From assembly GCF_004028275.1 (NCBI RefSeq), contig NZ_CP035033.1, positions 1,116,001 to 1,180,000 on the forward strand: DNA of 64,000 bases, in the 5' to 3' direction. The stretch comes from Hydrogenovibrio thermophilus (GTDB taxonomy: Bacteria > Pseudomonadota > Gammaproteobacteria > Thiomicrospirales > Thiomicrospiraceae). The notes below the pieces were generated by a model. That model ran no database searches, was not told the origin of the DNA, and saw nothing but the letters and a program-made list of their open reading frames with translations. The position numbers and the translations under genes were made by a program. Positions 1 to 64,000 of the stretch are shown here, piece after piece (position 1 is the first letter of the stretch; each line of letters opens with the position of its first letter).

Positions 1-2
1 CC

Positions 3-215
3 TGGCGTTGGGTGGAAGGGTTGGAAAAAACATTGGGGCGCATGGGATTGGATTTTGGAAATGTGTATTGCATTTTAGCCAAAAAACGCATTGCTTCGCC
101 GACGCCGGTTGGTCTGAATTGGCGGCTTTCCAACTGGCTAATCGCCGCGAAGGGCGGGCGGGCCGTCGTTTCGAATCGCGCCAACCGACATCATCGAATG
201 GATAAGGACTCATAA
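3..215 (+). CDS. C-terminal end of a class I methyltransferase (partial)
   Basis: The reading frame is open from the window edge to TAA at 213-215, giving about 70 residues. The tail has a Trp-Arg-Trp start, a strand reading VYCILAKKR, then a P-rich stretch. This resembles the end of the SAM-dependent methyltransferases of the YafS type, which in enterobacteria also lie beside rnhA and dnaQ. No SAM-binding motif is in view because the N-terminal part lies outside the window. It ends 7 bp before rnhA, so the two are probably co-transcribed. The family assignment rests on this short tail and on gene order. Confidence 0.55.
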
Positions 216-222
216 CAACATT

Positions 223-666
223 ATGCAGGAAGTGGAACTTTTTACCGACGGCGGCTGCCGTGGCAATCCCGGCCCCGGTGGCTGGGGCGCGTTATTACGT
301 TTTGGCGAATTTGAAAAGGAGTTGAAAGGGGCGGAGCCGGACACCACCAACAACCGTATGGAATTGACCGCCGCGATAGAAGGGCTGAAAGCCTTGAAAC
401 GACCTTGCAAGGTGACCTTGACCACCGACTCTCAGTACGTCAAGAACGGTGTCACCCAGTGGATGGCGAACTGGAAACGCAATAACTGGCGAACCGCGGC
501 GAAGAAACCGGTCAAGAATCAGGATCTTTGGCAAGCCTTGGACGAGGCACTTAAACCGCATGATGTGACCTGGGCTTGGGTCAAAGGGCATGCCGGTCAC
601 GATGAAAACGAACGCGTCGATGAACTGGCGAATTTGGCGATGGACGAATTGATGGCCGCTCATTAG
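223..666 (+). CDS. rnhA: Ribonuclease HI
   Basis: The 147-residue protein has the length of RNase HI, the cytoplasmic enzyme that cuts the RNA strand of RNA:DNA hybrids (R-loops, primers). All catalytic residues are visible: Asp9 in [11 protein letters not shown], Glu47 in NNRMELTAA, Asp69 in TTDSQYV, His123 in KGHAGH and Asp133 in ERVDELAN. They match the E. coli D10/E48/D70/H124/D134 set shifted by one. The gene starts 7 bp after the methyltransferase stop and dnaQ lies nearby on the opposite strand, the usual gammaproteobacterial arrangement. The ribosome-binding site is weak (AAGGA about 13 bp upstream). Confidence 0.97.
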
Positions 667-687
667 GGCGGCCAAACGCAGGGCGGA

Positions 688-1269
688 TTACAGTTGAATG
701 TGACTGAAATCCGGTTCGAAGAAATCCACTGATTTTAAAATCTTATCTTTACGGTAGGCCTTGCCGTCACGGCCGGTCTGGTCAGACGCGCAACGAATCA
801 CGAAAAAATCGCCCACCTGATCGTAGGTAACGTCGACATCCAGTGTGTCGGCGTAATGCTGAACGGTTTGACGGGCATTTTCTTCTGTGGGGCAGAACTT
901 GGAAAAGTTCGAGCGCACCACTTCTTCAAATACCGCCTGACTGACCGCCAGTGGGTCTTGCGGTTGCAGTTTGTCCAGAACATAGAGAATGGACATCTGC
1001 GACGCCGCCATCGGTTCCGGTAAGTCAAGGTGATGGGTGATGCCCCAGGCAACGAACAGCATATCGCCCAATGCATCCAACTGTTCGGTCAGGTCGTTGT
1101 CCTGATAAGCATCGAAAAACTCTTTGGCTTCTTCGTCATAAAAAAACAAGTGATTGACGCCGTGTTGATGGGAGGCGTCGTTACCGGCGAGCTGGTGCCA
1201 CTGTGCGGTGGGTTCCAGGAAAATGCTTTTGGCGGAATCGTCACGAAAAAGTTGCTGTCTCAGTTGCAT
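688..1269 (-). CDS. MazG-like nucleoside triphosphate pyrophosphohydrolase
   Basis: The protein has about 193 residues and looks all-helical. It shows the EExxE...ExxD metal-binding signature of the all-alpha NTP pyrophosphatase (MazG/HisE/dUTPase-2) superfamily: EEAKE near residue 47, then EQLDALGD. A C-terminal DGKAYRKDKIL stretch resembles the substrate-proximal loop of MazG-like proteins. The likely role is hydrolysis of a nucleotide triphosphate to the monophosphate; the substrate cannot be told. I prefer ATG at 1269, which has GAGGTG just upstream, over a GTG at 1275. It lies downstream of dnaQ on the same strand but behind a hairpin at 1328-1351. Confidence 0.7.
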   Translation of the reverse strand: MQLRQQLFRDDSAKSIFLEPTAQWHQLAGNDASHQHGVNHLFFYDEEAKEFFDAYQDNDLTEQLDALGDMLFVAWGITHHLDLPEPMAASQMSILYVLDKLQPQDPLAVSQAVFEEVVRSNFSKFCPTEENARQTVQHYADTLDVDVTYDQVGDFFVIRCASDQTGRDGKAYRKDKILKSVDFFEPDFSHIQL

Positions 1270-1327
1270 GGTCACCTCTAGTGTATCTTCTTATGTGTCT
1301 CTTTTGGGTATTGGAATCGCAGCTTGA

Positions 1328-1351
1328 AAAACGGCCAGGCCTGGCCGTTTT
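1328..1351 (-). terminator. Perfect 12-bp-stem palindromic terminator of dnaQ (CCAGGCCTGG family)
   Basis: A perfect 24-bp palindrome has CCAGGCCTGG (1335-1344) as its core, extended by CGG/CCG and an A4/T4 pair. It lies between the end of dnaQ and the start of the MazG-like gene, both on the minus strand. The outer T-run makes a rho-independent terminator likely. It is one of 21 copies of the same core in the window. Confidence 0.75.
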
Positions 1352-1382
1352 CGGTGTTAAGCAAGAAGAGTCGTGCGAGCGG

Positions 1383-2078
1383 TTACCATTGAATGGTGCG
1401 GTCGCATTTCTTGCTGATGGCGGCCAGCTTGCTGGCATGGGCCTCAAGCTCCGCTTCGGAAGCGCGTAATACTTTGAGTGGCGCGCGCTGTTGGCTCAAA
1501 TTGGCCTGTTGATCCAGCTTAGCGTTGGGGTCTTCGTTCATCAGCATCAAGTCGGTCTGTCCGCCGGTCATGGCCAGATAGACATCGGCCAGGATTTCGG
1601 AGTCGAGTAAGGCACCGTGCAATGTCCGGTTGGAGTTGTCGATGTCGAAACGTTTGCAAAGCGCATCCAACGAGTTACGTTGTCCGGGGTAGGCTTTTCG
1701 AGCCATTTTCAAGGAGTCGGTGATTTGACAATGCGCTTCGATGGTGCCCCATTTGTTGTCGGGCAACATCGACAGTTCATGGTTGATAAAGCCCACGTCG
1801 AAGGGCGCGTTGTGGATGATGAGTTCGGCGCCGGCCACGAAATTCATGAAATCGTCGACCACTTGAGCGAATACCGGTTTGTCCTTCAGGAATTCATTGG
1901 TGATGCCGTGCACATCGATGGCGTCCTGCGGCACGTCCCGTTCCGGCTGGATGTATTGATGGTAGTTGTTGTGGGTGAGTTTTCGTTTGACCAGTTCCAC
2001 GGCCCCGATTTCGATGATTCGGTCGCCGGTTTTCGGGTCGAAGCCCGTGGTTTCCGTATCCAGTAGTATTTGACGCAT
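1383..2078 (-). CDS. dnaQ: DNA polymerase III epsilon subunit (proofreading exonuclease)
   Basis: The 231-residue protein is a DEDDh 3'-5' exonuclease. It has the Exo I motif LDTETTGFDP (Asp7, Glu9), Exo II in HNAPFDVGFI, and Exo III with HGALLDSEILADVYLAMTGG including the catalytic His and Asp. The C-terminal tail after about residue 180 is the part that binds the polymerase alpha subunit in known epsilon proteins. It edits misincorporated bases in the replicative holoenzyme. The gene is convergent with rnhA across the MazG-like gene, and its length is close to the usual 240 residues. Confidence 0.95.
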   Translation of the reverse strand: MRQILLDTETTGFDPKTGDRIIEIGAVELVKRKLTHNNYHQYIQPERDVPQDAIDVHGITNEFLKDKPVFAQVVDDFMNFVAGAELIIHNAPFDVGFINHELSMLPDNKWGTIEAHCQITDSLKMARKAYPGQRNSLDALCKRFDIDNSNRTLHGALLDSEILADVYLAMTGGQTDLMLMNEDPNAKLDQQANLSQQRAPLKVLRASEAELEAHASKLAAISKKCDRTIQW

Positions 2079-2167
2079 GGTTAAATTGTTTCTCTTAATC
2101 TCTGAGAGTTCTTCGGGTAGAATACGCTAAATGTTTTCTATTTTAATGCAATTTTGAGAGTCTGAGT

Positions 2168-2593
2168 ATGAGAATTAAAAAAGGGAGCGAAGTCACGTTT
2201 CATTACGAGTTGCGAAACGAGAAAGGTGATTTGCTCGACAGCACTTTCGGTGGCGAGCCGGTGCATTATGTCCACGGTGAAGGTGAAATCGTCGAAGGGT
2301 TGGAAGAGTTTTTGGAAGGTGAGGAACCGGGCTTTGAAGCCAAGGTCGAAATTCCGCCTGAGAAGGGCTATGGAACGACACGAGAAGATTTGATCGTATA
2401 CGCATCGCCGGAAAACTTTGATGACCAAGTGGAAATCAAAATCGGTGAGGTGGTGGAAACCGAAGATCCGGAAGGTAATATGATTCAATTCCGCATTGTG
2501 GAAGTGGATGAAGACAAAGTGTATCTGGACGGTAATCACCCATTGGCGAATCAAACGTTGGAATACCGTGTAGAGGTGGTGGAAGTCGCTTGA
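2168..2593 (+). CDS. slyD: FKBP-type peptidyl-prolyl isomerase, SlyD-like
   Basis: The 141-residue protein has the split FKBP fold of SlyD-type isomerases. The N-terminal strand is VTFHYELRNEKGDLLDST, an inserted-flap (chaperone) domain occupies roughly residues 70-120, and the closing motif is DGNHPLANQTLEYRVEVVEV. It catalyses cis/trans isomerisation of prolyl bonds and acts as a folding helper in the cytoplasm. The His/Cys-rich nickel-binding tail of E. coli SlyD is missing, so it is nearer to SlpA or short SlyD forms and a metallochaperone role is unlikely. A terminator follows at 2631. Confidence 0.88.
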   Translation: MRIKKGSEVTFHYELRNEKGDLLDSTFGGEPVHYVHGEGEIVEGLEEFLEGEEPGFEAKVEIPPEKGYGTTREDLIVYASPENFDDQVEIKIGEVVETEDPEGNMIQFRIVEVDEDKVYLDGNHPLANQTLEYRVEVVEVA

Positions 2594-2630
2594 TTCAAGT
2601 GCCGCCTGACGCCGGTAAATCCCGGATACA

Positions 2631-2657
2631 AAAAAGCCCCAAAAACGGGGCTTTTTT
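2631..2657. terminator. Bidirectional terminator
   Basis: AAAAAGCCCC and GGGGCTTTTT form a 10-bp stem around a 6-base loop with T-runs in both directions. It lies between the convergent slyD-like gene and the persulfide dioxygenase gene, so it can serve both. Confidence 0.9.
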
Positions 2658-2683
2658 TATGGGTGTGTGTTATCCGAAACGAA

Positions 2684-3376
2684 TCAGTCGTCCAGATTAC
2701 CGCACTTCAAGTTGCCAGGCACCGCGATGTCGATGCGTTTTGGATTCGGCAGATTCAAGTTGTCCATAATGGTCGAGAAGTCTTCAAAAGACTTGTTGCT
2801 ACCGGCACGGACATTGAACGTTTTTTCTTCACCGATGGTGGATTGGCTGAACCCTTTGTAGTCATGCGCCGGGAACACCATGGTGTCTTCCGGTAGCTTG
2901 AACAGGATTTCCGTCAATGAGTGATACATGGATTCATTGTCACCCAATTGGAAGTCGGTCCGGCCGCAGTCACGCACCAACAAGGTATCGCCGGTGAAAA
3001 CCGCACCGTCAATTTTATAGGTGATGTCGTTATTGGTGTGACCAGGGGTGTGAAGTACATGAATTTCCTGATTGCCCAGTTTGAAGACGTCACCGTCCAC
3101 CGCCAGAATATCCGCACATTCCGAGCCGGAGTTCTTGTGCACCACCAGTTGCCCGCCAATGCGTTTTCTCAAAGGGCCTGCCCCTGTGATGTGGTCGGCG
3201 TGGATGTGTGTTTCCAACAGGTATTTAACGTTCAATCCCAATTCTTTGATGTGCTGCTCGTCACGATCAACTTTTTCGAGTACTGAATCGATTACGGCGG
3301 CTTCTTTGGTCTCTTCGTCCCAGATCAGGTAAGTGTAGGTCCAAGTGTCGTAATCAAAAAGTTGTCGAATGTTCAT
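2684..3376 (-). CDS. Persulfide dioxygenase (ETHE1/Blh-type, metallo-beta-lactamase fold)
   Basis: The 230-residue metallo-beta-lactamase-fold protein has a persulfide-dioxygenase-type iron site: THIHADH (His57, His59, Asp61, His62), TPGHT (His113), FTGDTL (Asp130) and PAHDY (His171). The CGRTDFQ signature (about 137-143) is typical of ETHE1-type enzymes that oxidise glutathione persulfide to sulfite with O2. Ordinary glyoxalase II lacks it. The role fits cytoplasmic sulfide/sulfane-sulfur oxidation in a sulfur oxidiser. The gene is monocistronic, convergent with slyD, with an AAGGAGA ribosome-binding site just upstream of the ATG. Confidence 0.88.
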   Translation of the reverse strand: MNIRQLFDYDTWTYTYLIWDEETKEAAVIDSVLEKVDRDEQHIKELGLNVKYLLETHIHADHITGAGPLRKRIGGQLVVHKNSGSECADILAVDGDVFKLGNQEIHVLHTPGHTNNDITYKIDGAVFTGDTLLVRDCGRTDFQLGDNESMYHSLTEILFKLPEDTMVFPAHDYKGFSQSTIGEEKTFNVRAGSNKSFEDFSTIMDNLNLPNPKRIDIAVPGNLKCGNLDD

Positions 3377-3787
3377 GTAAATCTCCTTTGTCTTCGTTTT
3401 CGTTCGTGTGTCGAACGTAACGATTCGAGGGTCTGATTATCGCTTTTTTCAACCGGATAAACAAACACTAATATGTTTTTGGGTCAAAAAAAGTGTAATG
3501 ATAAAAACAACTTATAATCTTTTATAAAATTAGATTTTAAGTTCCCGATACTCCGTTAAAATCAGCGTTGTTCGCCCGGACGTCCTTATCGAATTGCGAG
3601 CCATTATGGCATGCGGCCGCCTGATATGCATATAGAAATAATTAATGGTTTTAATAGTATTTTGCAAGCCGATGCGGCTGACCGCCGCGTTATTTTGCTA
3701 TCTTAGGCCGTCATTTTTTATTCATGCTTTATCGACGGATTCGGCGTTATGATAGTATTTATAGTCCAAATTAATAGGGGTATAAAT
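3377..3787. other. AT-rich divergent intergenic region
   Basis: About 410 bp separate the divergent persulfide dioxygenase and TDT-family genes. It contains A/T runs around 3480-3540 and short hairpins (e.g. ATGCATAT near 3627 and a GCCGATGCGGC region near 3668). It must hold both promoters, but I could not fix convincing -35/-10 pairs. No gene is seen. Confidence 0.6.
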
Positions 3788-4750
3788 ATGACTGATAATG
3801 AGTTTAGATTACCGTATTTTCCGGCCAGTTTCTTCGGGATGGTGATGGGCGTGACCGGTTTGTCGATTGCACTTTTGGCCGTGAAAACATCGGCGACCTT
3901 AATGGCCGGGCAGGCGGTATTGGCGGTCGCCACCCTGTTGTTTGTTGGCTTGTTGGTTTCCTATTTATTGAAAGTGGTACGTTTTCCAGATGCGGTGCAG
4001 GCGGAAATACGCCATCCCGTCAAAATGAATTTTGTCCCCGCCATCAGCATCAGTCTGATTTTGCTGAGCATCGCCTTCTATGCCATCGGTAAAACGCAAC
4101 TTTCGTTTTGGTTATGGTCCGTGGGTGTCGTGGCCCACCTGATATTGACCTTGTGGGTGCTGTACCACTGGATTCATCATGATTTTTTTAAAATCGAACA
4201 TTCCAACCCGGCCTGGTTCATTCCCATTGTCGGCAATATTCTGGTGCCGATTGTCGGGGTGCATCATGCGCCGGTTGAAATCAGTTGGTTCTTCTTTTCA
4301 ATCGGTATTGTATTCTGGCCGGTCATCATGGCGATCTTGTTCAATCGCATCATTTTTCATCCGCCGATTGTCGATAAGCTGATTCCGACCTTGTTTATTT
4401 TCATTGCGCCGCCGGCGGTTGGTTTTCTGTCTTATGAAGCGTTGAACGGAGGCGTATTGGACGCTTTTGCACGGATACTGTATTTCTTTGCGGCTTTCAT
4501 GACGTTGCTGATGTTGGTGTCGGCCGGTAAGTTTCTGCAAGTGAAGTTTGCGTTATCCTGCTGGGCTTATACGTTTCCACTGGCGGCCATCAGCATTGCA
4601 TCCTTCAAACTGTTTGATCTGACGAATCAAGTGGTGTTTCAATGGGTGGGAATCGTTTTGTTGGCGCTGCTGAGTTTGATGATTTTGGTGTTCGCCTGGA
4701 AAACGATTCAGGCGATCCGCAATCGTCATATCTGTACGCCGGAGCACTGA
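3788..4750 (+). CDS. TDT/SLAC1-family membrane transporter (TehA-like)
   Basis: The protein has about 320 residues and ten hydrophobic segments, and opens with LPYFPASFFGMVMGVTGLS. That opening is characteristic of the TehA/SLAC1 (tellurite-resistance/dicarboxylate transporter, TDT) family of anion channels and exporters. I chose ATG 3788 because TAGGGGT lies 7-13 bp upstream and the family motif follows at once; an upstream ATG at 3749 only adds an untypical 13 residues. The substrate could be an inorganic anion, sulfite or a dicarboxylate. Sequence alone does not decide. Confidence 0.75.
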   Translation: MTDNEFRLPYFPASFFGMVMGVTGLSIALLAVKTSATLMAGQAVLAVATLLFVGLLVSYLLKVVRFPDAVQAEIRHPVKMNFVPAISISLILLSIAFYAIGKTQLSFWLWSVGVVAHLILTLWVLYHWIHHDFFKIEHSNPAWFIPIVGNILVPIVGVHHAPVEISWFFFSIGIVFWPVIMAILFNRIIFHPPIVDKLIPTLFIFIAPPAVGFLSYEALNGGVLDAFARILYFFAAFMTLLMLVSAGKFLQVKFALSCWAYTFPLAAISIASFKLFDLTNQVVFQWVGIVLLALLSLMILVFAWKTIQAIRNRHICTPEH

Positions 4751-4769
4751 AAAGCCGTAGGGAGCCTGA

Positions 4770-5510
4770 TTACAGGGCAAAGACCACTTCCAGCGGGTTG
4801 TGGTCGGAAATCTCTTCGACATGAAAGGCGCGGGCGGATTGGACGGTGAGGCCGCGATAGAAAACATAATCCAAAATTTGTCGATTGAGGGTTCGGATAG
4901 GACGAGTGTCCGGGTAAGCGACTTCCGACAGGCCGAGTTGTTGCACGGCTTTTTCCAACATGGAAACCCGGGTTTTATTCCAGGTGTTGAAATCGCCGCT
5001 GACAATCATCGGTCCCGATTTTTCGGCAATCAAATGCCACAGTAAATTTAATTCCTGCTGAAACAATCGGTTCGGCACAAAGTTGATGGCGTGAATGTTG
5101 ATGTGGGTCAGCGTTTCGCCATTTTGCAAACAATGCTCGGTCACCAAAGCGGTTTTATGCGTGGTCCAGCCCAGCTCTCGGCTGCGGGTCAGACATTGGT
5201 GCTGCGCCGTCATGCCGAATTCGGTGGCGGTCAGCACGCCGAAATGTTTCTGGCGGGTTTCAATATTGGGTGCCATTACAAACGGCAAGTTGAAAAAACG
5301 GTTTTGCATCGGGCGGGTGGCGGCTTCTTGAAACGACAGCAAGTGCGGCGGTTCCATACTCAACAACTGTTCGATGGGGCGGTGGATGTAATGCGCAAAG
5401 TCGGTTTTGTGCAGGTTCCAGGTCAGGAGCCGGAAGGGGTTCGGCAAGGCCTGGCCGAGCTGTGTCGAGGACAAGTCATGTGAAATGGGGGTCAGCTTGG
5501 GTTTGTACAT
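4770..5510 (-). CDS. Endonuclease/exonuclease/phosphatase (EEP) family hydrolase, YafD-like
   Basis: The 246-residue protein has the DNase I-like fold motifs in order: LLTWNLHK (Asn), SFQEA (catalytic Glu), SGDFNTWN (Asp/Asn) and a C-terminal EISDHNPLEV (Asp-His). It probably hydrolyses a phosphodiester or phosphate ester in a metal-dependent way. E. coli YafD is a similar protein that maps near dnaQ/rnhA. No signal peptide or membrane segment is evident, so it should be cytoplasmic. The physiological substrate is unknown. It is followed on its strand by the convergent TDT gene end. Confidence 0.78.
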   Translation of the reverse strand: MYKPKLTPISHDLSSTQLGQALPNPFRLLTWNLHKTDFAHYIHRPIEQLLSMEPPHLLSFQEAATRPMQNRFFNLPFVMAPNIETRQKHFGVLTATEFGMTAQHQCLTRSRELGWTTHKTALVTEHCLQNGETLTHINIHAINFVPNRLFQQELNLLWHLIAEKSGPMIVSGDFNTWNKTRVSMLEKAVQQLGLSEVAYPDTRPIRTLNRQILDYVFYRGLTVQSARAFHVEEISDHNPLEVVFAL

Positions 5511-5567
5511 GCGTTGGAAGCCTGCCGGTGAAATCGAAGAATCTTATGTCCGATTATAGAATAGTGA

Positions 5568-5618
5568 CCAGGCCTGGTGAAAACTTTTATAGCCATTGCG
5601 TGATTTCGCCAGGCCTGG
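5568..5618. repeat. Two CCAGGCCTGG palindromes 41 bp apart
   Basis: Exact copies lie at 5568-5577 and 5609-5618. They sit between the end of the MFS gene and the start of the EEP gene, both minus strand. Each has AT-rich flanks (GTGA/TGAAAAC; GATTTCG/GCGTTT). The second copy can form a short terminator hairpin for the MFS gene. This is the only intergenic spot with two copies. Confidence 0.85.
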
Positions 5619-5659
5619 GCGTTTGTCGGAATGGCGTTGTGCAGGCTTAGTTTATTCGC

Positions 5660-7135
5660 TCAACCCATTCGATCAAGATTCACGCCCCGGGTTTCAATGC
5701 GGTAATGCCAAGTAACCCAAGCGCCGAGCAAAGACGTTCCGGCCAGAATGTAAAGCAAGGTCGCGGTGCCGATGTCGGCCAGTAGAATCGGGAATAAAAA
5801 CGCCGTGCTGACCGCGCCGATTTTGGCAAAGGAGGCCGAAAAACCGGCACCAATTCCACGAATGCGGGTCGGAAAGACTTCACCGGCAATCAGATAGGTT
5901 TGTGCATTCGGGCCGAGGTTGGTCATGAAATTGAACAGCATGAAGCCGACGAATATCAGCAACAGTTTCGAGTCGCCCGATAAGCTTTGTGAGAAGGCGA
6001 CCAGAATCAGGCCGATGGCGCAGCCGATGAAGCCGATAATCTGCAACTTGATGCGACCGACGACATCGGTCAGGAAAATGGCAAACAGCATGCCGATAAT
6101 CAAGAGCACATCCAAAAAGGCCGCATGTTTGGCGCTTTGCAGGGTGTTTTCCACCAAATCGGCGATATTGCGGTCGTCTCCGACGGTGTTGTGACCGAAG
6201 GTGGCGGTGAGGATAATCGGTGTGAAAATACCGATGCCATAGGTTCCCAAATCCTGTAAGAACCACGGCACTGATGCGAAAATGGTGGCGCGGCGGTGTT
6301 TTTTCTTAAACAGTTTGGAGAAAGGCGACTTGCTTTTGACGCCTTCTTCTTCCGGTTCTGCAGACGGGTGGCGGCTTAAGGTGATGCTGTGCGGGTATTG
6401 CGGTGTGCGTTGCAACAGACGCCCGAGTTCATGTTCGGCTTGCGCCATATGACCTTGTTCCAACAGCCAGTGGGGCGATTCATTGATAAAGAAACGCCCG
6501 ACGATGACCAGCAGCGCGGGAATGATCGCCACGGCATACATCCAACGCCAAGCTTCGACTTCCGGGTTGAGGTAAAGCACCAAAAAACCGATGATGGTGC
6601 CGACCAGCGCGCCAACGGCCTGGAATCCAAAGGCACCCAACACCAAGCGACCGCGCGTTCGGCTGGGAATACTTTCCGAAATCACCAAATGCGCGGTGGG
6701 GTAATCGCAGCCCAATGCCAGCCCGGCGCCGAACAGTGCAATGGCTAGGAAAATAAAGCTGGGGCTGATGGTGAGGGCGGCCAGAAAGAACACGAACAAC
6801 ACCAGCTCGATAATAAACAGTTTCTTACGCCCATATTTATCCGACAAACCGCCCAGCGTGGTGGCGCCGACCAGAATGCCAAACAGAATCGCAGCGCCGA
6901 TAACCCCTTTTTCCAGCGCCCCCAAATCGAATTCCTGAACAATCAACGGTAAGGCGACGCCGGTCATGAACACCACCATGCCTTCGAAAAATTTGCCGGC
7001 GGTGGCGAGCATCCAAATGCGCCATTGCATTTGTGTCATGGGCGACATACGGACTTGCGTGCCGTCCGCCCAAATCGGCGATTCGTCAATGTAATCTTGC
7101 GGTGTGCGTTGTGGCATTTTGGTTGCGTGTGTCAT
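5660..7135 (-). CDS. MFS transporter, sugar/metabolite:proton symporter type
   Basis: The 491-residue protein has twelve predicted membrane segments with a long cytoplasmic loop at about residues 240-285. After segment 2 it carries GGLSDKYGRKKLF, the MFS loop 2-3 signature, and after segment 4 it carries PSRTRGRLVLGAF, typical of the sugar-porter and aromatic-acid symporter branches. A repeated FPTRIRGIGAG appears in the second half. It should move a small organic solute across the inner membrane by proton coupling; the substrate is unknown. The gene is monocistronic, flanked downstream by two CCAGGCCTGG palindromes. Confidence 0.85.
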   Translation of the reverse strand: MTHATKMPQRTPQDYIDESPIWADGTQVRMSPMTQMQWRIWMLATAGKFFEGMVVFMTGVALPLIVQEFDLGALEKGVIGAAILFGILVGATTLGGLSDKYGRKKLFIIELVLFVFFLAALTISPSFIFLAIALFGAGLALGCDYPTAHLVISESIPSRTRGRLVLGAFGFQAVGALVGTIIGFLVLYLNPEVEAWRWMYAVAIIPALLVIVGRFFINESPHWLLEQGHMAQAEHELGRLLQRTPQYPHSITLSRHPSAEPEEEGVKSKSPFSKLFKKKHRRATIFASVPWFLQDLGTYGIGIFTPIILTATFGHNTVGDDRNIADLVENTLQSAKHAAFLDVLLIIGMLFAIFLTDVVGRIKLQIIGFIGCAIGLILVAFSQSLSGDSKLLLIFVGFMLFNFMTNLGPNAQTYLIAGEVFPTRIRGIGAGFSASFAKIGAVSTAFLFPILLADIGTATLLYILAGTSLLGAWVTWHYRIETRGVNLDRMG

Positions 7136-7302
7136 CGGTATCGTCTTTTAGAGATAAAGGGTAGAGTTCATGATGGGTTTCATGATAGGCGAACTGAGGC
7201 CGAGCAATATAACGGTTTCCTTACGTTTTTTTGACGTTCTGTTTTTCCGGTTTTGGGGCGTTTATCGGTGGCTGGAATTTAAAACATAGAATTTATGGGG
7301 TT

Positions 7303-7311
7303 TGGTATACT
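7303..7311 (+). promoter_or_regulatory. Extended -10 promoter candidate for the ClC gene
   Basis: TGGTATACT matches an extended -10 element (TGn plus TATACT at 7306-7311). It lies about 115 bp before the ClC start codon. No good -35 is seen at the right spacing, which extended -10 promoters tolerate. Confidence 0.4.
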
Positions 7312-7425
7312 GCGAACAAGCTTAAGTGAAAAATCGTACTCATGATAAGCCGCCTTTACGTTGCTCTTTAGCGCTTCTTTGAATCGGGCGTTGTCGCTCA
7401 TAACGAACCCATAAATTTTTTCGGC

Positions 7426-9135
7426 ATGAAACCAGACGAACATTCTCAAAGTCTTCTTACCCTGAGCTTATTGGCGATTCTCATCGGCATTATGGGCGGT
7501 ATTGCGTCCTGGGGCTTTCGTATGTTGATCGGTCTGATTCACAATTTCCTGTTCCTGGGTGAATTCTCACCGTATTACGATGCGAATGTGCACACTGCGG
7601 CCAGCCCGTGGGGTGTATGGATTATTCTTGCGCCGATGTTGGGTGCATTGGTGGTGGCCTGGTTGGTGAAAAATTTCGCGCCGGAAGCCAAAGGTCACGG
7701 CGTGCCCGAGGTGATTTACAGCATTCATTATGAAGGCGGCAAAATTCGGCCGGTGGTGGCGATTGTTAAATCGCTTGCGTCGTCCATTTCCATCGGCAGT
7801 GGCGGTTCCGTCGGGCGGGAGGGGCCGATTATCCAAATTGGGGCGGCGTTTGCCTCGGCGGTCGCGCAATGGGTGACCTTGCCGGTGCATCAGCGCGTCA
7901 CCTTAGTGGCGGCGGGCGCGGCCGCCGGAATTGCCGCCACCTTTAACGCGCCTTTGGGCGGCATCGTCTTTGCCGTGGAATTATTGCTGGTGTCGATCAG
8001 TGCCACGACATTACTGCCGGTTGCGTTGGCCGTGGTGGTGGCGACGCACACCGGACGATTCCTGCTGGGCATGACCCCGGCGTTTGATATTCCGGCACTG
8101 CAAATGCCGACATTCGAGCAGGTGCCGTTTGGCGAGTTGATGATTTTCATTCCGTTCGGTTTGCTGATGGGTGTGGTGTCGGCGTTCTTCGTGCGTGGCA
8201 TCTATTGGGCGGAAGACCGTTTCGACAGTATGCCGGGCAATTATTACACCCGCCATGTCACCGGGATGTTTTTCGTCGGGGTGATTTTCTATCTGTTCCA
8301 GCATTTCAGCGGCCATTATTATGTGCAAGGTGTAGGGTATGCGACCATTACCGATCTTCTGAACGGCACGCTCGGGAACCCTTGGTTTTTGTTATTGCTG
8401 TTCGCGGCTAAGATGCTGGCGACGTTTTTGACCTTGGGGTCGGGCGCATCGGGTGGGGTGTTTTCACCGGCATTCTTTCTCGGCGGCACGCTGGGCGCGG
8501 CTATTGGCCAGTTTGCGCAGATGTTGTTCCCGGAACTGTCGATTGAACCGGCGGCGTTTGCGCTGGCAGGCATGGTGGCGATGGTCGGCAGTGCGACCGG
8601 CGCGGTGATTACCGCAACGGTCATGACGTTTGAGATGACGCGCGATTACAATGCCATTTTGCCGATTATCCTCAGTGCGGTCACCGCCTATGCCGTGCGC
8701 AAACGTTTGTCGCCTGAAAGTATTTATACCTTGAAGTTGATCCGACGCGGCCAGCCGGTGCCGGAAGGCTTGCAAGCCGCCATCGATGTGGCGCGGCAGG
8801 TTCGGGACGTGATGACGCCACAATTTCGGGTGGTGTCCGACGGCGACACGGCTCAAGCCTCGCCGCAAATCGGATTACAGTTTCAAGGCAATCGTATTCA
8901 AGGCGTGATTCCGCCACAAGTCACTTTGCCGACGGACGCGTCTCCGCAACCTTATGTTGTCGTCTCGCCAAATGAAGGGCTGGTGGAAGCCATGCACCGT
9001 ATGAATCTGGCGGAAGTGGATTATGCTTTGGTCAGCGACAGTGCCGAACCCTACAGCGTGGAAAGTATCATCGGCATTCTCAGTGCCGATGACATTGCCC
9101 GTGCCTCACGGAAGACGGCGGATTTATTGCGCTGA
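7426..9135 (+). CDS. ClC-family chloride transport protein with C-terminal CBS region
   Basis: The 569-residue membrane protein has the ClC selectivity-filter motifs GSGGS (124-128), GREGP (130-134, gating Glu132) and GGVFSPAFFLGG. They are followed by a C-terminal cytoplasmic part beginning RDVMTPQ that carries CBS-like sequence. It moves chloride or another anion across the inner membrane. Where E. coli ClC has the double Glu of helix H (the second is the internal proton glutamate), this protein reads FAVELLL with a single Glu. Proton-coupled exchange is therefore uncertain and channel behaviour possible. The CBS region suggests nucleotide control. Monocistronic. Confidence 0.9.
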   Translation: MKPDEHSQSLLTLSLLAILIGIMGGIASWGFRMLIGLIHNFLFLGEFSPYYDANVHTAASPWGVWIILAPMLGALVVAWLVKNFAPEAKGHGVPEVIYSIHYEGGKIRPVVAIVKSLASSISIGSGGSVGREGPIIQIGAAFASAVAQWVTLPVHQRVTLVAAGAAAGIAATFNAPLGGIVFAVELLLVSISATTLLPVALAVVVATHTGRFLLGMTPAFDIPALQMPTFEQVPFGELMIFIPFGLLMGVVSAFFVRGIYWAEDRFDSMPGNYYTRHVTGMFFVGVIFYLFQHFSGHYYVQGVGYATITDLLNGTLGNPWFLLLLFAAKMLATFLTLGSGASGGVFSPAFFLGGTLGAAIGQFAQMLFPELSIEPAAFALAGMVAMVGSATGAVITATVMTFEMTRDYNAILPIILSAVTAYAVRKRLSPESIYTLKLIRRGQPVPEGLQAAIDVARQVRDVMTPQFRVVSDGDTAQASPQIGLQFQGNRIQGVIPPQVTLPTDASPQPYVVVSPNEGLVEAMHRMNLAEVDYALVSDSAEPYSVESIIGILSADDIARASRKTADLLR

Positions 9136-9156
9136 CAGGTTTTTCAGAGCGTCACA

Positions 9157-10572
9157 CTAGAGAATCGGCGCGAAAATCCGGGTGAAGTTTTCAAACAGGC
9201 GACGTCCACGGCTGGCGGACAGTCGGTAAGGCTGGCTGTTCTCGATTAATTCCGCAACCCATTGCCAGGTTTGCTCAATCAAGTCTTCCCCATAAACCCA
9301 GTTGGCCAGTTCGTGGTTGATGAACAGTGAACGATAATCCAAGTTGGCGGTGCCGAACATCAGCGCTTTTCGATCCACTAGCACCAGCTTGGCGTGCAGC
9401 ATTTTCCCTTTGTAGAAATGCAGCGTCCCGCCGGCCTCGCAAAGTTCGCGCATATACGAACTGCGGCCGAGGTCGAAAATCAAATGGTCGGATTTCTCCG
9501 GCGTCACCAGCGTGACCCGCACACCGCGTTTAATCGCAATCATCAAGGCGTTCATCACCGAGCTGTCCGGAATGAAATAGGGCGAGACGATGAGAATGTC
9601 GTCTTCCGCGGCATACAGTCCTTGCAGTAAGGATTCGAACAACGCATCTTTGTGGATGTCCGGCCCGGACGGGATGGCTTGCACCAATTCGCCTTGCGCC
9701 TCGTGTTTCGGCCATTGATTCGGCAGCGGCAGTTTTTCTTCGGTGGTGTAAAACCAATCTTCATTGAAAACAATGTGATAGTGCGCCAGCACCGGGCCTT
9801 CCATGCGGAACAGCAAATCCTTCCAGCGGTCATTGATCGGTTTGTCGGCCTCGGTGCCGAGATAGTCGTTGGACAGATTCATGCCGCCGGTGAAACCGAT
9901 GTGGTGGTCGAACAGATAGATTTTACGGTGGTTTCGTAAGTTCACCTGGCTATTGAACAGGTTTTTGAACACCGGTTGAAAAAAGGCATAGTGGCCGCCG
10001 GCATCGGTCAAGGCTTGAAGCGCTTTGGGGTTGCGGTAGAGCGCGAAGGAGCCGATGGAATCCATCAGCAAGCGTACTTCCACGCCTTGCCTGGCTTTTT
10101 CGATCAGGGCATCAAGAATGCGCTGGCCGGTGGCGTCCAGTTCGAGAATGTAGGTTTCGATGTGAATGCATTGTTGGGCATTTTGCAAAGCGTGCATAAA
10201 GCGTTCGAAGGTGCGGCAGGAATCGTCGAAAAACTCGACCCGATTATGGCGAGTGGTGCTGGCGATTTGGTCGGCAATCAACAAGCGGTCGATTTGACGG
10301 GCCAGACGGTTATCGCCGGGCAGAATCGTGTCATTATCGGTGTTGGCCGGAATGATGATGTTCGGTTTATTGCGCTTGTAAAGGACTTTTCGGGAACCGA
10401 AAATCAGGTAAAGGAACACGCCGAGGTAGGGCAGCAGTAATAACGTCAGCAGCCAGACGGTGAGGTTTTGCGGGGAACGCCGTTGGTAAAGCATGTGCAC
10501 CACGGCCGACAGCACCAGAAAGATGTAGACAAAATAGAAGAGCACCCAAAACTGTTGTAATTCAATTTGCAT
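9157..10572 (-). CDS. cls: Cardiolipin synthase-like phospholipase D family enzyme
   Basis: The protein has 471 residues from ATG 10572, which begins the hydrophobic N-terminus; longer reading is untypical. Two N-terminal membrane segments (about 7-28 and 37-58) precede two HKD motifs: His215/Lys217/Asp222 in NHRKIYLFDHHIGFTGG and His393/Lys395/Asp400 in LHAKLVLVDRKALMFGTAN. This is the layout of bacterial ClsA-type cardiolipin synthases, which join two phosphatidylglycerols at the inner membrane. The gene is convergent with the ClC gene, leaving about 20 bp. Confidence 0.9.
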   Translation of the reverse strand: MQIELQQFWVLFYFVYIFLVLSAVVHMLYQRRSPQNLTVWLLTLLLLPYLGVFLYLIFGSRKVLYKRNKPNIIIPANTDNDTILPGDNRLARQIDRLLIADQIASTTRHNRVEFFDDSCRTFERFMHALQNAQQCIHIETYILELDATGQRILDALIEKARQGVEVRLLMDSIGSFALYRNPKALQALTDAGGHYAFFQPVFKNLFNSQVNLRNHRKIYLFDHHIGFTGGMNLSNDYLGTEADKPINDRWKDLLFRMEGPVLAHYHIVFNEDWFYTTEEKLPLPNQWPKHEAQGELVQAIPSGPDIHKDALFESLLQGLYAAEDDILIVSPYFIPDSSVMNALMIAIKRGVRVTLVTPEKSDHLIFDLGRSSYMRELCEAGGTLHFYKGKMLHAKLVLVDRKALMFGTANLDYRSLFINHELANWVYGEDLIEQTWQWVAELIENSQPYRLSASRGRRLFENFTRIFAPIL

Positions 10573-10754
10573 AGTCGGACGGCATTCGTTGCGATGTCGG
10601 TTAGCATACCGTCTTCTCTCCCGGATGAAAAGCTTTTCGGCGGTGTTGTAAAATTCGATATGTATTAAAGTATATTTTGATAAACTGTGCCGATGTCGCA
10701 AGGTTGGTTTGCGCAGGAGCAAGTGGCTTTAGGCCACACAATAAACGAGGAGAA

Positions 10755-11312
10755 ATGAAAACGATGTTGTTTCAAAAAGGTATGAAAGCGGCGGGTGTCG
10801 CCGTGTTATTGATGGGCATGATGGCGGTAAACGCCGTATCGGCTGCAGATGAAAAAGGCGAGATGAGCAAGGTACTGACCGTGAGCGGCGCGGTGAAAAA
10901 ACCGTTGACGCTCAGCTTGAAGGATTTGCAGGCCATGAAGCAATCCAAACAGGTAAAGGATATCGCCATCGTCTGCCAAAGCGGAGCCAATAAAGGGCAA
11001 ATGGAAAGCCTGACCGGCGTGCCGTTGAAAACGATTTTGCTGGAAGCCGGGTTGAATGTGAGCCATCCGAAAGACTTCCGTAAACTCGCCATTATCGCCA
11101 AGGCCACCGACCCTTATTGGGTGACCTATTCCTGGGGCGAAATCTTTAACCGTCAGGACGGCGATGGCGTGATGGTGTATTACGCCCGTGACGGAAAGCT
11201 GTTGGACGAAAAAGAAGGCCAGTTCGCCTTGATGCCCACCGGCGATGCTCGCACCGGCGCACGTCAGGTGAAATGGCTAACCCATATCGAAGTCCGAAAG
11301 CTGGAACCTTAA
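10755..11312 (+). CDS. Periplasmic oxidoreductase molybdopterin-binding-domain protein
   Basis: I start the gene at ATG 10755 because GAGGAGA lies 2-8 bp upstream and a clean signal peptide follows (MKAAGVAVLLMGMMAVNAVSA). The mature part, about 150 residues, resembles the small stand-alone sulfite-oxidase/Oxidored_molyb fold: VSGAVKKPLTLSLKDLQAM, a Cys in IVCQSG, then GVPLKTILLEAGL and ARTGARQVKWLTHIEV. In full-size enzymes that Cys ligates molybdenum, but the protein is too short for a complete sulfite oxidase and its cofactor content is uncertain. It is exported to the periplasm. A hairpin follows at 11323. Confidence 0.65.
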   Translation: MKTMLFQKGMKAAGVAVLLMGMMAVNAVSAADEKGEMSKVLTVSGAVKKPLTLSLKDLQAMKQSKQVKDIAIVCQSGANKGQMESLTGVPLKTILLEAGLNVSHPKDFRKLAIIAKATDPYWVTYSWGEIFNRQDGDGVMVYYARDGKLLDEKEGQFALMPTGDARTGARQVKWLTHIEVRKLEP

Positions 11313-11322
11313 GATACAACTT

Positions 11323-11376
11323 TCGAACAGCTAATTAAGTAAGCTGTTCGAGACTTTCAAAAACGCCCAGGCCTGG
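11323..11376 (+). terminator. Hairpin plus CCAGGCCTGG copy after the molybdopterin-domain gene
   Basis: TCGAACAGCT (11323-11332) and AGCTGTTCGA (11342-11351) form a perfect 10-bp stem with a 9-base loop but no strong T-run. A CCAGGCCTGG copy follows at 11367-11376 with AAAAACGC before it. Together they close the host transcription unit just before the AT-rich cassette region. Confidence 0.6.
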
Positions 11377-11578
11377 TTAAATTAATTGAAGAATAATTAT
11401 ATGTATTCATCATACAGTGATGGGTTGCTATATTTTTTTAATTATTAAGATCGTTTAAGTTAGTATATTTACATAAATAACGAAACGATGGTTTTGACGG
11501 GAAAAAGTTCAGTACCAAATAAACGGTCAATTTAACGGGGTGATGATAATAGATTGGCTGGTGAATCCGCCTGCAGCA

Positions 11579-11672
11579 ACCTAACAAGCCAATCAACCTG
11601 ACGTGTTCCACGCCCCAAAAATTAAAATTTTTAGCGCGCGAAGCCACGCAGGTTATCGCCATCCCGTTATGC
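11579..11672 (+). repeat. attC-like site 1 (long family)
   Basis: The left box is ACCTAAC (11579-11585) and the right box GTTATGC (11666-11672). Inside, AACCTGACGTG pairs with CACGCAGGTT leaving one extra base, and an A/T-rich inner arm AAATTAAAATTT forms the tip. The 3' part CCACGCAGGTTATCGCCA recurs almost exactly at site 3. It opens the array. The 190 bp before it (11377-11578) hold no recognisable gene. Confidence 0.75.
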
Positions 11673-11705
11673 AATATAGAGTCATAAAAGGAATGTGTTC
11701 ACTTA

Positions 11706-12554
11706 ATGAAAGTGGGTTATGAAGAAAAGACTTATGAAATCTATTTCAATAATGAATTAGATTCAAGGTCATCTATGTACTTCCCTCCTGGTCAAGTTTT
11801 AGAAGGTTTATTAGGGTTCGATGCTGCCGCAAACTCTCGAAACCGAAATCTTTGGAGAATATTTGGGCATCCATTTTGGTTTTGGCCTCACTTTTCAGGA
11901 GTTAATCTTTTTGATATAGCGGAAGAACTAGAAGTTGAGATTGAAACATTTACAAATAGAATTCCACAAATAAATGCAAACTTATTACTGCAGTATAAGA
12001 GACCTGTTTTTATTACTACTTCAAGTGGTGGTGAATGGCATCATTGGAATGAGCCATACTATAGATATTCAATTGACAAAGATCAGCATGACCTTCTTAA
12101 TAAAATTGAGGAATCTTTTGGTAATCAAGCACTAGTTTTATATGCTTCTCCAGCCATACGTAGTTTAGATGAATTAGTTTCAGCAAAGCAGAATAAAGAA
12201 ATTATAGAAAAATCTAATTTTCAAAAACCTTCAGGCTTAGGCAATCACAGAAAAAACACCTATACTCAGGCTGGTATGTATTCCATCGCATGTAGTGAAC
12301 CTGAAGAACTAAAAAATTTCAATTTAATCTCTGAACTTGAGCGTTTAGATGGAAGTCATAATTTTTCTAATACTCAATTTGTTATTAACACAAGTCAGAT
12401 TATCGAGGAAGTTATGGCAAGTTCAACAAGTTATAAAAAGCTAATTTCAGAATATGCTGAACTTAAAAAGTTTAAACTTATTTATTCATTTTTAATAATG
12501 AAAGTTTTCCGTGAGACTACAGGAATTCAATGGTCATTGAGTATTAAGGCATAA
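11706..12554 (+). CDS. Cassette gene 1: unknown 282-residue protein, possible nuclease-like
   Basis: I do not recognise this protein. It is soluble, without signal or membrane segments. A conserved-looking N-terminal block (GQVLEGLLGFDAAANS...NLWRIFGHP) is followed by ETFTNRIPQINANLLLQYKRP, whose acidic residues and QYK recall a PD-(D/E)XK active site, then GGEWHHWNEPYYRY and a block with VLYASPAIRSLDEL and SIACSEPEE. The nuclease idea is an inference from these motifs only. AAAAGGA lies 13 bp upstream of the ATG. It is flanked by attC sites and its AT-rich codon use differs from host genes, in line with recent acquisition. Confidence 0.6.
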   Translation: MKVGYEEKTYEIYFNNELDSRSSMYFPPGQVLEGLLGFDAAANSRNRNLWRIFGHPFWFWPHFSGVNLFDIAEELEVEIETFTNRIPQINANLLLQYKRPVFITTSSGGEWHHWNEPYYRYSIDKDQHDLLNKIEESFGNQALVLYASPAIRSLDELVSAKQNKEIIEKSNFQKPSGLGNHRKNTYTQAGMYSIACSEPEELKNFNLISELERLDGSHNFSNTQFVINTSQIIEEVMASSTSYKKLISEYAELKKFKLIYSFLIMKVFRETTGIQWSLSIKA

Positions 12555-12609
12555 CAGCACACCCAGCCCGACTGCGCTAACGCGCAGCCGGTTAGCTTAA
12601 ACGTTATGT
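12549..12609 (+). repeat. attC-like site 2 (short, about 60 bp)
   Basis: The left box GCATAAC overlaps the stop codon of cassette gene 1 and the right box is GTTATGT; CATAAC and GTTATG are exact complements. The inner stem CCGACTGCGC / GCGCAGCCGG has one mismatch. The length and form match a classical 59-base element. Site 6 has the same design. Confidence 0.82.
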
Positions 12610-12623
12610 TTGAAGGAGTTAAC

Positions 12624-13133
12624 GTGCACGATATGTACATCTCAGCTGAAGAGCTACAAGAGTGGTTAAATGAGAGCAAATCTGTTGGTAAACACTTACT
12701 TCAGGGATACCGTGGTGCTATTTCAAATATGACTAATGACATTGTTTCTGATCCGCGTAGTGCAAATAACTCTCATATAGTTAACAGCGATTTTTCTCTA
12801 AATCCTAAGTATATGATGGGATTTACTCCTTACCCCTCCCAATCAAAATTTATTCTTTCATGTTTGTATGTTTTTCCAGAGCATAGGGGGATTGGTTTGG
12901 GGACACATCTGATTTATACAGCACAACAGTTGGTAAAAGATAAAGCCTTTATTCAGGTCGCAGTTGAAGAAAAACAAATTGAGTTTCTTGGTCCTTTTTA
13001 CAAAAAGCAAGGCTTTAAAACTACTGGTGACAGAATCAAAGATCCTGCTGGAATGGTCTATCAAGATTATTTCTGGGCGAGTTTTCCATTAAAACTAGAA
13101 CGAGTCGGTAGAACAATTATAGTTCGTTGGTAA
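12624..13133 (+). CDS. Cassette gene 2: GNAT-family N-acetyltransferase
   Basis: The protein has about 169 residues. The acetyl-CoA-binding motif A is clear: LYVFPEHRGIGLGTHLIYTAQQLV (R/Q-x-x-G-x-G/A type), preceded by a strand LSCLYVF and followed by FLGPFYKKQGFKTTGD, the usual GNAT C-terminal strand-helix. It transfers an acetyl group from acetyl-CoA to an unknown amine; antibiotic- and metabolite-modifying GNATs are common integron cargo. The start is probably GTG 12624, 6 bp after GAAGGAG; ATG 12633 is the alternative. ATG 12606 lies inside the recombination box and is unlikely. Confidence 0.8.
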   Translation: MHDMYISAEELQEWLNESKSVGKHLLQGYRGAISNMTNDIVSDPRSANNSHIVNSDFSLNPKYMMGFTPYPSQSKFILSCLYVFPEHRGIGLGTHLIYTAQQLVKDKAFIQVAVEEKQIEFLGPFYKKQGFKTTGDRIKDPAGMVYQDYFWASFPLKLERVGRTIIVRW

Positions 13134-13142
13134 AAACAATAA

Positions 13143-13275
13143 ACACAACAAGGTGCTATACCCGATCGCAAGCGGTCGGTCTAGCAATGCAATCAACCAG
13201 ACGTGTTTCGCCTCCAAGAAATTAAAATTTTAGCTCGCGAAGCCACGTAGGTTATCGCCACTAAGTGTTCAAACC
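13143..13275 (+). repeat. attC-like site 3, composite of two site types
   Basis: The left part carries ACACAAC, then a nested hairpin TGCTA...CCGATCGC / GCGGTCGG...TAGCA (13154-13186), like the short-family sites. The right part from GTCTAGC (13179) aligns with site 1: AATCAACC, GACGTG, AAATTAAAATTTTAGC, and CCACGTAGGTTATCGCCA. The end box is degenerate (GTTCAAA). The fused form suggests two sites joined after loss of the cassette between them. Confidence 0.65.
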
Positions 13276-13309
13276 ACCAACAACCTCAATCAGGTAAAAG
13301 GAGAAGACA

Positions 13310-13738
13310 ATGGAGATACAAGAAAATGAGACAAAAACTGAAGCTTTTGAGGCAGATCTCAGCTTTAAGAGTTTTACCGTAGACGTGAATGCCAAATCGG
13401 GCTGGAAGGATACAGGAATAGAAGTTCGAGAAGGAGAAATTATACGTATGGAATGGTATTCAGGCACTTGGCGAGGAGATGTCGGTATGACTAACTGTCC
13501 AAAACACGGCCCAGCAGGTCCAACCTGTGATGCTTATACCGCCCTCGCAGGATACCCTCTGCCTGGAGTGGTAGAAGATTCTCTCGTTGGTAAAGTAGGA
13601 AACGATGTGTTTTTTGTTGGTGAGCAACTTAGAAAAATATCGAGGACAAATGGGCGTCTTCATTTAACTATCAACGATACAGGGCATCATGATAATGATG
13701 GCGTCATTACTATGAAAGTATCTATTGGGCGAAGATAG
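13310..13738 (+). CDS. Cassette gene 3: LecA/PA-IL-like carbohydrate-binding domain protein
   Basis: The 142-residue protein follows the pattern of PA-IL (LecA)-like beta-sandwich domains. It has W-x-D-T-G-I-x-V-x-x-G-E near residue 27, a Trp-rich strand MEWYSGTW, GPAGPTC, an LVGKVGNDVFFVG strand and a C-terminal LTINDTGHHDNDG resembling the calcium/sugar site IND...DNSG. It may bind a galactose-like sugar or only share the fold. There is no signal peptide. AAAAGGAGAAG sits 5 bp upstream of ATG 13310, a strong ribosome-binding site. attC-like sites flank it. Confidence 0.7.
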   Translation: MEIQENETKTEAFEADLSFKSFTVDVNAKSGWKDTGIEVREGEIIRMEWYSGTWRGDVGMTNCPKHGPAGPTCDAYTALAGYPLPGVVEDSLVGKVGNDVFFVGEQLRKISRTNGRLHLTINDTGHHDNDGVITMKVSIGRR

Positions 13739-13810
13739 GAATAACAAGGCAAATGAACTTGGGCGCCAAGAAGCACCGCTTCTTGGCGCCGGAGATTTGC
13801 GGCGTATTTC
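13739..13810 (+). repeat. attC-like site 4 with a 13-bp perfect stem
   Basis: GAATAAC begins directly after the stop codon. The stem GGCGCCAAGAAGC (13762-13774) pairs perfectly with 13778-13790 around ACC. Outside it, GCAAAT (13749) pairs with ATTTGC (13795). The right end box is poor (GTATTTC), so recombination competence is doubtful. Confidence 0.6.
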
Positions 13811-13822
13811 AAAGGAAGAGTT

Positions 13823-14317
13823 GTGCCGGATTCAGAAATAGCCGATACGATTGAAGCCTACCTGCAGGCAAGAAAGCAGTTAATAAAGATGGGCGAAAAG
13901 TATCCTGAAAGGATATCTGGCAATGACAATATGATTGGGCGAATCGGGGAGTTCATTGCGCTGAGATTTTTAGAGAGTTTAGGTCAAAGGCCTAAAAAGG
14001 TAACTGGAAAATCAAATCCAGGATACGATTTAGAAGATGGTACTATTCTTACTCAAGTAAAAGTGATAACTGATGAAAATGTAAAAGGTCGGAATGTCAG
14101 GTTAAAAAAGCCTTGGAACCAACTTATATTAATAGAGCTTGGTGAGCACTACAAACCAATCAGAATAGGTCAGCTGACCGAGAGAGAACACAACAAGGCG
14201 CTTGAAGAAAACGCAACTTGGAGCAATCAGCCAACAGTAAAGTTAACAATGCTTAGCGATAAAGGGATGATTGGTAAATACGGCAAGGTATATGCGGCAG
14301 AAGAAATTGAAATATAA
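13823..14317 (+). CDS. Cassette gene 4: small PD-(D/E)XK-like nuclease-fold protein
   Basis: The protein has about 164 residues from GTG 13823 (AAAGGAAGAG just upstream; no ATG fits well). The central block reads IGRIGEFIALRFLESLG, then NPGYDLEDGTILTQVKVIT. A helix Glu followed by Asp and Q-V-K is the usual shape of PD-(D/E)XK nuclease cores in small integron- and defence-associated proteins. Whether it is a nuclease, and on what target, is inference. It is soluble, AT-rich and flanked by attC-like sites on both sides, with no partner methylase or immunity gene. Confidence 0.55.
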   Translation: MPDSEIADTIEAYLQARKQLIKMGEKYPERISGNDNMIGRIGEFIALRFLESLGQRPKKVTGKSNPGYDLEDGTILTQVKVITDENVKGRNVRLKKPWNQLILIELGEHYKPIRIGQLTEREHNKALEENATWSNQPTVKLTMLSDKGMIGKYGKVYAAEEIEI

Positions 14318-14409
14318 CGATCCGCAGTAGTCGCTCCCGTTGGTCGCAGAAATAGTTAAAACGCTACGCTTATTTTCCGGCTCCTGTGCGCGGCGTTAAG
14401 CAGTTATCT
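14312..14409 (+). repeat. attC-like site 5
   Basis: The left box ATATAAC overlaps the stop of cassette gene 4 and the right box GTTATCT lies just before the next ATG. Before it, GCGCGGCGTTAAGC is typical of attC inner boxes. An internal arm GAAATA / TATTTTC is seen. Length is 98 bp. Confidence 0.7.
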
Positions 14410-14410
14410 T

Positions 14411-14875
14411 ATGACACTTCATGAAAATCAAGCTCTAATAGAAATATCGTATGGAAGAATGGCTTTGAAAGCTCATTCGATAGAACGAAATTTGGCTATG
14501 ATTTTAGCTCTGTCAATTGGACAGAATCCTGAGGAATATAATAAATTATTAAAAAGGTATCAAAAATTAACTCTAGGAAAACAGGTCAATTTAGCAAAAG
14601 AAAAAAACATTTTTGATGAAGAGCTTTTGTTCGCTTTAAATGATGTTGTAAAAACAAGAAATGAATTAATTCACGATATTGGTGGTTTAGTTGCTGATTC
14701 TGCTTTCTCGGATAGGAACTCAAAAGAAATAATTGAATACCTAGCAATTTTTACAGCATTTTTAACTGAAGTATCAAATATATTAAGCCTCGAATTAGAA
14801 CAAAAATTCGGAAAGGATGTTCTTGATGAGCTTAGAAAAATTGCGGAAGAAGTTGTTCTCAAATGGCATGCATAA
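14411..14875 (+). CDS. Cassette gene 5: HEPN-like helical protein
   Basis: The 154-residue protein is almost entirely helical. Near residue 82 it has KTRNELIHD, an R-x4-H motif of the type used by HEPN-domain ribonucleases. Upstream helices (ALKAHSIERNLAMILALSIG, LTLGKQVNLAKEK) fit the HEPN four-helix layout. HEPN proteins are often toxins or RNases in defence systems and usually pair with an MNT nucleotidyltransferase, but no MNT gene is beside it. The start codon lies 1 bp after the attC box, so it probably has no leader or Shine-Dalgarno. Confidence 0.6.
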   Translation: MTLHENQALIEISYGRMALKAHSIERNLAMILALSIGQNPEEYNKLLKRYQKLTLGKQVNLAKEKNIFDEELLFALNDVVKTRNELIHDIGGLVADSAFSDRNSKEIIEYLAIFTAFLTEVSNILSLELEQKFGKDVLDELRKIAEEVVLKWHA

Positions 14876-14928
14876 CAAATTACTCAACCCGACCGCACTA
14901 ACTCGCGGCAGGTTATTAAACCTTATGT
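14870..14928 (+). repeat. attC-like site 6 (short, 59 bp)
   Basis: GCATAAC overlaps the stop of cassette gene 5; the right box reads CTTATGT, one base off the expected GTTATGT. The inner part CCCGACCGC...GCGGCAGGTTA parallels site 2. The changed G at the presumed strand-exchange position would be expected to block recombination here. Confidence 0.7.
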
Positions 14929-14955
14929 CCTGAACTTAATTATTTGATTTATTTG

Positions 14956-14968
14956 GTAACATGGTTAC
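14956..14968 (+). promoter_or_regulatory. GTAAC-ATG-GTTAC palindrome, candidate operator
   Basis: A perfect 5-3-5 palindrome lies about 37 bp before the ribbon-helix-helix-like cassette gene. AT-rich sequence (ACAATAATATTG) follows that could hold a -10. It may be an autoregulatory site. Confidence 0.35.
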
Positions 14969-15004
14969 AATAATATTGCCTGTTGAATAAAAAGGGATTT
15001 AGCC

Positions 15005-15394
15005 ATGAGTCAAGTAATCCGGATTTCTGACAAACTATATGACCGATTAAAAAGTCATGCTGAAGGATTTGATACACCTGCAAATGTAATAGAAAAAATC
15101 TTAAATACCTATGAAGCTAAAGGCTTCGAACCTATTAAACAAGTCGAGCAAATAAAAGAAGCCGTTAATCTTGAGATTGACTATTCAGGTTTAAGTGAAG
15201 AACAGTTCAAAAAAGAATTAATCAATAGTAAACATTGTTTTGTAACACGTTACTACACAAATGGCTCCCAAGACACTAAGCATTGGAAAGCGAAAAAATT
15301 TACTACTGAATCTAGTGTTTCAAGTAATTTACGGTCAGGCCTTTTAAGAGGTTGGCGAGAAAAAGGCATTTTCAAGGCAGAGCTGTTTTTTTGA
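15005..15394 (+). CDS. Cassette gene 6: ribbon-helix-helix-like N-terminus fused to an unknown domain
   Basis: The 129-residue protein starts VIRISDKLYDRLKSHAEGFDTPANVIEKIL, with the strand-helix-helix spacing of ribbon-helix-helix or SeqA-type DNA-binding N-termini. The C-terminal 70 residues (CFVTRYYTNGSQDTKHWKAKKFT...RSGLLRGWREKGIFKAEL) form a small Trp/Lys-rich domain I cannot name. A role as a DNA-binding regulator or DNA-acting cassette protein is plausible. Unlike the other cassettes it has about 75 bp of leader containing a palindrome, so it may carry its own promoter. Confidence 0.6.
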   Translation: MSQVIRISDKLYDRLKSHAEGFDTPANVIEKILNTYEAKGFEPIKQVEQIKEAVNLEIDYSGLSEEQFKKELINSKHCFVTRYYTNGSQDTKHWKAKKFTTESSVSSNLRSGLLRGWREKGIFKAELFF

Positions 15395-15442
15395 ATAACT
15401 TAGTGGTACAAACGAACGCTAATGCACAGTCTTTTATGCGTT

Positions 15443-15535
15443 ACCTAACGGGGACAGCTAATTGAACGTATTTCACCCACAAAAAATTAAGATTTTTCGT
15501 ATGTGAAGACACGTAGGTTATCAAAATCACATTAT
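15443..15535 (+). repeat. attC-like site 7 (long family, degenerate end)
   Basis: The left box is a perfect ACCTAAC (15443-15449), as in site 1. The 3' part CACGTAGGTTATC and the inner AAAAAATTAAGATTTTT match sites 1 and 3. The right box reads ATTATAA in place of GTTATGC, so it is probably decayed. It is the last clear site; only a lone CCATAAC follows after the next gene. Confidence 0.68.
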
Positions 15536-15555
15536 AAATTTTAGGAGATAGAATC

Positions 15556-15867
15556 ATGAATCTTAAAAATAAAAAATGGCTTCTACTTCCATTTAGCTTA
15601 TTAATTGTTTCTTGCTCGTCAGTCACAAAAGTTACGAAAGTAGGAAAAGATACATATACAGTCGGTTCCCAGGTTCGAGGAGGAATGACTAGCTGGGCAG
15701 AGGTTAAGCAAATGGCGCTAACTGAAGCGGATGCGTATTGTTCTAGTTTAGGGCAAGAGTTGGTCTCTTCAAACATCGAGACTCATGGAGCTCGTGGCTG
15801 GACACCGCAGGAAGCAGAAGTTACTTTTAAATGTGGTTCAAGTAAAGAAGCAACTGTAGAACCATAA
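15556..15867 (+). CDS. Cassette gene 7: small predicted lipoprotein
   Basis: The 103-residue protein has a lipoprotein signal: positive MNLKNKK, a hydrophobic stretch, then the lipobox LIVSC with the modified Cys at about residue 20. The mature part (VGKDTYTVGSQVRGG...LTEADAYCSSLGQEL...EVTFKC) has two further Cys and resembles short envelope lipoproteins of unknown function. It would be anchored in the periplasm or outer membrane. TTAGGAG lies 8 bp upstream of the ATG. It ends the cassette array. CCATAAC at the stop codon looks like half of an attC site without a partner. Confidence 0.7.
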   Translation: MNLKNKKWLLLPFSLLIVSCSSVTKVTKVGKDTYTVGSQVRGGMTSWAEVKQMALTEADAYCSSLGQELVSSNIETHGARGWTPQEAEVTFKCGSSKEATVEP

Positions 15868-15974
15868 CAAAGTGATCAAATGCATTCTGACTATTGTAGG
15901 CTACGTGAGACAAGCCAACTTCGTTCAATTAGTATTATCAAACCGCAAAGCAGAAAATCTATTCTGGATTTTTA

Positions 15975-15995
15975 CCAGGCCTGGGCGTTTTTTTA
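15975..15995. terminator. CCAGGCCTGG hairpin with T-run at the array end
   Basis: TTTTTA precedes and GCGTTTTTTT follows CCAGGCCTGG (15975-15984). It lies between the last cassette and the convergent chemoreceptor gene, giving a terminator for the plus strand. Confidence 0.65.
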
Positions 15996-16030
15996 TGTCT
16001 GAAAATCAGCCAAACTTTTCTTGGTTTCCA

Positions 16031-18097
16031 TTACAACTTAATGGCCGAAATGGTATGTTGCAGTTCATTGGCGCGTTGTGACATGGCTTGGCTCAATTGT
16101 GCGGATTGATCGGAGAGGGCGGCGTTTTCCTGAGTGAATTGGTCCAGTTGCGATACCGCCTGATTGACTTGTTCGACACTGCTCATTTCCTGAGAGGCGG
16201 CCAGGCTGATTTGCGCGACGATGGTCACCAACTCCATAATGGTTTCGTTGATTTCCTGAAAGGAACCGGAGGATTCGTCGGTGAGGTCTTGGCCTTGTTT
16301 GACCATTGATAGATTCTGCTCCACCAGTTCTTTGATTTCACTGGACGCGTCGGCGGCTCTTTGTGCCAGCGCGCGCACTTCTCCCGCCACGACGGCAAAG
16401 CCGCGACCGTGTTCACCGGCGCGGGCCGATTCCACCGAGGCATTCAACGCCAAGAGGTTGGTTTGAAATGAAATGTTTTCGATTAACTGCACAATGTCGG
16501 CGATTTTCTGACTGGCGCCGCTGATTTGATTCATGGCTTCCAACGTCTGTTGCACGATTTGCGAACCGTGGGTGACGTGCGTTTTGGCTTTTTCGCCCAG
16601 ATCGGTGGCGGTTTTGGCTTCGTCGGCGGTGTTGCGGATGGTGTGCATCAATTGTTCCATGCTGGCGGCGGTTTCTTCAATGGAGGCGGCTTGCTGTTGG
16701 GTGCGGGCATTTAAGGTTTGGTTGTCCTGCTCCATGGTTTGGATACTGTCCACCACGGTGTTACTGGTGCTGGCGGTCTGGGTCACAATGTGATGCAGGT
16801 TGGTCATGGCTTGGTTGATGTCCTGTTTCAGTGTTTCCAGGTCGCCTTGGTAATCGCCACTGATTTGTTTGGTTAAGTCCCCGTTTGAAAAGGCGTTCAT
16901 GGTGCGATTGATTTCCGACAGGGCTACATGCAAGGCGGAGACGGACTGGTTCACCACGTCTTTCAAATCATTTAAATCGCCCGGAAGATCGCGCTCGATG
17001 CGGTGCGAGAATTGGCCGTTGGCCATGTAGAACATTACTCGGGTGACTTCAGCCAGAGCGCCTTTTAACGTCAGCATGGCGTGCACGCTTTTTTGGACGG
17101 TTCGCGTGCCTTGGGGCGTCAGACCGTCGGACAGTTCGTCGAGGTGATCCAACAGGGAAATGTCCACGCCGACCACACCGATGAATTGGTTGTTGTCGAT
17201 AATCGGCACCGCGAAAGTGGTGAGCAACAGTTCTTTGCCATCGATTTCGTAGACATAAGGTGCGATGGTCTGGTCGGTGCGATGTTGTTTCGGTAAAAGA
17301 TAAAAATCGCCCAGGCCTGGGACATCGTAGTCCATCAGCGCTTCGACAATCACGTCGTTAGTGTCGGAAAACGCACACACCGGCATGAAGCGTCCGGCGG
17401 CATCGTGCCAGTCGCGGTTACGGTGATTGGCGTCTTGCCCGTCAAAGGCATCCGGTTCCCAGGCGCACCAGACGGTGACGTAATTGGGATGGTTTTTCAG
17501 GTGGTTTTTCAATAGGTTGATGGCGGTGTCGCGGGAAGCGGATTGACGTTTCAAGGCCAGCAATTCCTGGGCGATTTGCTGCACGAGTCCTTTGGCGTCA
17601 TCCAAATCCTGGCGTGCGCGTTTGAGGGTCAATTGGCCACCGAAGTCGGCGGTTTGAATGGATTCAATGACCTCGGACATTACGTCGGTGGCGCGGGTGT
17701 TCTGGTCCAGGTAGTGTTGTACTTTTTGTTTGACGTCTTCGGGAAGGCGGGTCCATTTGCCGTCATCGAGATTGGACGAACCGGAGGCGAGTTTTTCTAT
17801 GAAGTCGTCAAACGCGGCGACGGGGCTGTGTTGTTGCCGGAAGGTTTCCAAGTGGCTGTGCCATTCCGGATGGTGTTTGGCCAGGTTGTCATTGTCATCG
17901 CTCCATTGTTGGAACACCTGTTTTTGTTGCGCTTTTATTCGGCCTTGGAAATACAGTAAAGACAGTCCCGAGGCGAGCAGCATGACGGGAATGATGCTCC
18001 AGGTCAACGGCATATCCGACTGAGTATGGAACAGCGCGGTGAGGCCTGCGCCGAACAGCAGGTTAATCATCAGGGCGGCGATGAGGAAAGATGACAT
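16031..18097 (-). CDS. Methyl-accepting chemotaxis protein with periplasmic sensor
   Basis: The 688-residue protein begins with two hydrophobic segments. It has a central sensor part with [15 protein letters not shown]...DWHDAAGRF and a Cache-like [21 protein letters not shown] block, then HAMP-like repeats (about 340-440). The signalling domain shows [16 protein letters not shown] and the hairpin tip [39 protein letters not shown] in register. It passes ligand signals to CheA. The ligand is unknown; Cache-like domains often bind amino or organic acids. CCAGGCCTGG occurs within it (17311) as codons for PGL. Monocistronic. Confidence 0.92.
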
Positions 18098-18298
18098 GAT
18101 TTTTCCTTTTAATATAAAAATATTCTTTAAAGGAAAAAAGCAAAAAGTGTTCTTAATGCTGAAAAAGACTTAAAAATAAGGATGATAGCAATAATAACAC
18201 TATGATTTATATTGAAATATCGGGTTTGTTTTCGCCCGTAAACAGCGCATTTGCACCAAAATAACCGTTTCTATTGATGACTGGAAACCTGGAAACGC

Positions 18299-18308
18299 CC
18301 AGGCCTGG
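18299..18308 (-). terminator. CCAGGCCTGG hairpin after zntB
   Basis: The copy has GGAAACGC before it and GTGTTTTGG after it. It sits just past the stop codon of the ZntB gene. The remaining 200 bp up to the chemoreceptor gene are AT-rich and hold no gene. Confidence 0.55.
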
Positions 18309-18327
18309 GTGTTTTGGTTGTTTGCGC

Positions 18328-19311
18328 TTACAGCCACTTGCGGCGTTTGAAAAGCCAGAATTGCACCGCGACCACCAGGATCAGCGCGGCGGTGAACACG
18401 ATAAACGCATAGGGGCTTTCGCTACCGGGAATACCGTTGAGGTTGACGCCGAGCAAACCGGTGAAAAAGCCTAACGGTAGAAAAATGGCGGCGATAATCG
18501 ACAGCACGTACATACGTTCGTTCAATTGTTCGGAAATGCGGCTGAGCACTTCTTCATGCGCAACGGCCGTGCGTTCGCGGACGGCATCGATGTCTTCAAT
18601 ATGGCGAATCAAACGGTCGTTTACTTCGCGCAGTTGCATGCGGTGATCCGGCGTCAACCAACTGACTTTTTCCACCAGCAAGCGGTTCATGGCTTCGCGT
18701 TTTGGTGCCAGATAGCGTTTGATGGCTATGGTTTGGCGTCGCAAAGCGGCCAGTTCGGATTTCAGCGTCGGATTTTCGGACGTCAGTGTCTGGGTTTCCA
18801 GTTCGGCAATCTGGTCTTCAAAGTCGTCAACGGTGTCGCTCATCATCAGAATGAGTTGGTCGGTCAGGCTGATGAGCAAATCGGCGCTATCGTGCGGGCC
18901 CTTGCCTTTTTCCAGACGAGTGGCGAGAGTGTTGACCGACACAAGGTTGCGTTTGAGGGTGGTGATGACCCGGTTGTCGTCCGCCCAGATACGAATGGAG
19001 ACCATGTCTTCCGGGTCGGCGCCCGGGTTCTTGTTGACGCCTCGTAAAGCCATTAACAGGCCGTCGCCGACACCGACGGTGCGCGGGCGGCTTTCTTCAC
19101 TCAGGAGCGCGTCGGTAATCAAGTGGTCTAACTGGCTGTGATGGCGCAACCAATCCCGGGTGAGGGGGGCGGAATAGTCCATGTGCAACCACAAACAGCC
19201 ATCCGACGGTTGCCAGTTTTGCGCCTCCGACCAGGTTAAGCGGCGGCCGCCACCGCGGCCGTCCAGTAAAAAGGCATGTAAAAAGCCGGCATCTTGAGGT
19301 GAATCGGACAT
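18328..19311 (-). CDS. zntB: CorA-family zinc/divalent cation transporter, ZntB-like
   Basis: The 327-residue protein has the same length as E. coli ZntB. A large soluble N-terminal domain is followed by two C-terminal membrane segments. The pore motif reads GVNLNGIPG, with GVN in place of the GMN of CorA, which is the form seen in ZntB. The end KRRKWL also matches that group. It transports zinc or another divalent cation across the inner membrane, as a pentamer in known cases. Monocistronic; a CCAGGCCTGG hairpin follows. Confidence 0.87.
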   Translation of the reverse strand: MSDSPQDAGFLHAFLLDGRGGGRRLTWSEAQNWQPSDGCLWLHMDYSAPLTRDWLRHHSQLDHLITDALLSEESRPRTVGVGDGLLMALRGVNKNPGADPEDMVSIRIWADDNRVITTLKRNLVSVNTLATRLEKGKGPHDSADLLISLTDQLILMMSDTVDDFEDQIAELETQTLTSENPTLKSELAALRRQTIAIKRYLAPKREAMNRLLVEKVSWLTPDHRMQLREVNDRLIRHIEDIDAVRERTAVAHEEVLSRISEQLNERMYVLSIIAAIFLPLGFFTGLLGVNLNGIPGSESPYAFIVFTAALILVVAVQFWLFKRRKWL

Positions 19312-19476
19312 AAGCGGGTTCCTTGCGTTATGAGCGTGGTTTAAAGCACTGTCATAATGGATGCATGAGAAGCATTGTTTTAGATAGATTGTACGAAATT
19401 GCGCAGGAAAGGCCAGGAAAATACGAGAAGGGAATACGGCGCTTGAAACGCCGTATTCAGTGCGAAGGATGTCGGA

Positions 19477-19854
19477 TTATCGGTTGTTTCCGCCGCCCAT
19501 GCCTCCGCCCATTCCGCCACCTTGGCGCATGCCGTTACCTGGGCCCATGCCACCCCCCATACCTTGGCGGTAGCCCATGCCAGCGCCACCGGCCGGTGGG
19601 GAGTCTGGCAAGGTAACGCCTTGTTCTTTGGCGCGTTCCTGCATTCGGGCGTGGTTTTCAGCACGGATTTGGTTACGTTCTTCTTCCGTTTTGGCATTAC
19701 GCATTTTTTCACGGTGTTCCGCTCTTTCCTGCGGCGTCATGAGTTGACTGCCGTACATTTGTTGTGGGCCGTCTTGTGCGGCGACGGAGATGGCTGGCAA
19801 ACCGGATAAGGCCAGAACGCTGGCCAGTGTGGATGCGATAAGTAACTGTTTCAT
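19477..19854 (-). CDS. Secreted Gly/Met-rich small protein of unknown function
   Basis: The 125-residue protein has a signal peptide (MKQLLIASTLASVLALSGLPAISVAAQ). A charged helical block with MTPQERAEHREKMRNAKTEEERNQIRAENHARM resembles periplasmic proteins of unknown function seen in many gammaproteobacteria. The C-terminal 40 residues are almost only Gly, Met, Gln and Asn in GMGGG-type repeats. The Met-rich tail could bind copper(I), but that is inference. It is exported to the periplasm and monocistronic. Its ribosome-binding site AAGGAG lies 6-7 bp before the ATG. Confidence 0.75.
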   Translation of the reverse strand: MKQLLIASTLASVLALSGLPAISVAAQDGPQQMYGSQLMTPQERAEHREKMRNAKTEEERNQIRAENHARMQERAKEQGVTLPDSPPAGGAGMGYRQGMGGGMGPGNGMRQGGGMGGGMGGGNNR

Positions 19855-20077
19855 GTGATTGACTCCTTACTGAATAATGAAATGATCTGTATTTCAGCAG
19901 AAGGTGTCGTACCTAAGGGGGAGAATCAGTTCAGCAAGATCTGCATAAAATACTTATGAATCATAAAACGTTTTGAAATTTCGGGTCAATCGAAATGCAA
20001 GGCGATGGCTAAAAATTACGATGTGTCGCATTTTTACCACGGTGGGTTTCTTTTTTGAACAGGATGAGATTGTGGGT

Positions 20078-20671
20078 TCAGCGGTCTGATTCTGGGAAAT
20101 GAGGCCCCCAGGTGGTTTCAATCAAGTGTCGGATAACGGCGGCATCGTTTGGAAAAAGTTCGGGTTGTTCGCAACTGTCGGTGCATTTGCGTAATGAGAG
20201 CATGGCGTAGCCGTGCACTTGCGACCAGGTGGCGGCAATCAACCATTCGGCTTGGGTTTCGTCGGGCATCAGCTCCCGGCAGGTCGAGGCCAGCGACTCA
20301 AAGGTGGCGTTGCCGAGTTCGGTCAATTCGTCAAAGGTTTCGGAATGCCAGTCGAAACGACTGAACATGATGTGAAAGTGTTCCGGGTGGTTTAACGCAA
20401 AATGTATATAGGCTTCACCGATACGAAACAGACGTTCTTTGGCGGTTGGCGCTTTGATGTCGGAAAAAGCCTGGTGCATTTTTTTGAAGCCTTCCTCTGC
20501 CAATTGGGCCAGAAGGGCTTCTTTATTGGTGAAGTGTCGATATACGGCGGCCGGTGTGACGTCCACGGCCTTGGCAAGGCTGCGAATGGTCAATGGCTTT
20601 TCCTGCTTGATGAAATGGAGTCCCACGTTTAACAGGGCTTGTTTGAGGTTGCCATGATGGTAATGCGCCAC
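20078..20671 (-). CDS. TetR-family transcriptional regulator
   Basis: The 197-residue protein has an N-terminal TetR helix-turn-helix: LTIRSLAKAVDVTPAAVYRHFTNKEALLAQLAEEGF (about 28-63). Its C-terminal helical ligand domain is like that of the WHG-type subfamily. It is divergent from the flavodoxin-fold reductase gene at 20806, and two copies of an 18-bp near-repeat lie between them over both promoters. It probably represses itself and the reductase until it binds a small electrophile or aromatic ligand. Confidence 0.9.
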   Translation of the reverse strand: MAHYHHGNLKQALLNVGLHFIKQEKPLTIRSLAKAVDVTPAAVYRHFTNKEALLAQLAEEGFKKMHQAFSDIKAPTAKERLFRIGEAYIHFALNHPEHFHIMFSRFDWHSETFDELTELGNATFESLASTCRELMPDETQAEWLIAATWSQVHGYAMLSLRKCTDSCEQPELFPNDAAVIRHLIETTWGPHFPESDR

Positions 20672-20705
20672 GGGAGTTCCTTTGAGCGATGTTGAGAAAA
20701 CAGAA

Positions 20706-20768
20706 GTTAACAGTGTTTACATTTTAATCGACATGATTATAATGTCAATTGTTAACGGTGTTTACATT
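20706..20768. promoter_or_regulatory. Duplicated operator overlapping divergent promoters (TetR / reductase)
   Basis: GTTAACAGTGTTTACATT (20706-20723) and GTTAACGGTGTTTACATT (20751-20768) differ in one base and start 45 bp apart. Each core 15-mer is nearly palindromic. The plus-strand promoter is TTTACA (20716-20721), a 16-bp spacer and TATAAT (20738-20743). The minus-strand promoter is TTGACA (20743-20748 reversed), 16 bp and TAAAAT (20721-20726 reversed). The repeats therefore cover the -35 of one promoter and the start region of both. Confidence 0.75.
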
Positions 20769-20805
20769 GGGCCGAATTATGTCTCAGCCAGTTTTGGAGT
20801 AATGG

Positions 20806-21375
20806 ATGTCAAAGAAAATTCTCATGCTTTACGGTCACCCGAAAGAAGACAGCTTATGCTGTGCGCTGGCCGAAGCCTATGCCGACGAAGCGGAGATGCA
20901 CGGGCATGAAGTCAACTGGCTGAATCTGTTTGAATTGGATTTCGACAGTACACCCAACGGCCTTGAAAATCCGGAAGACCTCGAACCCGATATTCGTCAA
21001 GCCCAGGCCTTATTACAAGACAGCGATCATCTGGTGTTGGTGTACCCGATCTGGTGGGGCGGCATGCCGGCCAGAGTGAAGGGGTTCTTGGATCGGGCCT
21101 TCGCCAGCGGTGTGGCGTTTCGTTATACCGAAAAAGGGCGCTTGGTGCCGTTATTGAAGGGCAAGACGGCGGATATTCTCAATACGTGCGATACGCCGAA
21201 AATCGCTCAGTGGTATTTTCTGGCCGGAGACCGTTTACAGATGAAACGGGCCGTGATGGGGTTTTGCGGGGTCAAAGTGCGCCATCACCGCCGTTTTGGC
21301 GCGGTGATTGGCAGTGATGCGGCACAACGCTCACGCTGGATTAAACAGGCCGGGCAACTGGTAAAATCCTTATAG
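20806..21375 (+). CDS. Flavodoxin-fold NAD(P)H:quinone oxidoreductase
   Basis: The 189-residue protein has the flavodoxin-like fold of the NQO1/MdaB/KefF group. It starts ILMLYGHPKEDSLCCALAEAYADEA (FMN/FAD phosphate-binding loop) and carries LVLVYPIWWGGMPARVKGFLDRAFASGVAFRY near residue 77, the flavin- and active-site block of this family. It should reduce quinones or other electrophiles by two electrons in the cytoplasm. The divergent TetR gene and the shared operator suggest induction by its substrate. Confidence 0.88.
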   Translation: MSKKILMLYGHPKEDSLCCALAEAYADEAEMHGHEVNWLNLFELDFDSTPNGLENPEDLEPDIRQAQALLQDSDHLVLVYPIWWGGMPARVKGFLDRAFASGVAFRYTEKGRLVPLLKGKTADILNTCDTPKIAQWYFLAGDRLQMKRAVMGFCGVKVRHHRRFGAVIGSDAAQRSRWIKQAGQLVKSL

Positions 21376-21380
21376 ACCGG

Positions 21381-21710
21381 TCAATCGTTTTGCAGGCGCT
21401 TGCCGTTCGGATTCGGGCGCATGGTCAGCAGGTTTTCCACCGCGTGTTGGTCGTATCCTTGCCGTAAAGCGTACTGCGCCAGTTGATTGGCGCGCTGCTG
21501 CAAATCGACGGGGTCGACGCCGTTTTCAATCGCTTCTTCCAAGCACCCGGACAGCATTTCCAACGTATCGACTTCTTCTTCGTCTTCTCGTAAACCCGTG
21601 TCGTTCAAACGGATTAGGTTGAGGTCGAAGCATTCCAGAAGCTGGCGGGCTTTTAGGGTTTGTTTGATGTCAATGACGTCGTGATCGCTAGGAGAATTTA
21701 TTGATTTCAT
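21381..21710 (-). CDS. Unknown small acidic protein
   Basis: I do not recognise this 109-residue protein. It is soluble, helical and acidic (REDEEEVDTLEMLSGCLEEAIENG), with a Gln-rich helix LQQRANQLAQYALRQGYDQHAVENLL. There is no signal or membrane segment. The stop lies 5 bp from the convergent reductase stop and GGAGGC is found upstream of the ATG (minus strand), which supports translation. No functional hint comes from the neighbours. Confidence 0.65.
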   Translation of the reverse strand: MKSINSPSDHDVIDIKQTLKARQLLECFDLNLIRLNDTGLREDEEEVDTLEMLSGCLEEAIENGVDPVDLQQRANQLAQYALRQGYDQHAVENLLTMRPNPNGKRLQND

Positions 21711-21883
21711 CTGGTGCCTCCGCTGGTTTCGAACCGGTCACGGTTTCATATTAGCGGTTTTTGGCAGAGTGGTAAATGCAATCGTCTCTTGAAAAGGCGT
21801 GTGAATGGCCTTATCTTACCTCCAAAGAGAATGAAACGGGAGAGTGGAACGGATTCCACAGGGTAAGCATCTGAGTGAATGTT

Positions 21884-22432
21884 ATGGCGCGTTTTTTGAA
21901 ATGGTTGGTGTTGATAACGGTGGTGGCCGGAGTGGTGGCTATCACTTGGTCATTACGTGAGGAATTCCGTGAAACGGACGCCCCCGCCATGACTGACTCG
22001 CCAAGTCCGGTTGAATCGCCGGACGTGGATTCCGGGATCGAATCGGTTGCGCCGGTGAAAGTGCCGCCCACCATTGATGAAGCGCCGTCGCAAGAGGAAC
22101 TGGAGGCGCCCTTGAACTTAAGGTTGCCGCAAAAAGACACTTTGCCATCGCATGATGGGCCGCAAATGAAAGCCGCCGACATTCCGTTGGATGGGCCTGA
22201 AAAAGCACCGTCCATCAACGATTTATTGCCGGATAAGCCCATCGAAAAACGGGTGTTCAATTACAGCTATGAAGGGGCGGATAAAGACGATGAAGACAAA
22301 TACAATGTCAAATTGGGCGTTCAGGATGAGGATGTGAAGGTCAATGTCGGTGTTGGGGTGCAAACCGGTGAAAAACGCACGGATTTGAATTCCATTGATA
22401 TTGAAATGAAACTGCCGGAATCATCCAAATAA
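21884..22432 (+). CDS. Membrane-anchored acidic protein of unknown function
   Basis: The protein has about 182 residues from ATG 21884 (a GTG at 21875 would add three). One N-terminal membrane segment (FLKWLVLITVVAGVVAITWSL) is followed by a long, low-complexity, Pro/Glu/Asp-rich linker (about 30-125). A C-terminal block of short beta-like strands ends it (YNVKLGVQDEDVKVNVGVGVQTG). It is probably anchored in the inner membrane with the rest in the periplasm. Function unknown. CCAGGCCTGG follows at the stop codon. Confidence 0.65.
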   Translation: MARFLKWLVLITVVAGVVAITWSLREEFRETDAPAMTDSPSPVESPDVDSGIESVAPVKVPPTIDEAPSQEELEAPLNLRLPQKDTLPSHDGPQMKAADIPLDGPEKAPSINDLLPDKPIEKRVFNYSYEGADKDDEDKYNVKLGVQDEDVKVNVGVGVQTGEKRTDLNSIDIEMKLPESSK

Positions 22433-22433
22433 A

Positions 22434-22450
22434 CCAGGCCTGGCTGTTTT
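22434..22450 (+). terminator. CCAGGCCTGG hairpin immediately after a stop codon
   Basis: AAA precedes and CTGTTTT follows CCAGGCCTGG (22434-22443), one base after the TAA of the membrane-anchored protein gene. Likely terminator. Confidence 0.55.
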
Positions 22451-22594
22451 GGGGATGGCCGTTTTTGTGTGGAGCCGAATCTGACGAAACTCTCTGACGA
22501 AACTCTGAATCCGGTTCGTGTCGGTTTCTTTTTGCCTTGCGCTATGCTAGGGTGCTCATCTGTACTTCTGAAAATACTCGACTAAGGACACACT

Positions 22595-23203
22595 ATGCGA
22601 TTGACTCTCTCCCTTTCCAGATTTGTTTCGGTCATGGCCCTGGCGGCTTCCATTTCGCTTGGCGGCCAGGTTATGGCTCAGCCGCCGATGCCGCATAGTG
22701 GTGGCGGAGGCATGCCGCAACTGACTGAAGAGCAAAAGCAGTTGATGATGGAGGTTCAGCAAACCCAGCAGGCGTTGCAGAAAACCCAAGAGCAGTTGCG
22801 AGCGATTCAAGACAAGGTTTATCAGTCAAATCCGGATTTGGTCAAACAAAAGGACGCCTTGCAACAAGCCATTTCGAAAAAAATGTCTTCCGGTGGTTAT
22901 GATGCCGATAAAGAGTTGGATGCGTTGAAAGCGATGGTGGATAAATACAACACCGGACAGGAAAAGCCGACGCAAGCCGAAATTCAAGACTTCCAAAAAC
23001 GTCAACAAGCCTTCCAAATGCGTCAGCAGCAAGCGTTTCAAGACCCGGATATCCGTGCTAAGGCAGAAGCCTTGCAACAGAACCTGAAAGCCAAAATCCA
23101 AGCGTCCGGTCCGGAGGGTAAAGCGCTGATTGCAGATTTGGAAAAACAAGTCCAAAAACTGGAGACATTACGCGCAAAAGCGGCGACCATGATGAAAAGA
23201 TAA
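22595..23203 (+). CDS. Periplasmic coiled-coil protein of unknown function
   Basis: The 202-residue protein has a signal peptide ending near MAQ (residue 28), a Gly/His/Pro-rich hinge (PPMPHSGGGGMPQ), then about 165 residues of Gln/Lys/Ala-rich coiled coil. The pattern recalls Skp/OmpH-like periplasmic chaperones or CpxP-like proteins, but no specific motif is seen. It sits 165 bp before the RND pump genes on the same strand and may belong with them. GACTAAGGACAC before the ATG supplies the ribosome-binding site. Confidence 0.65.
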   Translation: MRLTLSLSRFVSVMALAASISLGGQVMAQPPMPHSGGGGMPQLTEEQKQLMMEVQQTQQALQKTQEQLRAIQDKVYQSNPDLVKQKDALQQAISKKMSSGGYDADKELDALKAMVDKYNTGQEKPTQAEIQDFQKRQQAFQMRQQQAFQDPDIRAKAEALQQNLKAKIQASGPEGKALIADLEKQVQKLETLRAKAATMMKR

Positions 23204-23367
23204 CTTTCTTCGTATTCCAGCGTAATGTTTTAGCAATCCTTTCTGAATTTCCGTTAAACTAACGCATAATTATGCGTGTTACCGGCATGTATCAGACACT
23301 CAAATAACCATAAAGACCGAGAGTGGCATGCCGATACAACCCTTTGACGTTCAAACGGAAATTCTCT

Positions 23368-24498
23368 ATGTCTAAAAAAACATTGTTTCTGGCGATTTGT
23401 TGCATCTCTTCAAGTTTTCTTTCGACGGCCCAAGCGGCCGATACCAGTGCCAAACCGAAACGCCCTTTGCCCAGTGTGGTGGTGCAAACGGTCGATACCA
23501 AAAATGTTTCCCCTGAAATCAAACAGTCCGGTCGAGTCGAAGCGATTCAAACCGTGGACTTGCGTGCCCGTGTGGAAGGCTTCCTCTTAAAGCGTAACTT
23601 CGTGGAAGGCACGATGGTCAAGGAAGGGGACGTGCTGTTCAACATCGAGAAAGACACTTATCAAATCGCCTTGAAAGAACGTGAAGCCGATCTGATGAGC
23701 GCCAAAGCGACCTTGAAGAACAACGCGGCCGACTTGGAACGTAAAAGGGACATGCTGAAAAAGGACTTGATTTCCCAGTCGGACGTGGATGCGGCCGAAG
23801 CGGCACGTGATACCGCCAAAGCACAGGTGAAATTGTCGCAAGCGGCGTTGGAACAAGCCAAATTGAATTTGAGTTACACCGATGTGGTCAGCCCGATTGA
23901 CGGCGTGATCGGCATTGCCAACTACACCAAAGGCAACCTGGTCAAGACCACCAGTGATCCGCTGGCGACCATCACCAGTGTCGACCCGATTTACGTGTCG
24001 GTGGAAATCGGCGAAAAGAAACTGCTCCAAACCCGCAATCTGCAAATGCAAAACGGTGATGAAAACCTCAAGGCGGTGCCCACCCTGGTGTTGTCGGATG
24101 GAACGACATACAACCATAAAGGCGAGTTTACCTATATGGGGCCGGAGGTGGATATGACCTCCAATACGGTTAAGGTGCGCGCCACTTTCCCGAACCCGGA
24201 ACATACCTTACGCCCGGGACAATATGTGACCGTATCCATTGGTTTGAATAAGCAAAACATTCTGCCGGTGGTGCCGCAGGAATCGGTTCAGAAAGACAAA
24301 AAAGGCTATTTTGTCTTGGTGGTGGATGCCAATAGTAAGATTGAAGAACGGCGTGTTGACGTCGGGCGTCAAATCGACGGCGATTGGGCCATCAAATCCG
24401 GTTTGAAAAAAGGCGAGCAGGTTGTGGTACAAGGCCTGCAAAAGGTCCGCCCGGATATGAAAGTGAATGTTGTTGAGGCGAAGGGAGCAACGAAATAA
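23368..24498 (+). CDS. RND efflux periplasmic adaptor (membrane fusion protein)
   Basis: The protein has about 376 residues from ATG 23368, where a signal peptide begins (LFLAICCISSSFLSTAQAA); the longer reading has no matching leader. It has the adaptor layout: lipoyl half-motif VDLRARVEGFLLKRNFVEGTMVKEGDVLF, a helical hairpin (about 95-165), the second lipoyl half LSYTDVVSPIDGVIG, and beta-barrel and membrane-proximal domains. It joins the inner-membrane pump to an outer-membrane channel. Its stop abuts the pump start with no gap. Confidence 0.93.
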   Translation: MSKKTLFLAICCISSSFLSTAQAADTSAKPKRPLPSVVVQTVDTKNVSPEIKQSGRVEAIQTVDLRARVEGFLLKRNFVEGTMVKEGDVLFNIEKDTYQIALKEREADLMSAKATLKNNAADLERKRDMLKKDLISQSDVDAAEAARDTAKAQVKLSQAALEQAKLNLSYTDVVSPIDGVIGIANYTKGNLVKTTSDPLATITSVDPIYVSVEIGEKKLLQTRNLQMQNGDENLKAVPTLVLSDGTTYNHKGEFTYMGPEVDMTSNTVKVRATFPNPEHTLRPGQYVTVSIGLNKQNILPVVPQESVQKDKKGYFVLVVDANSKIEERRVDVGRQIDGDWAIKSGLKKGEQVVVQGLQKVRPDMKVNVVEAKGATK

Positions 24499-27400
24499 AT
24501 GTTTTCAGCTTTCTTTATCGATCGTCCTAAGTTCGCGCTCGTCATTTCCATTGTCATCACCTTAGTCGGTTTCATCACCATGAAACTGATGCCGGTGGCC
24601 GAGTTCCCTGATATTACGCCGCCGGTGGTCAGCGTCACCACCACCTACCCCGGGGCCAGTGCCGAGGTGGTGGAAGAGTCCGTCGCCATTCCGATTGAAA
24701 CCCAGGTCAACGGTGTGGAAAACATGCTCTACATGTCTTCCAACAGCAGTAACAGTGGTTATTATTCCCTGAATGTTTCCTTCGATGTCGGTACCGATCC
24801 GGACATTGCCGCCGTAAACGTCCAGAACCGGGTCGCGTTAGCCCAGCCGCAATTACCGGCTGACGTGACGCGTCAGGGTGTTTCGGTGAAAAAGCAATCC
24901 AGCAGTATGTTGATGATTATCAATCTGTCCACCAAGGAAGGGGACAAAGACGGCATCTGGTTGAGTAACTATTCATCCATCAACATGGAAGATTCGCTGG
25001 CACGTTTGCCGGGGGTGGGGAACGTGTCCCAGTTCATTACCCTGGATTACGGGATGCGGATTTGGTTGGACTCGCTGAAAATGCAAGCCTTGGGCATCAC
25101 GCCGCAAGACATTTCCAATGCCATCGAATCGCAGAATATTCAGGCCTCGGTCGGACAGATCGGTGCAGCGCCATATGGCGAGAAAAAGCCCGCGTTCCAG
25201 TATACGTTGCAAGCCAAAGGGCGCTTGGCGGAAGTCTCCGAATTTGAAAACATTATCGTTCGTGCCAACGACAACGGTTCCGTGGTGTATATGAAAGACG
25301 TCGCACGCGTGGAACTGGGGACTCAGGAATACGACGGTTCGACCTACCTGAACAATAAACCGACCGCTTCCATTGCGATTTACCAGTTGCCGGGCGCCAA
25401 CTCCATGGCGGTGGCCGATGAGGTCTATAAAGAGCTGGAAGTCTTGTCTAAGCGCTTCCCCGAAGGGCTTATGTATGAAGTGCTTTACGACACGACGGCG
25501 TCGGTCAGGGCATCCGTCGAAGAGGTCGTCAAGACACTCTTTATCACCTTTACGCTGGTGGTCATCATCACCTTCCTGTTCCTGGGTGATTGGCGAGCGA
25601 CCCTGATTCCATCGATTGCGGTGCCGGTGTCTTTGATCGGGGTTATGGCGTTGCTTTATGTGTTCGGCTTCTCCATCAACATGATTACCTTGTTTGCGTT
25701 GATTCTCGCCATCGGGGTGGTGGTGGATGACGGCATCATCGTGGTCGAAAACGTCAAGCGGATTCTGGCGGAAGGCGAAACCGATGTCCGTCGTGCCACC
25801 CGTGAAGCCATGCGTCAGGTGACCGGGCCGGTGGTGGCGACAACCTTAGTGTTGTTGTCGGTGTTCTTGCCGGTATCCTTTATGCCGGGGATCACCGGGG
25901 AGTTCTATCGACAGTTCGCATTGACGATTGCGATGGCCGTGGTGATTTCCTCGATTAACGCCTTGACCTTATCGCCAGCACTGTGTCGTTTGTTGCTGCG
26001 TCCCGAAGATGCCGAACCGAAAGGGTTCCTGGGCTTGTTTGCCAAAGGCGTGGATAAGGCGCGTGACGGTTATGTGGCCGTGGCGAAACGCATGATTTCC
26101 CGTTATAAAATGAGCATGCTGGCGTTTTTGCTGTTTGTGTTTGGCGCCGGTTATATGTTCCAAAACGTGCCGTCCGGTTTCTTGCCGACCGAAGACCGTG
26201 GAGCCTTGATGGCGAATATCCAGTTGCCGGACGGTGCATCCTTGCAGCGGACCACCGACTTTACCCGTAAGGTGTCCGACAGCTTGGGTCAAATCAAAGG
26301 GGTGCGGGACGTCATTGTCATCAACGGTTACAGTATCATGTCCGGCTCGGCGTCCAATGCGGCCTTTGTGGTTTTGTCGCTGGAAGATTGGAGCAAACGC
26401 GCGGACAATCCGGCCAAGAAAATTTTGCGTGAAGCCAATATTCGCCTGAGTACATTCCCGGAAGCCGATTCCTTCGCCTTCTCGCCGCCTGCTATCAGTG
26501 GTCTTGGGGTGGCGGATGGTCTGCAAGGGCAAATTTTGGATTTGGCCAGCGGGCCTTCCAGTGAGTTGGCTTCCGTGACCCGTGGCTTGATGTTTAAGGC
26601 CAATCAGGTTGACGGCATCCAGCAAGCGTTTTCGACCTTTTCCGCGGATGTACCGCAATATTATCTTGATATCGACCGTGAAAAAGCGCGGGTGCTCGGG
26701 GTGGAAATTTCCGATATTTTCAATACCTTGCAATCGAATCTGGGTTCCTTGTACATCAACGATTTCAACCTTTATGGCAAAACCTATCGCGTCATTATCC
26801 AGTCCGAAGCGGATGAGCGGATGGCGATGTCCGATTTGGACTTGATTAAAGTGCGCAACAAAAACGGCAATATGGTGCCTTTGAGTTCCGTGGTCGAATC
26901 CAAGCCAATTATGGGGCCTTTGTCGATTCCTCGCTACAACATGTATCGTACGGCGTCCTTCTCCGCGCAAACCGGGGCGGATTTCAGCTCCGGTCAAGCG
27001 ATTGACGCCTTCGAAAAGTTGGCCAAGGAAGAAATGCCGAAGACCTATGAAATCGCCTGGACGGGGATGACGTTACAGGAGTTGGAAGCCGGCGACTTGG
27101 TGGTGTTCATCTTTGCCTTGGCCATTCTGTTCGCCTATCTGTTCCTGGTGGCTCAATATGAAAGTTGGTCGGTCCCCATGTCGGTCATCACTTCGGTGGC
27201 GATTGCGGTCTTCGGTTCCTTGTTGCCGCTGTATTTGCTGCCGGGCATGGACAATAACCTCTATACCCAGATCAGTATCGTTCTGATGATCGGTTTGGCG
27301 AGTAAGAACGCCATCTTGATGGTGGAATTTGCCAAAATGCGGCGTGAAGAAGGGGAAACCGTTGTCAACGCTGCGATTGATGCCGCTCACCTGCGTTTCC

Positions 27401-27672
27401 GTCCGTTGATGATGACCGCTTTGGCTTTCCTGTTAGGGGTTCTGCCGTTGCTGTTCGCCACCGGTGCCGGTGCGGTGAGCCGTTATTTCGTTGGGGTCAC
27501 GGTCATTGGCGGCATGTTGTTTGCCGCGGCCATTGCCGTCTTCTTTATTCCGGTGCTGTATGTGTTCTTCCAAAGCCTGCGTGAAGGGGTTAAAACCAAG
27601 CTGTTCGGAATGGATCCGGACCGGGCCGCGGGTATTCCGGAAGTGCATGACGACGACCTGAAAAAGGCCTGA
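24499..27672 (+). CDS. RND multidrug efflux pump, HAE1 (AcrB-like) family
   Basis: The 1057-residue inner-membrane transporter begins FFIDRPKFALVISIVITLVG, has two large periplasmic loops and twelve membrane segments. Segment 4 contains GVVVDDGIIVVENV, with the paired Asp of the proton relay, and segment 10 has SKNAILMVEFAK. It exports drugs, solvents or other hydrophobic compounds by proton antiport with the adaptor encoded directly upstream. No outer-membrane channel gene is in the operon, so it probably uses a TolC-like protein from elsewhere. The gene closes with a strong CCAGGCCTGG terminator. Confidence 0.95.
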   Translation: MFSAFFIDRPKFALVISIVITLVGFITMKLMPVAEFPDITPPVVSVTTTYPGASAEVVEESVAIPIETQVNGVENMLYMSSNSSNSGYYSLNVSFDVGTDPDIAAVNVQNRVALAQPQLPADVTRQGVSVKKQSSSMLMIINLSTKEGDKDGIWLSNYSSINMEDSLARLPGVGNVSQFITLDYGMRIWLDSLKMQALGITPQDISNAIESQNIQASVGQIGAAPYGEKKPAFQYTLQAKGRLAEVSEFENIIVRANDNGSVVYMKDVARVELGTQEYDGSTYLNNKPTASIAIYQLPGANSMAVADEVYKELEVLSKRFPEGLMYEVLYDTTASVRASVEEVVKTLFITFTLVVIITFLFLGDWRATLIPSIAVPVSLIGVMALLYVFGFSINMITLFALILAIGVVVDDGIIVVENVKRILAEGETDVRRATREAMRQVTGPVVATTLVLLSVFLPVSFMPGITGEFYRQFALTIAMAVVISSINALTLSPALCRLLLRPEDAEPKGFLGLFAKGVDKARDGYVAVAKRMISRYKMSMLAFLLFVFGAGYMFQNVPSGFLPTEDRGALMANIQLPDGASLQRTTDFTRKVSDSLGQIKGVRDVIVINGYSIMSGSASNAAFVVLSLEDWSKRADNPAKKILREANIRLSTFPEADSFAFSPPAISGLGVADGLQGQILDLASGPSSELASVTRGLMFKANQVDGIQQAFSTFSADVPQYYLDIDREKARVLGVEISDIFNTLQSNLGSLYINDFNLYGKTYRVIIQSEADERMAMSDLDLIKVRNKNGNMVPLSSVVESKPIMGPLSIPRYNMYRTASFSAQTGADFSSGQAIDAFEKLAKEEMPKTYEIAWTGMTLQELEAGDLVVFIFALAILFAYLFLVAQYESWSVPMSVITSVAIAVFGSLLPLYLLPGMDNNLYTQISIVLMIGLASKNAILMVEFAKMRREEGETVVNAAIDAAHLRFRPLMMTALAFLLGVLPLLFATGAGAVSRYFVGVTVIGGMLFAAAIAVFFIPVLYVFFQSLREGVKTKLFGMDPDRAAGIPEVHDDDLKKA

Positions 27673-27718
27673 CGGTTTGGTTAAAGAGGCATGAACTGAG
27701 TGCTTCGCTTGAATTGAA

Positions 27719-27744
27719 AAAAACGCCCAGGCCTGGGCGTTTTT
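27719..27744. terminator. Perfect 13-bp-stem bidirectional terminator (CCAGGCCTGG family)
   Basis: CCAGGCCTGG (27727-27736) is extended by AAAAACGC on the left and GCGTTTTT on the right to a perfect 26-bp palindrome. It lies between the convergent RND pump and SDR genes. Confidence 0.85.
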
Positions 27745-27763
27745 GCTATTTGGGGAACCCGTT

Positions 27764-28468
27764 CTAGCGGGGGAAGGCGCCGTTGTTGATGTCGATGCAG
27801 ACGCCGTTGATGTACTCCGGCGAGTCGGTGCCAAGCCAGCCAATGGTGTCGGCGACTTCTTTGGCGGTGGCGAAACGTCCGGAAATGGTGTTTTGTTTGA
27901 AGGCCGCCCGGCGAGATTCGGGAATGACATCCAGCATATCGGTTTCCGCGGGGCTGGGGGCGACGGCATTAATCAGCACGCCTTGCGGCCCGAAAATTTT
28001 CGAGAAGCTTTTGGTGGCGTTGATCAGGCCCGCTTTACTGATGCCGTACCAGACGTCCGGATGGCCGATTTGCCCGGCAATGGAAGCGTTATTGACAATG
28101 CGGCCGTGGCCACGTTCGGCCATGCGCGCGCCAATGATTTCCATGAGGCGAACCGGCGCTTCCAGGTTCAAACGCATCAATTGATCGATTTTCGCTTGCG
28201 GGTAATCGTGATAGGGCAGGGAGTGCATGACACCGGCATTGTTGACCAGTACATCAATCTGACCGAGATGGTCGATTAATTCCGGCAAACTTTCCAGGTT
28301 CTGCAAGTCGTAAGCCAGCGTGGTGACGTGGTCCGAGCCGGAAAGTGGAAAATTGTCGAAATCGCGCGCCAGCACGATTACACGGTGCTGTTTGCCCAAG
28401 AAATAACGACTGGTTTCCAGACCGATGCCTTTATTGCCGCCGGTAATTAACACGGAAGGGCGTTTCAT
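27764..28468 (-). CDS. Short-chain dehydrogenase/reductase
   Basis: The protein has about 234 residues from ATG 28468, with GAGGA 7 bp upstream. Classical SDR motifs are present: TGGNKGIG (cofactor loop), VNNAGV, a Ser in NNASIAG and the catalytic YGISK. An Arg after the second strand (VLARDFDNF) hints at NADP(H). It oxidises or reduces an unknown alcohol or carbonyl compound in the cytoplasm. The BOF gene ends 8 bp before its start on the same strand, so the two form an operon. Confidence 0.88.
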   Translation of the reverse strand: MKRPSVLITGGNKGIGLETSRYFLGKQHRVIVLARDFDNFPLSGSDHVTTLAYDLQNLESLPELIDHLGQIDVLVNNAGVMHSLPYHDYPQAKIDQLMRLNLEAPVRLMEIIGARMAERGHGRIVNNASIAGQIGHPDVWYGISKAGLINATKSFSKIFGPQGVLINAVAPSPAETDMLDVIPESRRAAFKQNTISGRFATAKEVADTIGWLGTDSPEYINGVCIDINNGAFPR

Positions 28469-28476
28469 GGCCGTCC

Positions 28477-28842
28477 TCACGGTTTGACAATTGACAGATG
28501 ATCAACATCGATTTCTGGCGTTTTCAGGAAATCTTTTTCGACTTCGCCACGGATTTCCACCAGCGTGTCGGCTTTAATCGGGTCGGAGGTGAAGAGGTCG
28601 TGATCGATTTCGACGCGAATTTCGCCGGTGTCGTCCTTGAAAATATATTTGTCGCTGGACACCTGCTGAGTCAGATACCCTTTCAGGACGACGAATTGGT
28701 CATCCTGAGGGTTTGCAAGAATCTGTTTGACGCTTCGAGGTTGGTCTTCACTGGAAGGGCCGACATAAGCGGCATTGACTGAAAAACTCAAAAGCAAGGC
28801 GCCGACAAAACCGGCAGCGCGTGTCATGGAACGAAATGGCAT
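28477..28842 (-). CDS. BOF (YgiW/YdeI-type) periplasmic OB-fold protein
   Basis: The protein has about 121 residues from ATG 28842, which has GGAG 9 bp upstream and starts a signal peptide (AAGFVGALLLSFSVNA). The mature domain shows the bacterial OB-fold pattern: SVKQILANPQDDQFVVLKGYL, YIFKDDTGEIRVEID, LVEIRGEVEKD and IDVDHLSIV. YgiW-type proteins are periplasmic and linked to stress tolerance. It is the first gene of a pair with the SDR. Confidence 0.85.
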   Translation of the reverse strand: MPFRSMTRAAGFVGALLLSFSVNAAYVGPSSEDQPRSVKQILANPQDDQFVVLKGYLTQQVSSDKYIFKDDTGEIRVEIDHDLFTSDPIKADTLVEIRGEVEKDFLKTPEIDVDHLSIVKP

Positions 28843-29041
28843 GGCGTTTCTCCAAGTGTGTGAAAATGAATCATGGCGGTTCATGGAACCAACAGCATAC
28901 CCGAAACCGGCCGGTCTGCAAAGCGTCTGAGCGAGGGAAACGGGTTCAAAGCCATTATCGTTGCGTAGAGTTCGGTTATTGTGCAAACTTAATGAAACCC
29001 GAAACTTTCTAAACCTGTTTAAATTGTGTACGAGGTCGAAT

Positions 29042-29470
29042 ATGCCGTTGATTCAAATCACCTTTCCCGAAGAGACATTCCGTGCCGAGCAGGAAGCGCA
29101 ATTAGCCGAGGAAGCCACTGAGGCTTTGCTCAAGCTGGAAGGCATGGCACAAAACCCCAAAGCACGGATGCTGACCTGGACCTATCTCAATAAACATCCG
29201 AAAACGACCGGATTTGTCGGCGGCAAACCGATGCACAAACCGCATTACCGTTTCGATGTGACGGTGTTTGAAAACACCTTGGACGACGACCGCAAAGCCC
29301 GTTTGACCCATGAATTGACCGAGTGCGTTTTACGGTTGGAAGGCACCGATCATAATGTTCTCAATGCCGCGCGTGTCTGGGTACTGTTTCATGAAGTGGC
29401 CGACGGCAACTGGGGCGGCGCCGGGCAAATCTACCATTTGGCCGAACTCATGAAAATGATGCAGTCGTAA
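29042..29470 (+). CDS. Tautomerase-superfamily protein, two fused 4-OT-like halves
   Basis: The protein has about 142 residues from ATG 29042, which exposes Pro as residue 2 (MPLIQITFPE), the catalytic base of the 4-oxalocrotonate tautomerase family. The first half (1-60) and the second half (from about 70: YRFDVTVFENTLDDDRKARLTHELTECVLRLEG) share the same strand-helix pattern, so the gene is an internal duplication. Only the first half has the N-terminal Pro, implying one active site per chain. Substrate unknown. Confidence 0.78.
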   Translation: MPLIQITFPEETFRAEQEAQLAEEATEALLKLEGMAQNPKARMLTWTYLNKHPKTTGFVGGKPMHKPHYRFDVTVFENTLDDDRKARLTHELTECVLRLEGTDHNVLNAARVWVLFHEVADGNWGGAGQIYHLAELMKMMQS

Positions 29471-29497
29471 TCAATCGTCCAATTCGTTCGGTTGCAT

Positions 29498-31507
29498 TCA
29501 GAGCGGTTGACGTTTCATCAATTGAGCGTTGATGGCGACAATGACGGTGCTCATTGACATCAGAATGGCACCGGCGGCCGGTGATAACAACAGGTCCCAC
29601 TTCATTAAAACGCCGGCAGCCAATGGAATGGCGACGATATTGTAACCGGCCGCCCACCAAAGATTTTGTACCATCTTGCGATACGTTCGTTGCGACAGAC
29701 GGGTGATTTTGGGAATATCTCGCGGATCGGAACGCACCAGAACAATGTGGCCGGCTTCCACGGCGACATCGGTGCCTGCGCCAATGGCGATGCCGACATC
29801 GGCGGTGGCGAGTGCCGGTGCATCGTTCACACCGTCGCCCACCATCGCCACCCGTTGCCCTTTGGCTTGGAGCGCTTCAACTTGTTTGGCTTTATCCTCC
29901 GGCCGAACTTCGGCCATCACCGTATCAATGCCAAGCTGTTGGGCCACGCTGTCGGCCACTGCCTGAGCGTCGCCGGTGAGAATGGCGACATTCAAACCTT
30001 GTTGATGTAAGGATTCGATGGCTTCCCGGCTTTCGGGGCGAATCGCATCCGCCACGATAAAGGTCGCGATGGCTTGGCGGTCACGAATCAGAAAGATGGC
30101 GGTTTGCGCGTTTTTTGAAGCCTGATCAGCGGCGTCTTTCAACGGCTTGGGCAATTCGATATTTTCACTTTTCAATAATGCATTGCCGCCCATTTGATAC
30201 GATTTTCCGTCCAGTTGTGCGCTCACGCCTTGGCCGGAAATGGCTTGGAAATGTTCGACCTTCGGCCAGGACAATTCACGTTCTTTGGCGGTGTTCACGA
30301 TGCCTTGGGCAATGGGGTGCTCGGATTCCGATTCAATCGCGGCAGCGATTTTTAAAAGGGATTCATCCGATTCCGTATCCCGTGTTGTGCAATCGACCAC
30401 GCGGAATTCTCCCAGCGTGAGCGTTCCGGTTTTATCGAAGACCACCGTGTCGAGTCGACGGGCTTCTTCCAGGCCGCGTCGGTCCCGTATCAGCAGGCCA
30501 TGTTGCGCGCCCATGGTGGTGGAAATGGCTACCACCAGCGGCACCGCCAAGCCCAGAGCATGCGGGCAGGCGATGACCAGAACCGTCACCACGCGGATAA
30601 TGGAAAAGTCCAGCGATGCGCCGGCCCATTGCCAAGCGATCAGGGTGACGACCCCGCTGGCAATCGCAACGGCGGTCAGCCATTGAGCGGCACGGTCGGC
30701 AAGATGCTGGGCGCGGGATTTGGATTTTTGCGCTTCGGACACAAAGCGCATGATGCCGCTGAGTTGGGTGTTGTCGCCGGTGTGGGTCACGCTGATTTCC
30801 AAGGAGCCGGAACCATTCACCGTGCCGGCGATGACCGTATCGCCAGGGCTTTTTTTGACCGGCTGCGATTCGCCGGTAATCATCGATTCGTTGACGTCGC
30901 TTTCGCCGTTTTCGATGGTGCCATCCACCGGCAAGCGTTCGCCTGGCCGGACGCGGACACGGTCATTTTCCGTCAGTTCGGCGACGGGCACGTCCTGCTC
31001 GCCCTTGTCGGTCAGTTTGGTTGCAGTGTCCGGTAAGAGTTTCGCCAGGGCTTGCAGAGCGCCTTGGGCCTGATGGATGGAGCGCATTTCAATCCAGTGG
31101 CCCAGCAGCATGATGACAATCAATGAGGCCAGTTCCCACCACAAAGGTTGGGCGTCCAGCCAGTTCAGTTGTACCACCCAGGAAAACAGGAAGGCGACCA
31201 GTATCGCCAGGGAAATCAAGGTCATCATGCCCGGTAATTTGGCCTGCAGTTCGTGCCAGGCCGACTGCAAAAATACCCGACCGCCGTAAACAAAAATCAA
31301 GGTGGATAATATGGCGGGAATCCAGGTCGAACCCGGAAAATCGGGGGCTTGGAAACCTAATAAGGACTGGATGTGCGGGGACCAGATGACGACGGGAACC
31401 GTCAGCCAGAAGCTCCACCAGAATTTCTCGCGGAACATGTCCGGAGAGTGGCCGGCGTGAGCGTCGTGCTCGGAAGAATGGTGGTGGCTGTGCGTTGCGT
31501 CCTGCAT
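29498..31507 (-). CDS. copB: P1B-type copper-transporting ATPase, CopB (CPH) subgroup
   Basis: The protein has about 669 residues from ATG 31507, with AAGGAGG 5 bp upstream; upstream in-frame sequence is not family-like. The N-terminus is His-rich (HSHHHSSEHDAHAGH) instead of carrying a CxxC metal domain. The ion-binding motif is CPH (314-316), the TGES loop is at 211-214, the phosphorylated Asp is in DKTGTLT (358) and the hinge is GDGVNDAPAL. The CPH motif marks the P1B-3 group, which exports copper (Cu2+ or Cu+) from the cytoplasm. The tautomerase gene converges on it. A duplicated GGAATTCAAAA lies upstream. Confidence 0.92.
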   Translation of the reverse strand: MQDATHSHHHSSEHDAHAGHSPDMFREKFWWSFWLTVPVVIWSPHIQSLLGFQAPDFPGSTWIPAILSTLIFVYGGRVFLQSAWHELQAKLPGMMTLISLAILVAFLFSWVVQLNWLDAQPLWWELASLIVIMLLGHWIEMRSIHQAQGALQALAKLLPDTATKLTDKGEQDVPVAELTENDRVRVRPGERLPVDGTIENGESDVNESMITGESQPVKKSPGDTVIAGTVNGSGSLEISVTHTGDNTQLSGIMRFVSEAQKSKSRAQHLADRAAQWLTAVAIASGVVTLIAWQWAGASLDFSIIRVVTVLVIACPHALGLAVPLVVAISTTMGAQHGLLIRDRRGLEEARRLDTVVFDKTGTLTLGEFRVVDCTTRDTESDESLLKIAAAIESESEHPIAQGIVNTAKERELSWPKVEHFQAISGQGVSAQLDGKSYQMGGNALLKSENIELPKPLKDAADQASKNAQTAIFLIRDRQAIATFIVADAIRPESREAIESLHQQGLNVAILTGDAQAVADSVAQQLGIDTVMAEVRPEDKAKQVEALQAKGQRVAMVGDGVNDAPALATADVGIAIGAGTDVAVEAGHIVLVRSDPRDIPKITRLSQRTYRKMVQNLWWAAGYNIVAIPLAAGVLMKWDLLLSPAAGAILMSMSTVIVAINAQLMKRQPL

Positions 31508-31542
31508 GGGGCCTCCTTTTCGACCAAGTTTAATATCAAAAC

Positions 31543-31565
31543 GGAATTCAAAATGGAATTCAAAA
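31543..31565 (-). promoter_or_regulatory. Direct repeat GGAATTCAAAA, 13-bp period, upstream of copB
   Basis: Two copies of GGAATTCAAAA (31543-31553 and about 31556-31566) lie 35-60 bp before the copB start. They could be a binding site for a copper regulator or just promoter-proximal AT-rich sequence. The region up to nfeD (31508-31804) also contains the CCAGGCCTGG copy at 31656, which here lies between divergent genes and so cannot be a simple terminator. Confidence 0.35.
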
Positions 31566-31804
31566 CAAAACATAGGGTCGAGCCTCTATGCTAAAACACT
31601 TTCTTTGCCGGGTCAAAATGTCCTCAGCGGCGAATTCGACGGAACCTAAAAATGCCCAGGCCTGGTCGAAAGTGTTGTTTTTAAAATAAAAGTATTGAGG
31701 TTTACGGTTTCATTAGAAATTTTTAAATAAGAAGCGTAAAGTAAAAGTCTCGGCACTTGTGATGCACTCGACCGCTTGTCGGTCATGAGGGCAAAGGAGG
31801 CGCG

Positions 31805-33205
31805 ATGCAGCGGTTGGCAAAGTTCTATCGGTGGTTTTTACTGATGATGGCGCTGGTTCTATTGGTTCAGAGCCCTGCGCTGGCGGAGACGTCGGCAAAG
31901 TCCAAATCACCGGAAGTGATTCAACTGACGGTGAATGATGCCATCGGTCCGGCCACGGCGGACTACATTGAACGTTCGTTGGCGAAGGCGGAGGCCCGGC
32001 GCGCCGAATTGGTGGTGTTGCGACTGGATACGCCCGGCGGTTTGAGTTCGTCGATGCGTGACATTATCAAACACATTGCCGCGTCCAGTGTGCCGGTGGC
32101 GACGTTCGTCGCACCGTCCGGCGCGCGTGCGGCCAGTGCGGGCACCTATATTCTTTTCGCTAGCCCGGTGGCGGCCATGGCCCCCGGCACCAATCTCGGC
32201 GCCGCCACGCCGGTGCAAATTGGCGGCATTTCATTGCCGAAACCATCTCAAGACCCATCGGAAGAATCTGCGAAACCCAGTCAACCTCAAGACGCCTCAA
32301 AACGTAAAGCCGTCAATGATGCGGTGGCCTATATTCGCGGGTTGGCGGAGCTGCACGGGCGCAATGTCGATTGGGCGGAAAAAGCCGTTCGGGAGGCCGC
32401 CAGCTTGCCCGCACAGGAAGCTTTGGCGTTGAACGTGATCGACTTGATGGCCGACAACACCTGGGATTTATTACAGCAACTTGACGGGCGTGAAGTGCAA
32501 TTGAATCAGCGCCGGCTGGTGCTACACACCGCCGGTGCGGAAGTGGTGGAGATGCCGCCGGATTGGCGTAGTGAGTTGTTGAGTGTGCTCACCAATCCGA
32601 ATGTGGCCTATATTCTCTTGCTGGTCGGGGTGTACGGCATTATTTTCGAATTTCTCAATCCGGGCGGCATCGTGCCGGGAACCATCGGCGCCATTGCCAT
32701 CGTCTTGGCCTTGTATGCCTTTCAACTGCTGCCCATCAGTTATGCGGGCATGGCGCTGATTCTGCTCGGCATCGGTTTGATGGTGGCGGAAGCCTTTGAA
32801 CCCAGTTTCGGCATTCTCGGCATTGGCGGGGTGGTGGCGTTTGTCATCGGTTCGATTATCTTGATGGACACCGATGCGCCGGGGTTCGGCATCGATTTGT
32901 CGGTCATCGTGACTTTTGCCGTGCTAAGTGTGTTGGTCGTGGCGGCGGTGGTGCATCTGGCATTTAAATCCTATCGTCAGCCGGTGGTCAGCGGCTTGCA
33001 GGAATTGGTCGGGAGTGAAGCGGTGGTCTTAACGGATTTCAACGGCAAGGGGCAAGTCATCGTTCACGGCGAACATTGGCAAGCGGTGTCCGAGGTGCCT
33101 TTGAAACAGAATCAAACGGTTCGCGTGACGGGCATGAAACACCTGACTTTGCAGGTCATGCCGATTGAAACGGATTCAGCTACAACAGAGGAGGCGACAT
33201 CATGA
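31805..33205 (+). CDS. NfeD-family membrane-bound serine protease (ClpP-class)
   Basis: The 466-residue protein has a signal-like N-terminus and a ClpP/SppA-type protease domain (about 40-235). Its Ser lies in [10 protein letters not shown], with a Lys further on in [12 protein letters not shown] (Ser-Lys dyad). Four to five membrane segments follow, then a C-terminal NfeD OB-fold domain (about 395-455). Such proteases pair with slipins and are thought to cleave stomatin-like partners and tune membrane quality. Its stop overlaps the slipin start by 4 bp (ATGA). GGAGGCGCG precedes the ATG. Confidence 0.9.
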
Positions 33206-33951
33206 CGGCTTATGCTTTATACATCGTACTGGCGGTGGTGCTGGTTTTTTTCGTCAGTGCCATCCGTATCCTGCGCGAATATGAACGCGGGGTGATTTTT
33301 ATGCTCGGGCGTTTCTGGAAAGTGAAAGGGCCGGGGTTCATTTTGGTGATTCCAATTATCCAGCAAATGGAAAAGGTTGATTTGCGGACGGTGGTGATGG
33401 ATGTGCCGAGTCAGGACGTGATTTCGCGCGATAACGTGTCGGTGCATGTGAACGCGGTGGTGTATTTTCGGGTCATTGAGCCGGATAAAGCCATTATTCA
33501 GGTCGAACACTTCAACGATGCCATCAGCCAATTAGCGCAGACCACTTTGCGGTCGGTGCTGGGGCAGCATGAATTGGATGAAATGCTGTCGGAGCGGGAT
33601 CGGTTGAACGCCGATATTCAGACGGTGTTGGATCAGCAAACCGACGCCTGGGGCGTGAAAGTCAGCAATGTGGAAATCAAGCACGTCGATTTGGATGAAA
33701 GTATGATTCGCGCCATTGCCAAACAGGCCGAAGCCGAGCGGACGCGACGCGCGAAAGTCATCCATGCGCAAGGGGAAATGCAGGCGTCGGAAAAACTGTT
33801 CGAAGCGGCACAAATCCTTTCCAAACAGCCGCAGGCATTGCAATTACGTTATTTGCAGACCTTGACGGAAATTGCCAATGATCGTTCCAATACCATTGTG
33901 TTCCCGCTGCCGATGGAAATGGTGGATTCGCTGTTTAAACACGGCAAATAG
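33202..33951 (+). CDS. Slipin (stomatin/prohibitin SPFH-domain membrane protein)
   Basis: The 249-residue protein has one N-terminal membrane helix ([20 protein letters not shown]), then the stomatin start [27 protein letters not shown] and the SPFH core [25 protein letters not shown]-terminal helical oligomerisation part follows ([22 protein letters not shown]). It forms large membrane assemblies. The gene overlaps the NfeD protease gene, the conserved partner arrangement. A perfect CCAGGCCTGG terminator follows. Confidence 0.93.
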
Positions 33952-33978
33952 CCTCGACACTTATTTCAACCTGTATCA

Positions 33979-34002
33979 AAAACGCCCAGGCCTGGGCGTT
34001 TT
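33979..34002. terminator. Perfect palindromic bidirectional terminator (CCAGGCCTGG family)
   Basis: CCAGGCCTGG (33986-33995) is extended by AAAACGC/GCGTTTT. It lies between the convergent slipin and proton-ATPase genes. Confidence 0.82.
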
Positions 34003-34007
34003 CGTTT

Positions 34008-36623
34008 TCAGGCTAGGGCCGGTTTATTGTTGAGCAGTTTGCGCACGCGCATTTTGATGATGTCGTTAATGACAAACCACACCAACGCATACAGCCAGAT
34101 GTAGAGCGCGTATTCCCAGCCAATCGGGGTGACGAACAGGCCGTATACCGCAATGAAGGTGGCGAGGATTTCCGTCCCGAAGGTGGCGACCAATAACAAC
34201 GGTGACGGCCAAGGGCGTTTCCAGAACCAGTCTTCGGTGCGGGTGATGTAAAGGGTGCTGTGCCCGGCCACAATCAGTTTCAAAAACAGCAGGGTTTGTA
34301 TCATGTCTTCGCTGATGCCCATTTCCAGCAGCACGAAGAATAACACGAAAGATGAAATTACGCCGCTGATGCCCAGCACCGTGGAAACGGTCAACAGCGA
34401 ATGCATTTCCCAGCGCACCGGTTTGTTCTGCACCTTGGTGTGGTCGTAGGCGATGGCGAGAATCGGAATGTCGTTTAAGAGCGCCAACAGGATAATCATC
34501 AACGGAGTAATCGGGTAGAAATTGAACACCACGATGCTCAAGGCCATGAACAGAATGATGCGGATGGTTTCCGCCACGCGGAAGGTGGCATAGCTTTTCA
34601 TGCGCTCGAAGGTGATGCGGGCTTGTTCGATGGCGTGGTTGATGACCGATAACCCCGGTGAGGTGAGGATGATGTCTGCCGCCGCTCGGGCGGCATCGGT
34701 GGCATTGGAGACGGCGAAACCGCAGTCGGCTTTTTTCAATGCCGGTGCATCGTTAACGCCGTCGCCGGTCATGCCGACGATGTGGTCGGCTTTTTGCAAG
34801 GTGTCGATAATGGTGTATTTGTCTTCCGGACGCACTTCCGCAAAGATGTCGACGGTTTCCAGGGTTTCAATCAACACCGATTCGTGGGTGTGAATGAATT
34901 CGCGGGTCAGCATTTCCATATCGAAATTCTGTTCCAAGGACGCCATGACGTCCTCGGCAAAGGCTTCCGCAGCCTGGTGACTGACTTCCGGGTGCAAGCG
35001 TTGATAGAGGGCGTTGCTGAGCGCCTTGGCGAAGCCGATGAGTTCATTGCTGCCTTTGCCAGAGAGCTCGGCGGAGCGAATGCTGCGTTGCCGTAACCCC
35101 AGACGATGGCCGATTTCGCGGGCGATGGCCACGTTGTCGCCGGTAATCATTTTGACGCGCACGCCGTTGTGGGTCATATTGAGGATGACGTCGGCGGAAT
35201 CCTCTCGTTCCGGGTCGATGAGTGGAATCAAGCCGACCAGCCGGACGCGGTCGTTTTCGGTTTGAACCGCGACGGCCAGCGTCCGATACCCTTTGTCGGC
35301 AAAAGTGTCGATGCTGTGATGGATGGCAATGAGCTCGTTACCGTCAATGTCCGCCATTTCCAACAACACCTGGGCGGCGCCTTTGAACACGGTCAACTGC
35401 TGAGGGCCGCATTCGACCTGCGCCGACGTATATTTGTTCACTGGGTCGAAGGGGGTGAAATCGTGTTGGGTCCATTGCTGCCAGTCGGTTTCGGGAAAGT
35501 GTTCATCCAGATAATGGAATAACGGCAGTTCAATCGGGTCGCGGTTTTCCTGGCGGGAAGCCAGAACGGCGTAAGTAAATAACTGTTCTTCATGGTAGCC
35601 ATCGAATACCAGTGGCGTGGCCACCTGCATTTCGTTTTTGGTCAGGGTGCCGGTTTTGTCGGAACAGAAAATATCCACGCCGGCCAGTTCCTCGATGGCG
35701 GTCAGGCGTGAAACGATGGCTTGTTTTCGCGCCAGGTTCACCGCGCCGACGGCCATGGTGACCGACAGGACGGCGGGTAAGGCCACCGGTACGGCGGCCA
35801 CGGTCAGCACCAGCGCGAAACGGGCGATTTCCAGCATGTCTTCGTGACGGAACAGACCGACCACCAGAATAATGGCGACCAGAACCAAGGTCATCAAAAT
35901 CAAGAAGTTTCCGATTTTGATGACCATTTTTTGGAAGTGGCTGCGTTCTTCCAAAGAGGCTTTCGCCACCAGCGACACCACGGCATTGAATCGCGTATGC
36001 CGTCCTGTATTGACCACCACGGCCACCATCTCGCCCTGTTTGACCACGGTGTTGCTGTAAGCGACTTCGCCTTGGCGCTTGGTGACCGGTAAGGATTCGC
36101 CGGTCAAGGACGATTCGTCGATGGACAGAAAGTCGCCGCTGAGCAGTTGCACGTCGGCCGGTACCACATCGCCGATGCGAATGCGGATGATGTCGCCGGG
36201 GACCAATTCTTTGGCGGGTAATGCACAATATTGGCCGTCCCGCAGGGCGCGCACCTCCAATGAAACCTGTTGTTTGAGGGTTTTCAGGGCGTTGAGTGCA
36301 CGGTGTTCTTGAAAGAAGTCCAGCACCACGTTAATCAGCAACATGATGAGAATGACGACGAAATCTTCCCATTTCTGGACGATGGCCGACAAGAGGGCGG
36401 CGATTTCAATCATCCACGGAATCGGTCCCCAGAAACGTCGGAAAATACGGTGCCAAAGCGGTTCTTCTTTTTCGATGATTTCATTGGGTCCGAAGGTTTC
36501 CAAACGGGCCTGAGCCTCGTTTTTACTCAGACCTTGCTCTGGCGAGACCTCGAAATAGGAAAGGGTGTCCGCCGCTTGCTGGCTATGGTAGTCGTCGGTG
36601 TTTCTGAGTTCGATTCTGTTCAT
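34008..36623 (-). CDS. P-type (P3A) plasma-membrane proton-efflux ATPase
   Basis: The 871-residue protein has an N-terminal cytoplasmic domain and ten membrane segments, with TGES at 174-177. PVALPAVL in segment 4 (279-286) and the phosphorylated Asp322 in CSDKTGTLTKNEMQ are both typical of H+-ATPases of the P3A class, as is the hinge MTGDGVNDAPALKKADCGFAV. It pumps protons out at the expense of ATP. In bacteria such enzymes are scattered and often linked to acid or energy stress; in an acid-producing sulfur oxidiser, pH control is a reasonable inference. Monocistronic. Confidence 0.9.
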   Translation of the reverse strand: MNRIELRNTDDYHSQQAADTLSYFEVSPEQGLSKNEAQARLETFGPNEIIEKEEPLWHRIFRRFWGPIPWMIEIAALLSAIVQKWEDFVVILIMLLINVVLDFFQEHRALNALKTLKQQVSLEVRALRDGQYCALPAKELVPGDIIRIRIGDVVPADVQLLSGDFLSIDESSLTGESLPVTKRQGEVAYSNTVVKQGEMVAVVVNTGRHTRFNAVVSLVAKASLEERSHFQKMVIKIGNFLILMTLVLVAIILVVGLFRHEDMLEIARFALVLTVAAVPVALPAVLSVTMAVGAVNLARKQAIVSRLTAIEELAGVDIFCSDKTGTLTKNEMQVATPLVFDGYHEEQLFTYAVLASRQENRDPIELPLFHYLDEHFPETDWQQWTQHDFTPFDPVNKYTSAQVECGPQQLTVFKGAAQVLLEMADIDGNELIAIHHSIDTFADKGYRTLAVAVQTENDRVRLVGLIPLIDPEREDSADVILNMTHNGVRVKMITGDNVAIAREIGHRLGLRQRSIRSAELSGKGSNELIGFAKALSNALYQRLHPEVSHQAAEAFAEDVMASLEQNFDMEMLTREFIHTHESVLIETLETVDIFAEVRPEDKYTIIDTLQKADHIVGMTGDGVNDAPALKKADCGFAVSNATDAARAAADIILTSPGLSVINHAIEQARITFERMKSYATFRVAETIRIILFMALSIVVFNFYPITPLMIILLALLNDIPILAIAYDHTKVQNKPVRWEMHSLLTVSTVLGISGVISSFVLFFVLLEMGISEDMIQTLLFLKLIVAGHSTLYITRTEDWFWKRPWPSPLLLVATFGTEILATFIAVYGLFVTPIGWEYALYIWLYALVWFVINDIIKMRVRKLLNNKPALA

Positions 36624-36744
36624 CTGGCCGAATCCTGGTGGCAGGGAAGGAGGTTTGGGGTTGTGCCTTCAACAGGATAAACATAATCAAACTGGACCGG
36701 ACAGTCAAAAATTTCTGACGAAATATCGTCGAACCCAATGATAT

Positions 36745-38520
36745 TTAGCTGTTTTTGAAACAGGCGCCGGCGGTTTCGACATAGGCCATGAAATCCGTGT
36801 AAGCGAGCGGTTTGCCGAAATAATACCCTTGGAAAAGGTGGCAACCCATTTCTTCCAGGGCGAGTTTCTGATCTTCGGTTTCGACCCCTTCGGCGATGAT
36901 TTCCAAGCCCAGCGCTTCACTCATGGTGATGATGGTCTGTGTGAGGGTTTGATTGCTTTTATCTTCCAACAGATTGCGAACGAACGACTGGTCGATTTTC
37001 AACTGGTCCAGCGGCAGGGCACGGATATTGGAAAGGGAAGAGTAGCCGGTTCCGAAATCATCCATGGAAAACTCCAGGCCGTGCTGCTTCAACTGACAGA
37101 GTTTATCGGCGCACTCGTCCAGGTTCAGCATAACGGCGCTTTCGGTGATTTCCAGCTTCAGTTGAGCGGGTTCGATGCCACACACATTCAAACTGTTGAG
37201 GGTTTTAGCGACAAAATCGCGGTGGCGGAGCTGTTGTTCACTCACATTGATGGATAAAGTGGCTTTCGCAAGAGTAGGGTGTGTTTTCCACCCGGCCAAT
37301 AATCGACAGGCTTCTTCCTGAACCCAGTCGCCAATGCCGACAATCAACCCGCTTTTTTCGGCCAGTGGAATGAAATCGGCCGGGGAAATCATACCTTTCT
37401 GTGGATGGTTCCAACGAATCAAGGCTTCGGCGCCAATCAAGCAACCGCCGGAATTGACTTGGGGTTGCAGGTAAAGCTCGAACTGAGCTTCGTTCAAGGC
37501 ATGTCGCAGGTCTTTTTCCAACTCCAGCTTCTGCACCAATGCCTGTTGAATGGACGGGTCAAAGGTGTAAATGCAGTTTCGGCCGGAACGTTTGGCGTGG
37601 TGTAGGGCGCTGTCGGCTTTTTTAAGCAGCTCCTGGGCGGAATGGCGATGATCGAACAGTGCGATGCCGATGCAACAGGCACTGAAGTATTCCAACCCGT
37701 TCAAGGTGAAAGGCTCACTGAGTTTGCTTTGAATCCATTCGGCTTGCTGGATGGCGTCGTTCAAGGCCAATTTTGAAGACAGGTTTTCCAGGATGACGAC
37801 GAATTCGTCACTGCCCCAACGGCCGACGGTGGCGTCCTCGAAATCCAGGCAGGCATGAATGCGGCGCGCCACTTCCACCAGCAGTAAGTCGCCCATGCCA
37901 TGACCACAGGTGTCGTTCAAGCTCTTGAAGTCGTCCAGGTCGATGAACAGGACGGCGCCACTGGCCTTGGTTTCATTCGGTTTTTTCAATGCTTTTTGAA
38001 GGGTGTTTTCCAACAGTTTTCGGTTGGGGAGCAATGTCAGAGTATCGTAGTAGGCGAGACGTTCGATGGTGGCTTCGTCTGCTTTGTTTTGGGAAATATC
38101 CGTCAGGGTACCGACGTAATAACGTTGCTTACGGAAAGGGTAGCGAAAAGAGGCGATGGTGAGGCGCTCGGCATATTCTTCACCGTTTTTTCGTTTGTTC
38201 CAGACCTCGCCTTGCCAGTGGCCGTTTCGCTGCAGTTCGTACCACAGTTGCCGATAGAAGCTTTCGTCCTGTCGGCCGGAGTTGAAAACCGCCGGGGTTT
38301 GTCCGATGACATCTTCCGGCGGATAGCCGGTAATGTCGCAAAACGCACGGTTGACGGTGAGGATACGTGCCCGTTGGTCGGTAATGATAATGGGTTTGGG
38401 GAGGTGCTCGAAAGCGAGGGCGAGAAAGTGCAGTTGTTTGTGGCGGTATAACACGAAACCTAAGATGAGCAAGGTGAAGATGCTGAGGGAAATGGCCAGG
38501 GTCATGCTGTTTAATTCCAT
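36745..38520 (-). CDS. PAS-GGDEF-EAL c-di-GMP enzyme with altered GSDEF motif
   Basis: The 591-residue protein has one N-terminal membrane helix and a PAS domain (about 30-150: RILTVNRAFCDITGYPPEDVIGQTP). Its GGDEF-type domain reads GRWGSDEFVVIL. A full EAL domain contains EALIRWNHP, the loop NDDFGTGYS-like MDDFGTGYSSL and EGVET. The EAL motif set looks intact, so c-di-GMP phosphodiesterase activity is likely. The GSDEF change at the cyclase site may mean a regulatory or weak cyclase domain. No short periplasmic sensor is present. Confidence 0.9.
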   Translation of the reverse strand: MELNSMTLAISLSIFTLLILGFVLYRHKQLHFLALAFEHLPKPIIITDQRARILTVNRAFCDITGYPPEDVIGQTPAVFNSGRQDESFYRQLWYELQRNGHWQGEVWNKRKNGEEYAERLTIASFRYPFRKQRYYVGTLTDISQNKADEATIERLAYYDTLTLLPNRKLLENTLQKALKKPNETKASGAVLFIDLDDFKSLNDTCGHGMGDLLLVEVARRIHACLDFEDATVGRWGSDEFVVILENLSSKLALNDAIQQAEWIQSKLSEPFTLNGLEYFSACCIGIALFDHRHSAQELLKKADSALHHAKRSGRNCIYTFDPSIQQALVQKLELEKDLRHALNEAQFELYLQPQVNSGGCLIGAEALIRWNHPQKGMISPADFIPLAEKSGLIVGIGDWVQEEACRLLAGWKTHPTLAKATLSINVSEQQLRHRDFVAKTLNSLNVCGIEPAQLKLEITESAVMLNLDECADKLCQLKQHGLEFSMDDFGTGYSSLSNIRALPLDQLKIDQSFVRNLLEDKSNQTLTQTIITMSEALGLEIIAEGVETEDQKLALEEMGCHLFQGYYFGKPLAYTDFMAYVETAGACFKNS

Positions 38521-38815
38521 TTAGTCGCCTTGGGTTGCGTTATAAAACGCTCGATTATTTATTTAAAAAAACTACCACGGTTCTACCACTTATTTTCAGA
38601 CTGCTGATGATTCGTATTTTAAAAGCCAGGAAAAAACGATAATCGTTTACTTGTTATGTCGGTCTTAACCGGCTTTGAGCACGCTTCTTGCATCATTGCC
38701 CCCGGCGACGGAGAGAATTTCCCGTTCGTCGGAATTAAAGTTGCTTTGCTCTATTATGGGAGCAATTATGTCTTCATGTTTTGCAAAAATCAAGGTCCAG
38801 TGTGGAGCAATACAT
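38521..38815. other. Intergenic region upstream of the PAS-GGDEF-EAL gene
   Basis: About 295 bp lie between divergent genes. CTACCAC occurs twice near 38570-38590, and AT-rich blocks could be promoters. No gene is seen; an apparent upstream extension of the XRE gene lacks family similarity. Confidence 0.5.
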
Positions 38816-39031
38816 ATGAATAAGATTGGGCCAAGAGTCAAAACCGTTCGGGAAGGTTTCGTTTTTACCCAAGAGCAATTGGTTGCCAAGTGCAATTTGA
38901 TTGGTTGGAATATTAGCCGAAGCACGCTCGCAAAAATAGAAGCAAGAGTTCGACGCGTGACGGATTTTGAGGTGACTTTTCTCGCCAAAGCCTTGAAGGT
39001 GCCGGAGCAGAAGTTCTTCGATATGGATTAG
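38816..39031 (+). CDS. Small XRE-type helix-turn-helix protein
   Basis: The 71-residue protein from ATG 38816 has GGAG about 11 bp upstream. The helix-turn-helix is FTQEQLVAKCNLIGWNISRSTLAKIEARVRRVTDFEVTFLAKAL. This is the Cro/C1-type pattern with a typical TLAKIE recognition helix and a short C-terminal LKVPEQKFFDMD. It consists of the DNA-binding domain only, as in many autonomous small regulators. The convergent partner at 39121 is a second XRE protein, separated by a perfect CCAGGCCTGG terminator. Confidence 0.78.
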   Translation: MNKIGPRVKTVREGFVFTQEQLVAKCNLIGWNISRSTLAKIEARVRRVTDFEVTFLAKALKVPEQKFFDMD

Positions 39032-39065
39032 AGCTGAGTCATCCCGGTTGAAACGGTGAATGCTT

Positions 39066-39089
39066 GAAACGCCCAGGCCTGGGCGTTTC
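39066..39089. terminator. Perfect palindromic bidirectional terminator (CCAGGCCTGG family)
   Basis: GAAACGC and GCGTTTC extend CCAGGCCTGG (39073-39082) to a 24-bp perfect palindrome between two convergent XRE genes. Confidence 0.78.
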
Positions 39090-39120
39090 GGGGAAAGGTT
39101 TGTCGTTAAAACCGGTGGGT

Positions 39121-39330
39121 TCAGTCGTCGGGTTTGAATTCCAGCAAATCGCCCGGTTGGCAATCCAGATGCTCGCAAATGGCTTCCAGCGTGGAAAGCC
39201 GAATCGCTTTGGCTTTGCCGGTTTTTAAAATCGACAGGTTCTGTTCGGTAATGCCGATCCGTTTGGCCAGTTCATTGGATTTCATCTTACGTTGCGCCAA
39301 CACAACGTCCAGATTCACGATAATCGCCAT
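39121..39330 (-). CDS. XRE-family regulator (YozG-type), partner of DUF2975 protein
   Basis: The 69-residue protein is a short Cro/C1-type regulator: VNLDVVLAQRKMKSNELAKRIGITEQNLSILKTGKAKAIRLSTLEAICEHLDCQPGDLLEF. The ending CQPGDLLE is diagnostic of the small XRE proteins that accompany DUF2975 membrane proteins. It follows the DUF2975 gene by 11 bp on the same strand, so they are one operon. Its target is unknown. Confidence 0.88.
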   Translation of the reverse strand: MAIIVNLDVVLAQRKMKSNELAKRIGITEQNLSILKTGKAKAIRLSTLEAICEHLDCQPGDLLEFKPDD

Positions 39331-39341
39331 TCGATTTCCCT

Positions 39342-39896
39342 TTACACCGTGTACTTTTGTTCTTCAGACAAGTTTTGCCCTTCTTCCACCACCCATGCGA
39401 TGAAAAACGTCATGGCGGCGACAATCATAATCATCAATTCGGCGGAACCGAAACCAACCGTTAACAGCCGTTCTCCAGGCGGGTTTTGCCAAGTGAATAC
39501 AACACTCTTGGCCGATTCGTAAAGCATGGATGTGACCACCCACAGCAGTAACGCCTTGGCGATGTGCTTGAATAAACGCACCTGCTGGTAAGAAAAAATA
39601 ATGCCCTGTTGGTAATAACGAAACAGTCTATCGATGTTCACCAGCCCGTAAATCAAAGACAGGACCACCGGCAGCGCGGCCAGAAAGCCGAGCCATTGTA
39701 ATGGGACGGAAAGCGTATTGTCCAGAATCGGTTGTGCGGCGGTATTGACGTTGATCAGGGTTTGGGGCAGATAGTTGATGAACACCCAGTAGATCACGTA
39801 ATACACCGGTACGGCGACCATCAGAAAGCGGGTGAGCAGCCGGAAGGTTCGGCTGAAGGATTGAATGCGGGATAGGTTTTGGTTCGTTTGGTTCAT
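39342..39896 (-). CDS. DUF2975 membrane protein
   Basis: The protein has about 184 residues from ATG 39896, with CGGAG 8 bp upstream. Four hydrophobic segments are seen (about 20-45, 65-90, 115-135, 150-172) and the family pattern with INIDRLFRYYQQGIIFSYQQVRLFKHIAKALLLW. The family is of unknown function and typically encoded with a tiny XRE regulator, as here. It is an inner-membrane protein, possibly a sensor or modulator for the regulator. Confidence 0.82.
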   Translation of the reverse strand: MNQTNQNLSRIQSFSRTFRLLTRFLMVAVPVYYVIYWVFINYLPQTLINVNTAAQPILDNTLSVPLQWLGFLAALPVVLSLIYGLVNIDRLFRYYQQGIIFSYQQVRLFKHIAKALLLWVVTSMLYESAKSVVFTWQNPPGERLLTVGFGSAELMIMIVAAMTFFIAWVVEEGQNLSEEQKYTV

Positions 39897-40084
39897 GTGG
39901 CACTCCGTCAAAAATGATTGAACTCAAGCATCAGTATAATTATTAATTATCGTTTTACAATAATTTTTTAATGAAATTTAATTATTTCTATAAATGGTGG
40001 CGGTTTGCCAGTCGCGTCTTTTGCCGAAAGGGCCCAACTAGCGTAAAATTCCTTTCTTAATTTTTCATACGATTCAAATCCCCA

Positions 40085-43000
40085 ATGGCCGATTCCATCC
40101 AATTCAACGATAAACCGTCGATTATCAAGGCGCTTGAGCAAACCTTGTCGAAAGACCGGTTTGCCTTGAAGCGGCAATTCGAACGCTTCAAACTCGATTC
40201 GGACGCGGATGTCGAGGCGTTGCAGGATGATTCGGCCTGGCAAAAATTTCAGGCCCGTTTGACGGCGTCGGTGCAGGCGGTGGCCGCCAACCGGCAAGCG
40301 GTGCCGCAAATCACCTATGGCACCTTGCCGGTGGCGGAACGCCGTGAGGAGATTCGGAATCTCATTCAAAACCACCAAGTGGTGGTGATTGCCGGGGAAA
40401 CCGGGTCGGGGAAAACCACCCAGATTCCGAAAATCTGTCTGGAAGCGGGGCGCGGTATTTTCGGCCGAATCGGCTGTACTCAGCCGAGACGTTTGGCAGC
40501 GCGCAGCGTGGCGGAACGGATTGCCGAAGAACTCGGCTCCAAACTGGGCGAGTTGGTCGGGTATCAGGTGCGGTTTCACGACCAGGTGCATCAACAAAGT
40601 TTGTTGAAGGTGATGACCGACGGGATTCTACTGGCGGAAGTCCAGAACGACCCGTTTTTGAATCAGTACGACACCATCATCATCGATGAAGCGCATGAGC
40701 GGTCCATCAACATCGATTTCTTGCTCGGTATTTTGAAAAAACTGCTGCCGAAGCGCCCGGATTTGAAACTCATCATCACGTCCGCCACCATCGACACCGA
40801 ACGTTTTGCGCAATTTTTTGAGGGTGCGCCGATTATCGAAGTCAGCGGGCGGACCTATCCGGTGGAGGTCCGCTACAACCCTTTGGTGAAAATCGAAGAC
40901 GACGACGGCAATGAATTCGAACAGGACATTCCCACCGCCATCGGTTATGCGTTGGAAGAATTGGCGGAAATTGACCCGTTCGGGGATGTGCTGGTGTTTC
41001 AGGTCGGTGAACGCGACATCAAGGAAACTGCGGAATACCTGCGCAAACAGCATTTGAAAAACACCGAAATCGTGCCCTTGTACGCGCGTTTGAGCATGGC
41101 AGAGCAGAACAAGGTATTTCAATTGTCGCAGAAGCGGCGGGTGATTTTATCGACCAATGTAGCGGAAACGTCCTTGACGGTGCCGGGCATCAAGTTCGTG
41201 ATTGACCCAGGCCTGGTCAGAATCAGCCGTTATTCGGTGCGCTCCAAGGTGCAGCGTTTGCCGATTGAGAAAATCTCCCAGGCCTCGGCCAATCAACGGG
41301 CCGGGCGTTGCGGCCGTGTCAGTTCCGGGGTGTGCATCCGTTTGTACGATGAAGACGATTTCAACAGTCGTTCGGCTTTTACGCCGCCGGAAATCCACCG
41401 CACTTCACTCGCCACGGTGATTTTGCAGATGACGCAAATGAAGCTGGGCGCGGTGAAACATTTTCCGTTTATCGAACCGCCGGAAGACAAGGCGGTGAAT
41501 GACGGTTATCGTCAATTGCACGAAATCGGCGCGTTGGACGAAAACCGCCGCTTGACCGACAGTGGCCGCCAGCTGGCCAAACTGCCGCTGGACCCACGGA
41601 TGGCGAAGATGGTGCTGGAAGGGCAGAAGAACGGTGTTTTGGCCGAAGTGCTGGTGATTGCCTCGGCCATCAGCATTCAAGACCCGCGCGATATGAATGA
41701 AGCCAATCGTCAGGCCGCCAACCAAGCGCATAAACCCTTTGAAGACCCGCGTTCCGACTTCCTGTTTTTCCTCAATCTGTGGCGTTTTTACGAAGATAAA
41801 CGCCGTCATTTGAGTCAAAACAAACTGCGCAAACTCTGCAAAACCAATTTCCTGTCCTATCTGCGAATGAAAGAATGGCACGACTTGTTTTTCCAGTTGG
41901 AGATGAGTTTGAAACGCATCGGTGTGAAAGTCGGCGATCTGCACCTGTATGAAGAAGTGAAGCAGGGCAAGACGGTCACCGAACGTTTGTCGGACATGCA
42001 TTCGATGGCGGTGCACCGTTCTTTGATGGCCGGGTTGTTGGGCAATATCGCCATGCGCGACGACGAAAATACCTATTTGGGCGCGCGTAACACCAAATTG
42101 TTTATCCACCCGAGTTCGGTGTTGTTCAAGCGCAAACCGAAATGGATGCTGTCCGGCGAGCTGGTGGAAACCTCGAAGCTCTATGCCCGTAACAATGCCC
42201 TCATTGACATCAACTGGGTGGAAGCGCTGGCGCCGCACTTGGTCAAACGCAGTTACACCGATCCGCATTGGCAGAAAAAGGCCGGGCAAGTCGGTGCCTT
42301 TGAATCAGTGACGTTATACGGGTTGCCGATTGTGAACCGACGACGCTGCAATTACGGGCCGATTAATCCCAAAGAAGCCCATAAAATTTTCCTGCGTCAC
42401 GCGCTGGTGGAAGGGGAAATGCACAGCCGGGTGGCGTTTCTGGCGCATAACCGTCGTTTGATTGACGAGATTCACGACATCGAATCCAAGTTGCGGCGCC
42501 CCGATTTTCTGGTGGAAGAGGATGTGCTGTATGAATTCTATCAGGCGCGGATTCCCGAACACATTTACAGCCAACCGGCGTTTGAAAAATGGGTCAAGAA
42601 AACCGAACAGCAGGCCCCGGAAACCATTGACGCTTTGAAACTGACGCGTGATTTTCTGCTCAAACAGTCGGTGGACGCCGGGTTGGCGGTGGAATACCCC
42701 GACCAGGTCCAGGTCAAGAATCAACTGGAACTTGATGTCGATTACCATTTTGAACCGGGCAAGCAGCAAGATGGCTTGGTGGTGAAAGTGCCGTTATCGG
42801 CGTTGAACCTAGTGCAAAAGTCCGATTTCGATTGGCTGACGCCGGGTCTCTTGAAAGAAAAAACCGCTTTCTACATCAAGGCCTTGCCGAAACAACTTCG
42901 AAAACAGTTTATTCCGGCGCCGCAGACCGCAGAAGTGGTATTGCAGGAAATGTCACCGACGAAAAAGCTGGACGGGCAATCGGCGGATTACGTCACTCAG

Positions 43001-44086
43001 TTGGTGTGGGCGCTGAATCGTCGTGGTCAGCAGAAGGTGGCGAGCGCGGATTTTGAAAACGCCGGTCTGCCGGAGGCCTTGCCGGAACATCTGCAACCCT
43101 ATTTCGTCTTGCAGGACGATAAGGGCAAAACCATTGCCGAGAAGGCCGATCTGGAAGCCCTGAAAACCGAGTATCAACATCTGGTGGACGACCGCATTCA
43201 GAAACATCAGGCCAAAACCGCGACCGACAGTCAAAGGGTGGAGGAATGGAACTTTGGCGATTTGGCACCTTCCCAGACCATTCGCGCTAAAGGCGTGGAA
43301 ATGGTCGCGTATCCCGCTTTGCGTTGCCGGCCGGAGGCGGAAGGTGACATCATCGAACTGGATTTGGTCGGGGATGAGGAAACGGCATTGGCCGAGCATG
43401 GTGAAGCGGTGCGGACCTTGTTGGCGTTGAATCTGCCGGATAAGGTCAAGTATTTGCAGAAGAAGTTGCCGATGCAAAAAGCCTGCTTATGCTATGCGCC
43501 TTACGGGACGTGCGACGCCCTAACGCAACAGGTCATCGACCGCGCCTTGCGTCAATTGGTGCCGGAACCGGAAACCATCCGCACCCAGGCGGCTTACGAG
43601 CAGACGCTGGAAACGGTGCGTTCGAAATGGATTGAAACCGCGCAGGGCATTGCCAAACAGGTTAACGATATTCTCACCGGACATCAGAAAATCGCCAAGC
43701 AGGTCAAAGGTAAGGTGAACCCGCGTTGGCTGGCGTCCGTGGCGGACATCCGTGCTCAGTTGGATGCCTTGATTGATAAAGACTTCGTGCGAACCACGCC
43801 GGAAACCTGGTTCCGTCAGATGCCGCGGTATTTACAAGGGCTGGAAAAACGTTTAGAAAAAATCGATATCGACCCGACCAAAGACCAAAAGGCCATCCGG
43901 GAAATGCAACCGGTGTTGGAAGCCTATGAACGTCTGGCGCAGGATGCCGCCTATCGAAATCACCCAGGCCTGGTGGAAATGCGTTGGCTGCTGGAAGAAT
44001 TGCGCTTATCCTTGTTTGCCCAACCGATGAAAACCGTCAAGCCGGTATCGGTGCAACGTTTATTGAAACAACTGAAAAACCTATAA
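40085..44086 (+). CDS. hrpA: ATP-dependent RNA helicase HrpA
   Basis: The 1333-residue protein has about the length of E. coli HrpA. The DEAH/RHA helicase core shows Walker A GETGSGKTT (104-112), DEAH (201-204), SATID, a second RecA domain with STNVAETSLTVPGIKFVID and the QRAGRCGRV motif. HA2, OB and the long HrpA-specific C-terminal region follow. It unwinds RNA and is linked to mRNA processing and ribosome rescue. Two CCAGGCCTGG copies lie in frame (41207, 43964), both read as PGLV. No Shine-Dalgarno is evident. Confidence 0.95.
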   Translation: MADSIQFNDKPSIIKALEQTLSKDRFALKRQFERFKLDSDADVEALQDDSAWQKFQARLTASVQAVAANRQAVPQITYGTLPVAERREEIRNLIQNHQVVVIAGETGSGKTTQIPKICLEAGRGIFGRIGCTQPRRLAARSVAERIAEELGSKLGELVGYQVRFHDQVHQQSLLKVMTDGILLAEVQNDPFLNQYDTIIIDEAHERSINIDFLLGILKKLLPKRPDLKLIITSATIDTERFAQFFEGAPIIEVSGRTYPVEVRYNPLVKIEDDDGNEFEQDIPTAIGYALEELAEIDPFGDVLVFQVGERDIKETAEYLRKQHLKNTEIVPLYARLSMAEQNKVFQLSQKRRVILSTNVAETSLTVPGIKFVIDPGLVRISRYSVRSKVQRLPIEKISQASANQRAGRCGRVSSGVCIRLYDEDDFNSRSAFTPPEIHRTSLATVILQMTQMKLGAVKHFPFIEPPEDKAVNDGYRQLHEIGALDENRRLTDSGRQLAKLPLDPRMAKMVLEGQKNGVLAEVLVIASAISIQDPRDMNEANRQAANQAHKPFEDPRSDFLFFLNLWRFYEDKRRHLSQNKLRKLCKTNFLSYLRMKEWHDLFFQLEMSLKRIGVKVGDLHLYEEVKQGKTVTERLSDMHSMAVHRSLMAGLLGNIAMRDDENTYLGARNTKLFIHPSSVLFKRKPKWMLSGELVETSKLYARNNALIDINWVEALAPHLVKRSYTDPHWQKKAGQVGAFESVTLYGLPIVNRRRCNYGPINPKEAHKIFLRHALVEGEMHSRVAFLAHNRRLIDEIHDIESKLRRPDFLVEEDVLYEFYQARIPEHIYSQPAFEKWVKKTEQQAPETIDALKLTRDFLLKQSVDAGLAVEYPDQVQVKNQLELDVDYHFEPGKQQDGLVVKVPLSALNLVQKSDFDWLTPGLLKEKTAFYIKALPKQLRKQFIPAPQTAEVVLQEMSPTKKLDGQSADYVTQLVWALNRRGQQKVASADFENAGLPEALPEHLQPYFVLQDDKGKTIAEKADLEALKTEYQHLVDDRIQKHQAKTATDSQRVEEWNFGDLAPSQTIRAKGVEMVAYPALRCRPEAEGDIIELDLVGDEETALAEHGEAVRTLLALNLPDKVKYLQKKLPMQKACLCYAPYGTCDALTQQVIDRALRQLVPEPETIRTQAAYEQTLETVRSKWIETAQGIAKQVNDILTGHQKIAKQVKGKVNPRWLASVADIRAQLDALIDKDFVRTTPETWFRQMPRYLQGLEKRLEKIDIDPTKDQKAIREMQPVLEAYERLAQDAAYRNHPGLVEMRWLLEELRLSLFAQPMKTVKPVSVQRLLKQLKNL

Positions 44087-44158
44087 CTGAAACCGATAAA
44101 TGATTCGTACAGAGGCCGGATTGAAGCGGGACTCTGTTTTGGTTCGGAGGAATTTGCC

Positions 44159-44596
44159 ATGTCGATTCGTTTAATAAAACCCGGTGACGACCTGACTGCC
44201 GTCGCGACCGTGATGCAACAATTGCGTCCGGCGCTGACGGTCGCGGAAATCATCGCGCGAATGCAACAGCAGCAAAGTGAAGGCTATCAATTGGTATGTG
44301 AAGAACAGGATGGCGACATTCGAGCGCTGGCCGGTTTTGTGTTTGTGCGTAAACTGGCGTGGGGCAAGGCGTTGTATGTTGACGACCTGGTGACGGAGGA
44401 AACACACCGTTCGAAAGGCGCCGGAAAGCGTTTGATGGATTGGTTGAAAGTGCATGCCGTCGAAAATGGCTGCGAGCAACTGCATTTGGATTCGGGGCGT
44501 CAACGTGAAGACGCGCATCGCTTTTATGATCGGGAAGGCTTTGAGAGCAACAGCTTGCATTTTGTGTTCCGGGTGGCATCGTCTCAGCCGTCTTGA
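44159..44596 (+). CDS. GNAT-family N-acetyltransferase
   Basis: The 145-residue protein has the GNAT core: ALYVDDLVTEETHRSKGAGKRLMDWLKVHA (motif A with R-x-x-G-x-G-like SKGAGK) and a C-terminal LDSGRQREDAHRFYDREGF. It transfers acetyl from acetyl-CoA to an unknown acceptor. GGAGGAA lies 7 bp upstream of the ATG. It follows hrpA by 72 bp and may be read with it. GC content and codon use match the host, unlike the GNAT in the cassette array. Confidence 0.87.
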   Translation: MSIRLIKPGDDLTAVATVMQQLRPALTVAEIIARMQQQQSEGYQLVCEEQDGDIRALAGFVFVRKLAWGKALYVDDLVTEETHRSKGAGKRLMDWLKVHAVENGCEQLHLDSGRQREDAHRFYDREGFESNSLHFVFRVASSQPS

Positions 44597-44804
44597 CTTG
44601 ACGTTTTGACGTTGTTTTAAGCTGACGACATCAAAGCTGACTCAAATCAAATTTTTGTGACTTCACGGTTTTTCACTTTCTCAAATCAACCGGACTGGAG
44701 TAAAATGGGTTTTAAACGTGACAATGTTGTCACTTTATTCAACGCGTCCGTTTTCCGAAGCGGCCCGGTCGCCATTCCATTCAGTCAGGTTTAGTAATTT
44801 CATC

Positions 44805-45914
44805 ATGTCCTTTTTGTCCAAATTGACGCGTGTGTTCGACATCGGTGCCCATGACGATATGGGGTATCAAGAGCTGCGCATGCTGCGTTTTGTGAATGTG
44901 ACGGCCACGGCCATTATGGTCCCCGCCATTGTCGGCCCGTTGTTTTACCTGTATGTGTTGGTGTGCCGTCCGGAGTTGCATGCGCCGTTATGGCAAGGAC
45001 TGGTGCCGTTCTTTCAATTTATCATGGCTTTCGGGGTGTTCTATTTCAATGCCCGGCACCGTTACTGGGCTGCCAAGTTGCTGATTGTGTTTTCCGGCTT
45101 GATAACCATCACCTTGATGGGGCTGCTGTTCCAGCAGGCAGGGGGCGATTCGCTGTTTTTCCTGGTGGCGCCCATTGCGATTTTCCTGTTCCTCGGACTG
45201 AACCGTTTCTCGATGATGCTGAATATCACGGTGTTCTGTATTTACTTGGGCGTGAATTATTTCCACAATCACTTTCCGCCGATTACACCCATGCCGATGG
45301 AATTGGTTCAAGTGAATTACACCATCAATCAGGTGATTATTTACCTGATGATCGGTATGTTGACCTACTTTCTCATCAGCCTGAATCAGGGTATGGAGCA
45401 ACGGATGCGGACGTTGATGGAAACCGATTCCCTGACCGGTTTGTTCAATCGCCGCAAATACGACGCCTTTTCCCAAAAAGCGTACACCCAAGCCTATGAT
45501 GATCAGACGCCGGTGTCGGTGATTTTGTTCGATATTGATTACTTTAAAGCCTATAACGATACTTACGGCCATTTGGCGGGGGACGATTGTCTGGTGGAAG
45601 TGGCTGAGGTGTTGAAAGCCTGTGTGCATCGTCGCACCGACATCGTTTCCCGCGTCGGAGGCGAGGAGTTTGTGGTGGTGTTGACCAATACCGAATTGAA
45701 GGATGCGGTCCATTTGGCACAGACGGTGTTGCAGCAGGTCGAAGCCAAGGGTTTGCCGCACGAGCAGTCCAAAGTGAAGCCGTATGTAACCATCAGCGCC
45801 GGTGTGGCGTGCCGTATTCCGTCGCAGGAAGACGATTTCTTCGGTTTATTCAATGCGGCTGACCAAAAATTGTATGAAGCCAAGGCGAACGGTCGGAATC
45901 AAGTGGCGGCATAG
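44805..45914 (+). CDS. Membrane-bound diguanylate cyclase
   Basis: The protein has about 369 residues from ATG 44805; an upstream GTG at 44718 adds 29 untypical residues. Six hydrophobic segments occupy residues 20-200. A C-terminal GGDEF domain follows, with LTGLFNRRKYDAF, FDIDYFKAYNDTYGH and the active motif RVGGEEFVVVL. An RxxD inhibitory site (RRTD) stands five residues before it. It makes c-di-GMP from two GTP and is probably product-inhibited. The membrane part may sense an unknown signal. A CCAGGCCTGG hairpin follows at 46014. Confidence 0.9.
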   Translation: MSFLSKLTRVFDIGAHDDMGYQELRMLRFVNVTATAIMVPAIVGPLFYLYVLVCRPELHAPLWQGLVPFFQFIMAFGVFYFNARHRYWAAKLLIVFSGLITITLMGLLFQQAGGDSLFFLVAPIAIFLFLGLNRFSMMLNITVFCIYLGVNYFHNHFPPITPMPMELVQVNYTINQVIIYLMIGMLTYFLISLNQGMEQRMRTLMETDSLTGLFNRRKYDAFSQKAYTQAYDDQTPVSVILFDIDYFKAYNDTYGHLAGDDCLVEVAEVLKACVHRRTDIVSRVGGEEFVVVLTNTELKDAVHLAQTVLQQVEAKGLPHEQSKVKPYVTISAGVACRIPSQEDDFFGLFNAADQKLYEAKANGRNQVAA

Positions 45915-46013
45915 TGGCATCACAGGGTTGAAGCGCCTTGCTTGCATCCGGCTTGAGCAATGGGTGTTTTGACCGAAACCTGAATCCATCTTGAAGATGA
46001 CCATAAAAAATTC

Positions 46014-46023
46014 CCAGGCCTGG
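46014..46023 (+). terminator. CCAGGCCTGG hairpin after the cyclase gene
   Basis: AAAAAATTC precedes and TGGATTTTC follows the palindrome. It lies 100 bp past the cyclase stop and before the cytochrome gene. It is a modest terminator candidate. Confidence 0.45.
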
Positions 46024-46156
46024 TGGATTTTCATTAAGATAAACACAGAACGCTTTTTTCTCTCGAGAGAGCGGTTTTGAATGATTTTCGGCGGCGAGTA
46101 AAGTGCAACGGTGTTGGCTCGTCATTTCTGTTTCATAGTGATTAAGGAATCGACTT

Positions 46157-46753
46157 ATGTTTAACTCTTTCTCTCTAGGCGCCGTGTCTCTGGCTTGTTT
46201 GCTCGCCTTGGGCTTGACCGCTTGCAGTGACGACGCCAAGCAACTCGAAGAAGCCACCTCCACCGATCAACCGGTGATTGGCAGTGAAACCGGCTCGGAC
46301 ATCAAACCGCCTGCGGCCAATCAGCCATCGACGATGGACGTCAAAGACAAGCAATTGATGGATGCGCAGCCGGATAAGGAACCATTATCCGAAGAAGCGG
46401 CCGCCGCCCAACAGGAGGCGGAGCAGGCTGCGGCTCCGGCGGATGAGGCGACCACGGTGATTGAAACCACGGTGGAAGAGACGCCGAGCGAAGAAGCGGT
46501 GACCGAAGCGGCTCAAAGCGGTCCGGCCGGTGCCGAATTGTATGCGACTTGCGCCGGGTGTCATGGCGGTTCCGGTGAAGGCGGTGTTGGCCCGCAATTG
46601 GCGGGGCAGTCGAAAGACGCTTTGGTCGCCAGTTTGATGGACTATAAGGCCGGCAAGCAGAAGGGCGCCATGAGTGCGATGATGATTCCGAATGCCCAGC
46701 AGCTGACGGATGACGAAATCGTCACCGTATCGGAATACATCACGACGTTTTAA
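46157..46753 (+). CDS. Lipoprotein cytochrome c (single haem)
   Basis: The 198-residue protein has a lipoprotein signal with lipobox LTACS (Cys near 23). A Glu/Ala/Pro-rich flexible linker (about 25-120) is followed by a C-terminal class I cytochrome c domain with the haem motif CAGCH. Downstream Met residues (GAMSAMMIPN) could give the sixth ligand, and the end LTDDEIVTVSEYI is typical of c5/c553 types. It is anchored to the periplasmic side and carries electrons. The long tether suggests it reaches partners across the periplasm. GGAATCGACTT precedes the ATG. Confidence 0.9.
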   Translation: MFNSFSLGAVSLACLLALGLTACSDDAKQLEEATSTDQPVIGSETGSDIKPPAANQPSTMDVKDKQLMDAQPDKEPLSEEAAAAQQEAEQAAAPADEATTVIETTVEETPSEEAVTEAAQSGPAGAELYATCAGCHGGSGEGGVGPQLAGQSKDALVASLMDYKAGKQKGAMSAMMIPNAQQLTDDEIVTVSEYITTF

Positions 46754-46882
46754 GAGCGCCGCATTCAATCCTTTCAGTCATGAGTTCAGGTGTGTTCACC
46801 TGAACTCGCACCTTCAATCGCCACTCGGCGTATTCAAGACGACAATGTCAGTCTTTCTTCAATATTCTCCCGGCCGTTTTTT

Positions 46883-46891
46883 TGTTATACT
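46883..46891 (+). promoter_or_regulatory. Extended -10 promoter candidate for the small lipoprotein gene
   Basis: TGTTATACT (TGn plus TATACT at 46886-46891) lies about 95 bp before the ATG at 46987, with a T-run just before it. No clear -35. Confidence 0.4.
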
Positions 46892-46986
46892 CGCGACCAG
46901 TAAAGTCGTTTTGCGAAGGGTGTTTTGAAGCCTTTCGGACGGATTTACCTATTTAAAACTTTGGCATAAAACCAAAAGGAGAATTT

Positions 46987-47223
46987 ATGCGTTTGAATCA
47001 ATCTAAACTGACTTCTTTTGCAATGATCTTGGCCATGGCGTTCGGTTCAATGACTTTGGTGGGGTGCAGTGACGACCCACAAGAAGACATGAAAGAAAGC
47101 TTGCAAGATGCAAAAGAATCGGCCGCTGATGCTGTGTCCAATTTGAAGGACGCGGCCGGTGACGCGGCGGATGCCGCCGAGGATAAAGTTGACGAAGCCA
47201 AGGAATCCATGCAAAACAATTAA
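46987..47223 (+). CDS. Small Ala/Asp-rich helical lipoprotein
   Basis: The 78-residue protein has a lipobox LVGC (Cys near 26). The mature part is an amphipathic helix with Ala/Asp/Lys repeats of roughly eleven residues (KESLQDAKESAADAVSNLKDAAGDAADAAEDKVDEAK). This pattern is shared by LEA-like and entericidin/YtxH-like small envelope proteins. It probably coats or stabilises the membrane. AAAAGGAGAA stands 4 bp before the ATG, a strong ribosome-binding site, so high expression is likely. A bidirectional terminator follows. Confidence 0.8.
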   Translation: MRLNQSKLTSFAMILAMAFGSMTLVGCSDDPQEDMKESLQDAKESAADAVSNLKDAAGDAADAAEDKVDEAKESMQNN

Positions 47224-47293
47224 GGTTCCAGTCTTCAACGATTGATTGACGCTAGAAGGAACGCCGATGACGATGTCGGCGGATAATAATAAG

Positions 47294-47318
47294 AAAGCCC
47301 GGCCTTGCCGGGCTTTTT
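47294..47318. terminator. Bidirectional terminator
   Basis: AAAGCCCGGC and GCCGGGCTTT pair around CTT, with a T-run on the plus side and A-run on the other. It lies between the convergent lipoprotein and desulfhydrase-like genes and touches the latter's stop codon. Confidence 0.9.
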
Positions 47319-48255
47319 ACGTTTTCGGGTTTCCTTGCAGACCGCCGGAATGGTACAGCACCACTTTCGAGCCGCTTGGGAGTCGGCCGGATTGCAGTTC
47401 TTGCAGAAAGCCGTACACCATTTTGTTGGTGTACACCGAATCCAACGGAATGTGAAACTGGCTTTCAAACCAGTGTTGCGCTGCCTCGATGTCGGGGGCG
47501 GTTTGACCGTATCCCGGGCCACAATACTCGGTGAGCAAACGCCAATTGGGCGAATGGGCGGCATTATATGAGACACCGCTGAGGCTTTCGATGTCCGGAA
47601 TCAGGTAGTCGGCTTGTTTCAAACTGGCGACGCCTAAAATATGGCGTTGAGGATTCGGCGTGGCAAATTTCACCAGGCCTGCCAGTGTTCCACCGGTGCC
47701 AACGGCGGTGAAAAGGTGTGTCCAATTTGGGCATTGGAATTCAATCGTCTGGCTGAGCGTTTTAAAGCCCTGTACGGCGGCTTGGTTGGTGCCGCCTTCA
47801 GGCAGAATATAAGCCTCCGAGTGCTTGGCGGACAGTGTGTCCAGAAAATCCGATTGGGTTTTTAGCCGGTAATCCGAGCGGGACAAAAAGTGCAGCTGCA
47901 TGCCGTTCTGCTGTGCGGTGAGCAAGGTGTGGCTCCAACGCTCCGGTCGGCCGGCTAATTCATCGCCGCGAATGTAACCGATGGTTTGGAACCCGTAGGC
48001 CTGTCCGGCCGCCGCCGTGGCGGCGATGTGATTGGAATAGGCACCGCCGAAGGTCAATAAAGTCGATTTTCCGGCCGCTTTGGCAGCTTCCAGATTATGT
48101 TTCAGTTTATGCCATTTATTGCCTTGAATGGTCGGATGGTTGAGGTCGTCGCGTTTCATCCACACTTTGATGCCGTGGTCGGCGAAAAGCGGATGCTCCA
48201 AAGCCATCATGGGACTGTCGTTTGTGCGGTAATCGGGCGTTAATGTGTGAGGCAT
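47317..48255 (-). CDS. PLP-dependent D-cysteine desulfhydrase / ACC deaminase family enzyme
   Basis: The protein has about 312 residues from ATG 48255. The fold-type II PLP pattern includes KRDDLNHPTIQGNKWHKLKHNL, whose Lys in GNKWHKL binds the cofactor. FGGAYSNHIAATAAAG and the Gly-rich phosphate loop AVGTGGTLAGL follow. The family includes D-cysteine desulfhydrase and 1-aminocyclopropane-1-carboxylate deaminase; the ACC-specific residues cannot be judged by eye. D-cysteine or a related amino acid is the better guess. Monocistronic. Confidence 0.85.
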   Translation of the reverse strand: MPHTLTPDYRTNDSPMMALEHPLFADHGIKVWMKRDDLNHPTIQGNKWHKLKHNLEAAKAAGKSTLLTFGGAYSNHIAATAAAGQAYGFQTIGYIRGDELAGRPERWSHTLLTAQQNGMQLHFLSRSDYRLKTQSDFLDTLSAKHSEAYILPEGGTNQAAVQGFKTLSQTIEFQCPNWTHLFTAVGTGGTLAGLVKFATPNPQRHILGVASLKQADYLIPDIESLSGVSYNAAHSPNWRLLTEYCGPGYGQTAPDIEAAQHWFESQFHIPLDSVYTNKMVYGFLQELQSGRLPSGSKVVLYHSGGLQGNPKT

Positions 48256-48431
48256 GCGTCTATGATACCGCACTGTGGTTTGCGAAACGGCCGAAGAACG
48301 TCGGTCATAAAATCAAAGGTGATAAGGTCATAAAGGGTTTCTTTTTCCTGTCACAGAAGTTTTGGTAAAATACGCCCACAATTTATAGCGATTTTTACAT
48401 ATAAGAAAACATATCAACAGGGACGAAAGAA

Positions 48432-49649
48432 ATGGAACAATTGACCACAAGTTTGGATGTGCTGTTCATTTTGCTGGGGGCGATTCTGGTGCTGTTCATG
48501 CACGCCGGGTTTGCTTTTTTGGAAGTGGGAACGGTTCAACATAAGAATCAGGTAAACGCGCTGGTGAAAATCATGACCGATCTGGGCGTGTCGACCGTGG
48601 CGTATTTTTTCATCGGTTACGGAGTCGCTTACGGCGTATTCCTTGGTTTCAACCTGGACGGTCAATTGACTCAGGCCATGACCGAAAAATCCGGTTACGA
48701 GCTGGTGAAATTCTTCTTTCTGATGACGTTTGCCGCGGCGATTCCGGCCATCGTCTCCGGCGGGATTGCCGAGCGCGCCCGTTTCTATCCGGTCCTGTTG
48801 GCGACTTTTTTGACGGTGGCGTTCATTTATCCGTTGTTCGAAGGCATGGCCTGGAACGGTAACTTCGGCTTCCAGGCCTGGTTGGAATCGTCCTATGGTG
48901 CGCCTTTCCATGACTTTGCCGGTTCCATTGTCGTTCACGCGGTGGGTGGCTGGATTGCCTTGGCGGCGATTTTGATTCTGGGTGCCCGTCATAATCGCTA
49001 TAACGCACAAGGTAAAATGCAACACGTTTATCCGCCGTCCAGCATTCCGTTTTTGGCATTGGGTGCCTGGATTCTGTCGGTTGGCTGGTTCGGCTTTAAT
49101 GTGATGTCGGCACAAGCCGTCGAAGGCATTCAGGGGTTGGTCGCAATGAACTCTCTGATGGCGATGGTCGGCGGTATCCTAGCGGCGACGGTCGTGGGCG
49201 ATAAAGACCCGGGCTTTATTCACAACGGACCTTTGGCCGGTTTGGTGGCCATCTGTGCCGGTTCCGACGTGGTCAGTCCGTTGGGCGCGTTGGTCATCGG
49301 TTTGGTGGCGGGGGCTTTGTTTGTGAAAGCCTTTACTTGGACACAGAAAACTTTGAAAGTGGACGATGTGTTGGGTGTCTGGCCGTTGCACGGTTTGTGC
49401 GGCGTTTGGGGCGCGATTGCGGTGGGTATTTTCGGCAGCACTGCCTTGGGCGGCCTGGGCGGTGTGGCCATGATGTCGCAAATTCTAGGCACCTTGGCCG
49501 GTGTGGGTGTGGCTTTGATTGGCGGTTTCATCGTGTATTGGCTGGTCAATAAGTTGATGACGTTGCGCATGAGCGATGAAGACCAGTATCAAGGCGCGGA
49601 TTTGTCGATTCATAAAATCCACGCCAATCCACCACGAGAAGAGTTTTAA
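48432..49649 (+). CDS. amtB: Ammonium transporter (Amt/Mep/Rh family)
   Basis: The 405-residue protein has eleven membrane segments. The first reads VLFILLGAILVLFMHAGFAFLEVG, and FHDFAGSIVVHAVGG holds the first pore His. Later come PLGALVIGLVAGALF and WPLHGLCGVWGAIAVGIFG with the second His. Unlike many Amt proteins it lacks a cleavable signal peptide; it starts directly with the first segment. It takes up ammonium. No glnK is adjacent. CCAGGCCTGG lies within it (48872) as QAW. GGGACGAAAG precedes the ATG. Confidence 0.94.
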   Translation: MEQLTTSLDVLFILLGAILVLFMHAGFAFLEVGTVQHKNQVNALVKIMTDLGVSTVAYFFIGYGVAYGVFLGFNLDGQLTQAMTEKSGYELVKFFFLMTFAAAIPAIVSGGIAERARFYPVLLATFLTVAFIYPLFEGMAWNGNFGFQAWLESSYGAPFHDFAGSIVVHAVGGWIALAAILILGARHNRYNAQGKMQHVYPPSSIPFLALGAWILSVGWFGFNVMSAQAVEGIQGLVAMNSLMAMVGGILAATVVGDKDPGFIHNGPLAGLVAICAGSDVVSPLGALVIGLVAGALFVKAFTWTQKTLKVDDVLGVWPLHGLCGVWGAIAVGIFGSTALGGLGGVAMMSQILGTLAGVGVALIGGFIVYWLVNKLMTLRMSDEDQYQGADLSIHKIHANPPREEF

Positions 49650-49660
49650 CGAGGCCATCA

Positions 49661-49704
49661 GCCGTCTTGAAATGCATTGTCTTGCAGAAAGACGGCGGCT
49701 TTTT
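49661..49704 (+). terminator. Terminator of amtB
   Basis: GCCGTCTT (49661-49668) pairs with AAGACGGC (49689-49696), followed by GGCTTTTTC. The loop is about 20 bases. Confidence 0.7.
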
Positions 49705-49726
49705 CAAAAAACTCGGGCGTATCTTC

Positions 49727-49792
49727 TATAATAACGTTTATAGAAAAAATCTCGGCCTTTCAAGCGGGCGTTTCGGACGAAACGCCCGCTTG
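49727..49792 (+). promoter_or_regulatory. -10 element and strong leader hairpin before the Lon-like gene
   Basis: TATAAT stands at 49727-49732. At 49761-49792 a 15-bp perfect stem (CAAGCGGGCGTTTCG and its complement) follows in the presumed leader, about 60 bp before the ATG and with no T-run of note. The hairpin could stabilise the mRNA or act as an attenuator. Confidence 0.4.
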
Positions 49793-49852
49793 TTTATATC
49801 AACCTACGGAAAGCCGTTTCATGCGGTGGGACCCATAATATAACTCACATCT

Positions 49853-52240
49853 ATGCGTAAATTATCTGCACCTGAGCTGTACCGTTTTACTCAAATCAAT
49901 TCCGAAGAATTTCACGTCAGCGAATCCGATACCAAGGAATTCATGCAACGCTTTCATCCGCGTGCATTTCAGTCGCTGAACTTCGGGTTGCATTTGAAGC
50001 GCAATCAGAACCATATCTTCATTATGGGCGAACCGGGGGTCGGGCGCATCGGCATGACCAAATCGATGTTGCGCGAAGCGGCCAAGCGAAAGGACATTCC
50101 ACAGGACGTTGTTTTGGTGTCGGATTTCAGCGAAGCCAATAAAACCCAGTACCTGTATTTCCAGGCCGGACATGGGCACGGTTTCAAGCAGGCGGTGGAA
50201 GAGCTGATTACCCAGCTGAAAACCCAGTTGCCGGTGGTGTTTGACGGCCATGCCTATCAGCTAAAAAACCAGCAGTTGGAAAACGAGTTGGCCCAGAAAC
50301 AGGAAAGTGCCTTGGAGCCGGCGCTGGATTTGGCGGAGTCCTTGAATATCGAAGTGCAGCAGAACGAAAATAATTTCGTTCTATTCGCGGTGGTGGAAGG
50401 CGAACGTTTGCGGATGGCGGACTTGAAAAAACTCGACGAACCGTTGCAACGTTATTTCATGGACGGTTTGGATCAGGTGGAAGAGGCCTTGAATAAAGGG
50501 TTGACCCATTTCCCATTCCTGCAGCATGAATTCATGGACGCCGGCAAAAAACTGAATACTCAGGTGGCCAATGAACATTTGGAACCTTTGGTCGATTCCT
50601 TGAAAATGGAATTCGGTGAAAACCCGAAAATCAAAGACTATCTGGATTCGTTGAAAGAAGCGATTGTTTCTAAGCTGCATTTGTTCTGGGACCAGTCCGC
50701 CGAGCAGGTCACCAGCGCGGCGCAGACCTCGATGGAAGAATTGCTGGCGGAGCAGTCCGGCATGTCGGTGTTCGAGGTGAACCTGCTGATCGATCATTCC
50801 GGTTTAAAACACGCCCCGGTGATTTACGAGCAGAATGCGACCATGCCGAAACTGTTCGGTTACACCATCAATTCGGCCAGCGCCAATGCGACCGATACCT
50901 TGACTCTGGCGATGAACCATCAGGCCGGGTTATTGCAAAAAGCCAATGGCGGCTTTCTGATGTTGAGCGTGCAGTCGGTGTTGAAAGACCCGGAAATCTG
51001 GTCGCACCTGAAAGCGGCCTTGATGAGTAAGCGATTGACGTTTGAAATTCCGTCTTCCAGCAGTGTCGTGCCGTACCATTTACCGGATTATCCGTTGGAT
51101 GTGACCTTAGTGTTGATTGGTCAGGCGCAGCATTTCTATGCGTTGCAGGAAATCGATGCGCAATTCAATCGCCTGTTCAAGGTGCAGGTGGAATTCGAGG
51201 TCGAGTTGGAGCGCACACCGGAGCATGAACTGGTGCTGGCGAAACAATTGGCTTCCGAGGTCGAGGCCTGGGAAGATTTGCCGGTGCGTCCGTCTGCGCT
51301 GGAACGGTTGATTGAATACGCGTCTCGTTTGGTGGAATCGCAAGGGCGTCTGTACACCAATAAAGCCATTTTGCGCGATGTCCTGGCCGAAGCCAATGCG
51401 TTTGCCCGTGCCCATGATAAGGGCGAGGTGACCCGCGAAATTATCGAAGACACCATCCTGCAACGGGATTTCCATACCGGGTTGATGGAAGATTACTACC
51501 ATCGTGCGATTATCGAAGAGCAAGTGTTGATTAAGGTATCCGGCCATCATGTCGGCATGGTCAACGGTTTGACCGTGTTGACGGTGGGGCGCCAGTCTTT
51601 CGGACAGCCGGTGCGCATCACTGCTCAGGCTTCCGCTGGCGATGAAGGTGTGGTGGATATCGAGCGCGAAATCGAAATGGCCGGGCCGATTCATTCCAAA
51701 GGGATGTTGATTCTATCCGGGTATGTGCGTGGTCGTTATATGAAGTTGAAGCCGCTCGGATTCAGTGCGTCCATCGTGATGGAGCAGACGTATGACGGTG
51801 TGGAGGGCGACAGTGCTTCTTCGGCGGAATTGCTGGCCTTGATTTCGTCTTTGTCACAAGTACCGTTACGCCAGGACATCGCGGTCACCGGCTCGGTCAA
51901 CCAGTTCGGTGAAATCCAGCCGATTGGCGGGGTGAACGAAAAGGTCGAAGGTTTTTTCAAAGTCTGTAAGGCCCGTGGTCTGACTGGGCAGCAGGGCGTC
52001 ATCATTCCGGAAGCCAATACCAAGCACTTGATGCTGAACGCCGAAGTCCGCGGAGCGGTGGAAAAGGGCGATTTCCATGTGTATGCCATGAGCCATATTG
52101 ACGATGCGCTGGGCTTGCTGACCGATATGCCGGTGGGTGAGGAACGTGAAGACGGCACCTTCCCGGAAGGCAGTATCAATGCCCGAGTGATGAAATCATT
52201 GGAAAAAATGAACGAGAAGGATTCCGACCACCATCATTGA
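49853..52240 (+). CDS. Lon-like (LonB/AAA-associated) ATP-dependent protease
   Basis: The 795-residue protein has an N-terminal region with a modified P-loop (IFIMGEPGVGRIGMTKSML), a long coiled middle and an AAA+ core with IDHSGLKHAPVIYE and NGGFLMLSVQSVL. The C-terminal Lon protease domain has Ser in EGDSASSAELLALIS and Lys in GGVNEKVEGFF, the catalytic dyad. It belongs to the Lon-related proteases seen widely in gammaproteobacteria alongside true Lon. It degrades selected cytoplasmic proteins. The P-loop reads GEPGVGR with no Lys-Thr/Ser, so normal ATP binding there is doubtful. Confidence 0.88.
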   Translation: MRKLSAPELYRFTQINSEEFHVSESDTKEFMQRFHPRAFQSLNFGLHLKRNQNHIFIMGEPGVGRIGMTKSMLREAAKRKDIPQDVVLVSDFSEANKTQYLYFQAGHGHGFKQAVEELITQLKTQLPVVFDGHAYQLKNQQLENELAQKQESALEPALDLAESLNIEVQQNENNFVLFAVVEGERLRMADLKKLDEPLQRYFMDGLDQVEEALNKGLTHFPFLQHEFMDAGKKLNTQVANEHLEPLVDSLKMEFGENPKIKDYLDSLKEAIVSKLHLFWDQSAEQVTSAAQTSMEELLAEQSGMSVFEVNLLIDHSGLKHAPVIYEQNATMPKLFGYTINSASANATDTLTLAMNHQAGLLQKANGGFLMLSVQSVLKDPEIWSHLKAALMSKRLTFEIPSSSSVVPYHLPDYPLDVTLVLIGQAQHFYALQEIDAQFNRLFKVQVEFEVELERTPEHELVLAKQLASEVEAWEDLPVRPSALERLIEYASRLVESQGRLYTNKAILRDVLAEANAFARAHDKGEVTREIIEDTILQRDFHTGLMEDYYHRAIIEEQVLIKVSGHHVGMVNGLTVLTVGRQSFGQPVRITAQASAGDEGVVDIEREIEMAGPIHSKGMLILSGYVRGRYMKLKPLGFSASIVMEQTYDGVEGDSASSAELLALISSLSQVPLRQDIAVTGSVNQFGEIQPIGGVNEKVEGFFKVCKARGLTGQQGVIIPEANTKHLMLNAEVRGAVEKGDFHVYAMSHIDDALGLLTDMPVGEEREDGTFPEGSINARVMKSLEKMNEKDSDHHH

Positions 52241-52288
52241 GGTGTTGGTCGTTGCGGAGCCGAATCGGCTTAGGCGGCTAAGGTCGCC

Positions 52289-52828
52289 TCAGGATTCTTG
52301 CGCCGCTTTGGCGCGGCGTTGCTGCATGCGGCGTTCCCAGGAACGGCGTACATGAATTTTCCAGAATAAGTGCAGTCCGAAATAGCTGGTGACGGCGAGA
52401 ACGGTGCCGACGGTGATGCTGCCGAGGTAAAGCGGTAGCCAGAGCTCGTCTAAGGTGGTGACAATCCAGTCCCAGCTCATTTCAAAATGCAGAGAGGCTT
52501 CGGCTTCGGTGCCGAGTATCCAGGTGCCGACCAGGTAATTAAAATAGAAAATGGGTGGCATGGTGAGTGGGTTACTGATCCAAACCAGTGCGACACTCAA
52601 GGGCAGGTTGGCACGAATCAGGATGGCGGTGATCGCAGAGGTCACCATTTGCGACGGAATGGGAATCGACATCCAGAAAAGACCGTTGGCAAACGCCTTG
52701 GCGGTGCTGTGGCGGTGAATGTGCCATAGGTTGGGATTTCCGATCCATTTCGCCAGAAACCCGAGTCCCTTCATGTTTTTGATTTTGTCAGGATTGGGCG
52801 CGTATTTTTTAAATATCTTCTTCGGCAT
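52289..52828 (-). CDS. DUF2062 membrane protein
   Basis: The 179-residue protein has three to four hydrophobic segments and the DUF2062 pattern: HRHSTAKAFANGLFWMSIPIPSQMV, LPLSVALVWISNPLTMPPIFYFNYLVG and a basic C-terminus. The function is unknown; neighbours elsewhere are often ComEC or lipid-related genes. Its start codon abuts that of comEC on the opposite strand (CATATG at 52826-52831), so the two genes share no intergenic DNA and neither has a visible Shine-Dalgarno. Confidence 0.85.
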   Translation of the reverse strand: MPKKIFKKYAPNPDKIKNMKGLGFLAKWIGNPNLWHIHRHSTAKAFANGLFWMSIPIPSQMVTSAITAILIRANLPLSVALVWISNPLTMPPIFYFNYLVGTWILGTEAEASLHFEMSWDWIVTTLDELWLPLYLGSITVGTVLAVTSYFGLHLFWKIHVRRSWERRMQQRRAKAAQES

Positions 52829-55309
52829 ATGTTTCGTTACTTCGTACTGGGTTTTGTCTGCTGTGTTTATGCCTTTTATCAGCTTGGGACCTTTCCGAGT
52901 GGCTGGTCGCTTGTCTGGCTATTTGCGGGATTGGTGTCTGGCTGGGCAATCTTTCGATTCGCTCGGTTGAAACAACCGGTCAATCACGTCCTTATAGCGG
53001 TTATCAGCCCTATTATTATAGGCCTTCTTTTTGGCTATATCTGGGTATTTTCACATTCTTTTTTGACAGACAGGTTACCAAACGCGATTTATTTTAAGCC
53101 GGTTACCGTCGTTGGAAAAGTGGTGGATCTGCCGCAGGTGACTGTGCTGACCGAAAAGGGGCAAGCTTCCCGTGTGAAGTTTCTGTTTGAACTGCAACGC
53201 CTGACGGAGGAAAGCTCTAAATTTGACCAGGCCTGGTCGTTTTGGCAACCGACGGTTCAGTTGAGTTGGTATGACGCCGAGACGGTGCCGAAAAGCGGTG
53301 AGGTCTGGCGTTTTCAAATTAAGTTAAAACCACGCCATGCCAGCCTGAATCCGGGGGCTTTCGATTACGAAACCTATCTATTCCAAAAAGGCGTGCAAGG
53401 CTATGGCTATGTGCTGGATAAAGGCGTCGCGCCGGTCCGACTGTCCGAGGCTGGTGTTTTCGGGTTGCGTAATGAGCTGGCGGATCATCTGCAGCGGCTG
53501 TTCGCCGAGTCCCCGTTTCAAGGGGTGTTTCAGGCGCTGATAGACGGCGATAAAAGCGATATCGGGGCTGAAGATTGGCGCATAATGCAACGTACCGGCA
53601 CCATCCATTTGATGGCGATTTCCGGTTTGCATATCGCCATTATCGCCGGTTTGGGATTTGCCTTGTTCGGTTGGATCTGGCGTTGGGGAATTCGTTGGAC
53701 GAATTGGGCATGGTGGTGGCACACGCCGAAAATCGTCTTTGCCAGTTGGGGCGGCATTCTGATGGCCACACTCTATATGGCGATGGCCGGTTTTTCGATT
53801 CCGACGCAGCGCGCCTGGTTGATGGTGGTGACAGTGCTGTTGTTCGTGTTGATTCGCCGAAAATTCCAGCCTTGGTCGGCGTTGGCACTCGCGGCGTTTT
53901 TGATTGTGCTGTGGCATCCGCCGTCAGTGTTGAGCCAGGGGTTCTGGTTATCCTTCACCGCAGTGGCGATTATTTTTACCGTGTTGCGTTCGCCGACGGT
54001 GCAACGGGCGCCAGGCTGGCAAAAGCTGCTGTGGATTCAACTGGGGCTGACCGTCGGGTTGGCGCCGGCATTGGGCGGGTATTATCACCAGATCGCTTTG
54101 GGCAGCTTTCTAGCCAATTTGCTGGCGGTGCCGTTTGTGAGTTTGTTGGGACTGCCGCTGTTGTTTTTGACGGTGTTGGTCAGTTTTGTGTCCGACACTG
54201 CGACGCATGGGCTGATGTGGTTGAACGACCAGCTTTGGAGCGGCTTGTGGTGGGCGCTGCAATGGATTTCCGACCGGTTGGGATTTTGGGTGATCGGTCA
54301 GCTTCAGGCCTGGCAAATTGTGTTGTTATACGCGGTGTTTTTCTGGACGGCCGGCGTACGAACTGTCGACGGTCAGAAACGCAAATGGTTGGGCGGTGTG
54401 GCGTTGGTCGGGCTGACGGTGGTTTTTCTGTGGCATCCGTTCAAGCCGGTGTTGGCTCCAGGCGAATTTCGGGTGACGGTGTTGGACGTCGGGCAGGGAC
54501 AGGCGTTGGTGTTTGAAACCGAAACCGCCACCGTGGTGTACGATACTGGCGCGCGCTGGAGTGACAAAATGGACGGCGCGAAACTGGCGCTGTTACCCTA
54601 TTTGAAATCGCAAAACCGTTCGACGCTGGAGCTGTTGATTGTCAGCCACTCCGATTCGGACCATGCCGGCGGCGTGGCATCGTTATTGCAGGATATGGCC
54701 GTGACAGAGGCGGTGTCCGGCCAGGCGAAGGTATTGAATCAAGGACTGGAGCAAGCGGTGTTTCAACCTTGCCGAAACGGCCAGGCCTGGTCGTTTTCCG
54801 GTGTACGGTTTGAAATTTTGTCTCCGGCCGATTCTTTGCCGCAGCCGACGAACGATAACGATGCGTCTTGTGTGCTTCGGGTCACCAATGGTGTGGGAAC
54901 CGTCTTGGTGCCGGGGGATTTGACCGAGCGTATGGAAAAACCGCTGGTGGCGGCCTATGAGGATGAATTGCAGGCGGATTTACTGGTGGCTGGGCATCAC
55001 GGCAGCCGTACGTCGACGTCCCAGGCCTGGTTAAACGCGGTGTCACCGCAGGAAGTAGTGTTTTCCAGCGGTTTTGCCAATCGGTTTCATTTTCCAACCG
55101 AAACGGTGTTGAAGCGATTAGAGGCGCAGGGGATTCCCTGGCGAAATACTGCCTGTCGCGGCGCGATTCAGTATAAAATAACCCTCGATTCCGAACGGAT
55201 TCACCCGTCGTCTTTGCACTTTGTGAATAGCGCACGGCAAGCACGTCCGCGTTGGTATGCCAACGAGTGCGAGGCGTTTGCCGAAACGCGTGATAAAGCC
55301 GGGCAGTAA
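52829..55309 (+). CDS. comEC: DNA internalisation protein ComEC/Rec2
   Basis: The 826-residue protein has N-terminal membrane segments, a ComEC OB-like region (about 70-200), and the competence core with GTIHLMAISGLHIAIIAGLGF. Many membrane segments follow, then a C-terminal metallo-beta-lactamase-like domain: LDVGQGQALVFET, YDTGARWSD, SHSDSDHAGG and GHHGSRTSTS. It forms the inner-membrane channel for single-stranded DNA in natural transformation, so the organism is potentially competent. The gene carries three exact CCAGGCCTGG copies (53227, 54781, 55021), all read as QAW. lpxK follows. Confidence 0.95.
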   Translation: MFRYFVLGFVCCVYAFYQLGTFPSGWSLVWLFAGLVSGWAIFRFARLKQPVNHVLIAVISPIIIGLLFGYIWVFSHSFLTDRLPNAIYFKPVTVVGKVVDLPQVTVLTEKGQASRVKFLFELQRLTEESSKFDQAWSFWQPTVQLSWYDAETVPKSGEVWRFQIKLKPRHASLNPGAFDYETYLFQKGVQGYGYVLDKGVAPVRLSEAGVFGLRNELADHLQRLFAESPFQGVFQALIDGDKSDIGAEDWRIMQRTGTIHLMAISGLHIAIIAGLGFALFGWIWRWGIRWTNWAWWWHTPKIVFASWGGILMATLYMAMAGFSIPTQRAWLMVVTVLLFVLIRRKFQPWSALALAAFLIVLWHPPSVLSQGFWLSFTAVAIIFTVLRSPTVQRAPGWQKLLWIQLGLTVGLAPALGGYYHQIALGSFLANLLAVPFVSLLGLPLLFLTVLVSFVSDTATHGLMWLNDQLWSGLWWALQWISDRLGFWVIGQLQAWQIVLLYAVFFWTAGVRTVDGQKRKWLGGVALVGLTVVFLWHPFKPVLAPGEFRVTVLDVGQGQALVFETETATVVYDTGARWSDKMDGAKLALLPYLKSQNRSTLELLIVSHSDSDHAGGVASLLQDMAVTEAVSGQAKVLNQGLEQAVFQPCRNGQAWSFSGVRFEILSPADSLPQPTNDNDASCVLRVTNGVGTVLVPGDLTERMEKPLVAAYEDELQADLLVAGHHGSRTSTSQAWLNAVSPQEVVFSSGFANRFHFPTETVLKRLEAQGIPWRNTACRGAIQYKITLDSERIHPSSLHFVNSARQARPRWYANECEAFAETRDKAGQ

Positions 55310-55378
55310 TCGTAAAACGGTTTGGATAATCGATCAATGAAACCAATAGTCAACGGATAGAAGAGAGAAAGGGTAAGA

Positions 55379-56386
55379 ATGAGCTGGCCGGATTTCTGGA
55401 TGAAACCCCCGACACGATCTTGGAAAACGGCACTGTTGTGGCCGTTAAGCCAGTTGACGTGTGGCGTGGCCGCTTACCGTTTGTCGCGTTTTGTGCGCAA
55501 ACCGCCGATTCGCCGCAGCCGGGCGCAAGTGATTGTGGTCGGCAATATCGTGGTCGGGGGCACCGGTAAAACGCCGTTTATCCAATGGCTGGGACGTGAG
55601 CTGAAAGCCCACGGGATTCGTTACGGCATCGTTAGCCGGGGGTATGGCGGGCAATCGCGCCATTGGCCGCAGTGGGTCACCGAGCATTCCGATCCGGCGA
55701 TGGTGGGCGACGAGCCGGTATTGCTGGCGCATTCGTTGCAATGTCCGATTGCGGTGTCGCCAAGCCGTCCTGAAGCCATTGCCTTGTTGGAATCGAAACA
55801 TGAGTTGGATGTGATTATCAGTGACGATGGCTTGCAGCATTTCGCCATGGCGCGAGACATTGAAATCGTGTTGATGGACGCGCAACGTCTGCTCGGCAAT
55901 GGGTTGTGTTTGCCTGCGGGGCCGTTACGGGAGCCGAAAAAGCGATTGGGCTTGGTGGATTATGTGGTCTGGAACGGCGGCGATGCGGCCGAGCTTCAGG
56001 CCGATACCAGTACGGTGATGGAGCTGGTGCCGCATCGATTCCGGTTGGTGGCGAAGCCGGAAATGACCTTGCCGTTGCAAGCCTTTAAAGGCGATCGAGT
56101 GAATGCCGTGGCCGGTATCGGATCGCCGGAGCGTTTTTTCAGTACACTGGCGGACTTGGGTATCCAGGCGGACACGCAGGGCTTTGATGACCATCATGCT
56201 TTCCAACCGGATGATTTTGCCGCCTTCGAAAGTTCAAAACCCTTGCTTATGACCGAGAAAGATGCGGTAAAATGTCGGGCATTCGCACAGGCGAACTGGT
56301 GGTATCTCGAATTGCGCCCCAAATGCCCGGATGACTTTACGCATCGTCTGTTTCAACGGCTGGGGCATTATGATTTCACGATTTGA
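55379..56386 (+). CDS. lpxK: Tetraacyldisaccharide 4'-kinase
   Basis: The 335-residue protein has the P-loop IVVGNIVVGGTGKTPFIQWL (about 52-71), SRGYGGQSRHW and VISDDGLQHFAMARDIEIVLMDA, all typical of LpxK. It phosphorylates lipid A disaccharide at the inner membrane. An N-terminal membrane-associated helix is present. GAAAGGGTAAG precedes the ATG. msbA, the common upstream partner, is absent. The order lpxK-Trm112-kdsB is retained. Confidence 0.95.
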   Translation: MSWPDFWMKPPTRSWKTALLWPLSQLTCGVAAYRLSRFVRKPPIRRSRAQVIVVGNIVVGGTGKTPFIQWLGRELKAHGIRYGIVSRGYGGQSRHWPQWVTEHSDPAMVGDEPVLLAHSLQCPIAVSPSRPEAIALLESKHELDVIISDDGLQHFAMARDIEIVLMDAQRLLGNGLCLPAGPLREPKKRLGLVDYVVWNGGDAAELQADTSTVMELVPHRFRLVAKPEMTLPLQAFKGDRVNAVAGIGSPERFFSTLADLGIQADTQGFDDHHAFQPDDFAAFESSKPLLMTEKDAVKCRAFAQANWWYLELRPKCPDDFTHRLFQRLGHYDFTI

Positions 56387-56440
56387 AATCTGCCGCCAGC
56401 CCAGCTGACCGTTCACGCTTAAAAGAGGCTAAGAGATTTT

Positions 56441-56641
56441 ATGGATCCGAAATTACTCGACATACTGGTTTGCCCGGTGACCAAAACCCACTTGCAGTTT
56501 GATAAGGACAAGCAGGAGTTGATTTCGACCGCCGCCAATCTGGCGTACCCGGTTCGCGACGGCATTCCGATTATGCTGGAAGAAGAAGCCCGCGAATTGA
56601 CGCCGGAAGAAAAAGAACACTACATCAAATTGAAACGTTAA
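56441..56641 (+). CDS. ycaR: Trm112 family protein (YcaR-like)
   Basis: The 66-residue protein begins [21 protein letters not shown] and ends with an acidic AREL tail region, the Trm112/YcaR pattern. The first Cys is kept, but the second zinc Cys pair is reduced, so zinc binding is uncertain. It lies between lpxK and kdsB, as in many gammaproteobacteria. AGAGGCTAAGAG precedes the ATG. Confidence 0.9.
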
Positions 56642-56689
56642 TCCAAAGCCGAACGCTTTGCTTTGTTATTGAGAGACTCGCCGCAACCT

Positions 56690-57463
56690 ATGTCGTTTAC
56701 TGTCATTATTCCCGCCCGTTTTGAATCCTCCCGTTTGCCCGGAAAACCTTTGATGGAAATCAACGGTCGTCCAATGATTGCCTGGACCTGGATGCAGGCC
56801 AAGAAATCCGGTGCCGAACGCGTGGTAATCGCCACCGAGTGTGAACAGGTGCAAGCCGTGTGCGAAGGGTTCGGGGCGGAAGTCTGTCTGACGTCCGATC
56901 AACATCAGTCTGGCACCGAACGCATTGCCGAAGTGGTGGCGCAGTTGGGGTTGTCGGAAAATGAGATTATCGTCAATGTTCAGGGCGACGAACCGATGTT
57001 GCCACCGGCGTTGATTCATCAAGTGGCGGCCGGGCTGGAAAGCCACCCGCATACTTTGATGGCAACGCTCTGTGAGCCGATTGAAGATGTGGAAACCGTG
57101 TTTGATCCGCATGCGGTGAAGGTGATTCGTGATTGCCAGAATTTTGCGTTGAATTTCACGCGCGCACCCATGCCGTGGTCGCGTGACACCTTTGGCGCCG
57201 AGTCCAAGACCTTGCCCGCCAATTGGGCCTATAAGCGCCATATCGGTTTATACGCGTATCGTGCCGGATTTGTGAAGCGGTATGTGGAATGGCCGGAGTG
57301 TGACTTGGAACAGGTGGAAAAATTGGAGCAGCTTCGGGTGCTGTGGCACGGCGAGCGTATTCTGGTATTGGATGCGGAATGCGATGCCGGCGTCGGTGTG
57401 GATACCGAAGCGGATTTGGTGCGGGTGCGTGCCAAAATGGCGTCAGCGGTTTTCGAGGCTTAA
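56690..57463 (+). CDS. kdsB: 3-deoxy-manno-octulosonate cytidylyltransferase
   Basis: The protein has about 257 residues from ATG 56690, the start of the family motif FTVIIPARFESSRLPGKPLMEINGRPMI. Other hallmarks are TSDQHQSGTERIAEV, NVQGDEPMLPP and YKRHIGLYAYR. It activates Kdo as CMP-Kdo for lipopolysaccharide core synthesis in the cytoplasm. Directly downstream of Trm112 and after lpxK, it forms a lipid A/Kdo gene group. An upstream reading start at 56663 has no support. Confidence 0.95.
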   Translation: MSFTVIIPARFESSRLPGKPLMEINGRPMIAWTWMQAKKSGAERVVIATECEQVQAVCEGFGAEVCLTSDQHQSGTERIAEVVAQLGLSENEIIVNVQGDEPMLPPALIHQVAAGLESHPHTLMATLCEPIEDVETVFDPHAVKVIRDCQNFALNFTRAPMPWSRDTFGAESKTLPANWAYKRHIGLYAYRAGFVKRYVEWPECDLEQVEKLEQLRVLWHGERILVLDAECDAGVGVDTEADLVRVRAKMASAVFEA

Positions 57464-57466
57464 CGC

Positions 57467-57685
57467 ATGGGGAAGTTGCTGAATATCCTGACGGTGCTGG
57501 CGTTGATTTATTTCGTTTACTGGATGTTGAAACGTCATTTCCGACGTCGAAAACTGGCGTCGCAGGGCATTGAAATCAAGGACGAAGGCATTCGTCCCAT
57601 CACTTTGTTCAGTATTGTCATGGTCGTCATGTACGCCGCTTACATGCTGTATTTCTTTGTCGGTCAAATGTCAGCCGATTCCTAA
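57467..57685 (+). CDS. Small two-helix membrane protein of unknown function
   Basis: The 72-residue protein has two hydrophobic segments (LLNILTVLALIYFVYWML and ITLFSIVMVVMYAAYMLYFFVG) separated by a basic loop (KRHFRRRK). It begins 3 bp after the kdsB stop, so it is probably co-translated. I do not recognise it. Its position suggests an envelope role, but that is only an inference from context. Confidence 0.7.
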   Translation: MGKLLNILTVLALIYFVYWMLKRHFRRRKLASQGIEIKDEGIRPITLFSIVMVVMYAAYMLYFFVGQMSADS

Positions 57686-57694
57686 CGTCGATTC

Positions 57695-58567
57695 TTAGTT
57701 GTAACCCTTCAGTCCATAGGCGACCCGAGCCTTGTCCAATGTTTGGCACACCTCCGGCAAGGCGTTGATGAAACGCGCCGTCGGGCGCTGTAACCAATCG
57801 CTGACCATCGGGTAAATTTGATGTTTCTCAACGGCGGTCAGGCCGGGGACTTTTTGCCAGGCCTGCTGCCAGAGGGTCTGTTTTTCCGGGTAACCGCCCA
57901 GCAGAATCACCTGCGGGTCGGCTTTCAAAATACTTTCCAAACTCACTTCGCCCGACAGGCTGGGCAGGTTTCCAAACACATTGCGGCCATGACAAAGCGC
58001 GATCCCTTGGCTGATAAACTGATCACGATTGATGGTGATGTAGGGTTTGGCCCAAATTTGGTAAAAAACGCGAATTTCCGGCGTATTTTGATAGCGTGAT
58101 TTCAGTGTGGTCAGGGTCTGTTCCAAGGCTTGCGCGGCGGGGATTGCCTGCGACTCGGTTCCGGCGCGTTGACCAATGGCGCGGATTTGGCGGGGAATAT
58201 CCGACAGACGGTGAGTATCGGTTGTCCAGACGTTCAGGCCCAGTTGTTTGAGTTTGTCTAAATCTTTCATGCGATTGCCGGACTGCCAGGCCAGAATCAA
58301 GTCCGGTTTGAGGGCGACGATTTTCTCGATGTTCAAGTGGGCGAAGTTTCCGACTGACGGGAGTGTTTTGGCGGCGTCGGGGTAATCGGAATAGTCGATG
58401 ACGCCGACCAGCTTGTCACCGGCTCCGGCGCTATAGACTTGCTCTGTCAAATGCGGCGCCAAGGAGATGATGCGTTGCGCACCGTCAGCCGCCCAAATAG
58501 GCCAGGCCTGACCATAAATCAGAAAGCCGAACAGCAGGGGAATCCAGCTCGTGTGCCGCGAAAGCAT
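57695..58567 (-). CDS. btuF: Cobalamin-binding periplasmic protein (BtuF)
   Basis: The 290-residue protein has an N-terminal signal peptide (LLFGFLIYGQAWPIWA) and the type III binding-protein pattern of BtuF: RIISLAPHLTEQVYSAGAGDKLVGVIDYSDYP, VGNFAHLNIEKIVALKPDLILAW. It delivers vitamin B12 to an ABC importer. It is the last gene of the btuB-cobQ-cobO-btuF operon and overlaps cobO by a single base. No btuC or btuD gene is in the window. Confidence 0.92.
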   Translation of the reverse strand: MLSRHTSWIPLLFGFLIYGQAWPIWAADGAQRIISLAPHLTEQVYSAGAGDKLVGVIDYSDYPDAAKTLPSVGNFAHLNIEKIVALKPDLILAWQSGNRMKDLDKLKQLGLNVWTTDTHRLSDIPRQIRAIGQRAGTESQAIPAAQALEQTLTTLKSRYQNTPEIRVFYQIWAKPYITINRDQFISQGIALCHGRNVFGNLPSLSGEVSLESILKADPQVILLGGYPEKQTLWQQAWQKVPGLTAVEKHQIYPMVSDWLQRPTARFINALPEVCQTLDKARVAYGLKGYN

Positions 58568-59184
58568 CAGTAGTCGACGCCTTTTTGCGCTTTGATGCCG
58601 GCGGTATAAGCGTGTTTTTCATCGCGAATCTCGGAAACGGTGTCGGCGATGTCGCGCAGTTCCGCCAGTGCCGACCGGCCGGTGACCACCAGATGTTGGT
58701 TTTCCGGGCGGGCCAGAAGCGCATCCAGTACGGTGTCTTGATCGAGGTAGTCGTAACTGAGCAGGTAGGTGAGTTCGTCCAGTACCACCAAGTCGTAACG
58801 TGGGTTTGTGAGCATGCCCATCGCGACTTCCCAGCCTTTTCGGGAGGTGCGGATGTCCTGTTCGCGGTTTTGGGTGTCCCAAGTGAACCCGTCGCCTAAC
58901 ACGTGCCATTCGCAGTTGGGATGGGCGCTGAAAAAAGCTTCTTCTCCGGTGTCGGTCCGGCTTTTAATGAACTGGCAAACGCCGACGTTCAAGCCGTGGC
59001 CAAGCGCGCGGGCCACCATACCGAAAGCGGAGGTGGATTTGCCTTTGCCGTTACCGGTGATGACGAGCAACACGCCTTTTTCGTCCTGAGCACGGGCAAT
59101 AGAAGCATCGATTTGGGCTTTTTTACGCTCCATGCGGGTTTTGTGGTATTGGTTCCGCTTGTCGGTTGTGGCTGAGTGGGTCAT
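58567..59184 (-). CDS. cobO: Cob(I)yrinic acid a,c-diamide adenosyltransferase
   Basis: The 205-residue protein has the P-loop VITGNGKGKSTSAFGMVARALGHG, then CQFIKS and DLVVLDELTYLLSYDYL, all diagnostic of CobO/BtuR (CobA-type). It transfers the adenosyl group of ATP to reduced cobalt, completing coenzyme B12 from salvaged corrinoids. It overlaps cobQ by 4 bp. Cytoplasmic. Confidence 0.95.
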   Translation of the reverse strand: MTHSATTDKRNQYHKTRMERKKAQIDASIARAQDEKGVLLVITGNGKGKSTSAFGMVARALGHGLNVGVCQFIKSRTDTGEEAFFSAHPNCEWHVLGDGFTWDTQNREQDIRTSRKGWEVAMGMLTNPRYDLVVLDELTYLLSYDYLDQDTVLDALLARPENQHLVVTGRSALAELRDIADTVSEIRDEKHAYTAGIKAQKGVDY

Positions 59185-60680
59185 GCTTTCTGTCCTAAGA
59201 TACTGTCGATTTTTTCAATGTCCAAATGCTGTTCCAGGGTGTCGGCCAGGCGGTTCAGTTGGGTTTCCCGGTGCTGGTCCAGATGGAAAGTGGCGGCGTC
59301 GCTTAACCCTGCCCATTCTAACAGGCTTTTTTGGCCTTCGGGATGGTCGAATAAGCCGTGGCAATAGGTGGCGAGGATTTGGTTGTCTTTGGAAAGGGCA
59401 CCGTCCCTTAGATCGTATTCCCAGTTGAGGGCCGGTGCGTAACCGCTGAAATCGGTCTCGCCCTGATGGATTTCATAACCGGAAATCGGGGCCTTGGCCC
59501 CGAAATTCAAATGACCCGAATGGCGTTTCAACTGTTTGCGCGGTTTCAAGATGGTTTCGTACTGGAAGCAGCCGAAACCGTTCATTTCCGTTTGGGTGGA
59601 TTCCAGTTGGTCCGGGTCGTAGATTTTATAGCCCAGCATTTGCAACCCGCCGCAGAGGCCGATGACTTTACCGCCATAGCGAAGGTGGCGTTTCAGGGCG
59701 TTTTCCCAGCCTTGTTGTTTGAGCCAGGCCAGGTCAAACGCCACGTTTTTGCTGCCGGGCAGAATCATCAGGTCGGCAGGGGGAATGGCTTCATTGTGCT
59801 TGATCCATTGAAAGTCGATGTCCGGGTGCCATTGCAGTGGGTCCATATCGGTATGATTGGCGATGTGCGGCAACAGCGGGCAGACGACTTTGAACCTGTG
59901 ATTGGCCGAATCTTGAAAACCACCAGGCCTGGTGATTTTTGTGTCGGTGACATCGGCCACTGCAATGGCGTCTTCGGCATCGAGTTTTAAGTCGTGCAGA
60001 TAGGGCAGGACGCCGAGCACCGGTTTTCGGGTGCGTTTTTCGAGCCAGTCGAGCCCGTCTTGTAACAGGGCGATGTCACCGCGGAAGCGGTTGATGACAA
60101 AACCTTGAATGCGTTTCCTTTCAGAAGGTGTCAGACACGCCAGCGTTCCGACGATGTGAGCGAACACGCCGCCTTTGTCGATGTCGGCGATGAGAATGAC
60201 CGGGCAATCAACCTGTTCGGCAAAGCCCATATTGGCGATATCGCCTTGTCGAAGATTGACTTCGGCCGGGCTGCCGGCGCCTTCGACAAACAGGGTGTCG
60301 TATTGGTCGGACAACTTTTGAAAGGAAACCCAAACCGCGTTGGCGGCCCGGGGTTTGTAGCGATGATAGTCTTGCGCGTTGAGCTGGCCGATGGCTTGCC
60401 CTTGCAGGATGACTTGAGCGCCGGTATCGCTGTTGGGTTTCAGCAATATCGGGTTCATGTGTACCGATAAGGATGCACCGGCCGCTTGGGCTTGCAATGC
60501 CTGGGCACGGCCGATTTCGCCGCCGTCTTCCGTGACGGCGCTGTTCAAAGCCATATTCTGCGGCTTGAACGGAGCGATTTGATGGCCGCGCCGGGCATAG
60601 AGGCGGCACAACCCGGCGACCAGCGTGCTTTTGCCGGCATCGGAGGTGCAACCTTGAACCATCAAACAGCGCGCGGACAT
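59181..60680 (-). CDS. cobQ: Cobyric acid synthase
   Basis: The 499-residue protein has an N-terminal P-loop-like domain (VQGCTSDAGKSTLVAGLCRLYARRG) and DADKGGVF-like ADIDKGGVFAHIVGT. The C-terminal triad-type glutaminase domain has Cys in GLCGGLQMLG and His in THYHG-like TYCHGLFDHP. It amidates adenosylcobyrinic acid diamide at four sites. With CobO it points to remodelling of incomplete corrinoids; no ring-forming genes are in the window. CCAGGCCTGG occurs in frame at 59923 (RPG). Confidence 0.95.
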   Translation of the reverse strand: MSARCLMVQGCTSDAGKSTLVAGLCRLYARRGHQIAPFKPQNMALNSAVTEDGGEIGRAQALQAQAAGASLSVHMNPILLKPNSDTGAQVILQGQAIGQLNAQDYHRYKPRAANAVWVSFQKLSDQYDTLFVEGAGSPAEVNLRQGDIANMGFAEQVDCPVILIADIDKGGVFAHIVGTLACLTPSERKRIQGFVINRFRGDIALLQDGLDWLEKRTRKPVLGVLPYLHDLKLDAEDAIAVADVTDTKITRPGGFQDSANHRFKVVCPLLPHIANHTDMDPLQWHPDIDFQWIKHNEAIPPADLMILPGSKNVAFDLAWLKQQGWENALKRHLRYGGKVIGLCGGLQMLGYKIYDPDQLESTQTEMNGFGCFQYETILKPRKQLKRHSGHLNFGAKAPISGYEIHQGETDFSGYAPALNWEYDLRDGALSKDNQILATYCHGLFDHPEGQKSLLEWAGLSDAATFHLDQHRETQLNRLADTLEQHLDIEKIDSILGQKA

Positions 60681-60683
60681 CGG

Positions 60684-62531
60684 CTAGAAAGTCCCTCGCA
60701 AACCGAACGACACTTGTGTGCCGCCATTGCCATAGACATAGGCGGGCGTGGTGCCGTCACTTTCGTAACTGGCCACGGCACTGGTGTAATCGTCGTCGAA
60801 CAGGTTCAAGACTTTTCCGTACAGGGTGAAATGGTTGTTGAGGGCGTAATCGGCGGTGAGGTCGGTGACGAAGTATTCGCCGATTTGAGCGCCTTGTTTA
60901 TCCACTTTGTCGTACATGGTGCCGATGTAACGTGTTTCCCATCCCAGATGTAACCCGGCCAAACTGTAGTTGTCGATTTGCAATGACGCTTGTTGTTCCG
61001 GACGGTGGCTGAGCCATTGATCGTCGTCGTTTTTGGCGCTTTGGTAGGTATAACCGAGTTTTAAGTCGGTGTGAATGGCCTTGATATCGGTTTGGTAGGA
61101 GGCTTCCACGCCGTTGAATTTTGATTTGCCGGACAGGTTCTCGTAGTAATCGTTCGGCCAGGTGCCGCCGTAATTGATGAGGTTTTTGGTTTCGGTTTGG
61201 TAATAGGTCACTTCCAAGCCGTAAGCGCCCAGAGTGATGTCGTAGGCTTCGGTTTCTTCCGGTTGCAGGTCGTGAGTGGCACCGTAGGTCACTTGATAGA
61301 GTGTGGGGGCGTTATAGGCCGTTCCAACGTTAGCGCTGGCGTAAATGTCCGCGGTAAAGTAGTTTTTAATGCCGACCTTTCCGGTGACTTTGTTGTCGAA
61401 TTTGCTGAATTCGTCATAACGCAGGGCTTCGGTAATGATCAGACGGTTGCCGTTGAATTGGTTGGTGTTGTTCAGCGCCACGCCGGTGTTGTAATAGCGA
61501 CTGGTGTCACCCGAGGAGCTGTTGGTGCCTTCGAACTCCTTAGAGGTCAGGCTGGCGGCCAGTCGTTGATTGGCGGCGTATTCGTAATGGCCTTTGGCAC
61601 CGTATTCGGTGAGCTGGCCGTCATTATATTGATCGATTTCGTTTTCCAGCCAGTAGATCGATGCGTTGAGGTCATTTTGCTCGTATTGATAGCTCAGTTT
61701 TTTGATGGTGTTGCTGTAGTCGCTTTCATAAAAGGTTCCGGCCGCATCCGGATTGGTGCTGCTGTCATATTGACTGGAAGAACTGGTGTTTTTCAAAAAG
61801 GCTTCCAGACGATGACCGGCCACCGGTTTGAGTCCGATTTTCATGGAAACGTCGGTTTGTTGGAAGGCATCGTCTTCCAAACCGTCGTTGGAATGATGAT
61901 ATGGACGTACGGCCGAGAAGCCGTCGGTGGAAAGATCTGAAAGTGTGAATAGGAAGTCGGCTTTATCGCTGGAAGCCCCCAAGACCGTATTCAAACGTTG
62001 GGTGTTGTAAGTGCCGCCTTCCAGGCTGAATTGCGCTACGTTTTGCGCTTGACGGGTGACGATATTGATGACGCCGGCCGAGGCGTTGGCACCCCACACA
62101 CCGGATTGCGGACCTTTGATGATTTCAATGCGTTCCACATCGCCCAACAGCAAGGAGGAAATAATGGCGCCGCCGGTGCCCATCGGGTTGGTCATTTCAA
62201 TGCCGTCCACCATAATCAAGGTGGCGTTGTTGCTTTGACCACGCATGAAGATGGAGGTGGTTGTGCCATAACCGCCATTGCTTTTGACGGTGACGCCCGG
62301 CACAGTTTTCAGCGCTTGGGCCAGGGTTTTATATTGTTTTTCTTCGATTTCCTGTCGGGTAATGACATCGTAATCGGCGGTGACCGAATGAGCGCTTTGG
62401 TCGGTGTTGTTTGCGGACACGATGATTTTATCGAGCGATTGAGTTTCGGCCGCCTGTAGTTGGCCGGCGCATAGCACGGAAGCCAGGCCAATCGAAATTG
62501 GACTGAGTTTGCATGTTACTTTAGGGGTCAT
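60684..62531 (-). CDS. btuB: TonB-dependent vitamin B12 outer-membrane receptor
   Basis: The protein has about 615 residues from ATG 62531, with GAAGGAA 8 bp upstream and a signal peptide (LSPISIGLASVLCAGQLQAAE). A TonB-box-like DKIIVSANN, a plug domain (ITRQEIEEKQYKTLAQALKTVPGVTVKSNGG, MVDGIEMTNPMG, GPQSGVWGANASAGVINI) and a 22-strand barrel ending in GLRGTF follow. It imports cobalamin across the outer membrane. It is the first gene of the operon and lies downstream of a cobalamin riboswitch. Confidence 0.93.
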   Translation of the reverse strand: MTPKVTCKLSPISIGLASVLCAGQLQAAETQSLDKIIVSANNTDQSAHSVTADYDVITRQEIEEKQYKTLAQALKTVPGVTVKSNGGYGTTTSIFMRGQSNNATLIMVDGIEMTNPMGTGGAIISSLLLGDVERIEIIKGPQSGVWGANASAGVINIVTRQAQNVAQFSLEGGTYNTQRLNTVLGASSDKADFLFTLSDLSTDGFSAVRPYHHSNDGLEDDAFQQTDVSMKIGLKPVAGHRLEAFLKNTSSSSQYDSSTNPDAAGTFYESDYSNTIKKLSYQYEQNDLNASIYWLENEIDQYNDGQLTEYGAKGHYEYAANQRLAASLTSKEFEGTNSSSGDTSRYYNTGVALNNTNQFNGNRLIITEALRYDEFSKFDNKVTGKVGIKNYFTADIYASANVGTAYNAPTLYQVTYGATHDLQPEETEAYDITLGAYGLEVTYYQTETKNLINYGGTWPNDYYENLSGKSKFNGVEASYQTDIKAIHTDLKLGYTYQSAKNDDDQWLSHRPEQQASLQIDNYSLAGLHLGWETRYIGTMYDKVDKQGAQIGEYFVTDLTADYALNNHFTLYGKVLNLFDDDYTSAVASYESDGTTPAYVYGNGGTQVSFGLRGTF

Positions 62532-62899
62532 GGAAAGTTCCTTCGTTTGGATCAGAACCCGAATATTCCACAAATTTACACTGACCTTGCTGGTTCCTTG
62601 ATTCCACAAGCAATATTTCTTCAGTCGGTCGTAATCATTGATACGACACTTCTTCAGAAATTTCCTTGTGAAGCCAATGTCCTGCGCAATCTCAGCACAA
62701 ATTCATGAAACATTCGGGTTTGAAATCTCTTTAAGGAGATTTCTAATAACGAAGGCAAAACGGTTTACGGCGGCCGCATCAGACGGGTTGCCGTAAAAAC
62801 AGATAAAGGGTCGTTGCTAAAGGAGCATTGCGAACGAAGCCTAGAAATACCTGCCGTATTGCCCACCGCAATCGGTTTGGTGACATCTTTGTCGTTTAC
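62532..62899 (-). other. Long leader between the cobalamin riboswitch and btuB
   Basis: About 370 bp of transcribed leader separate the riboswitch from the btuB start. Two hairpins are seen: an ACGGC/GCCGT-ended stem near 62764-62797 and GAAATCTC/GGAGATTTC at about 62729-62752. A 35-codon reading frame (ATG 62886 to TGA 62779, minus strand; hydrophobic and basic, ending LRQPV) starts at the riboswitch 3' end without a good Shine-Dalgarno. No known gene is recognised. Confidence 0.5.
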
Positions 62900-63095
62900 T
62901 GTCAGGCCGGTATCCGGGCTGAAGAGCAATTCGCAGACGCCTTCTCAAAGCAATGCTTCAATGGCATGGGGTCTGGTTTTCTCTATCACCGTTGCGGGGG
63001 CAGCACTGGATTGGAAGATCACTTAAACGTGAGCTTCGCACCAGTTTCCCGTTTAACGCGTTGCCATCCATGCGAATGGCCGCGCACCTGAAGGG
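62900..63095 (-). ncRNA. Cobalamin riboswitch
   Basis: On the minus strand the ordered landmarks of the cobalamin riboswitch are present: AGGTGCGCGGCC at the 5' end, ACGGGAAACTGGTG, then the invariant GCTGCCCCCGCAAC (62991-63004 reversed). A B12 box variant GCCATTG (usual GCCACTG), GAGAAGGCG and the closing CCGGATACCGGCC follow. It should shut off btuB-cobQ-cobO-btuF when adenosylcobalamin is plentiful. Confidence 0.9.
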
Positions 63096-63098
63096 CAA

Positions 63099-63127
63099 AT
63101 ATTAAAAGGTTTGATGTGGTTTATCAA
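63099..63127 (-). promoter_or_regulatory. Sigma-70 promoter of the B12 operon
   Basis: On the minus strand TTGATA (63122-63127 reversed), a 17-bp spacer and TAATAT (63099-63104 reversed) lie directly before the riboswitch 5' end, at the expected distance for a start near 63090. Confidence 0.7.
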
Positions 63128-63152
63128 TTAAATTTAATTCAAGCTAGTATGA

Positions 63153-63311
63153 GAGAGCTTTACACGAGATAGATACACGAGTAAAAATGGCTAAAATCCG
63201 TCTGATTTTTGTTGAAAAACTGGCTAATAGCGGGCTATTAGCCAGTTTTCCGCCTCAATCAGCCAAATTTTCTCTCATTTTTTCTTCGCGTCCTACTCGT
63301 GCAAAGCTCTC
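63153..63311. mobile_element. MITE-like fold-back element, 159 bp, with 5-bp flanking repeats
   Basis: Terminal inverted repeats GAGAGCTTTACACGAG (63153-63168) and CTCGTGCAAAGCTCTC (63296-63311) match in 15 of 16 positions. The two halves pair loosely along their full length and finish in a perfect 15-bp inner hairpin around 63223-63256 (ACTGGCTAATAG / CTATTAGCCAGT). TATGA flanks both ends (63148-63152, 63312-63316), as a target duplication would. It has no coding capacity. The terminal sequence recalls IS5-like ends, but I cannot confirm that. It sits between the DsrE2 gene end and the B12 promoter and may also terminate transcription. Confidence 0.75.
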
Positions 63312-63329
63312 TATGAATGAAATTCAATA

Positions 63330-63857
63330 TTAGATGAACAGACTTTGTTCTTGTGGGGTTTGCGCAAAATAGGTGGCGGCGCCGGCAAATTCCAAACCGT
63401 CGATTAAGTCTTCCGGCTGATAGCCGAGCAGTTCCATGCTCATCTGGCAGACGGTGAATTTAACGCCAAGTTCCTGGCAGAGGGCGCGCATTTCATCGAA
63501 AGGCAGTTGGCCGTGTTTCTGCAGGGTGCGGTGAAACATCCAGGTGGCGGCGCTTGTCATGCCAGGCAGCGACCAGACGATGTCCGGTAGAAAGCGCCAG
63601 TCAACAGTTTGCAGCCAATTGGGCCCGATGGGGCTTTTCAACGGCATGCCGGGATTGCCGACCGGGGACACTTTGAGGCGGGTGGTGTCTTTCAACAGGC
63701 AGTTGATGCCGTAGAAGGTGAAGAAGATTTCCACGTCTTTGCCCATGGCCACCGCGCTGCTGGCAAGAATCATCGGCGGGTAAGACCAATCCAAAGAACC
63801 TTTGGATTGAATGATGCTGAAACTCGCCGTGTCAGGCATTGCATTTGTGTCGGTCAT
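63330..63857 (-). CDS. DsrE2-like sulfur-carrier family protein (DsrE/DsrF/DrsH)
   Basis: The 175-residue protein has SIIQSKGSLDWSYPPMILASSAVAMGKDVEIFFTFYGINCL, a KVSPVGNPGMPLKSP loop, a helix SLPGMTSAATWMFH and the C-terminal CQELGVKFTVCQMSMELLGYQPEDLIDGLEFAGAATYF. Both Cys of the DsrE2-type CxxxGVxxxxC block are kept. Proteins of this family carry sulfane sulfur in sulfur oxidisers, often with TusA and rhodanese partners. No membrane segment is certain. A perfect CCAGGCCTGG palindrome lies upstream of the ATG. Confidence 0.82.
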   Translation of the reverse strand: MTDTNAMPDTASFSIIQSKGSLDWSYPPMILASSAVAMGKDVEIFFTFYGINCLLKDTTRLKVSPVGNPGMPLKSPIGPNWLQTVDWRFLPDIVWSLPGMTSAATWMFHRTLQKHGQLPFDEMRALCQELGVKFTVCQMSMELLGYQPEDLIDGLEFAGAATYFAQTPQEQSLFI

Positions 63858-63882
63858 GGGAACATCCTTGTGCGTTGTCTTA

Positions 63883-63906
63883 AAAATGGCCAGGCCTGGC
63901 CGTTTT
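63883..63906 (-). terminator. Palindromic terminator (CCAGGCCTGG family)
   Basis: CCAGGCCTGG (63890-63899) extended by AAAATGG / CCGTTTT gives a near-perfect 24-bp palindrome. It lies after the stop of the partial gene at 63918 and before the DsrE2 gene, so it should end the former's transcription. Confidence 0.7.
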
Positions 63907-63917
63907 AGGAACTTCTG

Positions 63918-64000
63918 TTAGGAATCGCTTGGTTTCTGCTCGTCGGACGGGGCCAGCATTTTTTGCGTCAAACCATAAGACAACCACAAGGCGGGCAGAA
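63918..64000 (-). CDS. C-terminal end of an unidentified gene (partial)
   Basis: On the minus strand a frame is open from the window edge to TAA at 63918-63920. It reads LPALWLSYGLTQKMLAPSDEQ and a short polar tail. The first residues look like the end of a membrane helix. It is directly followed by a terminator, which supports a gene end, but the fragment is too short to name. Confidence 0.45.
   Translation of the reverse strand, partial: LPALWLSYGLTQKMLAPSDEQKPSDS

Follow-up and report, generated by a model that had tools for sequence, protein, structure and literature searches.

A 159-bp palindromic MITE with IS5-type ends upstream of a cobalamin riboswitch in Hydrogenovibrio thermophilus, and a wider gammaproteobacterial hairpin family

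Genomic context and anatomy of the element

The window, i.e., the whole 64,000-bp stretch analyzed from the Hydrogenovibrio thermophilus genome (G000; one contig, 2.61 Mb), carries near its right edge a B12 locus in which a cobalamin riboswitch and a DsrE2-like gene, both on the minus strand, are separated by a palindromic element. The following features were identified (positions are those of the window).

60684 to 62609, minus strand: TonB-dependent receptor, BtuB-like, after the riboswitch (PF00593/PF07715; TIGR01779 238 bits, under the cut-off of 599.7)
62888 to 63106, minus strand: cobalamin riboswitch aptamer (RF00174; 96.1 bits, gathering threshold 31.5)
63099 to 63127, minus strand: candidate B12-operon promoter, sigma-70-like TTGATA-17-TAATAT (consensus match only)
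63148 to 63152, no strand: left target-site duplication TATGA (from the sequence; single at the empty site of the relative G009)
63153 to 63168, plus strand: left terminal inverted repeat GAGAGCTTTACACGAG (from the sequence; end pattern with at most one mismatch counted across 58 genomes)
63153 to 63311, no strand: miniature inverted-repeat transposable element (MITE), 159 bp, imperfect palindrome over nearly its full length (at least 19 genome copies; strand-corrected alignment A3; covariation)
63216 to 63249, no strand: central hairpin with conserved core AATAGC-NN-GCTATT (perfect 16-bp stem in the window copy only; core class-wide)
63296 to 63311, minus strand: right terminal inverted repeat, minus-strand reading GAGAGCTTTGCACGAG (from the sequence)
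63312 to 63316, no strand: right target-site duplication TATGA (from the sequence)
63330 to 63857, minus strand: DsrE2-like gene (PF13686, 124 bits; NF047629, 160 bits, under the cut-off of 210)

Downstream of the riboswitch, profile searches identified the BtuB-like TonB receptor, whose real start may lie further in, followed by cobyric acid synthase, corrinoid adenosyltransferase, and a BtuF-like protein. The stop codon of the DsrE2-like gene is 18 bp away from the element. A previous sequence-only reading had described an element of 159 bp whose 16-bp terminal inverted repeats (TIRs) carry one mismatch, together with TATGA flanks and a perfect inner hairpin, all of which were confirmed from the sequence. 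The TIRs are complementary at 15 of 16 positions (a repeat finder gave 17-nt arms, 94%), the element ends read GAGAGCTTT, and the inner hairpin arms (63216–63231 and 63234–63249) form 16 perfect base pairs with a loop of 2 nt. No ORF of 60 aa or more overlapped the 159-bp element, which is thus non-coding.

Four promoter-like sites were detected in the region 62850–63400, compared with 0.9 (sd 1.0) in shuffled sequences; two of them were TTGATA-17-TAATAT with either spacing, and the other two were weak plus-strand sites within the element. The TTGATA at 63127 sits approximately 20 bp from TATGA, which agrees with the distance between the element and the −35 claimed previously. The −35 hexamer and the stretch to the element, which the letter-by-letter comparison covers, differed by one base from G009, and the −10 region lies in a stretch 98% identical to that genome. 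A simple terminator scan at the locus passed no terminator. On the minus strand, the perfect inner stem pairs most of its own T tract.

Copies in the genome and in relatives

Other copies had been proposed as a check on mobility, and they were found both in the window genome, which contained at least 19 dispersed element places derived from 30 matches listed, and in 12 of 36 other genomes. The surplus among the 30 corresponded to the same places on the opposite strand or split in two pieces. The copy studied here had been regarded as the only one in the window, which holds among the matches listed; the next copy starts 857 bp past the right edge (G000:C1:1180857). Sixteen of the 19 copies were 149–164 bp long, and the others were 79, 177, and 195 bp; diverged ends elsewhere in the genome suggest a few more copies. 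Based on a simple ORF call (ATG starts, at least 70 aa), none of the 19 copies interrupted a long frame, one overlapped a possibly spurious 94-aa ORF, and 14 were located between co-directional genes.

The second copy (G000:C1:1180857–1181019; L014, and about 3858–4020 in L069) is 1.7 kb off and lies 27 bp before a cytochrome b561 gene. Its site is also empty in G009, though diverged there, so that dsrE2 and a DUF1841 gene lie between two recent insertions. A short palindrome around CCAGGCCTGG (window 63880–63906) recurs in G000, G002, G006, G008, and G009 and is also found beside another gene (L066, about 3795), representing a separate small dispersed palindrome family.

Including the window genome, element matches were obtained in 13 of 37 genomes, with G035 matching through the core alone. 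The end pattern (at most one mismatch) was present in 32 of 58 genomes of the bacterial family, with up to 272 sites in one genome, and its backwards control gave 0–1 hits per genome. No element match was found in the plasmid and phage collections. The end pattern gave five hits in viral contigs, which were judged to be chance, none having a good facing partner. The core pattern gave two hits in a contig collection: a Thiomicrorhabdus cannonii copy with both ends and a Sulfurospirillum bin without such ends. The 222-bp copy of T. cannonii (L132:6746–6967) seems to have been invaded by other short hairpin-like repeats, one of them with CTCGGCTCTACAGCCGAG.

Shorter versions of 77–110 bp with both ends were also observed (G048:C1:471260–471369 and 2036187–2036296; G061:C1:356326–356403; L118:3085–3171; L119:2985–3070; L122:858–934). 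Two of the three that were read, L118 and L122, had exact 5-bp duplications, as if the element body could be trimmed and yet spread.

Target-site duplications and empty sites

Identical 5-mers flanked 24 of 55 copies, compared with a mean of 0.94 and no more than 5 in 2000 permutations. Identical 6-, 7-, and 8-mers flanked 1, 0, and 0 copies, respectively. Because L003/L055 and L009/L110 each represent one site in two genomes, the count is better given as 23 of 53 sites. Among 59 held-out copies from G014, G060, G048, G046, and G040, most of which were chosen as pairs of good ends, 31 showed exact 5-bp duplications (permuted mean 1.2, maximum 6); G014 and G060 had also contributed other copies to the first set of 55.

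The closest relative found, G009, aligned to window positions 62700–63152 at 98% and to 63312–64000 at 97%, and these two flank matches overlapped by exactly five bases. The junction in G009 reads ...CCAGTATGAATGAAATTC... with one TATGA, i.e., the empty site that the sequence-only reading had proposed to look for. Ten of the 19 copies of the window genome were placed in G009 by both flanks, using 17 stretches fetched by expected position and three further loci, and nine remained unplaced; six of the placed sites were empty and four filled. The empty sites comprised three with a clean single 5-bp sequence (TATGA, ATTTT, and TATTT), one with 4 bp, and two that were unreadable. For one of the nine unplaced copies, L009, a 37-bp remnant with both ends was found on another contig of G009 (C2:9041; L110:3001–3037); it is flanked by ATTGT like the full copy L009 of the window genome, and is probably a hairpin collapsed by internal deletion.

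Six genus members (G009, G008, G004, G005, G006, and G002) had adjacent dsrE2 and riboswitch hits, with gaps of −5 to 165 bp, and the remaining four gave no such pair. Among the matches listed, no element was present at these six junctions; the same-site presence in all relatives that had been named as evidence against a mobile element was thus absent.

Search for a transposase partner

An insertion sequence (IS) of 1249–1252 bp, the left end of which is identical to GAGACCTTTGCACGAG over 16 bp, was found in G047, a genome of the same bacterial family (genus g6). Seven ends were fetched from G047, representing four near-full IS copies and three deleted derivatives (L154, L159, and L160), which retain both ends. 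Three of the four near-full copies were flanked by 5-bp duplications (AGCTT, ATCTT, and AATAA) and the fourth had no clean one. One copy (element of 1,251 bp) harbored an intact 324-aa transposase frame with matches to Pfam DDE_Tnp_1 and DUF772 and to NCBIfam IS5_4 (transpos_IS5_4, NF033581; 271 bits, cut-off 140). Four more such ends were found in G051, each within 500 bp of contig ends. The IS5-like partner suspected in the sequence-only reading was therefore recovered as an IS5-family IS with the same left end, but in another genus, and none was found in the window genome itself.

Relatives of the G047 transposase were encoded in 12 of 58 genomes of the bacterial family and in none of the 11 genomes of the window's genus, G000 included. 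A PF01609 search gave nothing in G000, and within the genus only three loci in G002. Inspected by eye, the 55 end-like sites of G000 (18 in the backwards control at equal laxness) included no good facing pair at IS distance. One pair 2.5 kb apart (1894600/1897061) had a 3-mismatch end and was judged to be chance, and a solo TIR at G000:C1:2280730 was rejected as an IS end, having no transposase there. Searches with PF01609 in five and PF13586 in 14 MITE-bearing genomes yielded G056 transposases with other ends, which we take to be IS4-like, and one G002 remnant, presumably IS982-like. In the G056 loci (L086–L107), PF01609 matched 21 transposase copies, which fall into at least two kinds and whose ends include CACTAGTGTCCGG and CACTGCTGTCCC; the same genome is the one with 272 MITE-end sites.

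The ISs of G047, G045, and G069 are 1.24–1.26 kb long, 68–77% alike as DNA where aligned, and share at least the first 17 bp; those of G045 and G069 had no clean 5-bp duplication. By its ends, the MITE is IS5-family-derived, matching 16 of 16 bp on the left (GAGACC form) and only approximately 12 bp on the right, and its duplication length matches that of the G047 IS. The window copy carries G at end position 5, where intact ISs have C, and GAGAGC ends also occur on an IS remnant in G019 and on an end in G017 resembling an IS remnant of G060. By an arithmetic estimate, about 0.06 exact chance hits of the 16-bp end are expected in 58 genomes of about 2.3 Mb. All MITE–IS matches longer than 16 bp were at the ends (17–22 bp), so the MITE is related to the three ISs by ends alone; an origin as a type I MITE, by internal deletion of such an IS, was rejected, no inner sequence being common with them. 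ISNme1, with the TIR GAGACCTTTGCAAAA, is listed as an IS5-family element, and a 12-bp end identical to that of the MITE is given for ISNme1 and, with variants, for a Porphyromonas MITE (relevant sections of PMC4596501).

Folding, covariation, and strand asymmetry

Folded as RNA, the window element reached −62.1 kcal/mol on the plus strand (z −9.1) and −82 kcal/mol on the minus strand (z −12.5), with 0 of 200 shuffles as good in either case. The strand difference was 19.9 kcal/mol, compared with 3.3 (sd 3.7) expected from composition. In A3, a strand-corrected alignment of 36 copies, both sides were changed in 25 of 53 pairs and 95.7% of cells were paired (0 of 500 shuffles as high), and registers slid by 1–3 columns gave 41–50% pairing. 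Arm-to-arm correction alone could yield this covariation. The perfect inner stem is peculiar to the window copy, with 16 of 16 pairs, whereas none of the 35 other copies exceeds 12; a sister copy that is 94% identical (L002) retains the common mismatched arm, and clustered differences in the window copy turn its right arm into the exact complement of the left. Quasipalindrome correction is an arm-templated mechanism, and the right-arm changes would match what is expected of it.

The strand reading GAGGCGGAAAAC folded better in all 36 copies of A3 and in all 59 held-out copies (95 of 95). In a strand-neutral map of 93 copies, from which one copy was dropped for ambiguous orientation and one for length, A.C-dominated columns exceeded G.T-dominated columns at four rising thresholds (25/7, 22/5, 13/4, and 10/2; p = 0.002, 0.002, 0.05, and 0.04), in a test conceived after seeing the folds and with copies that share ancestry. 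The smaller column test on A3 alone, superseded by this map, gave 12 versus 1 at the laxest threshold. Changes leaving a Watson–Crick pair, counted by parsimony with ties broken at random, were A.C rather than G.T in approximately 103 versus 40 cases on terminal branches and 34 versus 6 on internal ones, averaged over 20 runs. Arm mismatches on the better-folding strand are wobble-compatible. A general mutational strand bias was rejected as the cause of the asymmetry because the 29 unpaired columns lean the opposite way (0.51 and 0.42 versus 1.36 and 1.26). Folding in this family appears to be maintained on a single strand.

The orientation of the stable strand relative to host genes showed no bias over 37 copies: 15 were with and 12 against tandem genes, 13 to 14 after 3′ ends, and 20 to 14 before 5′ ends. 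This absence of bias argues against selection at each insertion site.

A wider gammaproteobacterial family with two kinds of ends

Two 160-bp palindromes in G035, which belongs to another family, have GGAACCTCTGAT ends with TTAA or TTAG duplications and resemble the window element in the central part only. The core pattern (at most three mismatches) was found in 22 of 369 gammaproteobacterial genomes including G000, corresponding to 19 of 272 genera, and its backwards control found none. Among 30 core loci fetched, 23 had both ends, five had no ends according to the script, and two were too near a contig end; 20 of the 23 elements were 157–160 bp long. Ends like GAGACCTTTGCAC occurred in G187, G139, G256, G000, and G133 (assigned by eye, G133 having been grouped by the script with the other kind), and the remaining 18 of the 23 had GGAACCTCTGAT-like ends. 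No clean 5-bp duplication was found for the GAGACCTTTGCAC-like elements in other families (G187, G139, G133, and G256). The arms beyond the core differ between the two kinds, and their shared body would reflect either end exchange or long divergence.

The minus strand was more stable in 22 of the 23 elements, the exception being L268, which has doubtful ends. In the GGAACCTCTGAT kind, of which 16 were folded (L256 and L268 being excluded for doubtful ends), the minus strand was more stable in all 16, with means of −71.7 versus −52.0 and a difference of −19.7 versus −6.3 (sd 4.4) from composition. The column test was weaker in this kind (18/7, 13/3, and 7/3 at rising thresholds; p = 0.04, 0.02, and 0.34), and its two most uniform columns were G.T. 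No Rfam family was above threshold in the window element or in six related loci, and sub-threshold hits were eukaryotic only.

Origin of the element and its possible effect on the B12 locus

The palindrome at 63153–63311 is indeed a MITE, inserted recently and bearing IS5-type ends. The TIRs, the dispersed copies, the 5-bp duplications, and the empty site in G009 support the MITE reading made from the sequence alone, and an IS of the same bacterial family shares the 16-bp left end and has an intact frame. From these ends we infer that the G047-type IS group would be the mover. An IS5-family DDE transposase (NCBIfam transpos_IS5_4), acting in trans from an element that was not detected in the present-day window genome, would recognize the 16-bp ends and place the MITE at the TATGA lying between dsrE2 and the promoter of the cobalamin riboswitch, duplicating these 5 bp; the insertion would postdate the split from G009. 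We consider this full account, i.e., a MITE mobilized in trans by an IS5-family transposase and inserted at TATGA after that split, to be highly probable, and the nature of the palindrome ahead of the B12 promoter to be settled for this locus.

The covariation, the constant identity of the better-folding strand, and the run of the window copy's perfect inner stem into UUUUU on the minus strand would also fit a repeated structured RNA or bidirectional terminator that is selected by the host and retained for its hairpin, mobility being incidental. This is unlikely, considering the empty site in G009, the scattered copies with 5-bp duplications, the lack of any Rfam family above threshold, and the negative terminator scan; moreover, the orientation of the stable strand does not follow host transcription (15 copies with it, 12 against), and the perfect stem is peculiar to a single copy. 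Slightly less probable again is a MITE of another transposase (of Tn3 type or another IS family) whose match to IS5 ends is convergence. No IS5 partner was found in the 11 genomes of the genus and the right IS end matches in part only, but a 16-bp identity at an IS end is hardly expected by chance, the G047 duplications are of equal length, and L154, L159, and L160 keep both IS ends. Tn3-type elements also make 5-bp duplications, and their ends are 38 bp long and begin with GGGG; the MITE ends differ from these, and a Tn3-derived TIME was rejected on this point. An old insertion followed by precise excision from G009 is very unlikely. Hairpins do shrink, as the 37-bp G009 remnant at the apparent site of L009 illustrates, but a scar remained after that known loss, G009 would have to have lost several copies precisely and independently, and five further relatives with the same junction show no element among the matches listed.

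The IS5-type MITE inserted at the B12 site would most likely have a mild effect. Read-through transcripts from dsrE2 would include a 159-nt hairpin ahead of the riboswitch leader, in the minus-strand sense, which is the more stable one. It is conceivable, if somewhat doubtful, that the hairpin could stop or process dsrE2 read-through and thereby insulate the leader; the negative terminator scan and the stable strand's lack of preference for the host transcript over 37 copies argue against insulation. That the element reshapes or insulates the B12 promoter, as proposed from the sequence, stays a suggestion. The filled site of G000 and the empty site of G009 form a natural pair for measuring an effect on read-through.

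Bacterial MITEs are commonly viewed as inert leftovers of a single IS. In the present case, the hairpin body has a near-constant length and core and occurs with different ends in many families, and recent insertions occur in a genus whose 11 genomes yielded no matching transposase. We tentatively put forward a hairpin module, approximately 159 bp long and occurring across the class Gammaproteobacteria, that may be carried on at least two end sets (GAGA-S-CTTTGCAC, which in the window's family makes 5-bp duplications, and GGAACCTCTGAT with 4-bp duplications) and whose pairing may be maintained as RNA on one particular strand, in which case it would be more than passive cargo. Selection would then act on the transcript of that strand, perhaps during propagation of the element and not at individual insertion sites. 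If the one-strand wobble-compatible pairing holds, selection of bacterial MITEs as RNA becomes testable. No paper on this hairpin family was among the literature matches listed, which does not prove that none exists. What deserves further work is the wider family, with a common core, two kinds of ends, and one-strand folding.

Comparison with known systems

Correia, ERIC, and RUP-type repeats are short, mostly intergenic, and MITE-like, with TA-type duplications. They differ from the window family in these duplications and in their ends, and are set apart here by description, not by sequence. Correia and RUP are treated as short MITE-like repeats, and a Correia copy in mRNA is described as cut by RNase III (relevant parts of PMC10969869).

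Closer in their ends are BrickBuilt of Porphyromonas gingivalis and ATR of Neisseria meningitidis, which are presented in the sections of PMC4596501 concerning them as MITEs with IS5-family ends and no transposase. ISNme1 is named there as the proposed parent of ATR, by its ends, and BrickBuilt copies are intergenic and related to an IS by ends alone (PMC4596501). Both have ends that equal GAGACCTTTGCA or nearly so, as IS5-family elements do (PMC4596501). BrickBuilt contains a 23-nt minisatellite and makes duplications of varying length (PMC4596501), whereas the window family is a palindrome of nearly fixed length (159–160 bp) that makes 5-bp duplications and has a common core.

The ISs of G047, G045, and G069 resemble the window family in their first 16–17 bp, which correspond to the GAGACC form of the MITE end, and, in G047, in the 5-bp duplications. 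They differ from it in being coding elements of 1.24–1.26 kb that match the MITE over more than 16 bp at the ends only. The palindromes of approximately 159 bp with GGAACCTCTGAT ends in other gammaproteobacteria are unlike the window family in their ends and in their 4-bp duplications where readable (TTAA, TTAG, CTAA, and TAAA), and share with it the length, the central core, and the strand asymmetry.
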